This document shows positions 1 through 36,259 of a DNA stretch of 36,259 nucleotides, one piece after another. Both the position numbers and the translations under genes were made by a program. Position 1 is the stretch's first letter; every line of letters begins with the position of its first letter. A model generated the notes under the pieces. It saw nothing but the letters and a program-made list of their open reading frames with translations, searched no databases and was not told the origin of the DNA. The DNA is taken from assembly GCA_944363395.1 (NCBI GenBank), contig CALVUC010000016.1, forward strand, positions 1 through 36,259, read 5' to 3'. This stretch comes from an uncultured Clostridia bacterium (GTDB lineage Bacteria; Bacillota; Clostridia; Christensenellales; Borkfalkiaceae).

Positions 1-392
1 CTGCGCAGGTTTTTAAGGGTGGAGCGAAGATACCTTTCGTCTATCCAACGATAAATGGTCTTGAACGACGGCATCTTTATCCCGCACGGCGTTTTGGAGA
101 TCTGTTCGGGAGACCACGTTTGTGACAATTTCTCGTCTATGTAATCCAATACCTCTTGCTTCCAGAACATCCCGCGGTGGCGGTAACTGTTCCGAAGGTT
201 GCTTTTCTTTTGCGCCGTATACGGGTAATAAGCCGGCTTCGCGTTCATGAATGTCTTGTTCCGCATGATCTCCCGGGAAATACTGCTGACATTCCTGCCC
301 AAAAGTCTTGCAATTTCACGGTAACTTTTTCCTTTGACGTAGTATTCTCGTAGACAACAGCGCTCTTCTATGGTAAAATGGTGATAGTTCAT
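1..392 (-). CDS. IS30-family transposase, N-terminal part (cut by window edge)
   Basis: The reading frame starts with ATG at 392, behind a good ribosome site (AGAGGAGA), and stays open to the window edge, giving about 130 residues. The N-terminus begins MNYHHFTIEER and continues into a helix-turn-helix with the pattern SYREIARLLGRNVSSISREI. That is the hallmark HTH_38-type DNA-binding domain of IS30 transposases. A second segment (TWSPEQISK...SFKTIYRWID) matches the linker before the DDE catalytic core, which lies outside the window. The protein would bind the element's ends and catalyse its transposition. No stop or frameshift is visible in the part seen, so the element may be intact. Confidence 0.88.
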   Translation of the reverse strand, partial: MNYHHFTIEERCCLREYYVKGKSYREIARLLGRNVSSISREIMRNKTFMNAKPAYYPYTAQKKSNLRNSYRHRGMFWKQEVLDYIDEKLSQTWSPEQISKTPCGIKMPSFKTIYRWIDERYLRSTLKNLR

Positions 393-471
393 ACAAGTCT
401 CCTCTGGTGTAAATTTGGTTTCGCAACTCTATTTTACCACAGATTTGTATGAACTCCTTTTTTTTCTCTCA

Positions 472-500
472 ACTGTTGCACTTAATAGTATAATTCACCA
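472..500 (-). repeat. probable terminal inverted repeat of the IS30 element
   Basis: Upstream of the transposase start lies a stretch that reads, on the minus strand, GTGAATTATACTATTAAGTG followed by CAACAGTT. It resembles the AAGTGCAAC-containing ends I remember for IS30-family elements. The partner repeat is outside the window, so the exact boundary is inferred. Confidence 0.45.
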
Positions 501-507
501 CAGCATG

Positions 508-539
508 AAAAGACCTCTGCCGTTCGGCAGAGGTCTTTT
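508..539 (-). terminator. rho-independent terminator of the large lipoprotein gene
   Basis: A perfect 15-base-pair hairpin (arms 508-522 and 525-539, two-base loop) starts with AAAA and ends with TTTT. It can therefore act in both directions. It lies 22 bases past the stop codon of the minus-strand lipoprotein gene and directly beside the IS30 end. Confidence 0.85.
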
Positions 540-560
540 GCTGCGGTCAGAGGACCGCAA

Positions 561-3500
561 TTATTCGTTATAGGGGTCGTCCTCGTCGCGTTCGGGCGCG
601 GCGGGCTTTTCCGTCTTGGCGGGCTTGACGGGCGCCGTCCTGCGGGTGACGGGAGCGACGACCGGTTTGATCTTCGCCGCCTTTGCGCGCTTCACCTTTT
701 CCGTGACGCGGCGGACGATGATGAGCAGTACGACGAAGATGAGAGCGAAGGCGAGGATCGCCGAGGAGACGATCATCCAGACGTTGGTGTCGCCCGTCGC
801 CGTCGTTTCGTCCTCGTGGTCGTGACCGTCGTCCGAGCTGCCGAGGTCGTCCTGTTCCACGGTGACTTCCGCAAGCGAGTAGTTGACAAAGAGCGTTCTC
901 TCGCTGCCCTCGTCATAGCGCAGCCATGCGATGTCCTCGCTGTATGCGGACTGGTCGTAGGAGCCGTAGGGATCGCCGAGCCCCTCTTCGTCCGTGGTCG
1001 CGTCGTAGCGCAGGTACTCCTTGGAATCGTAGAAGGTGAAGGTGTAGTACGCCGCGAGCGAGGAGATGAGGTCGCTATCGGGATCTTCGGGATCGACGAG
1101 GTTGGCGCTGTTCTCCTTCAGGTCGTCCACCTTTTCGGCGAGGATGTCCGCATAGCTGTCGGAGACGTCCGTGGAGGCGTAGCTGTCAAAGAAGAAGTAG
1201 CTGTTCGCGGGGATCTGCGTACCCGTCGCGGTGACGGCGCCGTCCTCGGCGACGGTGAAGTCGCGCGAGCCTGCCCAGATCTCGAGGCGGTAGTCCTTCG
1301 CGGTGTTGCCCGTTGCGACGTAGAAGGAGACTTCCGTCCAGCGGCCCGCGTTCTCCTCGGTGCCCGTCAGCGTGATCTTCGCCTGAACGGGATCGAGCGC
1401 GGTGTTGTCGTAGCGGACGCAGCTCTTTTCCTCTTCGGAGAGGCTGTCATAGATGTCAAACACTTCGGCGGTGTACGAGTAGTTGTTCGCGGAGACCTCG
1501 GTGCGGTACGCGTAGTACTTGCCGCCGTTGTAGTAGTAGGCGATGGTCGTGTTGCCGTCGGCGTCCACGGCGATCTTGTTGAGCGAGTCGTCCTCGTCGT
1601 AGTTTTTGAGGTTGGCGTAGTACTTGCCGTCCGAAGCGCCCGCCTTGGTGTACAGCCCGTTGTCCTCAAGGTAGAACAGCACGTCCGTGCGGGGGTTGAA
1701 GTCCTCGTCCGAAGGATCGCAGGTGACGATGTTGCCGTCGCCGTCGTACCAGAAGGTGACTTCGGGCAGCGCGTAGGAGAGCGCGTCGTTATATCCCTTC
1801 TTGACGTCGGAGGTGTCCATCAGATAGATGGTCGCCGTCGCGCCGGCGGAGAGCTTGACGCGCAGGGAGATCTTCTGATAGGAGTTGGCGTCCAGCGTGA
1901 GGGTATCGGAGAGGAACCCGTAGGAAGGACGCGCCTCCGAGGAGGTGTTCAGGAGCACGAGGGGCTGGTTGGCGATGCGGGGATATGCTTCGCTGCCGTC
2001 GGCGTTGTAGTCGCCGAAGATGTCCGCCCACCATTCTTCGCCCGAAGCGTCCGCCGCGCTCAGCGCGGTCAGGGCGTCCACCCATGCCGCGTTGCCGCCG
2101 TTCTCGCGGTAAGCGGAGGCATACTTCGCATTCAGGAGCCCCGCGTACACGCCCTCGGGAAGGGCGTTGTCCACGCCGCCCGTCACGAGCGACTTGCTCG
2201 CGTTGGGGACGCCCTTGAAGTTCGCGGTCGGGGCAAGCGTTTCGCGGATGTCCGCGCCGACGCCCGCGTCGTCGAACTTGGAGTCGATGTCCACGTCGCC
2301 CGCAAGGCTCACGACCTGCGAATAGCCTTCCGATTCCGCATAGTCGAAGTACTTGCCGTTGACGTCCGCGAGCACTTCAAAGCCCGCGAATGCCGCATAG
2401 CCGTCCTCGTAATCGGTCATCGCCGCCTCGGAGACGTCGGTGGGACCATAGGAGAAGGCGAGCGTGAAGCTCTTTTCCGTCTCGGTGTCGTTGGAGACGA
2501 AGAAGAAGCAGTGTACCCAGCCGTCGTAGATGTCCTTGTTCTCGTCGTCGATGTCCGTCGTGTCCGCCGTCGTCGTGTCGAACGCCTCGATCGCGGTGCG
2601 GTTCTCGCCGTCGATCAGCGTGACGGAAGCGCCCGTGCCGCCGATCTTGCTCGTCTTTGCCCAGAAGGAGAGGATCATGTGTTCGCCCGCGGCAAGCGTA
2701 TAGGGCTCGCTCGTTGCGGTGTAGGGCGCGCCGCTCACGGACATGAGCAGGATGGCGGTCGAGCCGTCGCGGCTGCCGTCGAACAGGAAGCCGTCCGCAA
2801 AGTCGCTGTCATAGATGTTTTTCAGGTAGGCGTTGCCCGCGGCGTCGCTGCGGATGCCCGCGATGGTCGTCACCTTCGCGTAGTCGTCGGGATAGGTGCC
2901 GTCAAAGGGGACGAGGGGACGCTCGCCGTCGGGATCTTTGGTGATCGCAACGCTGTCCGCTTCGATGGTGAGGTCGTCGCTTTCGCCGAAGCTTGCGTCG
3001 AGGTCGAGCTTGAAGGTGTCGACGTCCGCGCCCAGCTTGGTCGCGTCAAAGCGCTTTTCGTCCGCGGTGCTGTCGATGGAGCAGCTCGCGTCCGCCGTCG
3101 CCTCTTCATAGGCGGCGTCGCTGAGGATGGTGCAGGCGACGTCGTCAAAGAAGGCAAAGCCGTTGACGTACTCGAGGCGGTTGCTCGTCGAGCCCTGTCC
3201 CAGCCCGAGCACGACGGTGAAGGTGGTCTCCGCAAAGGAGTTGGCGCGCACATACACCGTGTACTGCTTCCATGCGCCCTTGGTGTTGATGTTCTTGATC
3301 TGCATCTGGTCGAGCGACGTGCCGCCCACCGTCTGGTTGATGCGGATATAGGCGCCCGCGTTGTTCTCGACCGCGACGGGTTCTTCATCGTCCTCCGCCT
3401 CGTAGTAGTGCGTCAGATCGTCGGTGCGCACCCAGACGGAGAGCTGCGCCGCCGTTCCGGGCGCGAGCGTGACCGTCGAAGAGGAGGTGTAATACTGCCC

Positions 3501-4163
3501 CGTGCCGAGCACGCCGTCCGACGTGCGGCGGTTGTGGATCATCAGAACGCTCGTCTCGTCCTCCGCGGCGCCCTCGTGTGCGGCGGGCGCTTCGGTCAGA
3601 TTGGAGAGATATTCCACGTCGTCGAAGTCGACGGAATAGCTGTATTCCTTGAACAGTTCGGCGGCTTCGGAGCCGTCGTCGAGGTCGTCGATCTCGTCCT
3701 CGAAGTCGGCGTAGAACTTGAGCCTGTCGTAGGCGGTCACGTCCTCGTCCTTCCAATGGGCGACGACGTCGGAAAGGATCGCGTCGAAGTCGCTGTCCTC
3801 ATTGAGCCCCGCGAAGAAGCTCGAGCCCGACGAAGCGAGATAGTCCCAGTCCGCAAGGTCGACGATGCCCGACGACGCGGTGGACGTGGGCGAGCCCGAA
3901 GAGAAGGACCAGTTGGTCGGCGTGTTGATGAGCGCGCGCCGCTCGTCCCGTTCCTCGACGTCGTTTTCGGTATAGAACTCGAAATTGCCGTTGCGGATGG
4001 TCTGGGTATCCGTCTGGGTGACGGAGTCTTCCTCTTCCTCGTCATCCGTGGTGGTGTCCGCAGGCGAGCACGCCGCAAAGATCCCCGCCGAGAGCGCGGC
4101 GGAAAGCGCGAGCGAGCACAGCGCGACGGAGCGCCGCTTCCAATGTTTGAAATCGTTAGCCAT
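561..4163 (-). CDS. large surface lipoprotein with C-terminal membrane anchor
   Basis: This is a 1200-residue exported protein of unknown function. The start chosen is ATG 4163, which has an AAGGATG ribosome site and opens a classic lipoprotein signal: positive residues HWKRR, a hydrophobic run, and the lipobox FAAC with Cys32. Longer starts upstream would add a non-secretory extension. The mature protein is very acidic, rich in Asp, Thr, Ser and Tyr. It holds several beta-rich stretches that read like jelly-roll carbohydrate-binding modules (NGNFEFYT near the N-terminus, a second one mid-protein around AAGEHMILSFWAKT). Near the C-terminus are HDHED, one membrane segment (about 1127-1150), and a basic/proline tail of about 50 residues ending in an acidic patch. 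A lipid anchor plus a C-terminal transmembrane helix would tether both ends. A role in surface binding of glycans or cell wall is plausible but unproven. It is transcribed alone. Confidence 0.8.
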   Translation of the reverse strand: MANDFKHWKRRSVALCSLALSAALSAGIFAACSPADTTTDDEEEEDSVTQTDTQTIRNGNFEFYTENDVEERDERRALINTPTNWSFSSGSPTSTASSGIVDLADWDYLASSGSSFFAGLNEDSDFDAILSDVVAHWKDEDVTAYDRLKFYADFEDEIDDLDDGSEAAELFKEYSYSVDFDDVEYLSNLTEAPAAHEGAAEDETSVLMIHNRRTSDGVLGTGQYYTSSSTVTLAPGTAAQLSVWVRTDDLTHYYEAEDDEEPVAVENNAGAYIRINQTVGGTSLDQMQIKNINTKGAWKQYTVYVRANSFAETTFTVVLGLGQGSTSNRLEYVNGFAFFDDVACTILSDAAYEEATADASCSIDSTADEKRFDATKLGADVDTFKLDLDASFGESDDLTIEADSVAITKDPDGERPLVPFDGTYPDDYAKVTTIAGIRSDAAGNAYLKNIYDSDFADGFLFDGSRDGSTAILLMSVSGAPYTATSEPYTLAAGEHMILSFWAKTSKIGGTGASVTLIDGENRTAIEAFDTTTADTTDIDDENKDIYDGWVHCFFFVSNDTETEKSFTLAFSYGPTDVSEAAMTDYEDGYAAFAGFEVLADVNGKYFDYAESEGYSQVVSLAGDVDIDSKFDDAGVGADIRETLAPTANFKGVPNASKSLVTGGVDNALPEGVYAGLLNAKYASAYRENGGNAAWVDALTALSAADASGEEWWADIFGDYNADGSEAYPRIANQPLVLLNTSSEARPSYGFLSDTLTLDANSYQKISLRVKLSAGATATIYLMDTSDVKKGYNDALSYALPEVTFWYDGDGNIVTCDPSDEDFNPRTDVLFYLEDNGLYTKAGASDGKYYANLKNYDEDDSLNKIAVDADGNTTIAYYYNGGKYYAYRTEVSANNYSYTAEVFDIYDSLSEEEKSCVRYDNTALDPVQAKITLTGTEENAGRWTEVSFYVATGNTAKDYRLEIWAGSRDFTVAEDGAVTATGTQIPANSYFFFDSYASTDVSDSYADILAEKVDDLKENSANLVDPEDPDSDLISSLAAYYTFTFYDSKEYLRYDATTDEEGLGDPYGSYDQSAYSEDIAWLRYDEGSERTLFVNYSLAEVTVEQDDLGSSDDGHDHEDETTATGDTNVWMIVSSAILAFALIFVVLLIIVRRVTEKVKRAKAAKIKPVVAPVTRRTAPVKPAKTEKPAAPERDEDDPYNE

Positions 4164-4266
4164 AAAACATCCTTTTTGCAGCGCAGCCCTTGGACTGCGC
4201 CCGACTTTGTAACGTTTTTGGAGCATCGCGGCGCGCGCGCGGCGCGCCCCCGCAATACACCTCTCT

Positions 4267-4295
4267 ATTTTAATATAAAACGCCGTGAGACGCAA
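4267..4295 (-). promoter_or_regulatory. sigma-A promoter of the large lipoprotein gene
   Basis: On the minus strand, TTGCGT (4290-4295) and TAAAAT (4267-4272) are separated by exactly 17 bases. The start codon lies about 100 bases downstream. Confidence 0.65.
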
Positions 4296-4405
4296 GCAAT
4301 TCCGCATGAAAATCGTTACGATTTCGAGGAAATGCGCAAAAATTTTCGTGTGCGGACGCATACTGTCCGCAAACGGCATCCGTAAGAAAGCAAAGGAGGG
4401 AAGGC

Positions 4406-4780
4406 ATGAAGGGAGGATACGGACGCGCCGCGCGCATCGCGGGCGGCGGCGCGGTGGGATTCGTGAACGGCATCTTCGGCGGAGGGGGCGGCATGATCGC
4501 CGTGCCGCTCCTGGAACGCATCGAAGGGAGGGGGAATGCGGCGGCGCACGCGACCGCCATCGCCTGCATCCTGCCCGCTTCGCTCGTGAGCGCGGCGGTC
4601 TATCTCTTCGCGGGGCTGCTGCCTTGGCACATTTTCCTGCCCGTCTGCCTCGGCGCGGCGGGCGGCGGGGCGCTCGGCGCCCGGCTTCTGCCGGTGCTGC
4701 CGGCGCGGCTTTTAGATCTCGTCTTTGCCGCGCTCATGCTCGCGGCGGGGCTGCGGGCGGTCTTTGCATGGGGTTCGTAG
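4406..4780 (+). CDS. TauE/SafE-family permease, first half protein
   Basis: This 124-residue membrane protein starts at ATG 4406 behind a very strong ribosome site (AAAGGAGGGAAGGC). The N-terminus carries the glycine-rich motif GFVNGIFGGGGGMIAVPLLE, typical of the repeat unit of TSUP (TauE/SafE) transporters, followed by three to four hydrophobic helices. Usual family members are about 250 residues long, built from two such repeats in one chain. Here each repeat is a separate gene. Its stop codon overlaps the start of the next gene by 13 bases, so the two halves are probably made together and pair in the membrane. The substrate is unknown; the family exports or imports small organic or sulfur-containing anions. 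Confidence 0.8.
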   Translation: MKGGYGRAARIAGGGAVGFVNGIFGGGGGMIAVPLLERIEGRGNAAAHATAIACILPASLVSAAVYLFAGLLPWHIFLPVCLGAAGGGALGARLLPVLPARLLDLVFAALMLAAGLRAVFAWGS

Positions 4781-5148
4781 TCCTCTTCCTCATCGGGTTT
4801 GCGGGCGGCGTCCTCGGCGGCATGGGCATGGGCGGGGGAACGGCGCTCATCCCCCTCCTGACGCTCTGCGGCGTGGGGCAGGCGGAGGCGCAGGCGGTCA
4901 ACCTTCTCGCCTTTGCGCCGACGGCGGCGCTCGCGCTCCTCGTTCACGTCAGGGGCGGGCTCGTGCGCGGGAAGGGGCTTTGGTCCCTCGTGCTGCCCGC
5001 GCTCGCCTGTTCGGTGCCGGGCGCGCTGCTCGCCGCCCGTCTCCCCGCTGCCGTCCTGCGCGGCGCGTTCGGCGCCTTTCTCGTCGGGCTCGCGCTTTTG
5101 CGCGCGCGGCGCGCCCTCTTTGCCCGCAGATCGGGGCGCTCCGTGTGA
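4768..5148 (+). CDS. TauE/SafE-family permease, second half protein
   Basis: This 126-residue membrane protein is encoded immediately after the first half and overlaps it (ATG 4768 inside the last codons of the upstream gene). It repeats the same architecture: a glycine-rich GFAGGVLGGMGMGGGTALIP motif, then hydrophobic helices and a basic C-terminus (RARRALFARRSGR). The internal ATG was chosen because it restores the family-like N-terminus and gives translational coupling. Longer in-frame starts upstream would only add a shadow of the first gene. Together the two proteins would form one TSUP-type transporter, either as a heterodimer or as two homodimers. The substrate cannot be read from sequence. 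Confidence 0.78.
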   Translation: MGFVVLFLIGFAGGVLGGMGMGGGTALIPLLTLCGVGQAEAQAVNLLAFAPTAALALLVHVRGGLVRGKGLWSLVLPALACSVPGALLAARLPAAVLRGAFGAFLVGLALLRARRALFARRSGRSV

Positions 5149-5219
5149 AAATACGGCAAAAACCATATGAAAATGTCCCGTCACGCATAAATTCTGATAA
5201 AATATTTTTCCAAAGGGTA

Positions 5220-5248
5220 TGGACAAAACCCCGTTCCTGTGTTAAAAT
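5220..5248 (+). promoter_or_regulatory. sigma-A promoter of the ppx-maf-mreB operon
   Basis: TGGACA (5220-5225) and TAAAAT (5243-5248) are separated by 17 bases. The transcript would have an untranslated leader of about 110 bases before the first gene. Confidence 0.7.
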
Positions 5249-5363
5249 GTAGCGGATAGGTAGAATAGGGGCGGTATCGGGAAGAAGAAGGAAAAAGACC
5301 TGCCCCATCGTTTGCCCGATCGGACGAAGTCGTCCGAAATCTCACGCAAAGGACGGGAACGAA

Positions 5364-6914
5364 ATGGAACGCACGGCACTCGAGACAGAACAGCAGACAA
5401 CGGAAAAGATCGGGATCATCGACCTCGGTTCCAACTCCGCGCGCCTTGTCATCGTCCGCCTGTTCGGCGGCAATCACTTTATGGTCGAGGACGAACTCAA
5501 AGAGAGCGTCCGCCTCGGTCAGGATATGGACAGGGACGGCTTTTTGAAGCCGCAGCGGGTCGCCGAGACAAACAAGACGCTCAAAATGTTCAAACGCCTG
5601 TGTGACGCGAGCGGCGTCACGCGCATCATCGCCGTCGCCACGGCGGCGGTCCGCCGCGCCAAAAATCAGCGCTCCTTTCTGGACGAGATCCAGGCGACGT
5701 GCGGCATCCGCGTCGAAGTGCTCTCCGAAGAGGAGGAGGCGACGCTCGTCTACCGCGGCGTCATCAACTCGATGGACATCCCCAAGGGGATCATCCTGGA
5801 GATCGGCGGCGGCAGCACCAAGATCATCTATTACAACCGCAGGACGGTGCTCAACTATGCGTCGCTCTCCTTCGGCGCGGTGACGCTCACCGACCTCTTC
5901 GCCGACGACGGCGTCCCGCCCGAGGAGCAGACGCGCAAGATCGAAGAGTTCTTCACCGAGCAGTTCAAGAAGATCGAATGGCTCTCGGAAGTCGACCCGG
6001 ACGCACAGATGATCGGCGTGGGCGGCTCCTTCCGCAACCTCTACAAGATCAACCGCCTCGTGCGCAAGTATCCCCTGAACACGGTGCATAACTATTCCTT
6101 CGCGGTGGAAGATTTCCGTTCCATCTACGAGATGGTGCGCGTCCTCGATGTGGAAAAGCGCAAGCGCATCCGCGGGCTTTCGCCCGCCCGCGCGGACATC
6201 ATGCCCGCCGCGCTCGCCATCATCAAGGCGTTTACCGATCATCTGCACATCGAGTCCTTCACCGTGGGCGGCTGCGGGCTCCGGGAGGGCATCATGTTCA
6301 ACCAGGCGGTGCCGCAGACGGTGGAGCGCCCCATCCTCGACGTATTGAGCTATTCGCTCAACACGCTCGTCAAGTACTACGGCTGCAACGAGAAGCACGT
6401 CGAGCAGACGGTGCGCCTCTCCATCCAGCTCTTCAAACAGCTGCGCGTGCTGCACAAGTTCCCGCGCGTCTATTTGAAGGTGCTCAAAATTGCCGCCAGC
6501 CTGCACGACAGCGGGCGGGACGTGCGCTACTACAACTACGAGCAGCACAGCCGCTACGTCATCCTCAATTCGGGCATCTACGGCGCGACCCACCGCGAGA
6601 TCGTCCTTGCGGCGTTCGTCGCGGGGTGCAGCCGCAAGGGGGACATCGGCGCGGCGGAATGGGCGAAGTACAAGGACATCGTCACGGAGGAAGATCAGGA
6701 CGTCGTAAGAAAGCTCGGCGTTCTGCTGCGCATCGGCGAAGCGCTCGACCGGAGCGGCTTGGGCGTCGTGACGGGCATCAACTGCGACGTCCTCGGCGAT
6801 TCCGTCATCATGAAGACGGAGCTTGCGGGCGACGCGATGCTCGAGATCCGTCAGGCGATGGAGGCGGGTCCGGAATTCAAGCGCACCTTCCATAAAAACC
6901 TGGAGATCCTGTGA
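5364..6914 (+). CDS. Ppx/GppA-family phosphatase with C-terminal HD domain
   Basis: This is a 516-residue member of the exopolyphosphatase / guanosine pentaphosphatase family, which hydrolyses inorganic polyphosphate or (p)ppGpp-type nucleotides. The N-terminal actin-like ATPase fold is visible from IGIIDLGSNSARLVIV (phosphate loop, about residues 16-31) and EIGGGSTKI (about 145-153). The C-terminal third has an HD-type motif, SLHDSGR, with His381 and Asp382. That is the same layout as long Ppx/GppA proteins. ATG 5364 follows an AAAGGA site. Its stop codon overlaps the GTG start of maf, and the third gene overlaps maf in turn, so this is a tight three-gene operon. Sequence alone does not tell which of polyphosphate or pppGpp is the substrate, so no gene symbol is given. 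Confidence 0.9.
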   Translation: MERTALETEQQTTEKIGIIDLGSNSARLVIVRLFGGNHFMVEDELKESVRLGQDMDRDGFLKPQRVAETNKTLKMFKRLCDASGVTRIIAVATAAVRRAKNQRSFLDEIQATCGIRVEVLSEEEEATLVYRGVINSMDIPKGIILEIGGGSTKIIYYNRRTVLNYASLSFGAVTLTDLFADDGVPPEEQTRKIEEFFTEQFKKIEWLSEVDPDAQMIGVGGSFRNLYKINRLVRKYPLNTVHNYSFAVEDFRSIYEMVRVLDVEKRKRIRGLSPARADIMPAALAIIKAFTDHLHIESFTVGGCGLREGIMFNQAVPQTVERPILDVLSYSLNTLVKYYGCNEKHVEQTVRLSIQLFKQLRVLHKFPRVYLKVLKIAASLHDSGRDVRYYNYEQHSRYVILNSGIYGATHREIVLAAFVAGCSRKGDIGAAEWAKYKDIVTEEDQDVVRKLGVLLRIGEALDRSGLGVVTGINCDVLGDSVIMKTELAGDAMLEIRQAMEAGPEFKRTFHKNLEIL

Positions 6915-7489
6915 GGGTCGTCCTTGCGAGCGCCTCGCCGCGCAGGCGGGCGCTCCTTTCGGGGATCCTCCCGCAGTTTGAAGTCGAGCCCTCGCGCTTC
7001 GAGGAAGTGAGCGCGGGGCTTTCCGCGTACGAGACGGCGCGGCGCAACGCCGTCGGCAAGGCGCGCGACGTCGCCGCGCGCCATAAGGATGCGGTTGTCA
7101 TCGGTTCGGACACCGTCGTCTCCCTCGGCGGAGACATTCTGGGAAAGCCCAAGGACGCCGCGGACGCAAAGCGGATGCTGCGCCTGCTTTCGGGCAGGAC
7201 GCACACCGTGTACACGGGCGTGTGCCTGATCGCGGGGGAAGAACATACCGAAGTCGCCGCGGCGGACGTCACCTTTGAACGGCTCTCCGACGAGACGATC
7301 GACGCCTACGTCGCCTCGGGCAAGCCGCTCGACAAGGCGGGCGCGTACGGCATCCAGGACGGCTATCCGCTCGTCAGGTCGTACAAGGGGAGTTTTTCCT
7401 GTATCATGGGACTGCCCGTCGGGCTGCTGGAAGAAATGCTGCGCGCGGCGGGCGTCCTGCAATCATCCACAGAGGAAATATCATGTTGA
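6911..7489 (+). CDS. maf: Maf-family nucleoside triphosphate pyrophosphatase
   Basis: This 192-residue cytoplasmic enzyme has the Maf signature SASPRRRALLS at residues 7-17 and the catalytic region VIGSDTVVSLGG with Asp67, followed by GKPKDAADAKRML. Maf proteins hydrolyse non-canonical or modified nucleoside triphosphates (dTTP/UTP or methylated bases, depending on subtype) to monophosphates, and have been linked to arrest of cell division. The start is GTG at 6911, overlapping the upstream stop by four bases (GTGA). This is the only start that preserves the N-terminal MRVVLASASP. The position next to an MreB-type gene is a common Bacillota arrangement. Confidence 0.93.
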   Translation: MRVVLASASPRRRALLSGILPQFEVEPSRFEEVSAGLSAYETARRNAVGKARDVAARHKDAVVIGSDTVVSLGGDILGKPKDAADAKRMLRLLSGRTHTVYTGVCLIAGEEHTEVAAADVTFERLSDETIDAYVASGKPLDKAGAYGIQDGYPLVRSYKGSFSCIMGLPVGLLEEMLRAAGVLQSSTEEISC

Positions 7490-8466
7490 AACTTGCCATC
7501 GATTTCGGGACCGCGGTCACGAAGATCTTCAGGATCGGCAGCGGCATCGTGCTTGCCGAGGCGACCTGCGTGAGCATCCGCAAGGAGACGGGAGAGATCC
7601 GCGCCTTCGGGAACGATGCGAAGCGCCTCCTCGGAAAGACCGCGGAGCCGACCGACGTCATCTTTCCCGTCTACGAGGGGGAGATCGTCAACGAGCGGTA
7701 TGCGATCGCGCTGCTCGAATACTTTCTGCAAAAGGTCGTACGGCGCTCCTTCTCGGTGGAGGCGCTCTTCTGCGTCCCCTGCGCCTGTCCGCTTGCCTCG
7801 CGGGAGAAGTATATGCGCGTCGCGCAGGCGGCGGGCATCAGCCGCGTCCTGTTTGCGGAGACGCCCTATCTCGCGGCGCTCGGGCAGGACTTGTCCCTCT
7901 CCGAATCCAATCCCGTCTTTACGATGGACATCGGCGCGGGCAAGACGAGCTGCGCCGCGTTCTCACTGGATGGCATCATCGCGGGGCTGACGATGAACGT
8001 CGGCGGCAACAATATGGACGTCCATCTCATCGACCACGTTGCCGAGACGTTCAACTTGAAGATCGGCACGCTCTCGAGCGAGAAACTCAAAAATACCGTC
8101 GGGAGCCTCATCGAAAACGACAACCAGAGCACCATCGTCAACGGGCGGGACGTCGCGACGGGCAAGCCGCGCTCCGTCTCCGTCTCCTCGGCGGACATCC
8201 TGCTGCCCATCCGCATCTACGTCGATAAGATCATCGAGTACGCCGAGCTCATTCTGAAAAAGCTCCCCGCCGAGGTCTCCGCCGTCATGTGCAAGAACGG
8301 CATCTATCTCGCGGGCGGCGTGTGTATGATCGCGGGGTTTGCCGACTACGTCGCCGACCGCCTGCAGATGGAGGCGCACCTCGCGTCCGATCCGCAGACG
8401 GCGGTCGTTCTGGGCGGCGGCAGGACGATCGGTTCGGGCGCCCTCGTCAGGAGCATCTGTATGTGA
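7483..8466 (+). CDS. MreB-like actin-family protein
   Basis: This 327-residue protein has the actin-fold nucleotide-binding motifs of the MreB/Mbl group. Phosphate 1 is LAIDFGTAVTKIF at the N-terminus, phosphate 2 is TMDIGAGKTSCAAFSLDGI near residue 147, and the adenosine motif is GIYLAGGVCMIAGF near 272, ending in SDPQTAVVLGGGRTI. MreB polymers under the membrane guide wall synthesis and cell shape. The ATG at 7483 lies inside the end of maf (7-base overlap) with an AGAGGAAA site. No mreC or mreD follows; a strong terminator comes next. The motifs depart somewhat from canonical MreB (IDFGTAVTK rather than IDLGTANT). It may be a divergent paralogue rather than the housekeeping MreB. Confidence 0.82.
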   Translation: MLKLAIDFGTAVTKIFRIGSGIVLAEATCVSIRKETGEIRAFGNDAKRLLGKTAEPTDVIFPVYEGEIVNERYAIALLEYFLQKVVRRSFSVEALFCVPCACPLASREKYMRVAQAAGISRVLFAETPYLAALGQDLSLSESNPVFTMDIGAGKTSCAAFSLDGIIAGLTMNVGGNNMDVHLIDHVAETFNLKIGTLSSEKLKNTVGSLIENDNQSTIVNGRDVATGKPRSVSVSSADILLPIRIYVDKIIEYAELILKKLPAEVSAVMCKNGIYLAGGVCMIAGFADYVADRLQMEAHLASDPQTAVVLGGGRTIGSGALVRSICM

Positions 8467-8484
8467 CTTCGCTTCAAAAAGGCG

Positions 8485-8521
8485 CGCGCCGCCGCGGCAA
8501 CAGCCGCGGCGGCGCGTTTTT
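8485..8521 (+). terminator. bidirectional terminator after the mreB-like gene
   Basis: A perfect 14-base-pair GC hairpin (8485-8498 and 8503-8516, loop AACA) is followed by TTTTT and preceded by AAAAA. It can therefore end both the plus-strand operon and the convergent minus-strand regulator gene. Confidence 0.9.
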
Positions 8522-8535
8522 CAAGGGGACGTACC

Positions 8536-8976
8536 TCAGTTTTCGCGACCGAGGAGCTCGTCGAGCGTGAGGTCGAAATAGCGGGCGAGCACGAGCGCGC
8601 TCTCAACGCCCGGCGTCCGCCTGCCGTGGTACCAGTCGTCCGCGCTCTGCGGCGAGACGGCGATCTCCCGGCACAGACGGTAGCGCGAAACGCCCTTTTG
8701 GGCGAGGAGCGCGCGGAAGCGTTCGCAAAAGGGCGGCGCGGGCAGATAGGAGACCTTCAGATTGACTTCGGAGAGCCCGAATAAAAAATCGAGCGAGCAT
8801 TGCAGAAGGTCTGCAATGGCGACGGCGTGGGCGAGCGTCGGCAGGTACTCCCTGCGCAGATAGCGGTAGATCATAGACCGGTCGATCCCGACCGCCTGCG
8901 ACAGCGCTTCGGGGGTAAGGTTTGCATCAAAAATCAGCTCCGCGAAATTTTCGCCGAATTTCGACAAAATATCCAT
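8536..8976 (-). CDS. transcriptional regulator with two tandem XRE-type HTH domains
   Basis: This 146-residue protein consists almost only of two helix-turn-helix units of the Cro/CI (XRE) type. The first is at about residues 10-67 (LTPEALSQAVGIDRSMIYRYL). The second is at about 85-142 (VSRYRLCREIAVSPQSADDW), ending FDLTLDELLGREN. There is no sensor domain. Two HTH units in one short chain suggest binding to a pair of operator half-sites as a pseudo-dimer. ATG 8976 is chosen because it opens the first domain. Its own ribosome site is weak (GAAAAGAA). It is divergent from the 57-residue gene at 9108 and convergent with the mreB-like operon. Regulation of the divergent gene is an inference from position. 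Confidence 0.85.
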   Translation of the reverse strand: MDILSKFGENFAELIFDANLTPEALSQAVGIDRSMIYRYLRREYLPTLAHAVAIADLLQCSLDFLFGLSEVNLKVSYLPAPPFCERFRALLAQKGVSRYRLCREIAVSPQSADDWYHGRRTPGVESALVLARYFDLTLDELLGREN

Positions 8977-9028
8977 TTCTTTTCAGTCCCGTTTGCTTAA
9001 TTATCCCTTATTTGTGCCAAAAAACGCT

Positions 9029-9058
9029 TGCATTTGGAAGGAATTAGGGTGTATTCTA
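9029..9058 (+). promoter_or_regulatory. probable promoter of the 57-residue small gene
   Basis: TTGCAT (9029-9034) and TATTCT (9053-9058) are separated by 18 bases, 49 bases before the start codon. The site lies in the divergent region next to the double-HTH regulator. Confidence 0.5.
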
Positions 9059-9107
9059 TTCATAAGGATGTTCGATCCTCCAAAAAATACAAAAGGAGAA
9101 CGGTAAG

Positions 9108-9281
9108 ATGCAGGAGAAAGAGAAGAACACGGGATACGTTTCGGAAGAGGATATCGCCGCCTCGCTCCTTCCGCTCATGGCGGAATATTTTGAAGGAACG
9201 TGCGCGCGCGAGGGGGGATCGGTCGTCTATCGTCTCCCCGGCGGGCAGACGTTCCGCATTTCGGTCCGGAAAGAGTCCTGA
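9108..9281 (+). CDS. 57-residue hypothetical protein
   Basis: This short reading frame starts at ATG 9108, just after a strong ribosome site (AAAAGGAGAA), and is closed by TGA and an immediate hairpin terminator. It is therefore very likely a real gene. The protein begins MQEKEKNTGYVSEEDIAASL, is acidic in the first half, and ends with a short beta-like stretch (VVYRLPGGQTFRISVRKES). It has no signal peptide or membrane segment and I recognise no family. It is transcribed alone, divergently from the double-HTH regulator, which may control it. Confidence 0.75.
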   Translation: MQEKEKNTGYVSEEDIAASLLPLMAEYFEGTCAREGGSVVYRLPGGQTFRISVRKES

Positions 9282-9286
9282 GACGG

Positions 9287-9314
9287 GCGCCGCGCATCCG
9301 CGCGGCGCATTTTT
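9287..9314 (+). terminator. terminator of the 57-residue small gene
   Basis: A perfect 9-base-pair hairpin (9287-9295 and 9300-9308, loop ATCC) is followed by ATTTTTG, five bases past the stop codon. Confidence 0.85.
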
Positions 9315-9349
9315 GTTCGGAGAAAAAACAAATTTTGTCATAAAAATCA

Positions 9350-9378
9350 TTGACAAACCGCCGCGCCGATGCTATAAT
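9350..9378 (+). promoter_or_regulatory. consensus sigma-A promoter of the Ntn-hydrolase gene
   Basis: TTGACA (9350-9355) and TATAAT (9373-9378) are separated by 17 bases, a perfect consensus, which suggests strong constitutive expression. Confidence 0.9.
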
Positions 9379-9419
9379 GCACGAAGCTATTCACAAAGTG
9401 AAGAAAAGGAGAATGCATT

Positions 9420-10643
9420 ATGGCAAAGCAGGCAGAGGGGCGCACGATGCCCCTGTGGGCGAAGATCGTCTTGTGGGTCCTCGCCGCCGTCATCGTCATC
9501 TGCGTGGCGCTCGCGGGCGCCGTCGCCATCGTCTGGCGGCATGAGATCGCGTCCGTCGCGAGTTTTACGAAGGTCGCCGACCGCAACGAGGCGCATCAGG
9601 ACGGCGCGGTGTACCGCATGGACATCTCGGGCGGGTTTTACTTCGACGACTATCTTGCGCAGGGCGGCGCGTCGAGCGACGGCGAGCTCATCGACTTCAT
9701 CACGGAGAACATCACGCGCGGGCTCATCGACATGACCATTTCGGAGAGCGAGATCGCGTGCAGTTCCTTCACGGCGGTCACGGCTTCGGGAGACAGGCTG
9801 TTCGCGCGCAACTATGACTTCGCGCGCACGAACACGGCGCTCGTCTTTGCCGATCCGGGCGACGGCAGGCACAAGTCCTTCTCGACGGTCGATCTGCAGT
9901 TCCTCGGCATGGATCCCGCGCAGGACGTCGATGGGCTGCTCGATCGGATCACCTGCCTTGCGGCGCCCTATGCGCCGCTGGACGGCGTCAACGACGCGGG
10001 CGTGAGCTGCGGCATCTATATGTCCTATCAGGGCGGGGAGGAGACGGTCGCGACCGATCAGCAGACGGACAAGCCCGACCTCACCTCCACGACCATGATG
10101 CGCATGGTGCTCGACTATGCTTCGACGGTGGAGGAGGCGATCGCGCTCATCGAGCAGTACGATATGCACGACTCGGCGCAGACGTCCTATCACTACATGA
10201 TCGCGGACGCCACGGGCAAGAGCGCCATCCTCGAGTGGACCAACGGCACGGACGAGACGGACAACGACGGCAGCGCCCGCACGCTGAAGGTCATCTGGAA
10301 CGATGACGACGCGCACATCGGCGCGCGCGAGGGCGCGGCGGACTACCAGTGGATCACCAACTTCATCCTCCAGCCGGGGTACTACGCGAGCGACGACGAG
10401 AAGGCGGGGCTCGACCGTTATGACGAGATCTACGCCCGCCTTTCGGCGACGGACGGCGTCGTCGCGGACGAGGAGGCGGCGATGGACATCCTGCAGGCGG
10501 TCGGCAGACGCGACTGGAACAACGACGACGGCAACGGCTGCACGGTCCACAGCGTCGTATATAACCTCACGAAAAAGACGGTGTACTGGGTCGCCAACGA
10601 GCACTACGGAGAAGAGGCGTATACCTTCCGTTTTGCGCTCTGA
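9420..10643 (+). CDS. membrane-anchored Ntn-hydrolase, linear amide C-N hydrolase (choloylglycine hydrolase / AAT-like)
   Basis: This 407-residue protein has an N-terminal membrane helix (about residues 12-38) and an outside-facing catalytic domain. The region ACSSFTAVTASGDRLFARNYDF, starting at Cys114, matches the nucleophile region of the linear-amide hydrolase branch of Ntn-hydrolases (penicillin V acylase, bile salt hydrolase, acid ceramidase-like). In that group the Cys becomes N-terminal after removal of a propeptide, and the downstream RNYD is conserved. Later motifs are NDAGVSCGI and a C-terminal NGCTVHSVVYNLTKKTVYW, also typical. The family cleaves amide bonds in N-acyl compounds such as acyl amino acids, bile salts or beta-lactams; the substrate here is unknown. 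ATG 9420 follows AAAAGGAG. It is transcribed alone, with its own promoter and terminator. Confidence 0.85.
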   Translation: MAKQAEGRTMPLWAKIVLWVLAAVIVICVALAGAVAIVWRHEIASVASFTKVADRNEAHQDGAVYRMDISGGFYFDDYLAQGGASSDGELIDFITENITRGLIDMTISESEIACSSFTAVTASGDRLFARNYDFARTNTALVFADPGDGRHKSFSTVDLQFLGMDPAQDVDGLLDRITCLAAPYAPLDGVNDAGVSCGIYMSYQGGEETVATDQQTDKPDLTSTTMMRMVLDYASTVEEAIALIEQYDMHDSAQTSYHYMIADATGKSAILEWTNGTDETDNDGSARTLKVIWNDDDAHIGAREGAADYQWITNFILQPGYYASDDEKAGLDRYDEIYARLSATDGVVADEEAAMDILQAVGRRDWNNDDGNGCTVHSVVYNLTKKTVYWVANEHYGEEAYTFRFAL

Positions 10644-10657
10644 ACAAGGACCTTTCC

Positions 10658-10697
10658 AAGACCCGCGGCAGGCAGAAAGCCCCGCGGGTCTTTTTTT
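10658..10697 (+). terminator. terminator of the Ntn-hydrolase gene
   Basis: Arms 10658-10668 and 10682-10692 (11 base pairs, AAGACCCGCGG) form a hairpin followed by a run of T's to about 10697. Confidence 0.88.
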
Positions 10698-10760
10698 GCG
10701 GCGCGCGGGGGCGGGCGCGCGGCGGACGGGAAAGTTTGACCCGGAAAGCGCAAAAATCGT

Positions 10761-10789
10761 TTGACAAGCGGCAGACGGGCGCGTATAAT
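10761..10789 (+). promoter_or_regulatory. sigma-A promoter of the pheST leader
   Basis: TTGACA (10761-10766) and TATAAT (10784-10789) are separated by 17 bases. It drives the T-box leader that begins a few bases later. Confidence 0.9.
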
Positions 10790-10796
10790 AGAGCGC

Positions 10797-11033
10797 AGAA
10801 AGGCGATCAAGCGGAAGAGACGCACCAGACGCGCCCGCGCAGAGAGGGGGAGCCGCAGGCTGAAAGCTCCCTTGCAGGCACGGTGCGGTATTCCCCCGCG
10901 AGCCGCTCCGCCGAACAGAACTTCAAGCGGAGCCGTCTCCCGCGTTAAGGGGCAACGAGGCGCGCTTTTTTTGCGCGCGAAGATAGGTGGTACCGCGGTC
11001 ATTTCGCCCTATGCGTCGGCATGGGGCGTTTTT
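10797..11033 (+). ncRNA. T-box riboswitch controlling pheS-pheT
   Basis: The leader contains the diagnostic T-box sequence AGGTGGTACCGCG (10985-10997). It also has the stem I AGAGAG element followed by a GC hairpin (about 10843-10871), and a hairpin with a T-rich loop (10961-10979) that fits stem III. The terminator is CGCCCTATGC-GTCG-GCATGGGGCG followed by TTTTT (11005-11033). ATAGG before the T-box can pair with CCTAT in the terminator's first arm, giving the competing antiterminator. Uncharged tRNA-Phe would be sensed and pheST read-through allowed. A Phe codon TTC at 10891-10893, on the 3' side of stem I, is the likely specifier. A second TTC at 10922-10924 is an alternative. Confidence 0.93.
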
Positions 11034-11058
11034 ATTTGTCAAAAAAGGAGGTCCTCGT

Positions 11059-12081
11059 ATGGACAATATCTTTGAAGAAGTGATGGAGGAAGTGAAGAAC
11101 GCCGTCCGTGAGTTCCGCGACAGCCGCGAACTGTACGAAGCGAAGATGCGCTTTCTGGGCAGGACGGGCAGGCTGACGGCGCTCTATAAGAAGATCAGGG
11201 AGATCCCCGCCGAGGAACGCCCCTCCTTCGGGCAGAAGATCAACGCCCTGAAAGAGCAGATCGAGGCGCGCTTTGCCGCCCTCGAAGAGGAGCTGCGCCA
11301 AAAGGAGCTTGCGGAAAAGCTCGCGGGCGAATCGGTGGACGTCACCATGCCGGGACGCCGCGCCTTTGTCGGCACGCTGCATCCCGTCACGCGCGTCAGG
11401 AATATGCTCATCGACGTGTTCGCGGGCATGGGCTTCGAAGTGTTTGAAGGACCCGAGATCGAGACCGATTACTACAACTTCACGGCGCTCAACACGCCCG
11501 CGGACCATCCCGCCCGCGATATGCAGGATACCTTCTATGTTTCGGGCGGCTTCCTGCTCCGCACGCAGACGAGCGCGGGGCAGATCAGGCTGATGGAACA
11601 TAAAAAGCCGCCCATCAAGATGCTCTCCCCGGGCAGGGTGTTCCGCTCGGACGACGACGCGACGCACTCCCCGATGTTCCATCAGATGGAGGGGCTTGTC
11701 GTCGACAGGCACATCACGCTGTGCGATTTGCAGGGGATGCTCGACGAGTTCGCCCGCCGCATCTTCGGCAGCGGGAGCAAGACGCGCCTGCGTCCCTCCT
11801 ACTTCCCGTTCACGGAGCCTTCGGTCGAGGTGGACGTCTCCTGTCACGCCTGCGGCGGCAAGGGCTGCCCGCTGTGCAAGGGGACGGGCTGGATCGAGGT
11901 ACTCGGCGCGGGCATGGTCAACCGCCGCGTGCTCGAAAACTGCGGCATCGATCCCGACGAGTACACGGGCTTTGCCTTCGGCATGGGCATCGAGCGCATC
12001 GCCATGCTCAAATACGGCATCAACAACATCAAGCTGCTGACCGAAAACGACGTGCGTTTCCTGGGTCAGTTCAGAGATTAA
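11059..12081 (+). CDS. pheS: phenylalanine--tRNA ligase alpha subunit
   Basis: This 340-residue cytoplasmic subunit of the alpha2-beta2 enzyme charges tRNA-Phe. It has an N-terminal coiled-coil tRNA-contact region (about residues 1-85). The class II catalytic core includes [17 protein letters not shown], motif 2 around [20 protein letters not shown], and motif 3 at the C-terminus ([18 protein letters not shown]). ATG 11059 is preceded by AAAAAAGGAGG and directly follows the T-box terminator. Longer in-frame starts would run back into the riboswitch. pheT follows after 13 bases. Confidence 0.97.
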
Positions 12082-12094
12082 CGGGAGGACAGAG

Positions 12095-14482
12095 ATGAAA
12101 ATTCCCTTCAGTTGGTTAAAAGATTATGTCGATATCCCCGTCTCGGCGCAGGAATTGCAGGACAAGCTCTTTTCCTGCGGGTTTGAGGTGGAGGAACTCA
12201 CCTACCTTGGCAAGGACGTGACCAACGTCGTCACGGGCATCGTCACCGAGACGAAGAAGCACCCCGATGCGGACAGGCTCACCGTCTGCCGGGTGGACTG
12301 CGGCGCGCACGGCGTCAAGCAGATCTGCACGGCGGCGACCAACGTCACCGAAGGCGCGATCGTTCCCGTCGCGCTCGACAATTCCACCGTCCTGCACGAG
12401 GGCGGCGTGCAGAAGATCAAGACGGGCAAGCTGCGCGGCGTGCTGTCCGAGGGGATGTTCTGCTCGGGCGAAGAGCTGGGCATCAACGACGATTTCTACG
12501 AGGGCGCCGAAGTCAACGGCATCCTGCTGCTCGACGCGGACACGCCGATCGGCGTGGACATCCGCCCCGTCGTCGGCATCGACGACTATATCTTCGACAT
12601 CGCCGTCACGGCGAACCGTCCCGACTGCCAGAGCGTGTTCGGCATGGCGCGCGAAGTCGCCGCCATTTTGAAGCAGCCCTTAAAGACGCCCGCGACCGAC
12701 TACGCCGCCCATCCGACGGACGTGAAGATCCCCGTCACCGTCAAGGAGCCGACGCTCTGCCCCCGCTATATCGGGCACTACGTCTCGGACGTGAAGATCG
12801 GCACGTCGCCGCGCCGCATCCGCCGCCGTCTCGCGCTCTGCGGGCTGCGCTCCGTCTCGGACATCGTCGATATCACCAACTTCGTCCTTCTGGAGCTCGG
12901 GCAGCCCATGCACGCCTTCGATAAGAACTATCTGCAGGGCGGCATCGTCGTCCGCCGCGCGCAGGCGGGCGAGAAGATCGTCACGCTCGACGAAAAGGAA
13001 TTTACGCTCACGCCCGACAACCTGCTCATCTGCGATGAGAAGAAGGGGGTCGCGCTCGCGGGCGTCATGGGCGGGCGCAACAGCGAGATCGTGCCCGACA
13101 CCGCCGCGGTGTTCTTTGAGGCGGCGAAGTTCGCGCGCGACAGCGTGAGAAAGACCTCGCGCGCGCTGGGACAGCGCAGCGATTCCTCGGCGCGCTTTGA
13201 AAAGGGCGTGGACGCCTACACCTGCGCCTTTGCGATGGACCGCGCCCTGCATCTCGTGGAGGAGCTCGGCTGCGGCAAGCCCACGACGTGGCGCGTGGAC
13301 GTCAACGCGGAGAGCCTCGTGCCGCGCATGATCGCGGCGTCCTACCAAAAGATCGACGACCTTCTGGGCATTCGCGTGCCACATGAGGAGATGTGCGCCA
13401 TCCTCACCCGCCTCGGATTCGGCGTGACGGCGACGGAGACGGGCATGAACGTCACCGTTCCCCTGTGGCGGGAGGACGTGGACGGCTATCCCGATCTCGC
13501 CGAGGAGATCATCCGCTCCTACGGCTACGAGCATATCACGCCCACCTTTCTCTCGCAGGCGACGGTCACGGGCGGCGGGCTCACCGTGGCGCAGAAGGCG
13601 GAGGAAAAGTGCCGCAACGTCATCCGCTGGCAGGGCTATATGGAGGCGTGCAACTATTCCTTCTATTCGCCCAAGGACTTCGATCTCATGCGCCTGCCCG
13701 CGGACGATGCGCGTCGCCGTGCCGTGACCATCCTCAATCCCATTGGCGAAGATCTTTCCGTCATGCGCACCTTCCTTGCGCCCTCGCTGCTTGCCGACGT
13801 TGTGCGCAACGTGCGCCGCGGCAACGATGCGGGCGCGCTCTTTGAACTTGCCAACGTCTATCTGCCGGGGCAGCTCCCCCTGACGGAACTGCCCGAGGAG
13901 AGAAAGCATCTCGCCCTCGCCAAGTGGGGGGAGGGGGACTTCTTCGACGTCAAGGGCGCCGTCGAGGCGTTTGCCGAAGCGTTCGGGCTGCGCCTCACCT
14001 TCGAGAAGGGGGAGGAGCCCTTCCTGCATCCCGGCATCACCGCCGTCGTCCGGTGCGGCGAAAGGCAGGTCGGCGTGATCGGCGAACTGCATCCCGCCGT
14101 CGCCGCGGGGCTTGCGCTGGAAAAGCGCGTCGTCCTCGCCGAGATCGACTATGCGGCGCTGGAAAAGAAGTTTGCCAAGGATATCGTCTATGAAGGGCTG
14201 CCCAAGTTCCCCTCCGTCGTGCGCGATCTCGCCGTCGTCGTGGACGAGGACGTCACCTGCGCGCAGGTCGAGGACTGCATCGTGAAGTCCTGCAAGGCGG
14301 CAAAGAAGGCGGAACTGTTCGACGTCTACCGCGGCGCGCGCCTCGGCGCGGGCAAGAAGAGCATGGCGCTGCACATCACCTTCTCTTCGGAGGACAAAGC
14401 TATCACGCCCGAGACGGCGGACGGCTGGTTCCAAAAGATCGTCCTCTCGCTCGGCAAGCACCTGGGAGGGGAACTCAGATGA
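12095..14482 (+). CDS. pheT: phenylalanine--tRNA ligase beta subunit
   Basis: This 795-residue partner of PheS has the full bacterial domain set. MKIPFSWLKDYVDIPV opens the chain, and an EMAP/tRNA-binding domain is at about residues 40-155 (TETKKHPDADRLTVCRV). The B3/B4 editing region is around 200-400, including NRPDCQSVFGMAREV shortly before it. B5 follows at 400-475, then the catalytic-like core. The C-terminal ferredoxin-fold anticodon-binding domain begins at FPSVVRDLAVVVDEDV. Length is normal for the family. It shares the pheS transcript and T-box control. The ribosome site is GGGAGGACAGAG. Its stop codon overlaps the ATG of the next gene. Confidence 0.97.
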   Translation: MKIPFSWLKDYVDIPVSAQELQDKLFSCGFEVEELTYLGKDVTNVVTGIVTETKKHPDADRLTVCRVDCGAHGVKQICTAATNVTEGAIVPVALDNSTVLHEGGVQKIKTGKLRGVLSEGMFCSGEELGINDDFYEGAEVNGILLLDADTPIGVDIRPVVGIDDYIFDIAVTANRPDCQSVFGMAREVAAILKQPLKTPATDYAAHPTDVKIPVTVKEPTLCPRYIGHYVSDVKIGTSPRRIRRRLALCGLRSVSDIVDITNFVLLELGQPMHAFDKNYLQGGIVVRRAQAGEKIVTLDEKEFTLTPDNLLICDEKKGVALAGVMGGRNSEIVPDTAAVFFEAAKFARDSVRKTSRALGQRSDSSARFEKGVDAYTCAFAMDRALHLVEELGCGKPTTWRVDVNAESLVPRMIAASYQKIDDLLGIRVPHEEMCAILTRLGFGVTATETGMNVTVPLWREDVDGYPDLAEEIIRSYGYEHITPTFLSQATVTGGGLTVAQKAEEKCRNVIRWQGYMEACNYSFYSPKDFDLMRLPADDARRRAVTILNPIGEDLSVMRTFLAPSLLADVVRNVRRGNDAGALFELANVYLPGQLPLTELPEERKHLALAKWGEGDFFDVKGAVEAFAEAFGLRLTFEKGEEPFLHPGITAVVRCGERQVGVIGELHPAVAAGLALEKRVVLAEIDYAALEKKFAKDIVYEGLPKFPSVVRDLAVVVDEDVTCAQVEDCIVKSCKAAKKAELFDVYRGARLGAGKKSMALHITFSSEDKAITPETADGWFQKIVLSLGKHLGGELR

Positions 14483-15495
14483 GGGCTGCGATCTACGGCG
14501 CGGGCGCGCTGGGAACGGTTTTGGGCGCCTATATCGCGCGGGCGGGGCGGCAGATCGACCTCGTCAACCGCAACAGGGCGCACGTCGCGGCGCTCAAGGA
14601 AAGGGGCGCGCACGTCACGGGGACGGTCGACTTCGTACAGCCCGTCCATGCGCTGCTGCCCGAGGAGATGACGGGCGAGTACGACGTCATCCTCCTCATG
14701 ACCAAGCAGAGCGAGAACGAAACGGTCGTCGCCATGCTCAAAGAGTATCTCGCGGCGGACGGCGTCATCTGCACCTGCCAGAACGGGCTGCCCGAGCCCC
14801 TCGTCGCGTCCATCGTCGGCGAGGAACGCACGCTGGGCTGCGCCATCGCGTGGGGCGCGACCTTCCGCGGCGAGGGCGTCTCCGAACTCACGTCCGATCC
14901 CTCGGCGCTCACCTTCTCGCTGGGGGCGATCGGCGGGAAGGTCAACCGCCTCGACGACGTCCGTTCGCTCATGGAGTGCATGGGGACGGTCGTCGTGGAG
15001 GACAACTTCATGGGCGCGCGCTGGTCCAAGCTGCTCATCAACAGCGCCTTCTCGGGGCTTTCGACGGTCACGGGCGGCACCTTCGGCGAGGTCGCCAATG
15101 CGAAGCCCTCCCGCCGTGTCGCCCAGCGCATCATCAAGGAGTGCATCGACGTCGCCAAGGCGGCGGGCATCGTCATCGAGCCCGTGCAGGGGCATAAGAT
15201 CGACAAACTCTTCGACTACCGCGGACCGCTCAAAAAGGCAGTCTCCTTCGCGCTCATCCCCGTTGCGATGAAAAAGCACGCGGGGCTGGTCGCGAGTATG
15301 CTGCAGGACCTGCGCGCGGGCAAGAAGTGCGAGATCGGCTATATCAACGGCAGCGTCTGCGACTTCGGCAGAAAGTACGGCGTTCCCACGCCCTTCAACG
15401 AGAGGACGGTCGCGATCGTCCGCGAGATCGAGGACGGGAAGTACACCAGCTGTTTTGACAATATCAAATTATACGACGACTTATTCCGCAAGTGA
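14479..15495 (+). CDS. ketopantoate reductase family protein (2-dehydropantoate 2-reductase)
   Basis: This 338-residue NADPH-dependent reductase-type protein has a Rossmann motif AIYGAGALGTVLGAYIA at the N-terminus, the conserved stretch VILLMTKQSENET, CQNGLPEP, and the C-terminal helical domain with NFMGARWSKLLINSAFSGL. These are typical of the PanE/ApbA family, which reduces ketopantoate to pantoate in coenzyme A synthesis. The family also contains paralogues acting on other 2-oxo acids, so the exact substrate is not certain. ATG 14479 overlaps the pheT stop by four bases (ATGA). The gene therefore lies downstream of the Phe-responsive T-box and may be co-expressed with pheST. That is an unusual neighbour for pantothenate synthesis. 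Confidence 0.88.
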   Translation: MRAAIYGAGALGTVLGAYIARAGRQIDLVNRNRAHVAALKERGAHVTGTVDFVQPVHALLPEEMTGEYDVILLMTKQSENETVVAMLKEYLAADGVICTCQNGLPEPLVASIVGEERTLGCAIAWGATFRGEGVSELTSDPSALTFSLGAIGGKVNRLDDVRSLMECMGTVVVEDNFMGARWSKLLINSAFSGLSTVTGGTFGEVANAKPSRRVAQRIIKECIDVAKAAGIVIEPVQGHKIDKLFDYRGPLKKAVSFALIPVAMKKHAGLVASMLQDLRAGKKCEIGYINGSVCDFGRKYGVPTPFNERTVAIVREIEDGKYTSCFDNIKLYDDLFRK

Positions 15496-15506
15496 CTTTT
15501 TGTGCA

Positions 15507-15529
15507 CCGCCGGGGCACCGCCCCGGCGG
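15507..15529 (+). terminator. weak candidate terminator after the ketopantoate reductase gene
   Basis: A 9-base-pair GC hairpin (15507-15515 and 15521-15529) lies 12 bases past the stop. It is followed only by GCATGACTTTC, so the T tract is poor. Confidence 0.4.
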
Positions 15530-15542
15530 CGCATGACTTTCT

Positions 15543-15591
15543 CAACCGTACGTTGCGCAAAAAACAACGTACGGTTGTGTAAAAACAACAT
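15543..15591 (+). repeat. overlapping inverted and direct repeats, candidate operator of the XRE regulator
   Basis: CAACCGTACGTTG (15543-15555) and its perfect inverse CAACGTACGGTTG (15565-15577) flank a nine-base A-rich spacer. Overlapping this are two direct repeats of the form TTGYGYAAAAA(A)CAACRT, at 15553-15570 and 15575-15591, with a 22-base period (about two helical turns). The array ends 9 bases before the -35 box of the XRE gene. No T tract follows on either strand, so it does not look like a terminator. It is more plausibly a binding site for a dimeric or tandem regulator. Confidence 0.55.
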
Positions 15592-15599
15592 TCCGTCGC

Positions 15600-15628
15600 T
15601 TGAAATATCGTCTTTTTTGGCGTACAAT
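15600..15628 (+). promoter_or_regulatory. promoter of the XRE regulator and its partner
   Basis: TTGAAA (15600-15605) and TACAAT (15623-15628) are separated by 17 bases. The start codon is 28 bases downstream, with AAGGAGG in between. Confidence 0.75.
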
Positions 15629-15655
15629 CGTGGCAGAAAGTAAGGAGGCAAACAT

Positions 15656-16147
15656 ATGCAGACACTCGGAGAACGCATCGCATCCTATCGCAAGGCGGCA
15701 AACATGACGCAGGCGGAGCTTGCCGAGGCATGCTCGGTCACGGCACAGGCGGTGAGCAAGTGGGAGAACGATCTTACCGCGCCCGACATTTCTCTTATTC
15801 CAAAGCTTGCCGAACTCTTCCATGTCACGACGGACGAACTGCTCGGCGTGCCCAAACGGACGGTCGCTGCCGTCGACCCCGCAAAGGTGGACATGAGTAA
15901 AATACTCTTCCGCGTTCGCGTTTTGAGCAAGGAGGGGGACAAAGTGAATGTCAATCTCCCCCTTGCGCTCGCGGAGCTTCTGCTCTCTGACGGAGCAATG
16001 TCGTCCAAGCTGTTTGGCAGCAAAGGCGATGCGCTCAAGAGCATTGATTTTGCGCAGATCGTTGCGCTCGTCAGGCAGGGCGCAATGGGCAAGCTGGTCG
16101 AAGTGGACAGCGCAGACGGCGATAAAGTCGAGGTATGGGTGGAATGA
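15656..16147 (+). CDS. XRE-family regulator with LiaX/YvlB-like C-terminal domain
   Basis: This 163-residue protein has an XRE helix-turn-helix at residues 1-65 (TQAELAEACSVTAQAVSKWEN, ending TTDELLG). A C-terminal region follows, RVRVLSKEGDKVNVNLPLALAELLL, which resembles the conserved stretch in LiaX/YvlB-type and SHOCT-like/DUF2089-associated proteins. Such proteins are tied to envelope stress, but the resemblance is from memory. The strong AAGGAGG site and ATG at 15656 are clear. The gene overlaps its neighbour by four bases (ATGA). The repeat array upstream of its promoter suggests autoregulation. No ligand pocket or membrane segment is visible. Confidence 0.82.
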   Translation: MQTLGERIASYRKAANMTQAELAEACSVTAQAVSKWENDLTAPDISLIPKLAELFHVTTDELLGVPKRTVAAVDPAKVDMSKILFRVRVLSKEGDKVNVNLPLALAELLLSDGAMSSKLFGSKGDALKSIDFAQIVALVRQGAMGKLVEVDSADGDKVEVWVE

Positions 16148-16377
16148 AGATCTCTGTCCGCTCCGACGTCCGATTTTCGCTCGTTTTGCCTGTTCGCCTC
16201 GCACTGTGGATGGTCGGGAAGGCGTCAAAGGCGCACGCGCCCGAGGTCGCTGCGTTTTTACGGCGGGAAAGACGGCAGATCCGCAAGATCCTGCGGGCGG
16301 CGCGCCGCATACACGGAAGGCTCGAGCTTGTGCGGGTGGAGGCGGCGGACGGTACGCGCGTGCGGATCGCATTGTAA
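16144..16377 (+). CDS. 77-residue basic protein, partner of the XRE regulator
   Basis: This small protein is translationally coupled to the upstream regulator (ATG 16144 overlaps the TGA). It starts MKISVRSDVRFSLVLPVRLA. That pattern of a short beta strand followed by LPVRLALWMV echoes the NVNLPLALAELLL stretch in the regulator, so the two may share a fold and interact. The second half is strongly basic (FLRRERRQIRKILRAARRI) and ends in a beta hairpin-like VRVEAADGTRVRIAL. A longer start nine bases upstream (ATG 16135) is possible but less well placed. The function is unknown. Confidence 0.7.
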   Translation: MKISVRSDVRFSLVLPVRLALWMVGKASKAHAPEVAAFLRRERRQIRKILRAARRIHGRLELVRVEAADGTRVRIAL

Positions 16378-16387
16378 GCGCTTCTTT

Positions 16388-16426
16388 CTGCGCCGCCGAG
16401 TCGCCGACTCGGCGGCGCAGTGCTTT
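16388..16426 (+). terminator. terminator of the XRE operon
   Basis: A perfect 15-base-pair hairpin (16388-16402 and 16406-16420, three-base loop) is followed by TGCTTTT. Confidence 0.88.
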
Positions 16427-16517
16427 TATCACAAAATATGGAAATTTAATTTGCGTACAAATACTATATCTTGTGGTATCTGCCAAAAAATAATTGCAAA
16501 AATGTGTCCGCTTCCCC

Positions 16518-16546
16518 TTGACAAAGGCGGGGGAGTGTGGTATGAT
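16518..16546 (+). promoter_or_regulatory. sigma-A promoter of the pyruvate formate-lyase operon
   Basis: TTGACA (16518-16523) and TATGAT (16541-16546) are separated by 17 bases. The riboswitch starts about 15 bases downstream. Confidence 0.88.
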
Positions 16547-16562
16547 AGGGACAGTTGAAGAC

Positions 16563-16673
16563 CCCTGCGGCAACTGACGAAGAGCGGAGCACCGCATGGA
16601 ACCGCAGGGAGGGAACGCCGTTCGTCTGGGCAATTTTTATCCGTCCGTGCGCGGGTAAAGATTGCCTGTTTTT
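16563..16673 (+). ncRNA. ZTP riboswitch (pfl motif) with overlapping terminator
   Basis: The leader matches the pfl RNA layout. P1 is CTGCGG (16565-16570) with CCGCAG (16602-16607), enclosing CAACTGACGAAGA and a small GCGG/CCGC hairpin. The conserved GGGAACGCC and CGTCTGGGCA of the second half follow (to 16632). The last conserved bases GGCAAT also begin a 15-base-pair terminator (16629-16643 with 16652-16666, eight-base loop) followed by TGTTTTT. Binding of ZTP/ZMP, which signals lack of 10-formyl-tetrahydrofolate, would hold the aptamer together, block the terminator and switch the operon on. Formate made by pyruvate formate-lyase feeds 10-formyl-THF, so the logic fits the genes. Confidence 0.9.
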
Positions 16674-16692
16674 GACCTTTCGGGAGGGGCGC

Positions 16693-17430
16693 ATGGACGG
16701 GTACATCCATTCCTATGAATCTTTCGGCACGGTGGACGGTCCGGGCATCCGCTTTGTGGTGTTTTTTCAGGGCTGTCCCATGCGCTGTCAATACTGCCAC
16801 AATCCCGATACGCGGGGCAGGGGCGGGACGCGCGTTTCGGCGGAGGATGTCGCCCGGGAGGCGGCAAAGTACAAGAGCTACTTCGGCGAGAAGGGGGGCG
16901 TCACCGTCTCGGGCGGGGAGCCGCTCATGCAGCTCGATTTTCTTTCGGAGGTGCTCGCGCTGTGCAAACAAAGGGGCATCGGCACCTGCGTCGATACGGC
17001 GGGCAACTGCTTTTCGGAAGGGGACGCGCGCTTTGAAAGGCTTCTGGAGGTCGCCGACCTCTTCCTGCTCGACATCAAGCATTCCGATCCCGCGGGGCAT
17101 CTCGCGCTCACGGGGCTCCCGCAGGAGGGACCGCTCGCCTTCGCCCGCTTTTTGTGCGAGCACAAAAAGCCGATGTGGGTGCGGCACGTTCTCGTCCCCG
17201 GCATCACGGACGACGACGTTCAGCTTTATCATTTGCGCGCCATCCTCGATACCCTTCCCAATACGGAAAAGGTGGAGGTGCTGCCCTATCACACGCTGGG
17301 CGCGGAGAAGTACCGTTCGCTCGGCATCCCCTATCCCCTGGAGGGCGTCAGCCCGCCCGGCAGGGAGCGGGTCGAGAACGCAAAGCGCATCCTGCGCGCG
17401 GGATGGCAGCAAAAACGGGGGGACGTATGA
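16693..17430 (+). CDS. pflA: pyruvate formate-lyase activating enzyme
   Basis: This 245-residue radical SAM enzyme makes the glycyl radical on pyruvate formate-lyase. The iron-sulfur motif is Cys28-x3-Cys32-x2-Cys35 (GCPMRCQYCHNPDT), preceded by SYESFGTVDGPGIRFVVF. VTVSGGEPLMQ, DIKH and the C-terminal VEVLPYHTLGAEKY are all typical. ATG 16693 was chosen because it follows GGGAGGGG and lies after the riboswitch. Longer in-frame starts would translate the aptamer. It is the first gene of the operon, whereas in many bacteria it follows pflB. The thioredoxin-like gene overlaps it by four bases. Confidence 0.95.
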   Translation: MDGYIHSYESFGTVDGPGIRFVVFFQGCPMRCQYCHNPDTRGRGGTRVSAEDVAREAAKYKSYFGEKGGVTVSGGEPLMQLDFLSEVLALCKQRGIGTCVDTAGNCFSEGDARFERLLEVADLFLLDIKHSDPAGHLALTGLPQEGPLAFARFLCEHKKPMWVRHVLVPGITDDDVQLYHLRAILDTLPNTEKVEVLPYHTLGAEKYRSLGIPYPLEGVSPPGRERVENAKRILRAGWQQKRGDV

Positions 17431-17699
17431 GCAAATTCACACTTCTTGAAGTGAGCGGCGAGTCCTGCGCCAACTGTTATACGCTGCTGCCCGTCGTGAG
17501 AAAACTTGCGGCGGAACGGGGCATGGACGTGGAGCATCTGGAAGTCTCGCCCGAGAATGCGGCGCGCGTGCAGGCGCTCGCGATCGACCGCGTGCCGACG
17601 CTCATCGTCCTGCGGGACGGGGCGGAGACCGCGCGCTGTACGGGATATCAGCCCGAAGAGATCCTCTCTCTCTGGCTGGACGCCAAGACGGAAGAATAA
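17427..17699 (+). CDS. thioredoxin-like protein with CANC active site
   Basis: This 90-residue cytoplasmic thioredoxin-fold protein has the redox pair Cys14-Ala-Asn-Cys17 in SGESCANCYTLLPVV, and a cis-proline-type RVPTLIVLRDG near residue 55. It is shorter than ordinary thioredoxin (about 105 residues). The ATG overlaps the pflA stop (ATGA). It therefore sits inside the pyruvate formate-lyase operon. There it could supply electrons to the iron-sulfur activator or keep the catalytic cysteines reduced; both are inferences from position. Confidence 0.85.
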   Translation: MSKFTLLEVSGESCANCYTLLPVVRKLAAERGMDVEHLEVSPENAARVQALAIDRVPTLIVLRDGAETARCTGYQPEEILSLWLDAKTEE

Positions 17700-17744
17700 A
17701 ATACGGCTTGTTTCACAAAAATAGTTACGAGGGGGAACACGGCG

Positions 17745-19781
17745 ATGGCAAACGAAAGAGCATGGCGCGGGTTTGCGCGCGGCAGATGGAGCAACGACGA
17801 AGTGGACGTGCGCGACTTTATCCAGCGCAACTACACGCCCTATGAGGGCGACGGCAGCTTTCTTGCGCCCGCGACCGAGGCGACGAGGAAACTCTGGCAG
17901 CAGGTCATGGCGCTCTCCGAGGAGGAGAGAAAGCGGGGCGGCGTCTATAAGGCGGATACGTCCGTCGTTTCGCGCGTCAATTCGCACGCGGCGGGATATT
18001 TCGACAAGCAGCTCGAAAAGATCGTCGGCATCCAGACGGACGAGCCGTTCAAGCGCTCGCTGCAGCCCTTCGGCGGACTTCGCATGGCGGAGGAAGCGCT
18101 CAAAATGTACGGCTACGAGCTCGATCCCGAAGTCAGGAACATCTTTTTGAAGTACCGCAAGACGCACAACGACGCGGTGTTCGACGTCTACACGCCCGAA
18201 ATGCGCCGCGCCCGCCACGCGCACATCCTGACGGGACTGCCCGACAGCTACGGCAGGGGCAGGATCGTCGGCGATTACCGCCGCGTCGCCCTCTACGGCG
18301 TCGACTTCCTCATCCGCAAGAAGGAGGAGGACAAGTCGCTTCTGGACGGCTGCATGACGGCGGACAAGATCCGCGACCGCGAGGAGATCGCCGAGCAGAT
18401 CAAGGCGCTGGGCAGGCTCAAGGAGATGGCGGCTGCCTACGGCTTCGATATCTCCCGCCCCGCCGAGACGGCGCAGGAGGCGGTGCAGTGGCTGTACTTC
18501 GGCTATCTGGGCGCCATCAAGGATCAGAACGGCGCGGCGATGTCCATCGGCAGGAACTCCACCTTCCTCGATATCTATCTCCAGCGCGATCTCGACGAGG
18601 GGACGCTCACCGAGGAAGCGGCGCAGGAACTCATCGATCACTTTGTGATGAAGCTGCGCGTCGTCAAGTTCATGCGCACCAAGGAGTATAACGAACTGTT
18701 CAGCGGCGATCCGACGTGGGTCACGGAGAGCATCGGCGGCATGGGGACGGACGGCAGGACGCTCGTGACAAAGAACAGCTTCCGCATCCTGCACACGCTG
18801 GAGAATCTCGGCCCCGCGCCCGAGCCCAACCTCACGGTGCTCTGGTCGCGCAGGCTTCCCAAGGGCTTCAAGACCTTCTGCGCGGAGATCTCCATCAAGA
18901 CCTCCGCCGTCCAGTACGAGAGCGACGATCTGATGCGTCCCGAGATGGGGGACGACTACTGCATCGCGTGCTGCGTCTCGAGTATGCGCGTCGGCAAGGA
19001 TATGCAGTTCTTCGGCGCGAGGGCGAACCTTGCAAAGTGCCTCCTGTACGCCATCAACGGCGGCAGGGACGAGCTTGCGCGCGACAGGGACGGCAAACCC
19101 ATGCAGGTCTCGCCCGCCTACGCGCCCGTCTCGGGGGACGGCCCGCTCGACTACCGGGAGGTCGTCGCAAAGTATACCGAGATGATGCGCTGGCTCGCGG
19201 GACTGTACGTCAACACGCTCAACGTCATCCATTATATGCACGACAAGTACTGTTACGAGGCGCTCGAGATGGCGCTGCACGACAGCGAGGTGCGCCGCTT
19301 CTTCGCGACGGGCATCGCGGGGCTCTCCTGCGCGGCGGACAGCCTCTCCGCCATCAAGTATGCGAAGGTGTACCCCGTCCGCAACGAGGACGGCATCGTC
19401 ACCGATTTCAGGATCGAGGGGGACTACCCCAAGTACGGCAACAACGACGACAGGGCGGACGAGATCGCCGTATGGCTGGTGCGCACCTTCATGAACTTCA
19501 TCCGGTCGCACGAGACATACCGTGATTCCGTGCCGACGATGTCTATCCTCACCATCACGTCCAACGTCGTCTACGGCAAAAAGACGGGCAACACGCCCGA
19601 CGGCCGCCGCGCGGGCGCGCCGCTCGCGCCGGGCGCCAATCCCATGCACGGGCGCGATTCGCACGGGGCGCTCGCCTCGCTCGAATCGGTCGCCAAGATC
19701 CCGTACGAGTACGCGCGGGACGGCATTTCCAACACCTTCTCGGTCACGCCCCGTTCGCTGGGCAAGGACGAGGAAGTCTGA
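17745..19781 (+). CDS. pyruvate formate-lyase catalytic protein lacking the glycyl-radical domain
   Basis: This 678-residue protein covers the PFL barrel. [23 protein letters not shown] is near residue 160. The catalytic pair Cys409-Cys410 is in [20 protein letters not shown]. The end is [29 protein letters not shown] and then a stop. In ordinary PFL (about 750-760 residues) the chain would continue straight into the glycyl-radical domain. Here that domain is the next gene, and the two lengths sum to 756. PFL converts pyruvate and CoA to acetyl-CoA and formate under anaerobic conditions, using a radical on a glycine. This protein cannot carry that radical itself. The start at ATG 17745 has a GAGGGGGAA site. 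Confidence 0.92.
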
Positions 19782-19805
19782 GATCATCGCAAGGAGGAAT
19801 CGGTC

Positions 19806-20042
19806 ATGGCAAACCAGAGAACGGAAAATCTTGTCAATATGCTCGACGCATACGTCGCGGACGGCGGATATCACCTCAACGTCAACGTCTTTGACCGCGA
19901 GACGCTGCTCGATGCGCAAAAGCATCCCGAAAAATATCCCCAGCTCACCATCCGCGTGAGCGGATACGCCGTCAATTTCAACAAGCTCACCAAGGAGCAG
20001 CAGGACGACGTCATCTCGCGCACCATCCACGAGAGTATGTGA
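19806..20042 (+). CDS. stand-alone glycyl-radical domain of pyruvate formate-lyase
   Basis: This 78-residue protein is equivalent to the C-terminal end of [23 protein letters not shown] and [20 protein letters not shown] are near-consensus, with the radical-bearing Gly53 in RVSGYA, and it ends [10 protein letters not shown]. It starts with its own ATG behind a strong AAGGAGG (19791-19797), 24 bases after the stop of the catalytic gene. A clean stop, intergenic spacer and ribosome site argue for a true gene split rather than a sequencing error. It is comparable to the E. coli spare-part protein GrcA (YfiD). Here, however, it is the only radical domain supplied with this PFL, and must dock onto the 678-residue protein. 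Confidence 0.93.
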
Positions 20043-20044
20043 CG

Positions 20045-20332
20045 ATGGAGAAGGAACAACGCCGCGCGCAGAGGCAGGCGCGCAGACAGGCGCGGGACGA
20101 GGCGCGCGCCAAGCGGCAGTATGAACGGCTCAGGAGCCACGTCGTCAACTGCCCCGAATGCGGGGCGGAGGCGCTCGATCACATGACCGAATGCCCCAAG
20201 TGCGGCGCGGCGCTCACGCCGTCCGGCTACAAGCCGATGAACGAAAAGACCAAAAAGACGCTGCGCGCCGTCGCCTTTGCGGCGGGCGCCGTGATCGTCG
20301 TCGCGGCGGTCGTCATCTTTATGTTTTGTTAG
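20045..20332 (+). CDS. small zinc-ribbon protein with C-terminal membrane helix
   Basis: This 95-residue protein is encoded two bases after the glycyl-radical gene; a GTG at 20039, overlapping that stop, is an alternative start. It begins with a strongly charged helical stretch rich in Arg, Gln and Ala (residues 5-30). A four-cysteine zinc ribbon follows (Cys36, Cys39, Cys50, Cys53; CPECG and CPKCG), then one C-terminal membrane helix (about 73-94) ending in Cys. It would be tail-anchored, with the zinc ribbon in the cytoplasm. It is the last gene of the operon. Any link to pyruvate formate-lyase is inferred from position only. Confidence 0.75.
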   Translation: MEKEQRRAQRQARRQARDEARAKRQYERLRSHVVNCPECGAEALDHMTECPKCGAALTPSGYKPMNEKTKKTLRAVAFAAGAVIVVAAVVIFMFC

Positions 20333-20338
20333 AAATGA

Positions 20339-20375
20339 GCGGCTCTACTCCCGGTAGAGCCGCCTTCTTTTTTTG
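20339..20375 (+). terminator. terminator of the pyruvate formate-lyase operon
   Basis: A 10-base-pair hairpin (20339-20348 and 20354-20363) is followed by CTTCTTTTTTT. Confidence 0.9.
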
Positions 20376-20441
20376 TAGACCTTAAATTTTTCGGGTGGAA
20401 TGCGCATTTTCCGCCGTAGAAAGGGCAAAAAAGGGAGTAGA

Positions 20442-20495
20442 AGCGGCAGGGGAAAGAGTAGCGCGCGGGGGCGGGAAAATAGGTTGCCCCTGCCG
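20442..20495 (+). repeat. 11-bp inverted repeat overlapping the hemolysin III promoter
   Basis: AGCGGCAGGGG (20442-20452) is perfectly inverted at 20485-20495, separated by 32 bases. The second arm covers part of the -35 box and spacer of the promoter. It may be a regulator-binding dyad or, less likely, a chance GC-rich pair. Confidence 0.4.
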
Positions 20496-20510
20496 CTCCT
20501 TTTGCATATA
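20482..20510 (+). promoter_or_regulatory. promoter of the hemolysin III-family gene
   Basis: TTGCCC (20482-20487) and TATACT (20505-20510) are separated by 17 bases, 31 bases before the start codon. Confidence 0.65.
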
Positions 20511-20541
20511 CTGACCGTGAACAACGCACAGGGAGGCAGTT

Positions 20542-21240
20542 ATGCAGGCAGTCGTTTCACCGTGTCCCGCGCCCGCAGGGAAGGACGCGCGGGAGAAAAA
20601 GGGGTTTTTGTCCTTCTACACCAAGGGAGAGGAGATCTTCAACGCCGTTTCGCACATCGTCGGCGGCGCGATGGGGCTCGCCTTCTGGATCGTCCTCGCG
20701 CTGCTCGCCGCGCCCGATGCGGCGGCGCTGCTCGGCGTCTCGCTCTTCGGCGCCGGCGTCGTCATCCTGTACACGATGAGCGCGCTCTATCACTTCCTGC
20801 CCGACGGCAGGGCGAAGGGCGTGTTCCGCGTGTTCGATCACTGCACCATCTATCTGCTGATCGCGGGGACGTATTCGCCCTTCTGTCTCGTCGCGCTGGG
20901 CGGGACGGTCGGCTGGATCGTGTTCGGCGTCCAGTGGGCGTGCGCCGCGGCGGGCATCACGATGAACGCGATCGCCATGAACAACAAGGTCGTCAAGGGC
21001 ATTTCGATGGCGCTCTACTTCGTCGAGGGCTGGATGGCGCTCGCGCTCTTTCCGCTGCTCGTTAAGACGATGTCCGTGGCGTCCCTCCTCTTCCTTTTAG
21101 GCGGCGGGATCGCCTACACGGCGGGCATCGTGTTCTTCGCGCTCGGCAGAAAGGTGCGCTGGTTCCATTCCGTCTGGCACATCTTCGACCTCGCGGGGAC
21201 GGCGCTGCAATTCGTGAGCATCCTCCTGCTCTTCCTCTGA
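20542..21240 (+). CDS. hemolysin III / PAQR-family membrane protein
   Basis: This 232-residue protein has seven predicted membrane helices and the conserved motifs of the bacterial hemolysin III (YqfA/TrhA) branch of the PAQR family. These are EEIFNAVSHIVGG at the first helix, MSALYHFLP, FDHCTIYLLIAGTYSPF, and the C-terminal HSVWHIFDLAG. The conserved Ser, His and Asp residues are thought to form a metal-dependent hydrolase site in the membrane. Despite the name, most members are not shown to be haemolysins and appear to act in membrane lipid homeostasis. ATG 20542 has a GGGAGG site. It is a single-gene unit; no clear terminator is seen before the next promoter. Confidence 0.9.
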   Translation: MQAVVSPCPAPAGKDAREKKGFLSFYTKGEEIFNAVSHIVGGAMGLAFWIVLALLAAPDAAALLGVSLFGAGVVILYTMSALYHFLPDGRAKGVFRVFDHCTIYLLIAGTYSPFCLVALGGTVGWIVFGVQWACAAAGITMNAIAMNNKVVKGISMALYFVEGWMALALFPLLVKTMSVASLLFLLGGGIAYTAGIVFFALGRKVRWFHSVWHIFDLAGTALQFVSILLLFL

Positions 21241-21270
21241 AACGTTCAGAAAGTGAACTTTGCAAATGGC

Positions 21271-21299
21271 TTGACAACTGCCGCGGGATGTGGTATACT
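21271..21299 (+). promoter_or_regulatory. sigma-A promoter of the first paralogous lipoprotein
   Basis: TTGACA (21271-21276) and TATACT (21294-21299) are separated by 17 bases. Confidence 0.88.
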
Positions 21300-21352
21300 G
21301 TAGTTACAGGCGGGAGCCGCCTGTTCGCGACAATATTACGGGAGGACGGAAT

Positions 21353-22249
21353 ATGAAGAAGTTACTGATGAGTACCGCGGGCGTCGTTCTGACGATCGCG
21401 ATCTGTATGGGGCTTGCGGGCTGCAGCGGCAACGGTGCGCTTGCCGAAGCGAGGAGCATCCGCGGCGAAGAAGTCAGTGAAGAGGAGTGGAACGCAGCGT
21501 TCAAGGGGCTGGGCGGCGAGGAGAGTTTTACCGTGCCGCTTTCCGCCGCGCCCGAAGAGGGGCAGACGCCGCAGGTGTCGCCCGCCAACTTCGCGGTCGA
21601 GTATGAGACGGAGACGCGCATGGACGTTACTGTCGAGGAACAGACGGTCAACGGGGAAGTGCTCGTCGAAGCGGCGGAGGCCTCCGTTACGATGAAGATC
21701 TGGGCGACGGTCACCGTTGCCGATCACAAGATGCATATGGAAGTCGGCTACGACGGCCGCGTCGACGGTTCGGAGAACGTTTTGGAGCAGCTCGGCGGCG
21801 AGACGATCAGCGGCTCGGGCGGCGTGGAAGTCTACACCGCCGTTCAAGATGGCGTCACGCAGGTATATGCGCGCGTCGACGGCGGCGAATGGCAGACGGC
21901 GACGGGCGGCGCAAGCGCGCTGGAAGGCGTCTCGGAAGCCGTGCTTGCGCAGATCGACGTGCTCATCGATGAACTTTCGGACATCGGCGACTATTACGGG
22001 CAGTACAAGGACTTTACATACAACGGGGACAAGAAGGGCTACGTCTATCAGGACGGCAGTTTGGGTTCTGCCATCGGCGGCATGGTCGGCGGCGATCTGA
22101 TCGTCAAGCTCCGCGGCGGCAGGCTTGCTGCCGTTTTGCAGGAAGGGGAGATCGACATGGATCTTCTCGGCGTCGGCATAACGGGCTCGGCGGCGATGGG
22201 CATGGTGTATACGATGGGCGGTCAGAGCGTGACGCTCCCCAAAGTATAA
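21353..22249 (+). CDS. lipoprotein, first of a tandem paralogous pair
   Basis: This 298-residue exported protein starts at ATG 21353 behind GGGAGGA. The signal sequence ends in lipobox GLAGC with Cys24. The mature part opens with ALAEARSIRGEEVSEEEWNAAF, then predicted beta-strand-rich sequence, and ends VYTMGGQSVTLPKV. The next gene encodes a clear relative: same signal length, same EEWNAAF/EAWEAAF helix after the anchor, same GG-x-[ST]V-[ST]LP ending. The protein resembles small lipid-anchored beta-sheet proteins of the LolA/LppX-like type only in general form. I recognise no named family. It is likely anchored on the outer face of the membrane. Confidence 0.8.
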   Translation: MKKLLMSTAGVVLTIAICMGLAGCSGNGALAEARSIRGEEVSEEEWNAAFKGLGGEESFTVPLSAAPEEGQTPQVSPANFAVEYETETRMDVTVEEQTVNGEVLVEAAEASVTMKIWATVTVADHKMHMEVGYDGRVDGSENVLEQLGGETISGSGGVEVYTAVQDGVTQVYARVDGGEWQTATGGASALEGVSEAVLAQIDVLIDELSDIGDYYGQYKDFTYNGDKKGYVYQDGSLGSAIGGMVGGDLIVKLRGGRLAAVLQEGEIDMDLLGVGITGSAAMGMVYTMGGQSVTLPKV

Positions 22250-22263
22250 AGAAGATCTACGGC

Positions 22264-22294
22264 GTGCGCAGGTTTTCCCTGCGCACTTTTTTTT
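22264..22294 (+). terminator. terminator of the first paralogous lipoprotein gene
   Basis: A 9-base-pair hairpin (22264-22272 and 22278-22286) is followed by eight T's. Confidence 0.9.
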
Positions 22295-22314
22295 GTGCGG
22301 GACGGGCAATCTCC

Positions 22315-22343
22315 TTGACAGGCGGGCGCAAATCGGGTATGAT
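22315..22343 (+). promoter_or_regulatory. sigma-A promoter of the second paralogous lipoprotein
   Basis: TTGACA (22315-22320) and TATGAT (22338-22343) are separated by 17 bases, directly after the previous terminator. Confidence 0.88.
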
Positions 22344-22379
22344 ATGACATATTGCACAGGGCAACACGGAGGAAGTTCC

Positions 22380-23180
22380 ATGAAGAAAGTATTTGCCGCG
22401 CTTGCGGCGGGAGTAATGGCGTCGGCGATGGCGCTGAGCCTTGCCGCCTGCGCCGAGCCGGAGAAGAGCGTGGTCGAGCGCGCCGAGGAGATGGCTTCCG
22501 AGCGCATCGGCTCGCGCGAGGCATGGGAAGCGGCGTTTGCCGATCCCACGCTGGGCGCGACGGACACGTCCTATACCTTTAATAACGCCAACTATTCCAT
22601 CGAGAGCGAGAGCGTTTCTACCATCGGCGGCAATCTTGGCGGCGGCAGCAGGCTGAATATTTCATCGCGTGTGACGAGAGAACTCACCGTCGCGGGAGAT
22701 AAACTTCATTTTGCGCAGCGCACGGAAATGTCGGGCGATACGTCGGAGGATTCCACGCAGATCAACGGCAAGGAAGAATATTATGCGCTGGATGAGAGCC
22801 GCTACGAATATTATTACAAGGATGCGAACGGGGCGTGGAAGATGGAGACCCGTTCCAAACTCGGGATCTCGTTGATCGAGACGAGCGCGTATACGGGGAC
22901 GCTCACGTCCTATGCCGATTCCTATGAGATGTTTACATGGAGCGACGCGCGCATGGGCTACTATCTGCCCGTCACGATCAAGGGGCTGCTCGATGTCACC
23001 GTCAATGCAACGCTCACGCTCAAATTCCGCGAAGGGAAGATCGCCGCGATGCTCATTTCGGACGCTGCCGTCGATCCCGATGCGGCAACGGACGGGCTGC
23101 TCCTCACCGACATCGCCGCGTCCGTCCAAGTGGGCGTGATCGTCACATACGGGGGAAGGACAGTTTCGCTCCCTCTGTAA
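22380..23180 (+). CDS. lipoprotein, second of a tandem paralogous pair
   Basis: This 266-residue exported protein starts at ATG 22380 after ACGGAGGAAG. The signal peptide ends in lipobox SLAAC with Cys24. The mature chain opens with EEMASERIGSREAWEAAF, then beta-rich sequence with many Tyr residues (KEEYYALDESRYEYYYKD), and ends GVIVTYGGRTVSLPL. It matches the upstream lipoprotein in layout and in its first and last motifs, so the pair arose by duplication. Sequence divergence in the middle and separate promoters suggest different ligands or conditions. The function is unknown. Confidence 0.8.
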   Translation: MKKVFAALAAGVMASAMALSLAACAEPEKSVVERAEEMASERIGSREAWEAAFADPTLGATDTSYTFNNANYSIESESVSTIGGNLGGGSRLNISSRVTRELTVAGDKLHFAQRTEMSGDTSEDSTQINGKEEYYALDESRYEYYYKDANGAWKMETRSKLGISLIETSAYTGTLTSYADSYEMFTWSDARMGYYLPVTIKGLLDVTVNATLTLKFREGKIAAMLISDAAVDPDAATDGLLLTDIAASVQVGVIVTYGGRTVSLPL

Positions 23181-23191
23181 CGGAGGGCGTG

Positions 23192-23219
23192 AAAACGCGG
23201 CGTCCCGCCGCGTTTTTTT
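23192..23219 (+). terminator. terminator of the second paralogous lipoprotein gene
   Basis: An 11-base-pair hairpin (23192-23202 and 23206-23216, three-base loop) runs into TTTTTTT. Confidence 0.9.
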
Positions 23220-23247
23220 GTGGGGGAGATACGCAGAAAGGAGTACT

Positions 23248-25431
23248 ATGCAGACGATCAGCGAGATCTTGTCCGAGGAGCTCGGACAGCGCAGGGACTA
23301 TGTGGAGAACGTCATCACCCTTCTGGACGAAGGCAACACGGTGCCGTTCATCGCACGTTACCGCAAGGAGATGCACGGCGCGATGGACGACCAGACCATC
23401 CGTACCCTTGCGGACCGCCTCGCCTATCTGCGCAATCTGGAGGCGCGCAGGCAGGAGGTCAAGACGTCCATCGAAAATCAGGGCAAGATGACGGAAGAGT
23501 TGAGCCGCGCCATCGACGAGGCAAAGACGCTCGCCGAGGTCGAGGACCTCTACCGTCCCTATAAACAGAAGCGGCGTACGCGCGCCACGATCGCCCGCGA
23601 GAAGGGGCTCGCGCCGCTCGCCGAGCTGCTCTATGCGCAGGCGCCCGACTGTCCCGCGCCCGAGGAGGCGGCAAAGGCGTACGTCGATCCCGAAAAGGGG
23701 GTCGCCTCCGTCGAAGTAGCGCTTGCGGGCGCGTCCGATATCATTGCCGAGACCGTCTCGGACGACGCCGACGTGAGAAAGGCGCTGCGCGAGCTGTACA
23801 ACGAGTGGGCGGACGTCGTCTCCGTCGCCGCCCAAAAGCAGCCGGAGGACACCGTCTACCGCAACTATTACGCCTTTACGGCGCCCGTCAACAAGATCCA
23901 GGGGCATCAGGTGCTCGCCGTCAACCGCGGCGAGAAGGAGGAGGTGCTCAAAGTGAGCGTCGTCATCAGCCGCGACGCCGCGCTGGGCGGGGTGTACCGC
24001 AGGGTGCTGAAAAAGCGCTGCGCCTCCACCGCGTTCGTGGAGAACGCCGCCGCCGACGCCTATGACAGGCTCATCGCGCCCTCGATGGAGCGCGAAGTGC
24101 GCGCCTCCCTCACGGACGCCGCGTGCGAGGGCGCCATCGGACAGTTTGCGCTCAATCTGAAGCCCCTTCTGATGCAGCCGCCCGTCAAGGGATTTGTCAC
24201 GATGGGGCTGGATCCCGGCTACCGCATGGGCTGCAAGGTCGCCGTCGTGGACGGCACGGGCAAGGTGCTCGATACGACCGTCGTCTACCCGACGCACGGC
24301 GAACGGCAGAAGCGCGAGTGCATCGAAAAACTCTCTCATCTCATCAGGAAGCACGCCGTCAGGCACATCGCCATCGGCAACGGCACGGCGAGCCGCGAGA
24401 CCGAACAGATGGCGGTCGAGCTCATCGGCGGGCTGGGCAGGGGCGCGGACGTGTCCTACGCCATCGTCAACGAGGCGGGCGCGTCCGTCTATTCCGCATC
24501 CCCTCTGGCGGCGGCGGAATTTCCCGATTTCGACGTCAACCTGCGCTCCGCCGTCTCCATCGCAAGGCGCCTGCAGGATCCGCTCGCCGAACTCGTCAAG
24601 ATCGACCCCAAGTCCATCGGCGTGGGACAGTACCAGCACGATATGCCCGAGAAGCGGCTCACCGAGGCGCTGGACGGCGTCGTCGAGGACTGCGTCAACG
24701 CCGTGGGCGTCGATCTCAATACGGCGTCCGCGCCCCTTCTGGCGCGCGTCTCGGGGCTCAATGCGGGCGTGGCGGCGAACGTCGTGAAATACCGCGAGGA
24801 AAACGGCTCGTTCTCTTCGCGCAGGCAGCTTCTGAAAGTCCCCAAGCTGGGCGCCAAGGCGTTCGAGCAGTGCGCGGGATTTCTGCGCGTGCCGGAGAGC
24901 AAGGAGATCCTCGACAACACCGCCGTCCATCCCGAAAGTTATGCCGCGGCGGAAAAGCTGCTCTCCATCTGCGGCTATACCGAAGAGGACGTGCGCGCGG
25001 GCAGGCTCACCGAACTGAGGTCCCGCCTCAAAGCGTACGGCGAGGGAAGGGCAGCCGCCGAATGCGGCGTGGGCGTCCCGACGCTGCGCGACGTCGCCGC
25101 CGAGCTGTTAAAGCCCGGGCGCGACCCCCGCGACGAGCTCCCGCCCCCCGTGCTGCGCACGGACGTTCTGGAGATCAAGGACCTGAAGCCCGGGATGCAG
25201 CTGAAGGGTACGGTGCGCAACGTCATCGACTTCGGCGCGTTCGTCGATATCGGCGTCCATCAGGACGGGCTCGTGCATATCTCGCAGATCTCCGATAAGT
25301 TCATCCGCCATCCCTCCGAGGTGCTCTCCGTCGGCGACGTCGTCACCGTCTGGGTCAAAGAGGCGGACGAAAAGAAGAAGCGGATCTCGCTCACGATGAA
25401 GGATCCGAACAGACAAAAAAATAAAAAATAA
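23248..25431 (+). CDS. tex: Tex-family RNA-binding transcription accessory protein
   Basis: This 727-residue cytoplasmic protein has the full Tex layout. The N-terminal helical domain includes NTVPFIARYRKEMHGAMDD. The YqgF/RNase H-like domain is at about residues 315-440 (FVTMGLDPGYRMGCKVAVVD). Helix-hairpin-helix repeats are near 490-560 (DLNTASAPLLARVSGLNAGVA is the first). The C-terminal S1 RNA-binding domain is at about 645-715 (GTVRNVIDFGAFVDIGVHQD, SLTMKD). Tex binds nucleic acids and affects transcription and toxin expression in several bacteria. ATG 23248 follows AAAGGAG. No promoter of its own was recognised just upstream. Confidence 0.96.
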   Translation: MQTISEILSEELGQRRDYVENVITLLDEGNTVPFIARYRKEMHGAMDDQTIRTLADRLAYLRNLEARRQEVKTSIENQGKMTEELSRAIDEAKTLAEVEDLYRPYKQKRRTRATIAREKGLAPLAELLYAQAPDCPAPEEAAKAYVDPEKGVASVEVALAGASDIIAETVSDDADVRKALRELYNEWADVVSVAAQKQPEDTVYRNYYAFTAPVNKIQGHQVLAVNRGEKEEVLKVSVVISRDAALGGVYRRVLKKRCASTAFVENAAADAYDRLIAPSMEREVRASLTDAACEGAIGQFALNLKPLLMQPPVKGFVTMGLDPGYRMGCKVAVVDGTGKVLDTTVVYPTHGERQKRECIEKLSHLIRKHAVRHIAIGNGTASRETEQMAVELIGGLGRGADVSYAIVNEAGASVYSASPLAAAEFPDFDVNLRSAVSIARRLQDPLAELVKIDPKSIGVGQYQHDMPEKRLTEALDGVVEDCVNAVGVDLNTASAPLLARVSGLNAGVAANVVKYREENGSFSSRRQLLKVPKLGAKAFEQCAGFLRVPESKEILDNTAVHPESYAAAEKLLSICGYTEEDVRAGRLTELRSRLKAYGEGRAAAECGVGVPTLRDVAAELLKPGRDPRDELPPPVLRTDVLEIKDLKPGMQLKGTVRNVIDFGAFVDIGVHQDGLVHISQISDKFIRHPSEVLSVGDVVTVWVKEADEKKKRISLTMKDPNRQKNKK

Positions 25432-25433
25432 CT

Positions 25434-25519
25434 CTCTGCCACCGGGTAGAGGGACCGCGAAGAGCGTTCGTGCCATTGCCGTTAGGTCTGAGAAGGGAAT
25501 GGTCCACGGACGCTTTTTT
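25434..25519 (+). promoter_or_regulatory. tex-pnuC leader with terminator, candidate attenuator
   Basis: Starting three bases after the tex stop, a small hairpin CTCTGCC-ACCG-GGTAGAG (25434-25451) precedes a long hairpin. Its arms are 25463-25472 and 25505-25514 (10 base pairs, one G-U), extended by CCATT/AATGG, and six T's follow. That is a good terminator ending about 18 bases before the pnuC start. GGACC (25452-25456) can also pair with GGTCC (25501-25505), which would break the terminator stem. No promoter is visible between terminator and pnuC, so pnuC must rely on read-through. The layout suits a regulated leader, but I do not recognise the aptamer class. Confidence 0.55.
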
Positions 25520-25537
25520 CACAAGAGGAGAATGGAT

Positions 25538-26254
25538 ATGAATGACGAAACGCATCGCAAAAAGCACTATTTTTCCGCATTCGAGCTCGCCCTGTGGCTG
25601 GGCTCGCTGGCGCTCATCGGCGTCGCCTTTGTCCTGTGGGACCGCGTCAACTTCCTCACGCTGTGCGCTTCGCTCATCGGCGTGACTTCGCTCATCTTCT
25701 GCGCCAAGGGCAATCCCGTGGGGCAGGCGCTCATCATCGTCTTTGCCGTGCTGTACGGCGTCATCTCGTGGATGCAGGCGTATTACGGCGAAGTCATCAC
25801 CTATGTCGGGATGTCGGCGCCGATGGCGGTCTACGCGCTCGTCGCATGGCTGAAAAATCCCTATAAAGGAAACCGCGCCGAAGTCAAGATCAACGTCTTG
25901 CGCGGCAGGGAATATCTTCTGATGTTCCTGCTCGCCGCCGCCGTGACCGTCGCCTTCTACTTTATTTTGCAGGCGTTCCATACCGCCAACCTCATCCCGA
26001 GCACCGTTTCCGTGACGACCAGTTTTATTGCCGTCTATCTCACGGCGCGCCGCAGTCCCTTCTACGCGCTCGGCTATGCCGCCAACGATATCGTGCTCGT
26101 CGTCCTCTGGTCGCTCGCCGCCGTGAACGATCTTTCCGCGCTCTCCGTCGTCATCTGCTTTGCGGTCTTTCTCGTCAACGACGTCTACGGGTTCGTGAAC
26201 TGGATGCGGATGCGCCGCCGTCAGGCGGTCGCCGAGGAGGCGGCGCGGGGTTGA
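25538..26254 (+). CDS. pnuC: PnuC-family vitamin transporter (nicotinamide riboside type)
   Basis: This 238-residue protein has about seven hydrophobic helices and motifs of the PnuC family. LIGVTSLIFCAKGNPVGQALIIVFAVLYGVISW covers helices 2-3. Later come YYGEVITYVG, MSAPMAVYALVAWLKNPY, and near the end LGYAANDIVLVVLW and FLVNDVYGFVNWMRM. PnuC proteins let nicotinamide riboside into the cell by facilitated diffusion. Relatives PnuT and PnuX carry thiamine or riboflavin, so the vitamin is not certain. ATG 25538 was preferred over ATG 25532, because the GAGGAG site sits seven bases away from it and only one base from the other. Confidence 0.88.
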   Translation: MNDETHRKKHYFSAFELALWLGSLALIGVAFVLWDRVNFLTLCASLIGVTSLIFCAKGNPVGQALIIVFAVLYGVISWMQAYYGEVITYVGMSAPMAVYALVAWLKNPYKGNRAEVKINVLRGREYLLMFLLAAAVTVAFYFILQAFHTANLIPSTVSVTTSFIAVYLTARRSPFYALGYAANDIVLVVLWSLAAVNDLSALSVVICFAVFLVNDVYGFVNWMRMRRRQAVAEEAARG

Positions 26255-26279
26255 CATTGTCATCCTTTCGTGTTACAAT
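26251..26279 (+). promoter_or_regulatory. promoter of the EFR1 gene, overlapping the pnuC stop codon
   Basis: TTGACA (26251-26256) includes the pnuC TGA stop. TACAAT (26274-26279) follows after 17 bases. Confidence 0.8.
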
Positions 26280-26316
26280 AGGGGAGAAAACTTCCAATGA
26301 AACACGAGAGGGGACG

Positions 26317-27150
26317 ATGCGGGCGGTCTTTGTCTGTTATTCGGGAACGGGAAATACGCGGCGGGTGTGCGAGGCGCTCATGGGCGAGCTCGCTGCCCGC
26401 GGACACGAGGCGGAGCTCGTTCCGCTCATCCGCGGGGAGGCGCTGCCTCCGCTCACGGCGGAGCGGATCGTATTCGCCTTCCCCGTCCACGCCTTCCGCG
26501 CGCCCGCGCCCGTCCTCGCCGCGATCGGAGCGCTGCCGCCCTCCGCGGGCCGGACGGTTTTTTTCGTGCGTACGTCGGGCGAGCCGCTCGCGCTCAATCA
26601 TGCCGCCGTCCTCGCTCCACGCCGCATCCTGCAGAAGAAGGGTTACCGTGTCGCGGGCGATCTGCATTACGTCATGCCCTACAATATCATCTTCCGCCAT
26701 ACGGACGGCATGGCGGCGCGGATGTGGGAGACGGTCGTCCGCCGCCTTCCCGCCGACGCCGCCGCGATCGAGGCGGGCAGCGGGCGTCTGCCCCGCGTGG
26801 GGCTGTTCGGGCGCGCCGCCGCCCTTGCCGTGCGCATCGAACAGCCCGCCATGCCGCTCATCGGCAGGGGGTTTTCCGTTTCGGAGGACTGCGTGGGCTG
26901 CGGGGCGTGCGCGGCGCGCTGTCCCGAGCGCAATATCCGCATGGGGGGCGGAAAGCCCGTGTTCGGCGGGCATTGCACGGGGTGCATGGCGTGCGCGTTT
27001 TTCTGCCCGAGGGATGCGGTGCGCACAGGGATCCTGAACGGCTGGCGCGTCAACGGCGCATACGATCTGACCGCGCCGCCCGCGGAGGACAAGGAGGTCT
27101 GCCGCTATTGCAGGAAGTCCTATCTGCGCTATTTCCACAGTTACGAATAA
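26317..27150 (+). CDS. EFR1-type flavodoxin/ferredoxin fusion protein
   Basis: This 277-residue electron-transfer protein has an N-terminal flavodoxin fold with the FMN phosphate-binding loop YSGTGNTRRV (residues 8-17). A C-terminal bacterial ferredoxin carries two 4Fe-4S motifs, CVGCGACAARCP (from Cys192) and CTGCMACAFFCP (from Cys220). This combination is the EFR1 family common in gut anaerobes. It probably moves electrons between cellular donors and reductases in fermentative metabolism; the partner is unknown. ATG 26317 follows GAGGGGAC. The gene is transcribed alone from a promoter that overlaps the pnuC stop. Confidence 0.9.
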   Translation: MRAVFVCYSGTGNTRRVCEALMGELAARGHEAELVPLIRGEALPPLTAERIVFAFPVHAFRAPAPVLAAIGALPPSAGRTVFFVRTSGEPLALNHAAVLAPRRILQKKGYRVAGDLHYVMPYNIIFRHTDGMAARMWETVVRRLPADAAAIEAGSGRLPRVGLFGRAAALAVRIEQPAMPLIGRGFSVSEDCVGCGACAARCPERNIRMGGGKPVFGGHCTGCMACAFFCPRDAVRTGILNGWRVNGAYDLTAPPAEDKEVCRYCRKSYLRYFHSYE

Positions 27151-27153
27151 AAG

Positions 27154-27192
27154 AAGGGCGCCGCCCGCGCAGATCGCGCGGGCGGCGCCCTT
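27154..27192 (+). terminator. bidirectional terminator between convergent genes
   Basis: A perfect 17-base-pair hairpin (27154-27170 and 27176-27192, five-base loop) separates the EFR1 gene from the minus-strand McrB-like operon. T's are short on both sides. Confidence 0.8.
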
Positions 27193-27204
27193 TCATTGCA
27201 TTGT

Positions 27205-28524
27205 TCACCGCAGGATGCGGAAGTGGTGCAGCCAGAGTTTATCGGGCGTGAGGAAGTTGTAGCGCGCGCCGCACGTCTCGCAGGTGACGCCGCCGTGGTT
27301 GTCGCTGACTTCGGTGCTGCCGCACACGAGGCAGTAGTTGCCGTATACGCTGTGCGGGCTCGCAAAGGTGAGCACGGTGGTCTTGGCGATCGCGGTGAGG
27401 TCCTGCTGCGAATTGAGGTTGTTGGGCACGACGCAGGAGGCAATGTCGCTGTACGGCGTCGGATACAGGCTCACATAGAAGTCCGCGTCCGGCTGCGGCT
27501 CGATCTCGGTGTCGCGGACGAGGTAGACGCGGTATTTTTCCTTGCGCTTCGTCTCCTTGGCGCGCACGGTGAGCTGCATACATTCGTCCTGCGGGAGCCA
27601 TACGTCCACGGTGAAATCGTCGTTTTCGACCGTCGCCGCGGGGATGCGTACGGCGCGCTCGGAGATCAGGATGGGGGGATCGTTTTTGAGCGTGAACCCC
27701 AGTCCCAGATAGGCGTTGAGCATCCCGAAGAAGATGAACATCGCATAAGCGTTGCGGCTCTGCGCTTCGCCCGTCGTCGGGGCGTCCGCCCCCAGCGTGT
27801 CCAGAAAGTTCCAAAGTTCCGCGCAGCGGCGGTAGTCCTCGTTATGCGTGAGCAGGTTGGTCAGTTCCGGGCTGCCCGTGAAGGCGGGGTACTTGTCCAT
27901 CGTCTTGTAGAAGTTGCTCTGACGGAAGGTGCCGATGCGCGTTTTGAGTTGCAGGAGCGCCGCGAAGTCCTCGTACGTCTGCGCCTTCGCCTGTTGGAAG
28001 GTATCCGTCCGCATGAACTTCATGAAGTCCAGCTTGTTGAGATGGGAGAGCTGAAAGTACGCCGCGTACAGCGAGGGGATGCTCTCCTTCGCCGTGCGCA
28101 GCGGAACGCGCATAAAGCGGATGAGACGGTCGATGAGCGTCTTGACGAGCCTGTTTTCATACGAATTGCAGTCGTCCTCGTGCGTGGTCGCGTAGACGTA
28201 CTCGGGGCGCACTTCGTCGCCGCGGCGCTTCCAGATCCTGCCGTCGCTGATGGTCGCGCGGATGCCCGCGGGGGAAAGCACGCCCGCGCGTTCGGCGCGC
28301 ACCTGCGTCATGTCGGTGCGCAGCGTGACGTAGGGCTTGCGCACGACGTTGGCGATGTGCGGGAGCGTCTTTTTGATACGCTCGATCGTCCCGGGCTGAT
28401 CTTCCGATGCGGGCGTGGGGATGAACAGGCGGAAAGATTTGTCCGCGATGGCGTCCAGCACCTGCGAAACGGTGCCGTATTGCTCGGTAAACTGCCTGTA
28501 AAAGCGTTCCAGGGATGCATTCAT
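27205..28524 (-). CDS. DUF2357-like partner of the McrB-type ATPase, with C-terminal zinc ribbon
   Basis: This 439-residue cytoplasmic protein is encoded just after the McrB-like gene with a four-base overlap. The N-terminal half resembles DUF2357 proteins, which accompany McrB-type ATPases in restriction-like loci. The key element is YENRLVKTLIDRLIRF around residue 122, where ENR-[FL]-V-K is characteristic, and LTHNEDYRRCAELWNFL follows later. The C-terminus carries a four-cysteine zinc ribbon (Cys398, Cys401, Cys415, Cys418; CLVCG and CETCG). I see no convincing PD-(D/E)xK nuclease motif; VDVWLP followed by LTVRAKE is at best a decayed version. It could be a target-recognition or effector subunit. 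The assignment is by motif and context. Confidence 0.65.
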   Translation of the reverse strand: MNASLERFYRQFTEQYGTVSQVLDAIADKSFRLFIPTPASEDQPGTIERIKKTLPHIANVVRKPYVTLRTDMTQVRAERAGVLSPAGIRATISDGRIWKRRGDEVRPEYVYATTHEDDCNSYENRLVKTLIDRLIRFMRVPLRTAKESIPSLYAAYFQLSHLNKLDFMKFMRTDTFQQAKAQTYEDFAALLQLKTRIGTFRQSNFYKTMDKYPAFTGSPELTNLLTHNEDYRRCAELWNFLDTLGADAPTTGEAQSRNAYAMFIFFGMLNAYLGLGFTLKNDPPILISERAVRIPAATVENDDFTVDVWLPQDECMQLTVRAKETKRKEKYRVYLVRDTEIEPQPDADFYVSLYPTPYSDIASCVVPNNLNSQQDLTAIAKTTVLTFASPHSVYGNYCLVCGSTEVSDNHGGVTCETCGARYNFLTPDKLWLHHFRILR

Positions 28525-30140
28525 GCAAGTTTCCGCTTCATCTTGGCGATGGTGGAGAGGGTGGCGGAGAACTCTTTTTCGGTAAATTCTTTCTTGACGT
28601 ACTCTTCCAGCTTGCCGAGATTTTGTTTGAGATTTTCTTCAAAGCGCCCTTCGATCTTACGCAGCACCTTGCGCGCGAACATCAGATCGAGCGCCTTGTA
28701 CGCCGTGCCGCCGCACGCCACATAGATGGGGACGAACACCTGCACCTGATTCATGATGCGGTTGCCGAAGTTGACGTCGAAGGTGTCGTACATGAAGGAA
28801 GAGAGATCGGAGAACTTTTTGTAGTCGCGCTGTTCCATGGGGTGCTCGGCGAGCACCCTTTCAAACATGGAGACGAGCTGATCTTTGTTCAGGCGGATGC
28901 GCGGCTCCTTTCTCTGGACGTGGACGACTTCCTTTCTCTCGGAAAAGTCGATGACCACGGCGCGGTCGTATACCTTGTCGGTGATGGTGAAGGTGGAGTC
29001 GTCCTTGTTCGCCGTGCCGATGAACCAGGTGTTGTGCGGGATATGGATGGTGCAGTCGGGCAGCTTCGCGGGAAGGTTGCCGCTCGTCGAGACCGCCATC
29101 AGCGGGATGTTCCACTGCCGCGCGTCCAGTTCGAGGATGGACAAAAAGTCCGCAAAATAGTACTCCACGCGCGAGAGGTTCATCTCGTCGAGCACCATCA
29201 TGGAGATGGTCTTCGTCTCGTAGTTGGCGCGGTACAGCCCGCGCAGGAAGGGGGTCTCCACGAACTTCTTGGCGAAGTCGTTGTAATAGCCCAGAATGTC
29301 GCTGCGGTCCTTCCAGGAAGCCTGCACCGAGGTAAAGCAGACGTTGCTGCGCGTGTATTCGGCAAAGTACTTGGGAAGGGAGGTCTTGCCCGTACCCGAA
29401 AGCCCTTCCAGGATGAGGAAGTGCGAGCAGGCGAGCCCCGCCAAAAAGGAGCGGATCGCCTCCATCGGGTAGAACATATCGTTGCATTCGAGATAGCGGT
29501 TGAACCCCTCCACGAGCCTGGTCAGTGTGAGCCCTTCGATCTCCTCGGGCTCCGTATAGGGCGTTTCCTCATAGTGCGCGTCCATTTCGAGCAGGTCGGG
29601 GAAGAACACGGGCGCGTCCTCGGGCTTTTCCGCCGCGGCTGCCTGTCCGCCGAAGTCGCCGTTGGCGATCTTCTGCCCTTCCTTGTAGTCGGGGATCTGG
29701 TCGCCGTACTTTACGGTGCGGATGGTGATGCGCACGATATAGTCGATGATATGCGCAAGGACGATGATGCCCGCGATGATCGCAAAGCCCACAAAGAAGT
29801 TCAGGGGATCGACGACGAAGAAATCGTTGGGGGAGATGACGTACAGCAGCACGAAGATGAGCATGAAAAGCAGCAGCGTTGCCGCGGCGGCAGCGCCCCA
29901 CATCACCGCTTTGCTCTTGCGCGTCGCCTCCGCCTTGTCCGACTGATAGGTGACGAGCGCGACCCGCACGATCCAATGCACGATGAAGAAGCCGACGAGC
30001 ATGAGCAAAAAGCGCCAACTCCCCGCCTCGACGGGAAAGGCGCCCGTCCAATGCAGCGTCGCGAGAACGAGCGTCGCAAGCACGGTAAAGCCTATGGATT
30101 TGAGCGCGGTAATCAGAAGTTTCAAGTCTATTTTTTGCAT
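28521..30140 (-). CDS. membrane-anchored McrB-like AAA+ ATPase/GTPase
   Basis: This 539-residue protein has four N-terminal membrane helices (about residues 9-30, 42-64, 80-102, 113-138). An acidic linker and one AAA+ module follow. Walker A is GLSGTGKTSLPKYF (246-253 core), Walker B is SMMVLDEMNLSRVEYYF (314-320 core), and the McrB-type sensor stretch is GTANKDDSTFTITDKVYDRA (375-394). McrB is the GTP-driven motor of type IV restriction systems and is normally soluble. Here the N-terminal DNA-binding domain is replaced by membrane helices. ATG 30140 follows GCGAGGTGC. The partner gene overlaps its end. The pair probably forms one complex at the inner membrane; anti-phage or envelope-linked function is inference. 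Confidence 0.82.
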   Translation of the reverse strand: MQKIDLKLLITALKSIGFTVLATLVLATLHWTGAFPVEAGSWRFLLMLVGFFIVHWIVRVALVTYQSDKAEATRKSKAVMWGAAAAATLLLFMLIFVLLYVISPNDFFVVDPLNFFVGFAIIAGIIVLAHIIDYIVRITIRTVKYGDQIPDYKEGQKIANGDFGGQAAAAEKPEDAPVFFPDLLEMDAHYEETPYTEPEEIEGLTLTRLVEGFNRYLECNDMFYPMEAIRSFLAGLACSHFLILEGLSGTGKTSLPKYFAEYTRSNVCFTSVQASWKDRSDILGYYNDFAKKFVETPFLRGLYRANYETKTISMMVLDEMNLSRVEYYFADFLSILELDARQWNIPLMAVSTSGNLPAKLPDCTIHIPHNTWFIGTANKDDSTFTITDKVYDRAVVIDFSERKEVVHVQRKEPRIRLNKDQLVSMFERVLAEHPMEQRDYKKFSDLSSFMYDTFDVNFGNRIMNQVQVFVPIYVACGGTAYKALDLMFARKVLRKIEGRFEENLKQNLGKLEEYVKKEFTEKEFSATLSTIAKMKRKLA

Positions 30141-30187
30141 TCAGCACCTCGCGAACGGGAAAGTCATGCGTTTTTTCAGCCATGATA

Positions 30188-30216
30188 ATTGTACCCTAAA
30201 ACGGAAAATAAGTCAA
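30188..30216 (-). promoter_or_regulatory. sigma-A promoter of the McrB-like operon
   Basis: On the minus strand, TTGACT (30211-30216) and TACAAT (30188-30193) are separated by 17 bases. Confidence 0.85.
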
Positions 30217-30239
30217 TAGAAAGTATGCTGTCACAAAAA

Positions 30240-30289
30240 TTTTCTCCCGCCCTGCCCGCAGCCCCGTCTGCGGGCGGGGCGGGAGAAAA
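30240..30289 (-). terminator. 22-bp hairpin between two divergent promoters
   Basis: Arms 30240-30261 and 30268-30289 pair over 22 positions with one G-U and a six-base loop. On the minus strand the stem is followed by TTTTT. It lies upstream of the McrB-like promoter and of the TetR promoter, so no gene needs it as a normal terminator. It may insulate the two units or be a remnant. Confidence 0.5.
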
Positions 30290-30364
30290 AAGTTTTGAAA
30301 AAAGATAACAAACGCGTGTCAGATGCGGGCAAAAGGGCATCCGGAAATTTTTTGCGCAAGTCGG

Positions 30365-30393
30365 TTGACAAACACAGGGAACGCTTATATAGT
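30365..30393 (+). promoter_or_regulatory. sigma-A promoter of the TetR-type gene
   Basis: TTGACA (30365-30370) and TATAGT (30388-30393) are separated by 17 bases. The leader of about 55 bases ends in CAAGGAGGTGAG. Confidence 0.85.
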
Positions 30394-30451
30394 TAGAAGC
30401 GAATGCTATGATTTTATCATGGGGTCACTATGGGAACAAGGAGGTGAGCGA

Positions 30452-31075
30452 ATGTCCAAGCAGGACGTCCGTGCGGACGTATTGCAGGCGGTCTGCGATG
30501 TCTGCTGCAAACACGGGCTGGAACACCTGACGACCAAAAAACTCGGCGAGGAGGCGCGCTGCTCGGAGGCGATGATCTACTATCACTTCAAGAGCAAGCA
30601 GGAGATCCTGGAAGCGACATTCCTCCATATCCACGGCGAGATCGACGCCGTCTTCCGCGAACACTTCATCGCAAGGGGGCTCGTGCTCGAGCGCGACACC
30701 TACAACGTCTGCGTGGAGACGTGGATGCTCTATTACGGCTATTGGCGCGATCATCCCGCGCAGCGGGCGTTCTACGATGCGTTCATCCATTCGCACTATA
30801 TCACGAACGAGCTGTGGCTGCGCGACAATGCGAGCTACGTCTTCTTCACCTCCATGTTCGGAAGGCTGATGGGGGACGTGGCGCAGGCGAGATTTTCTTC
30901 GGCTGCGCCTCGAAAGCGTCGTCGGCGGAAACGGGCGTCGGCACTTTCGTGTGCCGCGCTGCGCCGCCTCCTACTTCGCACTTCGTGCTTGTGCGCCATG
31001 GCAAAAAATGCAATTGCAAGCAAGCATTTTTTGCGCATGTCGGGCGCGCGAACTCGTGGGGATCCACGATTTTGA
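30452..31075 (+). CDS. TetR/AcrR-family regulator with abnormal C-terminal tail
   Basis: This 207-residue reading frame starts at ATG 30452, behind AAGGAGGTGAG. Residues 5-55 form a typical TetR helix-turn-helix (LTTKKLGEEARCSEAMIYYHFKSKQEIL). The helical ligand domain follows normally to about residue 146. From there the sequence turns into a low-complexity basic run (SSAAPRKRRRRKRASALSC and on) coded by a palindrome-rich stretch of DNA. That tail does not look like a TetR C-terminus. The gene has probably lost its natural end to an inserted repeat or a deletion next to the tRNA. The shortened protein may still bind DNA. The target is unknown; the divergent McrB-like operon is one candidate. 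Confidence 0.72.
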   Translation: MSKQDVRADVLQAVCDVCCKHGLEHLTTKKLGEEARCSEAMIYYHFKSKQEILEATFLHIHGEIDAVFREHFIARGLVLERDTYNVCVETWMLYYGYWRDHPAQRAFYDAFIHSHYITNELWLRDNASYVFFTSMFGRLMGDVAQARFSSAAPRKRRRRKRASALSCAALRRLLLRTSCLCAMAKNAIASKHFLRMSGARTRGDPRF

Positions 31076-31094
31076 GCGGCTCGTCTTCTGCGCC
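30893..31094. repeat. palindrome-rich patch between the TetR gene and tRNA-Ser
   Basis: About 200 bases contain a dense series of small hairpins: CGGCAC/GTGCCG (30939-30956), GCAC/GTGC (30978-30988), and an 11-base-pair GCAAAAAATGC/GCATTTTTTGC (31001-31011 and 31024-31034). No convincing gene reads through it other than the abnormal tail of the TetR frame. It may be an inserted structured repeat. Confidence 0.45.
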
Positions 31095-31149
31095 GACACG
31101 CAAAAAGCGCCCCCACAGGGCGCTTTTTTGCGGTGGCGCAGAAGACGAG
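31080..31149. repeat. 15-bp inverted copy of the tRNA-Ser 3' end around its terminator
   Basis: CTCGTCTTCTGCGCC at 31080-31094 is an exact inverted copy of 31135-31149, the 3' end of the tRNA-Ser gene. The two copies flank the tRNA's terminator hairpin. A fragment of a tRNA 3' end lying nearby is what integration or recombination events often leave behind. Confidence 0.6.
31102..31128 (-). terminator. terminator of the tRNA-Ser gene
   Basis: An 11-base-pair hairpin (31102-31112 and 31118-31128) has T's at its minus-strand 3' side, just past the tRNA CCA end. Confidence 0.82.
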
Positions 31150-31224
31150 ATTCGAACTCGTGCTACCTGTTACGGTACTACTCCCTTAGCAGGGGAGCCC
31201 CTTGAGCCTCTTGGGTACTTCTGC
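31134..31224 (-). tRNA. tRNA-Ser (anticodon GCT)
   Basis: On the minus strand, a 7-base-pair acceptor stem GCAGAAG/CTTCTGC encloses a D arm with AAGAGGCTCAA. The anticodon arm is CTCCC-CTGCTAA-GGGAG, giving anticodon GCT. A long variable arm (TACC/GGTA) follows, then the T arm ACGAG-TTCGAAT-CTCGT. The discriminator G is followed by encoded CCA. The 91-base length and long variable arm are right for serine. It reads AGC and AGT codons. Confidence 0.97.
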
Positions 31225-31260
31225 ACGCCGTGCTCGGTCGGCTCACTTCCGAGCCAAACT

Positions 31261-31289
31261 ACTATACCATAAAAGCGGGCAATTGTCAA
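31261..31289 (-). promoter_or_regulatory. promoter of tRNA-Ser
   Basis: On the minus strand, TTGACA (31284-31289) and TATAGT (31261-31266) are separated by 17 bases. About 36 bases separate it from the tRNA; that leader contains a GGCTCGG/CCGAGC-type hairpin. Confidence 0.85.
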
Positions 31290-31340
31290 AGTATATTTTC
31301 CCGAATTTACAAAAAAAAATAAAAAATTGCCGTTCATGTC

Positions 31341-31369
31341 TTGCGGGCGCGGGAAAAGTATGGTAGAAT
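31341..31369 (+). promoter_or_regulatory. promoter of the ppa operon
   Basis: TTGCGG (31341-31346) and TAGAAT (31364-31369) are separated by 17 bases. Confidence 0.65.
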
Positions 31370-31402
31370 AGGGGGGAACAAAAGGCAGTCAAGGAGAGCT
31401 TT

Positions 31403-31939
31403 ATGAATATCTGGCATGACATCGATCCCAAGCGCATCACCCCCAAGAGTTTTGAGGCGCTCATCGAGATCCCCAAGGGCAGCAAGACGAAGTACGAACT
31501 GGATAAGGAGACGGGCATCTTGAAGATCGACCGTGTCCTGTACACCTCTACGGTCTATCCCTCCAACTACGGGTTTATCCCGCGCACCTATGCCGATGAC
31601 GGCGACCCGCTCGACGTCCTCGTGCTTTGCAACGAGGCGATCTATCCCATGACGCTCGTCAACTGCTATCCCATCGGCGTCATCAAGATGGTGGACAGCG
31701 GCGCCCTGGACGAGAAGATCATTGCCATCCCCTTCAAGGATCCCACTTACAATACCTATTACGACATTCAGGAATTGCCCAAGCACATCTTCGATGAAAT
31801 GATGCACTTCTTTGAGGTGTACAAGTCCCTCGAGCATAAAAAGACGACGGTCAAGGAGATCGCACACCGCGAGGAGGCCGTCGAGATCATCAAAAAGTGC
31901 CTCAAGATGTACGACGACAAGTTCGGAGGAAAGGCATGA
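31403..31939 (+). CDS. ppa: family I inorganic pyrophosphatase
   Basis: This 178-residue soluble enzyme hydrolyses pyrophosphate to phosphate and so drives biosynthetic reactions forward. The family signature DDGDPLDVLV (about residues 64-74) supplies metal-binding aspartates. FEALIEIPKGSKTKYELDK near the N-terminus and YPSNYGFIPRTYADDGDPLD are also conserved, and length is normal. ATG 31403 follows CAAGGAGAG. Its stop overlaps the next ATG, so it leads a three-gene run with the SGNH hydrolase and the isochorismatase-like gene. Confidence 0.96.
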   Translation: MNIWHDIDPKRITPKSFEALIEIPKGSKTKYELDKETGILKIDRVLYTSTVYPSNYGFIPRTYADDGDPLDVLVLCNEAIYPMTLVNCYPIGVIKMVDSGALDEKIIAIPFKDPTYNTYYDIQELPKHIFDEMMHFFEVYKSLEHKKTTVKEIAHREEAVEIIKKCLKMYDDKFGGKA

Positions 31940-32568
31940 ACGAGGAAGAAACGCCCTGCACCAAGATCGTCTTTTTCGGCGATTCCATCACCGCATCGGG
32001 GCGCAACTATATGGACGACACCGACCTCGGCGTCGGCTATGTCAAGATCGCGGCGGGGAAGCTCCGCCTGCTCTATCCCGACGTCAGGTTCTGTTTTCTC
32101 AACCGCGGCGTGGGCGGCGAGCGCACGGCGGAACTGTGCGAACGCGTGCAGCGCGACGTCGTGGAGCAAAACCCCGATTACGTCGTCCTGCAGGTCGGGA
32201 TCAACGACGTATGGTGCCGTTTTTCGCGCGGGGAGGAGGTCACGCCCGATGCCTTCCGCGCCAACTACACCTACCTCGTCGACACCATCATGGCGACGGG
32301 CGCGCGCCTCTTCCTCATCCAGCCCTATGCGCTCAAGATGGGGGACAAACAGCGCTTCCGTCCCTTCCTCGCCCGCTTTAACGAGATCATCCGCACGATC
32401 GCGGCGGAGCGCAGGATCCCGCTCATCCCTACGGACGAGATCTTTATGGGCGTGACGCAGGACATCGACCCCGCGCAGTTTTCGACGGACGGCGTGCATC
32501 CCACGCACCGCGGCTGCCGCTATATCGCCGACCTGCTCATCAAGGAACTGAAAAAATGCCTGGGGTGA
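31936..32568 (+). CDS. SGNH/GDSL-family hydrolase
   Basis: This 210-residue cytoplasmic esterase-like protein has the four SGNH blocks: FFGDSITASG with catalytic Ser17, GVGGERTAE (Gly), QVGINDVW (Asn), and STDGVHPTHRG with Asp185 and His188. The family removes acyl or acetyl groups from lipids and sugars. There is no signal peptide, so it acts inside the cell. ATG 31936 overlaps the ppa stop by four bases with GGAGGAAAGG upstream. The substrate is unknown. Confidence 0.9.
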   Translation: MNEEETPCTKIVFFGDSITASGRNYMDDTDLGVGYVKIAAGKLRLLYPDVRFCFLNRGVGGERTAELCERVQRDVVEQNPDYVVLQVGINDVWCRFSRGEEVTPDAFRANYTYLVDTIMATGARLFLIQPYALKMGDKQRFRPFLARFNEIIRTIAAERRIPLIPTDEIFMGVTQDIDPAQFSTDGVHPTHRGCRYIADLLIKELKKCLG

Positions 32569-33089
32569 GGCGGCTGCTTGTTGTCGTGGATATGCAGCAC
32601 GACTTTGTGGACGGCGCGTTGGGTACGCCCGAAGCCGTCCGCATTTTGCCCGTTGTCCGCACGCTTGCCGAACAGTGGCATGGGGATGTTGCCTATACGC
32701 AGGATACGCATGGCGCGGACTATCTCTCCACGCAGGAGGGGAAGTTTCTGCCTGTTCCGCATTGCATCAGGGGTACGCGCGGCTGGGAAATTGTACCCGA
32801 AGTGCGCACAGGGAAATCGGCGCGCATCTTTGAAAAGGGGACGTTCGGGAGCGTCGCGCTCGCGGAATACGCCAGGGAGTACGACGAAGTGGCGCTGTGC
32901 GGCGTCTGCACGGATATCTGTGTCGTCTCCAACGCGCTGCTCATCAAGGCGTTTTCGCCCGAAGCGGCGATCTACTGCGTCGCGGACGCCTGCGCGAGCA
33001 CGTCGCCCGCCGCACACGAAGCCGCGCTTGCGACCATGCGCAGCTGTCAGGTGCAGACGGTTTCCTCCGCCCACCTGCTTATCCGATAA
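32556..33089 (+). CDS. isochorismatase-family cysteine hydrolase, probable nicotinamidase
   Basis: This 177-residue enzyme has the catalytic triad Asp12 (VVVDMQHDFVDG), Lys94 (FEKGTFGS) and Cys118 (CGVCTDICVVSNALL). The DMQ-x-DF-x-x-G start, the metal-binding-type D-x-H stretch TQDTHGADY, and CTDICV fit nicotinamidase (PncA/PncC-like), which frees nicotinic acid for NAD synthesis. Other amidases share the fold. The start at ATG 32556 overlaps the SGNH gene by 13 bases with an AAGGAACTG site. A nicotinamidase would fit with pnuC about 7 kb away, but they are not in one operon. Confidence 0.88.
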   Translation: MPGVRRLLVVVDMQHDFVDGALGTPEAVRILPVVRTLAEQWHGDVAYTQDTHGADYLSTQEGKFLPVPHCIRGTRGWEIVPEVRTGKSARIFEKGTFGSVALAEYAREYDEVALCGVCTDICVVSNALLIKAFSPEAAIYCVADACASTSPAAHEAALATMRSCQVQTVSSAHLLIR

Positions 33090-33096
33090 AATCACG

Positions 33097-33121
33097 GGGG
33101 AGCGCACGCCGCTCCCCTTTT
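33097..33121 (+). terminator. terminator of the ppa operon
   Basis: An 8-base-pair hairpin GGGGAGCG/CGCTCCCC (33097-33104 and 33110-33117) is followed by TTTTG. ybaK begins 14 bases later, so some read-through into it is likely. Confidence 0.75.
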
Positions 33122-33134
33122 GTTTGGAGTTGTT

Positions 33135-33599
33135 ATGGAAAAGACCAATGCAATGCGCATTCTGGAGCGCGCGAAGATCGGCTATAAAGTACACACCTAC
33201 GAGGGCGGCGCGCTCTCGGGCGTGGAGGTCGCGAAAGCGCTCGGGGAGGACCCCGCAGACGTCTTCAAGACGCTCGTGGCCGTTGGTGCGCCGCGCAGGT
33301 ATTATGTGTTCGTCATTCCCGCGGCGGCGGAACTGGACCTCAAAAAAGCAGCCGCGGCGGCGGGGGAGAAGTCGGTCGCGATGCTTCCGCAAAAGGAACT
33401 GTTCCCGCTCACGGGGTATGTCCACGGCGGCTGTTCGCCCTTCGGCATGAAGAAGGCGTTCCCGACCTTCTTTGACGGGAGCGCCGTCGGCAGGACGGTG
33501 TGCGTGAGCGGCGGGAAGGTGGGCGTACAGATCGAGGCGGCGTTCTCCGACGTGCAGGCTGCGCTCGGCTGCACCGTTGCCGACCTCACAAGAAAATAA
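33135..33599 (+). CDS. ybaK: Cys-tRNA(Pro) deacylase, YbaK/EbsC family
   Basis: This 154-residue protein of the YbaK/ProX editing family removes cysteine (and sometimes alanine) misattached to tRNA-Pro. Seen here are DVFKTLVAVG with the expected catalytic Lys45, YVFVIPAAAELDLKKAA, GYVHGGCSPFGMKKAFPTF, and VGVQIEAAFSDVQAALG. All are typical, and length is normal. ATG 33135 was chosen, with TTGGAG a few bases upstream; an in-frame earlier start would lie inside the terminator. No clear promoter of its own was found, so it may be read through from the ppa operon. Confidence 0.93.
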   Translation: MEKTNAMRILERAKIGYKVHTYEGGALSGVEVAKALGEDPADVFKTLVAVGAPRRYYVFVIPAAAELDLKKAAAAAGEKSVAMLPQKELFPLTGYVHGGCSPFGMKKAFPTFFDGSAVGRTVCVSGGKVGVQIEAAFSDVQAALGCTVADLTRK

Positions 33600-33618
33600 A
33601 GTTTCAGCCGAAATACGA

Positions 33619-33649
33619 GGGGCGCGCCGTGCGATGCACGGCGCGCCCC
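33619..33649 (+). terminator. probable terminator of ybaK
   Basis: A perfect 14-base-pair hairpin (33619-33632 and 33636-33649, three-base loop) lies 20 bases past the stop. The T tract (GATTTCAT) is weak. Confidence 0.7.
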
Positions 33650-33697
33650 GATTTCATAAAAATATTGGATATTTCCCTGACTTTTTTGCCTTGCCGC

Positions 33698-33726
33698 TTG
33701 CAAACTGACCGTAAGTGTGCTATACT
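33698..33726 (+). promoter_or_regulatory. promoter of the LRR lipoprotein leader
   Basis: TTGCAA (33698-33703) and TATACT (33721-33726) are separated by 17 bases. Transcription would start about 33733, exactly where the nested hairpin begins. Confidence 0.78.
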
Positions 33727-33732
33727 GAACAT

Positions 33733-33867
33733 GCTACACAAACTGAATAAATTGCCCATAAGGTACGAAGCGGCATTTCGTATCTCTTTTTCCTTATGGG
33801 TAGAAGTTTGTGTAGCAACAATCGGAGATACAATGCAGGGCGTGTCTCCGATCGGAGCACGCTTTTT
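33733..33867 (+). promoter_or_regulatory. structured leader with mutually exclusive hairpins, candidate attenuator
   Basis: The leader starts with a nested stem: outer arms GCTACACAAACT/AGTTTGTGTAGC (33733-33744 and 33805-33816, 12 perfect pairs), middle CCCATAAGG/CCTTATGGG (33755-33763 and 33792-33800), inner TACGAA/TTCGTA. Next, ATCGGAGATAC (33821-33831) can pair with GTGTCTCCGAT (33842-33852), or the latter can form a terminator GCGTG-T-CTCC-GATC-GGAG-CACGC (33840-33862) followed by TTTTT. The two folds exclude each other, as in transcription attenuators. I do not recognise a known riboswitch class. The gene starts 34 bases after the T tract. Confidence 0.7.
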
Positions 33868-33900
33868 CGCGTCGTGAAAAAATGTTTGGAGGTGTAGGAT

Positions 33901-36060
33901 ATGAAACGAAAAATTTGGACAGTACTGCTGACAGCGCTTTTGGTGCTGTCCTGCATCGTTGTCTTTGCTGCATGCGGGTCGTTCGGCGGCGATCCGGACG
34001 ACGGCGACAACGGCGACGATACAACCATTGTCACTCCGGGCGACCCGGACGACGATCCCGATACGCCCGGCGATCCCGATGAGGAACCTGAGACGCCGCA
34101 TGAGCATACATATACTTCTGCTGTCACCAAGGAGCCGACTTGCACGCAGGAAGGCGAGATGACCTACACCTGCACCTGCGGCGACAGCTATACGGAGCCG
34201 ATTGCAAAGACCGCGCATACCGAGGTGATCGACGAAGCGGTCGCGCCCTCTTGCACAAAGACGGGCTTGACGGAGGGCAAGCACTGCTCCGCCTGCGGCA
34301 CCGTATTCGTCGAGCAAGAAGTTGTTTCCATGATCGCGCACAACTATGTAAACGGCGTCTGTGATATGTGTGGCGCGCCCGAGCCGCAGCCCACCGAAGG
34401 ACTTGTATTTGAACTTTCCGACGATGGTAGTCAATATGCCGTGTCCGACTATGCGGGCACAGAGGCGGAAGTGTATATCCCTGCCGTCTACGAAGGGCTT
34501 CCCGTCACAAGCATTGGAAATCGGGCGTTCAGTGGTTGCAGCAAGCTTACAAGCGTGACGATCAGCAACGGCGTCACAAGCATTGGGGCTGGCGCGTTCT
34601 GGGGTTGCAGCAGTCTGACTAGCATCACGATACCCGACAGCATTACAAGCATTGGGCATGAGGCGTTCAAGGTTACCGCATACTACAATGACGAAAGCAA
34701 TTGGGAAAATGACGTCCTCTATCTTGGCAATTATCTGATTACAGCGCGCACAACACTTCCAAGCGAATACATTATCAGACAGGGTACAAAGACGATTGCG
34801 GATTATGCGTTCTCTTGGTGCAGCGGACTTACAAGTATCGAAATTCTTGACGGCGTCACAAGCATTGGAGATTATGCGTTCTCTTGGTGCAATGGCCTTA
34901 CGAGTATCACGATTCCCGACAGCGTCACAAGCATTGGGGAATATGCGTTCTATTATTGCAGTAACCTTGCAGGCATCATCATCCCCGACGGTATTACAAG
35001 CATAGAGGGCGCAACATTTGGATTTTGCAGTAGTCTTGCGAGCATCTCTATCCCCACCAGCGTCACAAGCATTGGCTGGGGAGCATTTTATGGGTGTAGT
35101 GGGCTTAAAAGCATCAAGATTCCCGATAGCGTCATAAGCATTGGGTATGAGGCGTTCCGTGCTTGCAGCAGCCTTACAAGTATCGAGATCCCGGATAGCG
35201 TCACGAGCATTTTGGATACGGCGTTCTATGATTGCGATAGCCTTACAAGCGTCACCTTTGGGGATGAAAGTCAACTTACAAGCATCGGAAATTCAGCGTT
35301 CTTGGGGTGCGGCAACCTTGTAAACATCACGATCCCAGACAGAGTTATACGCATTGGGGATGCGGCGTTCGAAGAGTGTGGCAATCTTATAAGTGTGATG
35401 CTTGGTAGCGGCGTCACAAGCATTGGAGAGAGTGCGTTCTCAGGTTGCAGCAGTCTTACAAACATTACGATTCCCGCCAGCGTCACAAGTATTGGGGATG
35501 ATGCGTTTTGTGGCTGCAGCAGCCTTGCAAGCATAGTGGTTATAAGCGGAAACTCCATATATCACAGTGCGGGAAACTGTCTCATTGAAACGGACAGCAA
35601 GACGTTGATTTTAGGCTGTAAGGAAAGCGTTATTCCACCGAATGGCAGTGTTACACGCATTGGAGATGATGCGTTTTGGGGGTGCAATAGCCTTACTAGC
35701 ATTACAATTCCCGACAGCGTCACAAGTATTGGTGATTTTGCGTTCTCGGGTTGCAGCAGGCTGACAAGCATCGCAATCCCAGACAGCGTCATAAGCATTG
35801 GGCGTTCGGCGTTCTCTAATTGCAGCAGTCTTACAAGCATTATAATTTCCGATAGTGTCACAGGTATTGGTTGGGATGCATTTATAGGTTGTAGTAACCT
35901 TATAAATGTGACGCTTGAAGACCCCGAGGGGTGGTATGTTACTCAAGCTTTTGGCGGAACGAGTGGGATGAATCTTGCCAATGAAGATCTTTCCGATCCC
36001 ACTACGGCGGCAGAGTATTTGAAAGAAACATACGAAAATTACTGGTGGTATAAACGATAA
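33901..36060 (+). CDS. BspA-like leucine-rich-repeat surface lipoprotein
   Basis: This 719-residue exported protein starts at ATG 33901 behind TTTGGAGGTG. The signal peptide ends in lipobox FAAC with Cys25. An acidic, proline-rich linker (residues 28-66) follows. Two Cys-containing beta modules, HTYTSAVTKEPTCTQEG and HTEVIDEAVAPSCTKTGLTE, then NYVNGVCDMCG (to about 160), are common at the base of such surface proteins. From about residue 200 to 690 there are about 18 LRR_5 repeats of roughly 23 residues with the core TSIG-xx-AF-xx-C-x-x-L-TSI-x-IP-D-S-V. Such treponemal/BspA-type repeats mediate adhesion to host or bacterial surfaces. No LPxTG motif is present; anchoring is by lipid. GC is lower than in the neighbours. 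Confidence 0.92.
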   Translation: MKRKIWTVLLTALLVLSCIVVFAACGSFGGDPDDGDNGDDTTIVTPGDPDDDPDTPGDPDEEPETPHEHTYTSAVTKEPTCTQEGEMTYTCTCGDSYTEPIAKTAHTEVIDEAVAPSCTKTGLTEGKHCSACGTVFVEQEVVSMIAHNYVNGVCDMCGAPEPQPTEGLVFELSDDGSQYAVSDYAGTEAEVYIPAVYEGLPVTSIGNRAFSGCSKLTSVTISNGVTSIGAGAFWGCSSLTSITIPDSITSIGHEAFKVTAYYNDESNWENDVLYLGNYLITARTTLPSEYIIRQGTKTIADYAFSWCSGLTSIEILDGVTSIGDYAFSWCNGLTSITIPDSVTSIGEYAFYYCSNLAGIIIPDGITSIEGATFGFCSSLASISIPTSVTSIGWGAFYGCSGLKSIKIPDSVISIGYEAFRACSSLTSIEIPDSVTSILDTAFYDCDSLTSVTFGDESQLTSIGNSAFLGCGNLVNITIPDRVIRIGDAAFEECGNLISVMLGSGVTSIGESAFSGCSSLTNITIPASVTSIGDDAFCGCSSLASIVVISGNSIYHSAGNCLIETDSKTLILGCKESVIPPNGSVTRIGDDAFWGCNSLTSITIPDSVTSIGDFAFSGCSRLTSIAIPDSVISIGRSAFSNCSSLTSIIISDSVTGIGWDAFIGCSNLINVTLEDPEGWYVTQAFGGTSGMNLANEDLSDPTTAAEYLKETYENYWWYKR

Positions 36061-36069
36061 CGCATAGCA

Positions 36070-36109
36070 GCGCCCCGCGCGGCATTGCCGCGCGGGGCGC
36101 AAAGTTTTT
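36070..36109 (+). terminator. terminator of the LRR lipoprotein gene
   Basis: A perfect 14-base-pair hairpin (36070-36083 and 36087-36100, three-base loop) is followed by AAAGTTTTTG. Confidence 0.88.
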
Positions 36110-36182
36110 GTCAACCGCAAACAGAGCGCGGGGCGCTGTTCTATTCTATCAACCTCAAAAAATCTGCACGTTCCATCGCGGC

Positions 36183-36259
36183 TCACGCGTTTTCGGTGAG
36201 TTTGACGGTGAGGACGGTCATGTCGTCGGGCGCTTCGCCCCCTTCCACGCGCGCGAGGG
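36183..36259 (-). CDS. C-terminal end of a PP2C/SpoIIE-type protein phosphatase (partial)
   Basis: On the minus strand the window edge opens in a frame reading LARVEGGEAPDDMTVLTVKL and then TENA, followed by the stop at 36183-36185. The APDDMTVLTVKL ending, with two adjacent aspartates, is the metal-binding C-terminus of PPM-type serine phosphatases such as SpoIIE or RsbU relatives. Only 24 residues are visible, so subtype and function cannot be told. Confidence 0.72.
   Translation of the reverse strand, partial: LARVEGGEAPDDMTVLTVKLTENA

What the first reader, a model, noticed from the sequence alone, without database searches (positions are those of the whole stretch)
17745..20042. Pyruvate formate-lyase split into a radical-less catalytic protein and a stand-alone glycyl-radical domain
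The catalytic gene ends at the exact border where normal PFL enters its glycyl-radical domain. That domain (Gly53 in RVSGYA) is a separate 78-residue gene 24 bases downstream with its own strong AAGGAGG. The lengths add up to an ordinary PFL (678+78). GrcA/YfiD in E. coli is a spare part for a damaged intact PFL; here no intact copy is seen in the operon. A two-piece enzyme would allow the oxygen-damaged radical subunit to be swapped without remaking the barrel, a possible designed-in repair system. Split forms may exist in public genomes without having been studied.
Basis: partly seen in the sequence, partly recalled or inferred. Interest (0 to 1): 0.82.

Follow-up and report, generated by a model that had tools for sequence, protein, structure and literature searches.

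The report
Two-piece pyruvate formate-lyase with dedicated thioredoxin
In this gut bacterium and many relatives, an oxygen-fragile enzyme of fermentation is encoded as two separate proteins, a large catalytic part and a small radical-carrying part, in an operon that usually also encodes its own thioredoxin-like protein.

Summary
Window 17745-19781 encodes a 678-aa pyruvate formate-lyase (PFL) that stops just before the glycyl-radical domain; 24 nt later, behind its own Shine-Dalgarno, a 78-aa protein carries that domain. No second PFL was found in the genome (92.75% complete). It is no sequencing error: of 80 loci compared first (window included) 55 are split at this place (gaps 1-514 nt, all frames, all three stops) and 25 fused. 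Eleven fused forms nest within the split clade, best read as re-fusions, though repeated splitting is not excluded.

The unexpected part is a third gene. A small CxxC thioredoxin-like protein sits between pflA and pflB in 46 of 50 type-1 split loci with enough upstream sequence, and in 0 of 22 fused ones. A scan of named genomes with this protein alone kept the best 80 of 146 loci: 74 split, 0 fused, 6 undetermined. The operon also occurs in Anaeroplasma/Acholeplasmatales, apparently by transfer.

Split PFL is not wholly unknown: NCBIfam has a 'GrcA3' model, and PDB chains 38la/38lb look like such catalytic subunits. Eight paper searches found no paper on it. Subunit exchange and the thioredoxin's role are inferred.

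The parts
16518..16546 (+). promoter-like site TTGACA-17-TATGAT with TG before the second hexamer, upstream of pflA
   Evidence: 11 of 12 consensus matches; the only + strand site in 16100-20600 upstream of pflA; sequence; a consensus match is not proof
16693..17430 (+). pflA, PFL-activating radical SAM enzyme, 245 aa (ATG start chosen by me inside the longer ORF 16555-17430)
   Evidence: TIGR02493 290 bits against a cut-off of 231.75; translation
17427..17699 (+). thioredoxin-like protein, 90 aa, CANC motif and RVPT (cis-Pro position); start overlaps the pflA stop (ATGA)
   Evidence: AlphaFold model mean pLDDT 94.5, thioredoxin fold; in 46 of 50 type-1 split loci and 0 of 22 fused loci with at least 900 bases upstream
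17745..19781 (+). pflB catalytic subunit, 678 aa, lacking the glycyl-radical domain
19791..19797 (+). Shine-Dalgarno of grcA (AAGGAGG)
   Evidence: an AGGAG, GGAGG or AAGGA motif lies within 20 nt before the small gene in 55 of 55 split loci
19806..20042 (+). grcA-like stand-alone glycyl-radical subunit, 78 aa, Gly53 in RVSGYA
20045..20332 (+). zinc-ribbon protein after grcA, with relatives on the same strand in 11 of the 80 loci (10 split, 1 fused); probably not part of the enzyme
20339..20363 (+). terminator-like hairpin with T tail closing the operon

Best explanation
This is the cell's pyruvate formate-lyase, built as an obligate two-subunit enzyme. The large subunit is the catalytic barrel with the Cys409-Cys410 pair and substrate-site residues; the 78-aa subunit is the glycyl-radical domain. 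PflA, encoded in the same operon, puts the radical on Gly53 of the small subunit, which docks in the barrel where the C-terminal domain of an ordinary PFL sits; the radical moves to the Cys pair and pyruvate is cleaved. Shown here: the anatomy, the wide conservation, the selection on both parts, no second PFL in the assembly, and the linkage with a thioredoxin-like gene. Inferred: that the two proteins form the active enzyme, that an oxygen-cleaved small subunit can be replaced by a fresh one (its Shine-Dalgarno is on average stronger than that of pflB), and that the thioredoxin-like protein serves the split enzyme, for instance by keeping the exposed Cys pair reduced while the radical subunit is away.
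For: C409/C410, R173, R426, W325, F423 and F319 are invariant in the 28 rows; the adjacent Cys pair is present in 55 of 55 and 74 of 74 split large subunits (ACCVS in 55 and 73, ACCIS in one), and VSGYAV in 55 of 55 and 74 of 74 small ones. Purifying selection on both genes. One PFL per split genome: 14 of the 15 split genomes show a single TIGR01255 match, and the fifteenth (G399) two non-overlapping contig-end pieces; in several only the 2 best first-look candidates were scored. The split recurs with unrelated gaps, stops and frames: in 127 loci (not all independent) 47, 42 and 38 in the three frames. Shine-Dalgarno energy stronger for grcA than for pflB in 111 of 127 (not corrected for relatedness). 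Precedent: E. coli PFL truncated at residue 695, once activated with YfiD, is as active as wild type (passages of PMC8683613). Thioredoxin link.
Against: No expression, complex or activity data. The AlphaFold model of the two halves read as one chain was poor (mean pLDDT 60.8, pTM 0.52) and says nothing about docking. In E. coli the truncated PFL bound YfiD too weakly to detect and carried 32-fold less radical than cPFL with YfiD, so a working split enzyme must have compensating contacts that I did not identify. Eleven close relatives have a fused enzyme. The genome is 92.75% complete, so a second PFL could be missing.
Confidence: 0.8

Rival explanations
1. The enzyme is two-piece, but without any repair purpose: a fission became fixed, the two halves stay together for life, and the thioredoxin-like gene merely travels in the operon by shared ancestry.
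For: Only 4 independent pairs on well-supported branches could be drawn (7 on all branches) and the paired test is far from significant (median p 0.5), so common descent could explain much of the thioredoxin-split association. Type-2 split loci have no such gene. Fused forms L135, L136, L137, L139 and L059 have no thioredoxin-less split sister in the tree.
Against: Of 201 family genomes 57 of the 64 with a stand-alone radical protein have this thioredoxin, and 2 of the 137 others do, both of these cut by a contig end inside pflB. All five type-1 split loci that truly lack it lie in small clades with fused relatives. The operon was apparently transferred as a unit into Acholeplasmatales. The Shine-Dalgarno of grcA is stronger than that of pflB in most loci.
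Confidence: 0.3
2. The large gene is a decaying, truncated PFL and the small one an ordinary GrcA spare part for some other glycyl-radical enzyme.
For: The small protein resembles GrcA families.
Against: Low pN/pS on both genes, the same break conserved in many species, no other PFL-like barrel found in the genome.
Confidence: 0.04
3. Read-through of the TGA or a frameshift yields a normal one-piece PFL.
For: In the window the small gene is in frame with pflB and no further stop lies between.
Against: In 127 split loci 47 are in frame, close to one third, and 16 of these 47 have no further in-frame stop; gaps run from 1 to 741 nt; the small gene has its own Shine-Dalgarno-like motif in 55 of 55 loci.
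Confidence: 0.03
4. Sequencing or assembly error in the window.
For: A single TGA separates two in-frame parts.
Against: The nearest relative (L159, the same sequence as L200; 93% identical in the catalytic part) is split too, with TAA and a 33-nt gap.
Confidence: 0.01

Closest known systems
Pyruvate formate-lyase PflB (TIGR01255; E. coli PDB 1h16, 2pfl)
   Same: Sequence relationship over both parts, Cys-Cys pair, radical glycine loop, PflA beside it
   Different: One chain in ordinary PFL (759 aa in E. coli); here two proteins of 678 and 78 aa
Autonomous glycyl radical cofactor GrcA/YfiD (TIGR04365; PDB 6owr) and GrcA2 (NF008341)
   Same: Small stand-alone radical domain; residues 18-78 align with YfiD 67-127
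   Different: YfiD has a disordered N-terminal half (PMC8683613 passages) that is absent here; YfiD rescues an intact PFL cut by oxygen, here no intact PFL was found; scores below both curated cut-offs
NCBIfam NF038360 'autonomous glycyl radical cofactor GrcA3' (rad_fix_GrcA3, 78 positions)
   Same: Same length and sequence family; 30 of 201 family genomes pass its cut-off
   Different: Window scores 156.3 bits against a cut-off of 158; the name speaks of a cofactor. I could not read the model's comment
PDB 38la_A (687 aa) and 38lb_A (739 aa), 'Formate acetyltransferase'
   Same: 38la ends just before the radical domain; the last 53 residues of 38lb gave no match to the first 53 of the radical subunit at E up to 10; closest to split PFLs among my sequences; 38lb groups with type-2 splits
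   Different: Other species (38la 73% identical to the window over 671 positions); titles, organisms, dates and papers not seen; an engineered truncation cannot be excluded
Thioredoxin TrxA (PF00085, TIGR01068; e.g. PDB 1v98)
   Same: Thioredoxin fold, CxxC, Pro at the cis-Pro position
   Different: 36.8 bits against a cut-off of 96.8; the match begins at model position 24; C-terminal G[YF]QPxEIL signature; tied to split PFL operons

Membership tests
Pyruvate formate-lyase (TIGR01255) | Score over curated cut-off | tested here: met
   1070.4 against 994.2 bits, without the radical domain
Pyruvate formate-lyase (TIGR01255) | Adjacent catalytic cysteines and substrate-site residues | tested here: met
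   C409/C410 and the equivalents of R176, R435, W333, F432 (roles and numbers of the last four recalled from E. coli PFL; positions by the alignment) invariant in 28 rows
Pyruvate formate-lyase (TIGR01255) | Glycyl-radical domain in the same chain | tested here: not met
   Separate gene
Pyruvate formate-lyase (TIGR01255) | Cognate activase | tested here: met
   pflA in the same operon
Pyruvate formate-lyase (TIGR01255) | Formate and acetyl-CoA production | not testable with these tools
   needs biochemistry
GrcA/YfiD spare-part protein | Score over curated cut-off of TIGR04365 or NF008341 | tested here: not met
   101.3 of 170 and 105.5 of 145 bits
GrcA/YfiD spare-part protein | Coexists with an intact PFL that it rescues | tested here: not met
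   No intact PFL found in G000; 14 of 15 split genomes have one TIGR01255 match, the other two contig-end pieces
GrcA3 (NF038360) | Score over curated cut-off | tested here: not met
   156.3 of 158 bits, a near miss
Thioredoxin TrxA (TIGR01068) | Score over curated cut-off | tested here: not met
   36.8 of 96.8 bits
Thioredoxin superfamily (PF00085) | Fold, CxxC, cis-Pro position | tested here: met
   31.5 bits against 23.5; CxxC in 46 of 46 and 80 of 80 members; model

The most novel reading that the evidence does not exclude
The thioredoxin-like protein is a dedicated partner of a serviceable two-piece PFL: when the oxygen-cleaved radical subunit leaves, the catalytic Cys pair is exposed; the thioredoxin-like protein docks there, keeps or makes the pair reduced, and hands the site to a fresh radical subunit. 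Losing it makes the split a burden and selects for re-fusion, which happened several times.
Probability: 0.35. Interest if true: 0.82.

Novelty: new variant of a known kind. Interest (0 to 1): 0.66.

Why it matters
PFL is a central, oxygen-fragile enzyme of anaerobic fermentation, and the E. coli spare-part protein GrcA is described as an add-on to an intact enzyme. Here the separate radical part appears to be the only radical part, in many uncultured gut bacteria, which makes the 'replaceable subunit' idea directly testable without an intact PFL in the background. The linked thioredoxin-like protein is a specific new lead on how such an enzyme is kept alive, and the mixture of split and fused relatives gives natural controls.

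Tried and rejected
Read-through or frameshift as the normal mode: rejected by frames and stops in the gaps. Sequencing error: rejected by relatives. Decayed gene: rejected by selection. Structure of the joined halves: the first alignment mis-stretched the rows, the second gave a poor model, so it is not used; its fold search, 50 of 61 matches at E <= 0.001 shown, gave known glycyl-radical enzymes. 38la and 38lb are not among the rows shown there although their sequences would rank high, so I infer that they were released after that library's date (8 April 2026) and I could not read their titles. Junction sequence as a test of re-fusion against never-split: mixed. The spacer is 7 residues in 10 of 11 in-clade fused forms and in 56 of 56 others (that set of 56 held a few in-clade loci a second time under other ids); L133 and L134 look like the N-terminus of stand-alone subunits, L136 and L059 look never-split, the rest are unclear or lean to never-split. 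So the direction of change rests on the tree: a two-rate model gives lnL -29.8 against -49.3 for fission only, but parsimony gives 9 changes against 12. In the tree my labels show PDB 38la as 'F?', a slip of the label function that enters no count here. Papers: searches listed no paper on a natural split PFL or a PFL-linked thioredoxin; of listed papers I saw passages only of PMC8683613, PMC12288474, PMC12338860, PMC11528403 and PMC13252398. Subscription papers are mostly not held; bioRxiv is not held as such, though a few preprints appear through PMC.

Full report
1. What is there. The window holds a compact operon: promoter-like site 16518-16546, pflA 16693-17430, a thioredoxin-like gene 17427-17699 whose start overlaps the pflA stop, pflB 17745-19781, a grcA-like gene 19806-20042, a zinc-ribbon gene, and a terminator-like hairpin at 20339-20363. 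pflB encodes 678 aa and ends ...SLGKDEEV; it matches the PFL model over positions 1-665 of 744, and the 78-aa protein matches the rest.

2. It seems to be the only PFL. A whole-genome search of G000 (1.6 Mb, 60 contigs, 92.75% complete) found one PFL-like barrel, this one, and two glycyl-radical matches: this one and an unsplit NrdD. In the order-wide survey of 396 genomes 148 had a match at E <= 1e-50. I first counted 14 split genomes (match ending at model positions 662-670, or interrupted there as in the window); on rechecking, G399 proved to be a fifteenth, of the second type below. Fourteen of the 15 show one TIGR01255 match and G399 shows two non-overlapping pieces at contig ends; in several genomes only the two best of the first-look candidates were scored.

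3. It is conserved and selected. I fetched 80 regions from relatives and compared them with the window. One region (L097) lacked the PFL and was dropped; of the 80 loci left, window included, 55 are split and 25 fused. All 55 small genes lie on the same strand downstream; gaps run from 1 to 514 nt; the large protein ends 1-3 residues after LGx in 49 of 55, 4 residues in the window. In a joined set of 127 split loci (53 of the 55 and 74; the two sets share genomes, so they are not independent) gaps reach 741 nt, frames are 47/42/38, and stops are 97 TAA, 28 TGA and 2 TAG. A Shine-Dalgarno-like motif precedes the small gene in 55 of 55. pN/pS against four relatives is 0.12-0.23 for pflB, 0.05-0.15 for grcA and 0.16-0.42 for the thioredoxin-like gene.

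4. Where it occurs. Named carriers include Candidatus Gallimonas (faecavium, merdae, caecicola, gallistercoris) and Candidatus Scatosoma pullicola; most titles read Clostridia or Clostridiales MAG, where a source is given from chicken, sheep, goat, deer or yak gut. The window's genus seems to be Gallimonas: G015 of the same genus has a contig of the same length as the Gallimonas merdae record behind L205. In the family survey (201 genomes) 64 carry the small protein in a short stand-alone frame. A second kind of split, with an unrelated extra tail on the large subunit, occurs in L154-L156 (3 genomes besides the window among the 398 of the phylum survey; tails; pflA downstream) and in G399.

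5. The thioredoxin-like gene. Among loci with at least 900 bases upstream of pflB, 46 of 53 split and 0 of 22 fused ones have it; in the type-1 clade alone 46 of 50 split and 0 of 11 fused. Genome-wide, the specific form (85 bits or more; next best about 50) is found in 59 of 201 family genomes, 57 of them with the stand-alone radical protein. None of 10 genomes with the fused form of the same type has it, nor any of 48 with other weaker radical-domain matches, most of them fused PFLs, a few cut by contig ends. Of the 7 stand-alone genomes without it, three have no upstream sequence (G922, G945, G985) and four truly lack it at the locus (G179, G216, G393, G918); the two with thioredoxin but no small gene are cut inside pflB. 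In the order survey it occurs in 11 of the 15 split genomes and in none of the 381 others. The single scan of named genomes with this protein as query matched 183 stretches, 146 of them relatives; the best 80 loci were kept: 74 split, 5 where the sequence ends inside pflB or soon after it, 1 (L252) with pflA and the thioredoxin gene but no pflB next to them, 0 fused. CxxC is present in 80 of 80 and 46 of 46; the C-terminal signature was the search pattern and so does not count as evidence. The predicted structure is a confident thioredoxin fold.

6. History. On trees of the catalytic part the split forms and both PDB chains fall in one clade (support 99; 92 and 91 in the wider trees), with 11 fused forms of the window's family nested inside. 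In the wider trees a fused group of three (L180, L186, L187) also falls within that clade near its base, so one origin for both types of split is not established. A two-rate model favours a split ancestor of the type-1 clade (0.9999) and re-fusion, but unit-cost parsimony gives 9 changes against 12 for repeated fission, and junction sequences are mixed. The five type-1 split loci that truly lack the thioredoxin gene (L094, L162, L102, L104, L280) lie with fused forms in three small clades (support 98, 93 and 94). This fits the order thioredoxin lost, then genes fused; but fused L135, L136, L137, L139 and L059 have no such sister, and independent pairs are too few for a test. Forms labelled Acholeplasmatales, Anaeroplasma and the like nest inside the Clostridia clade with the whole gene order kept, which suggests transfer of the operon.

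7. How it most likely works. PflA loads the radical on the small subunit, which docks in the barrel. In E. coli a PFL truncated at residue 695 (the window's large subunit ends at the equivalent of 680) works with YfiD once activated, though binding was not detectable and activation poor (passages of PMC8683613), so a two-piece enzyme is chemically reasonable but must have improved contacts. The Shine-Dalgarno of grcA is stronger than that of pflB in 111 of 127 loci (in the window nearly equal, -11.2 against -10.7), which fits a surplus of the replaceable part. These steps, and the role of the thioredoxin-like protein, are inference.

8. What is known. NCBIfam lists GrcA3. PDB 38la (687 aa, 4 chains) and 38lb (739 aa, 4 chains) lack the radical domain, are closest to split PFLs among my sequences, and no radical-domain chain with these codes appeared. 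Their titles, dates and organisms were not visible to me. Eight paper searches (listed under tried and rejected) found no paper on natural split PFL or on the thioredoxin link. I therefore file it as a new variant: a two-piece PFL with a linked thioredoxin, not a wholly new kind.

Noticed in passing
   Followed up: partly
L237, L238, L239, L243, L246, L259, L260, L269, L270, L273: The whole pflA-thioredoxin-pflB-grcA operon in MAGs labelled Acholeplasmatales, Anaeroplasma(taceae), Mollicutes, Bacillales and Erysipelotrichaceae, nested in the Clostridia clade: apparent transfer between phyla.
   Followed up: partly
L252 4243-5279: An Acholeplasmatales MAG with pflA and the thioredoxin-like gene but no pflB beside them.
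   Followed up: no
G000 contig C14 11866-12189 (L002): The same genome's other glycyl-radical enzyme, class III ribonucleotide reductase NrdD, is not split; an activase-like frame lies beside it.
   Followed up: partly
window 20045-20332: Small zinc-ribbon protein with a C-terminal hydrophobic stretch directly after grcA; relatives in 11 of 80 loci (10 split, 1 fused).
   Followed up: no
window 17331-20030, minus strand: An 899-aa open frame antisense to pflB, most likely a shadow of the G+C-rich coding strand.
   Followed up: no
L133, L134 (G947, G981): Fused PFLs whose junction (EKGQQIE, EPQQQIE) resembles the N-terminus of stand-alone radical subunits: possible scars of re-fusion.
   Followed up: partly
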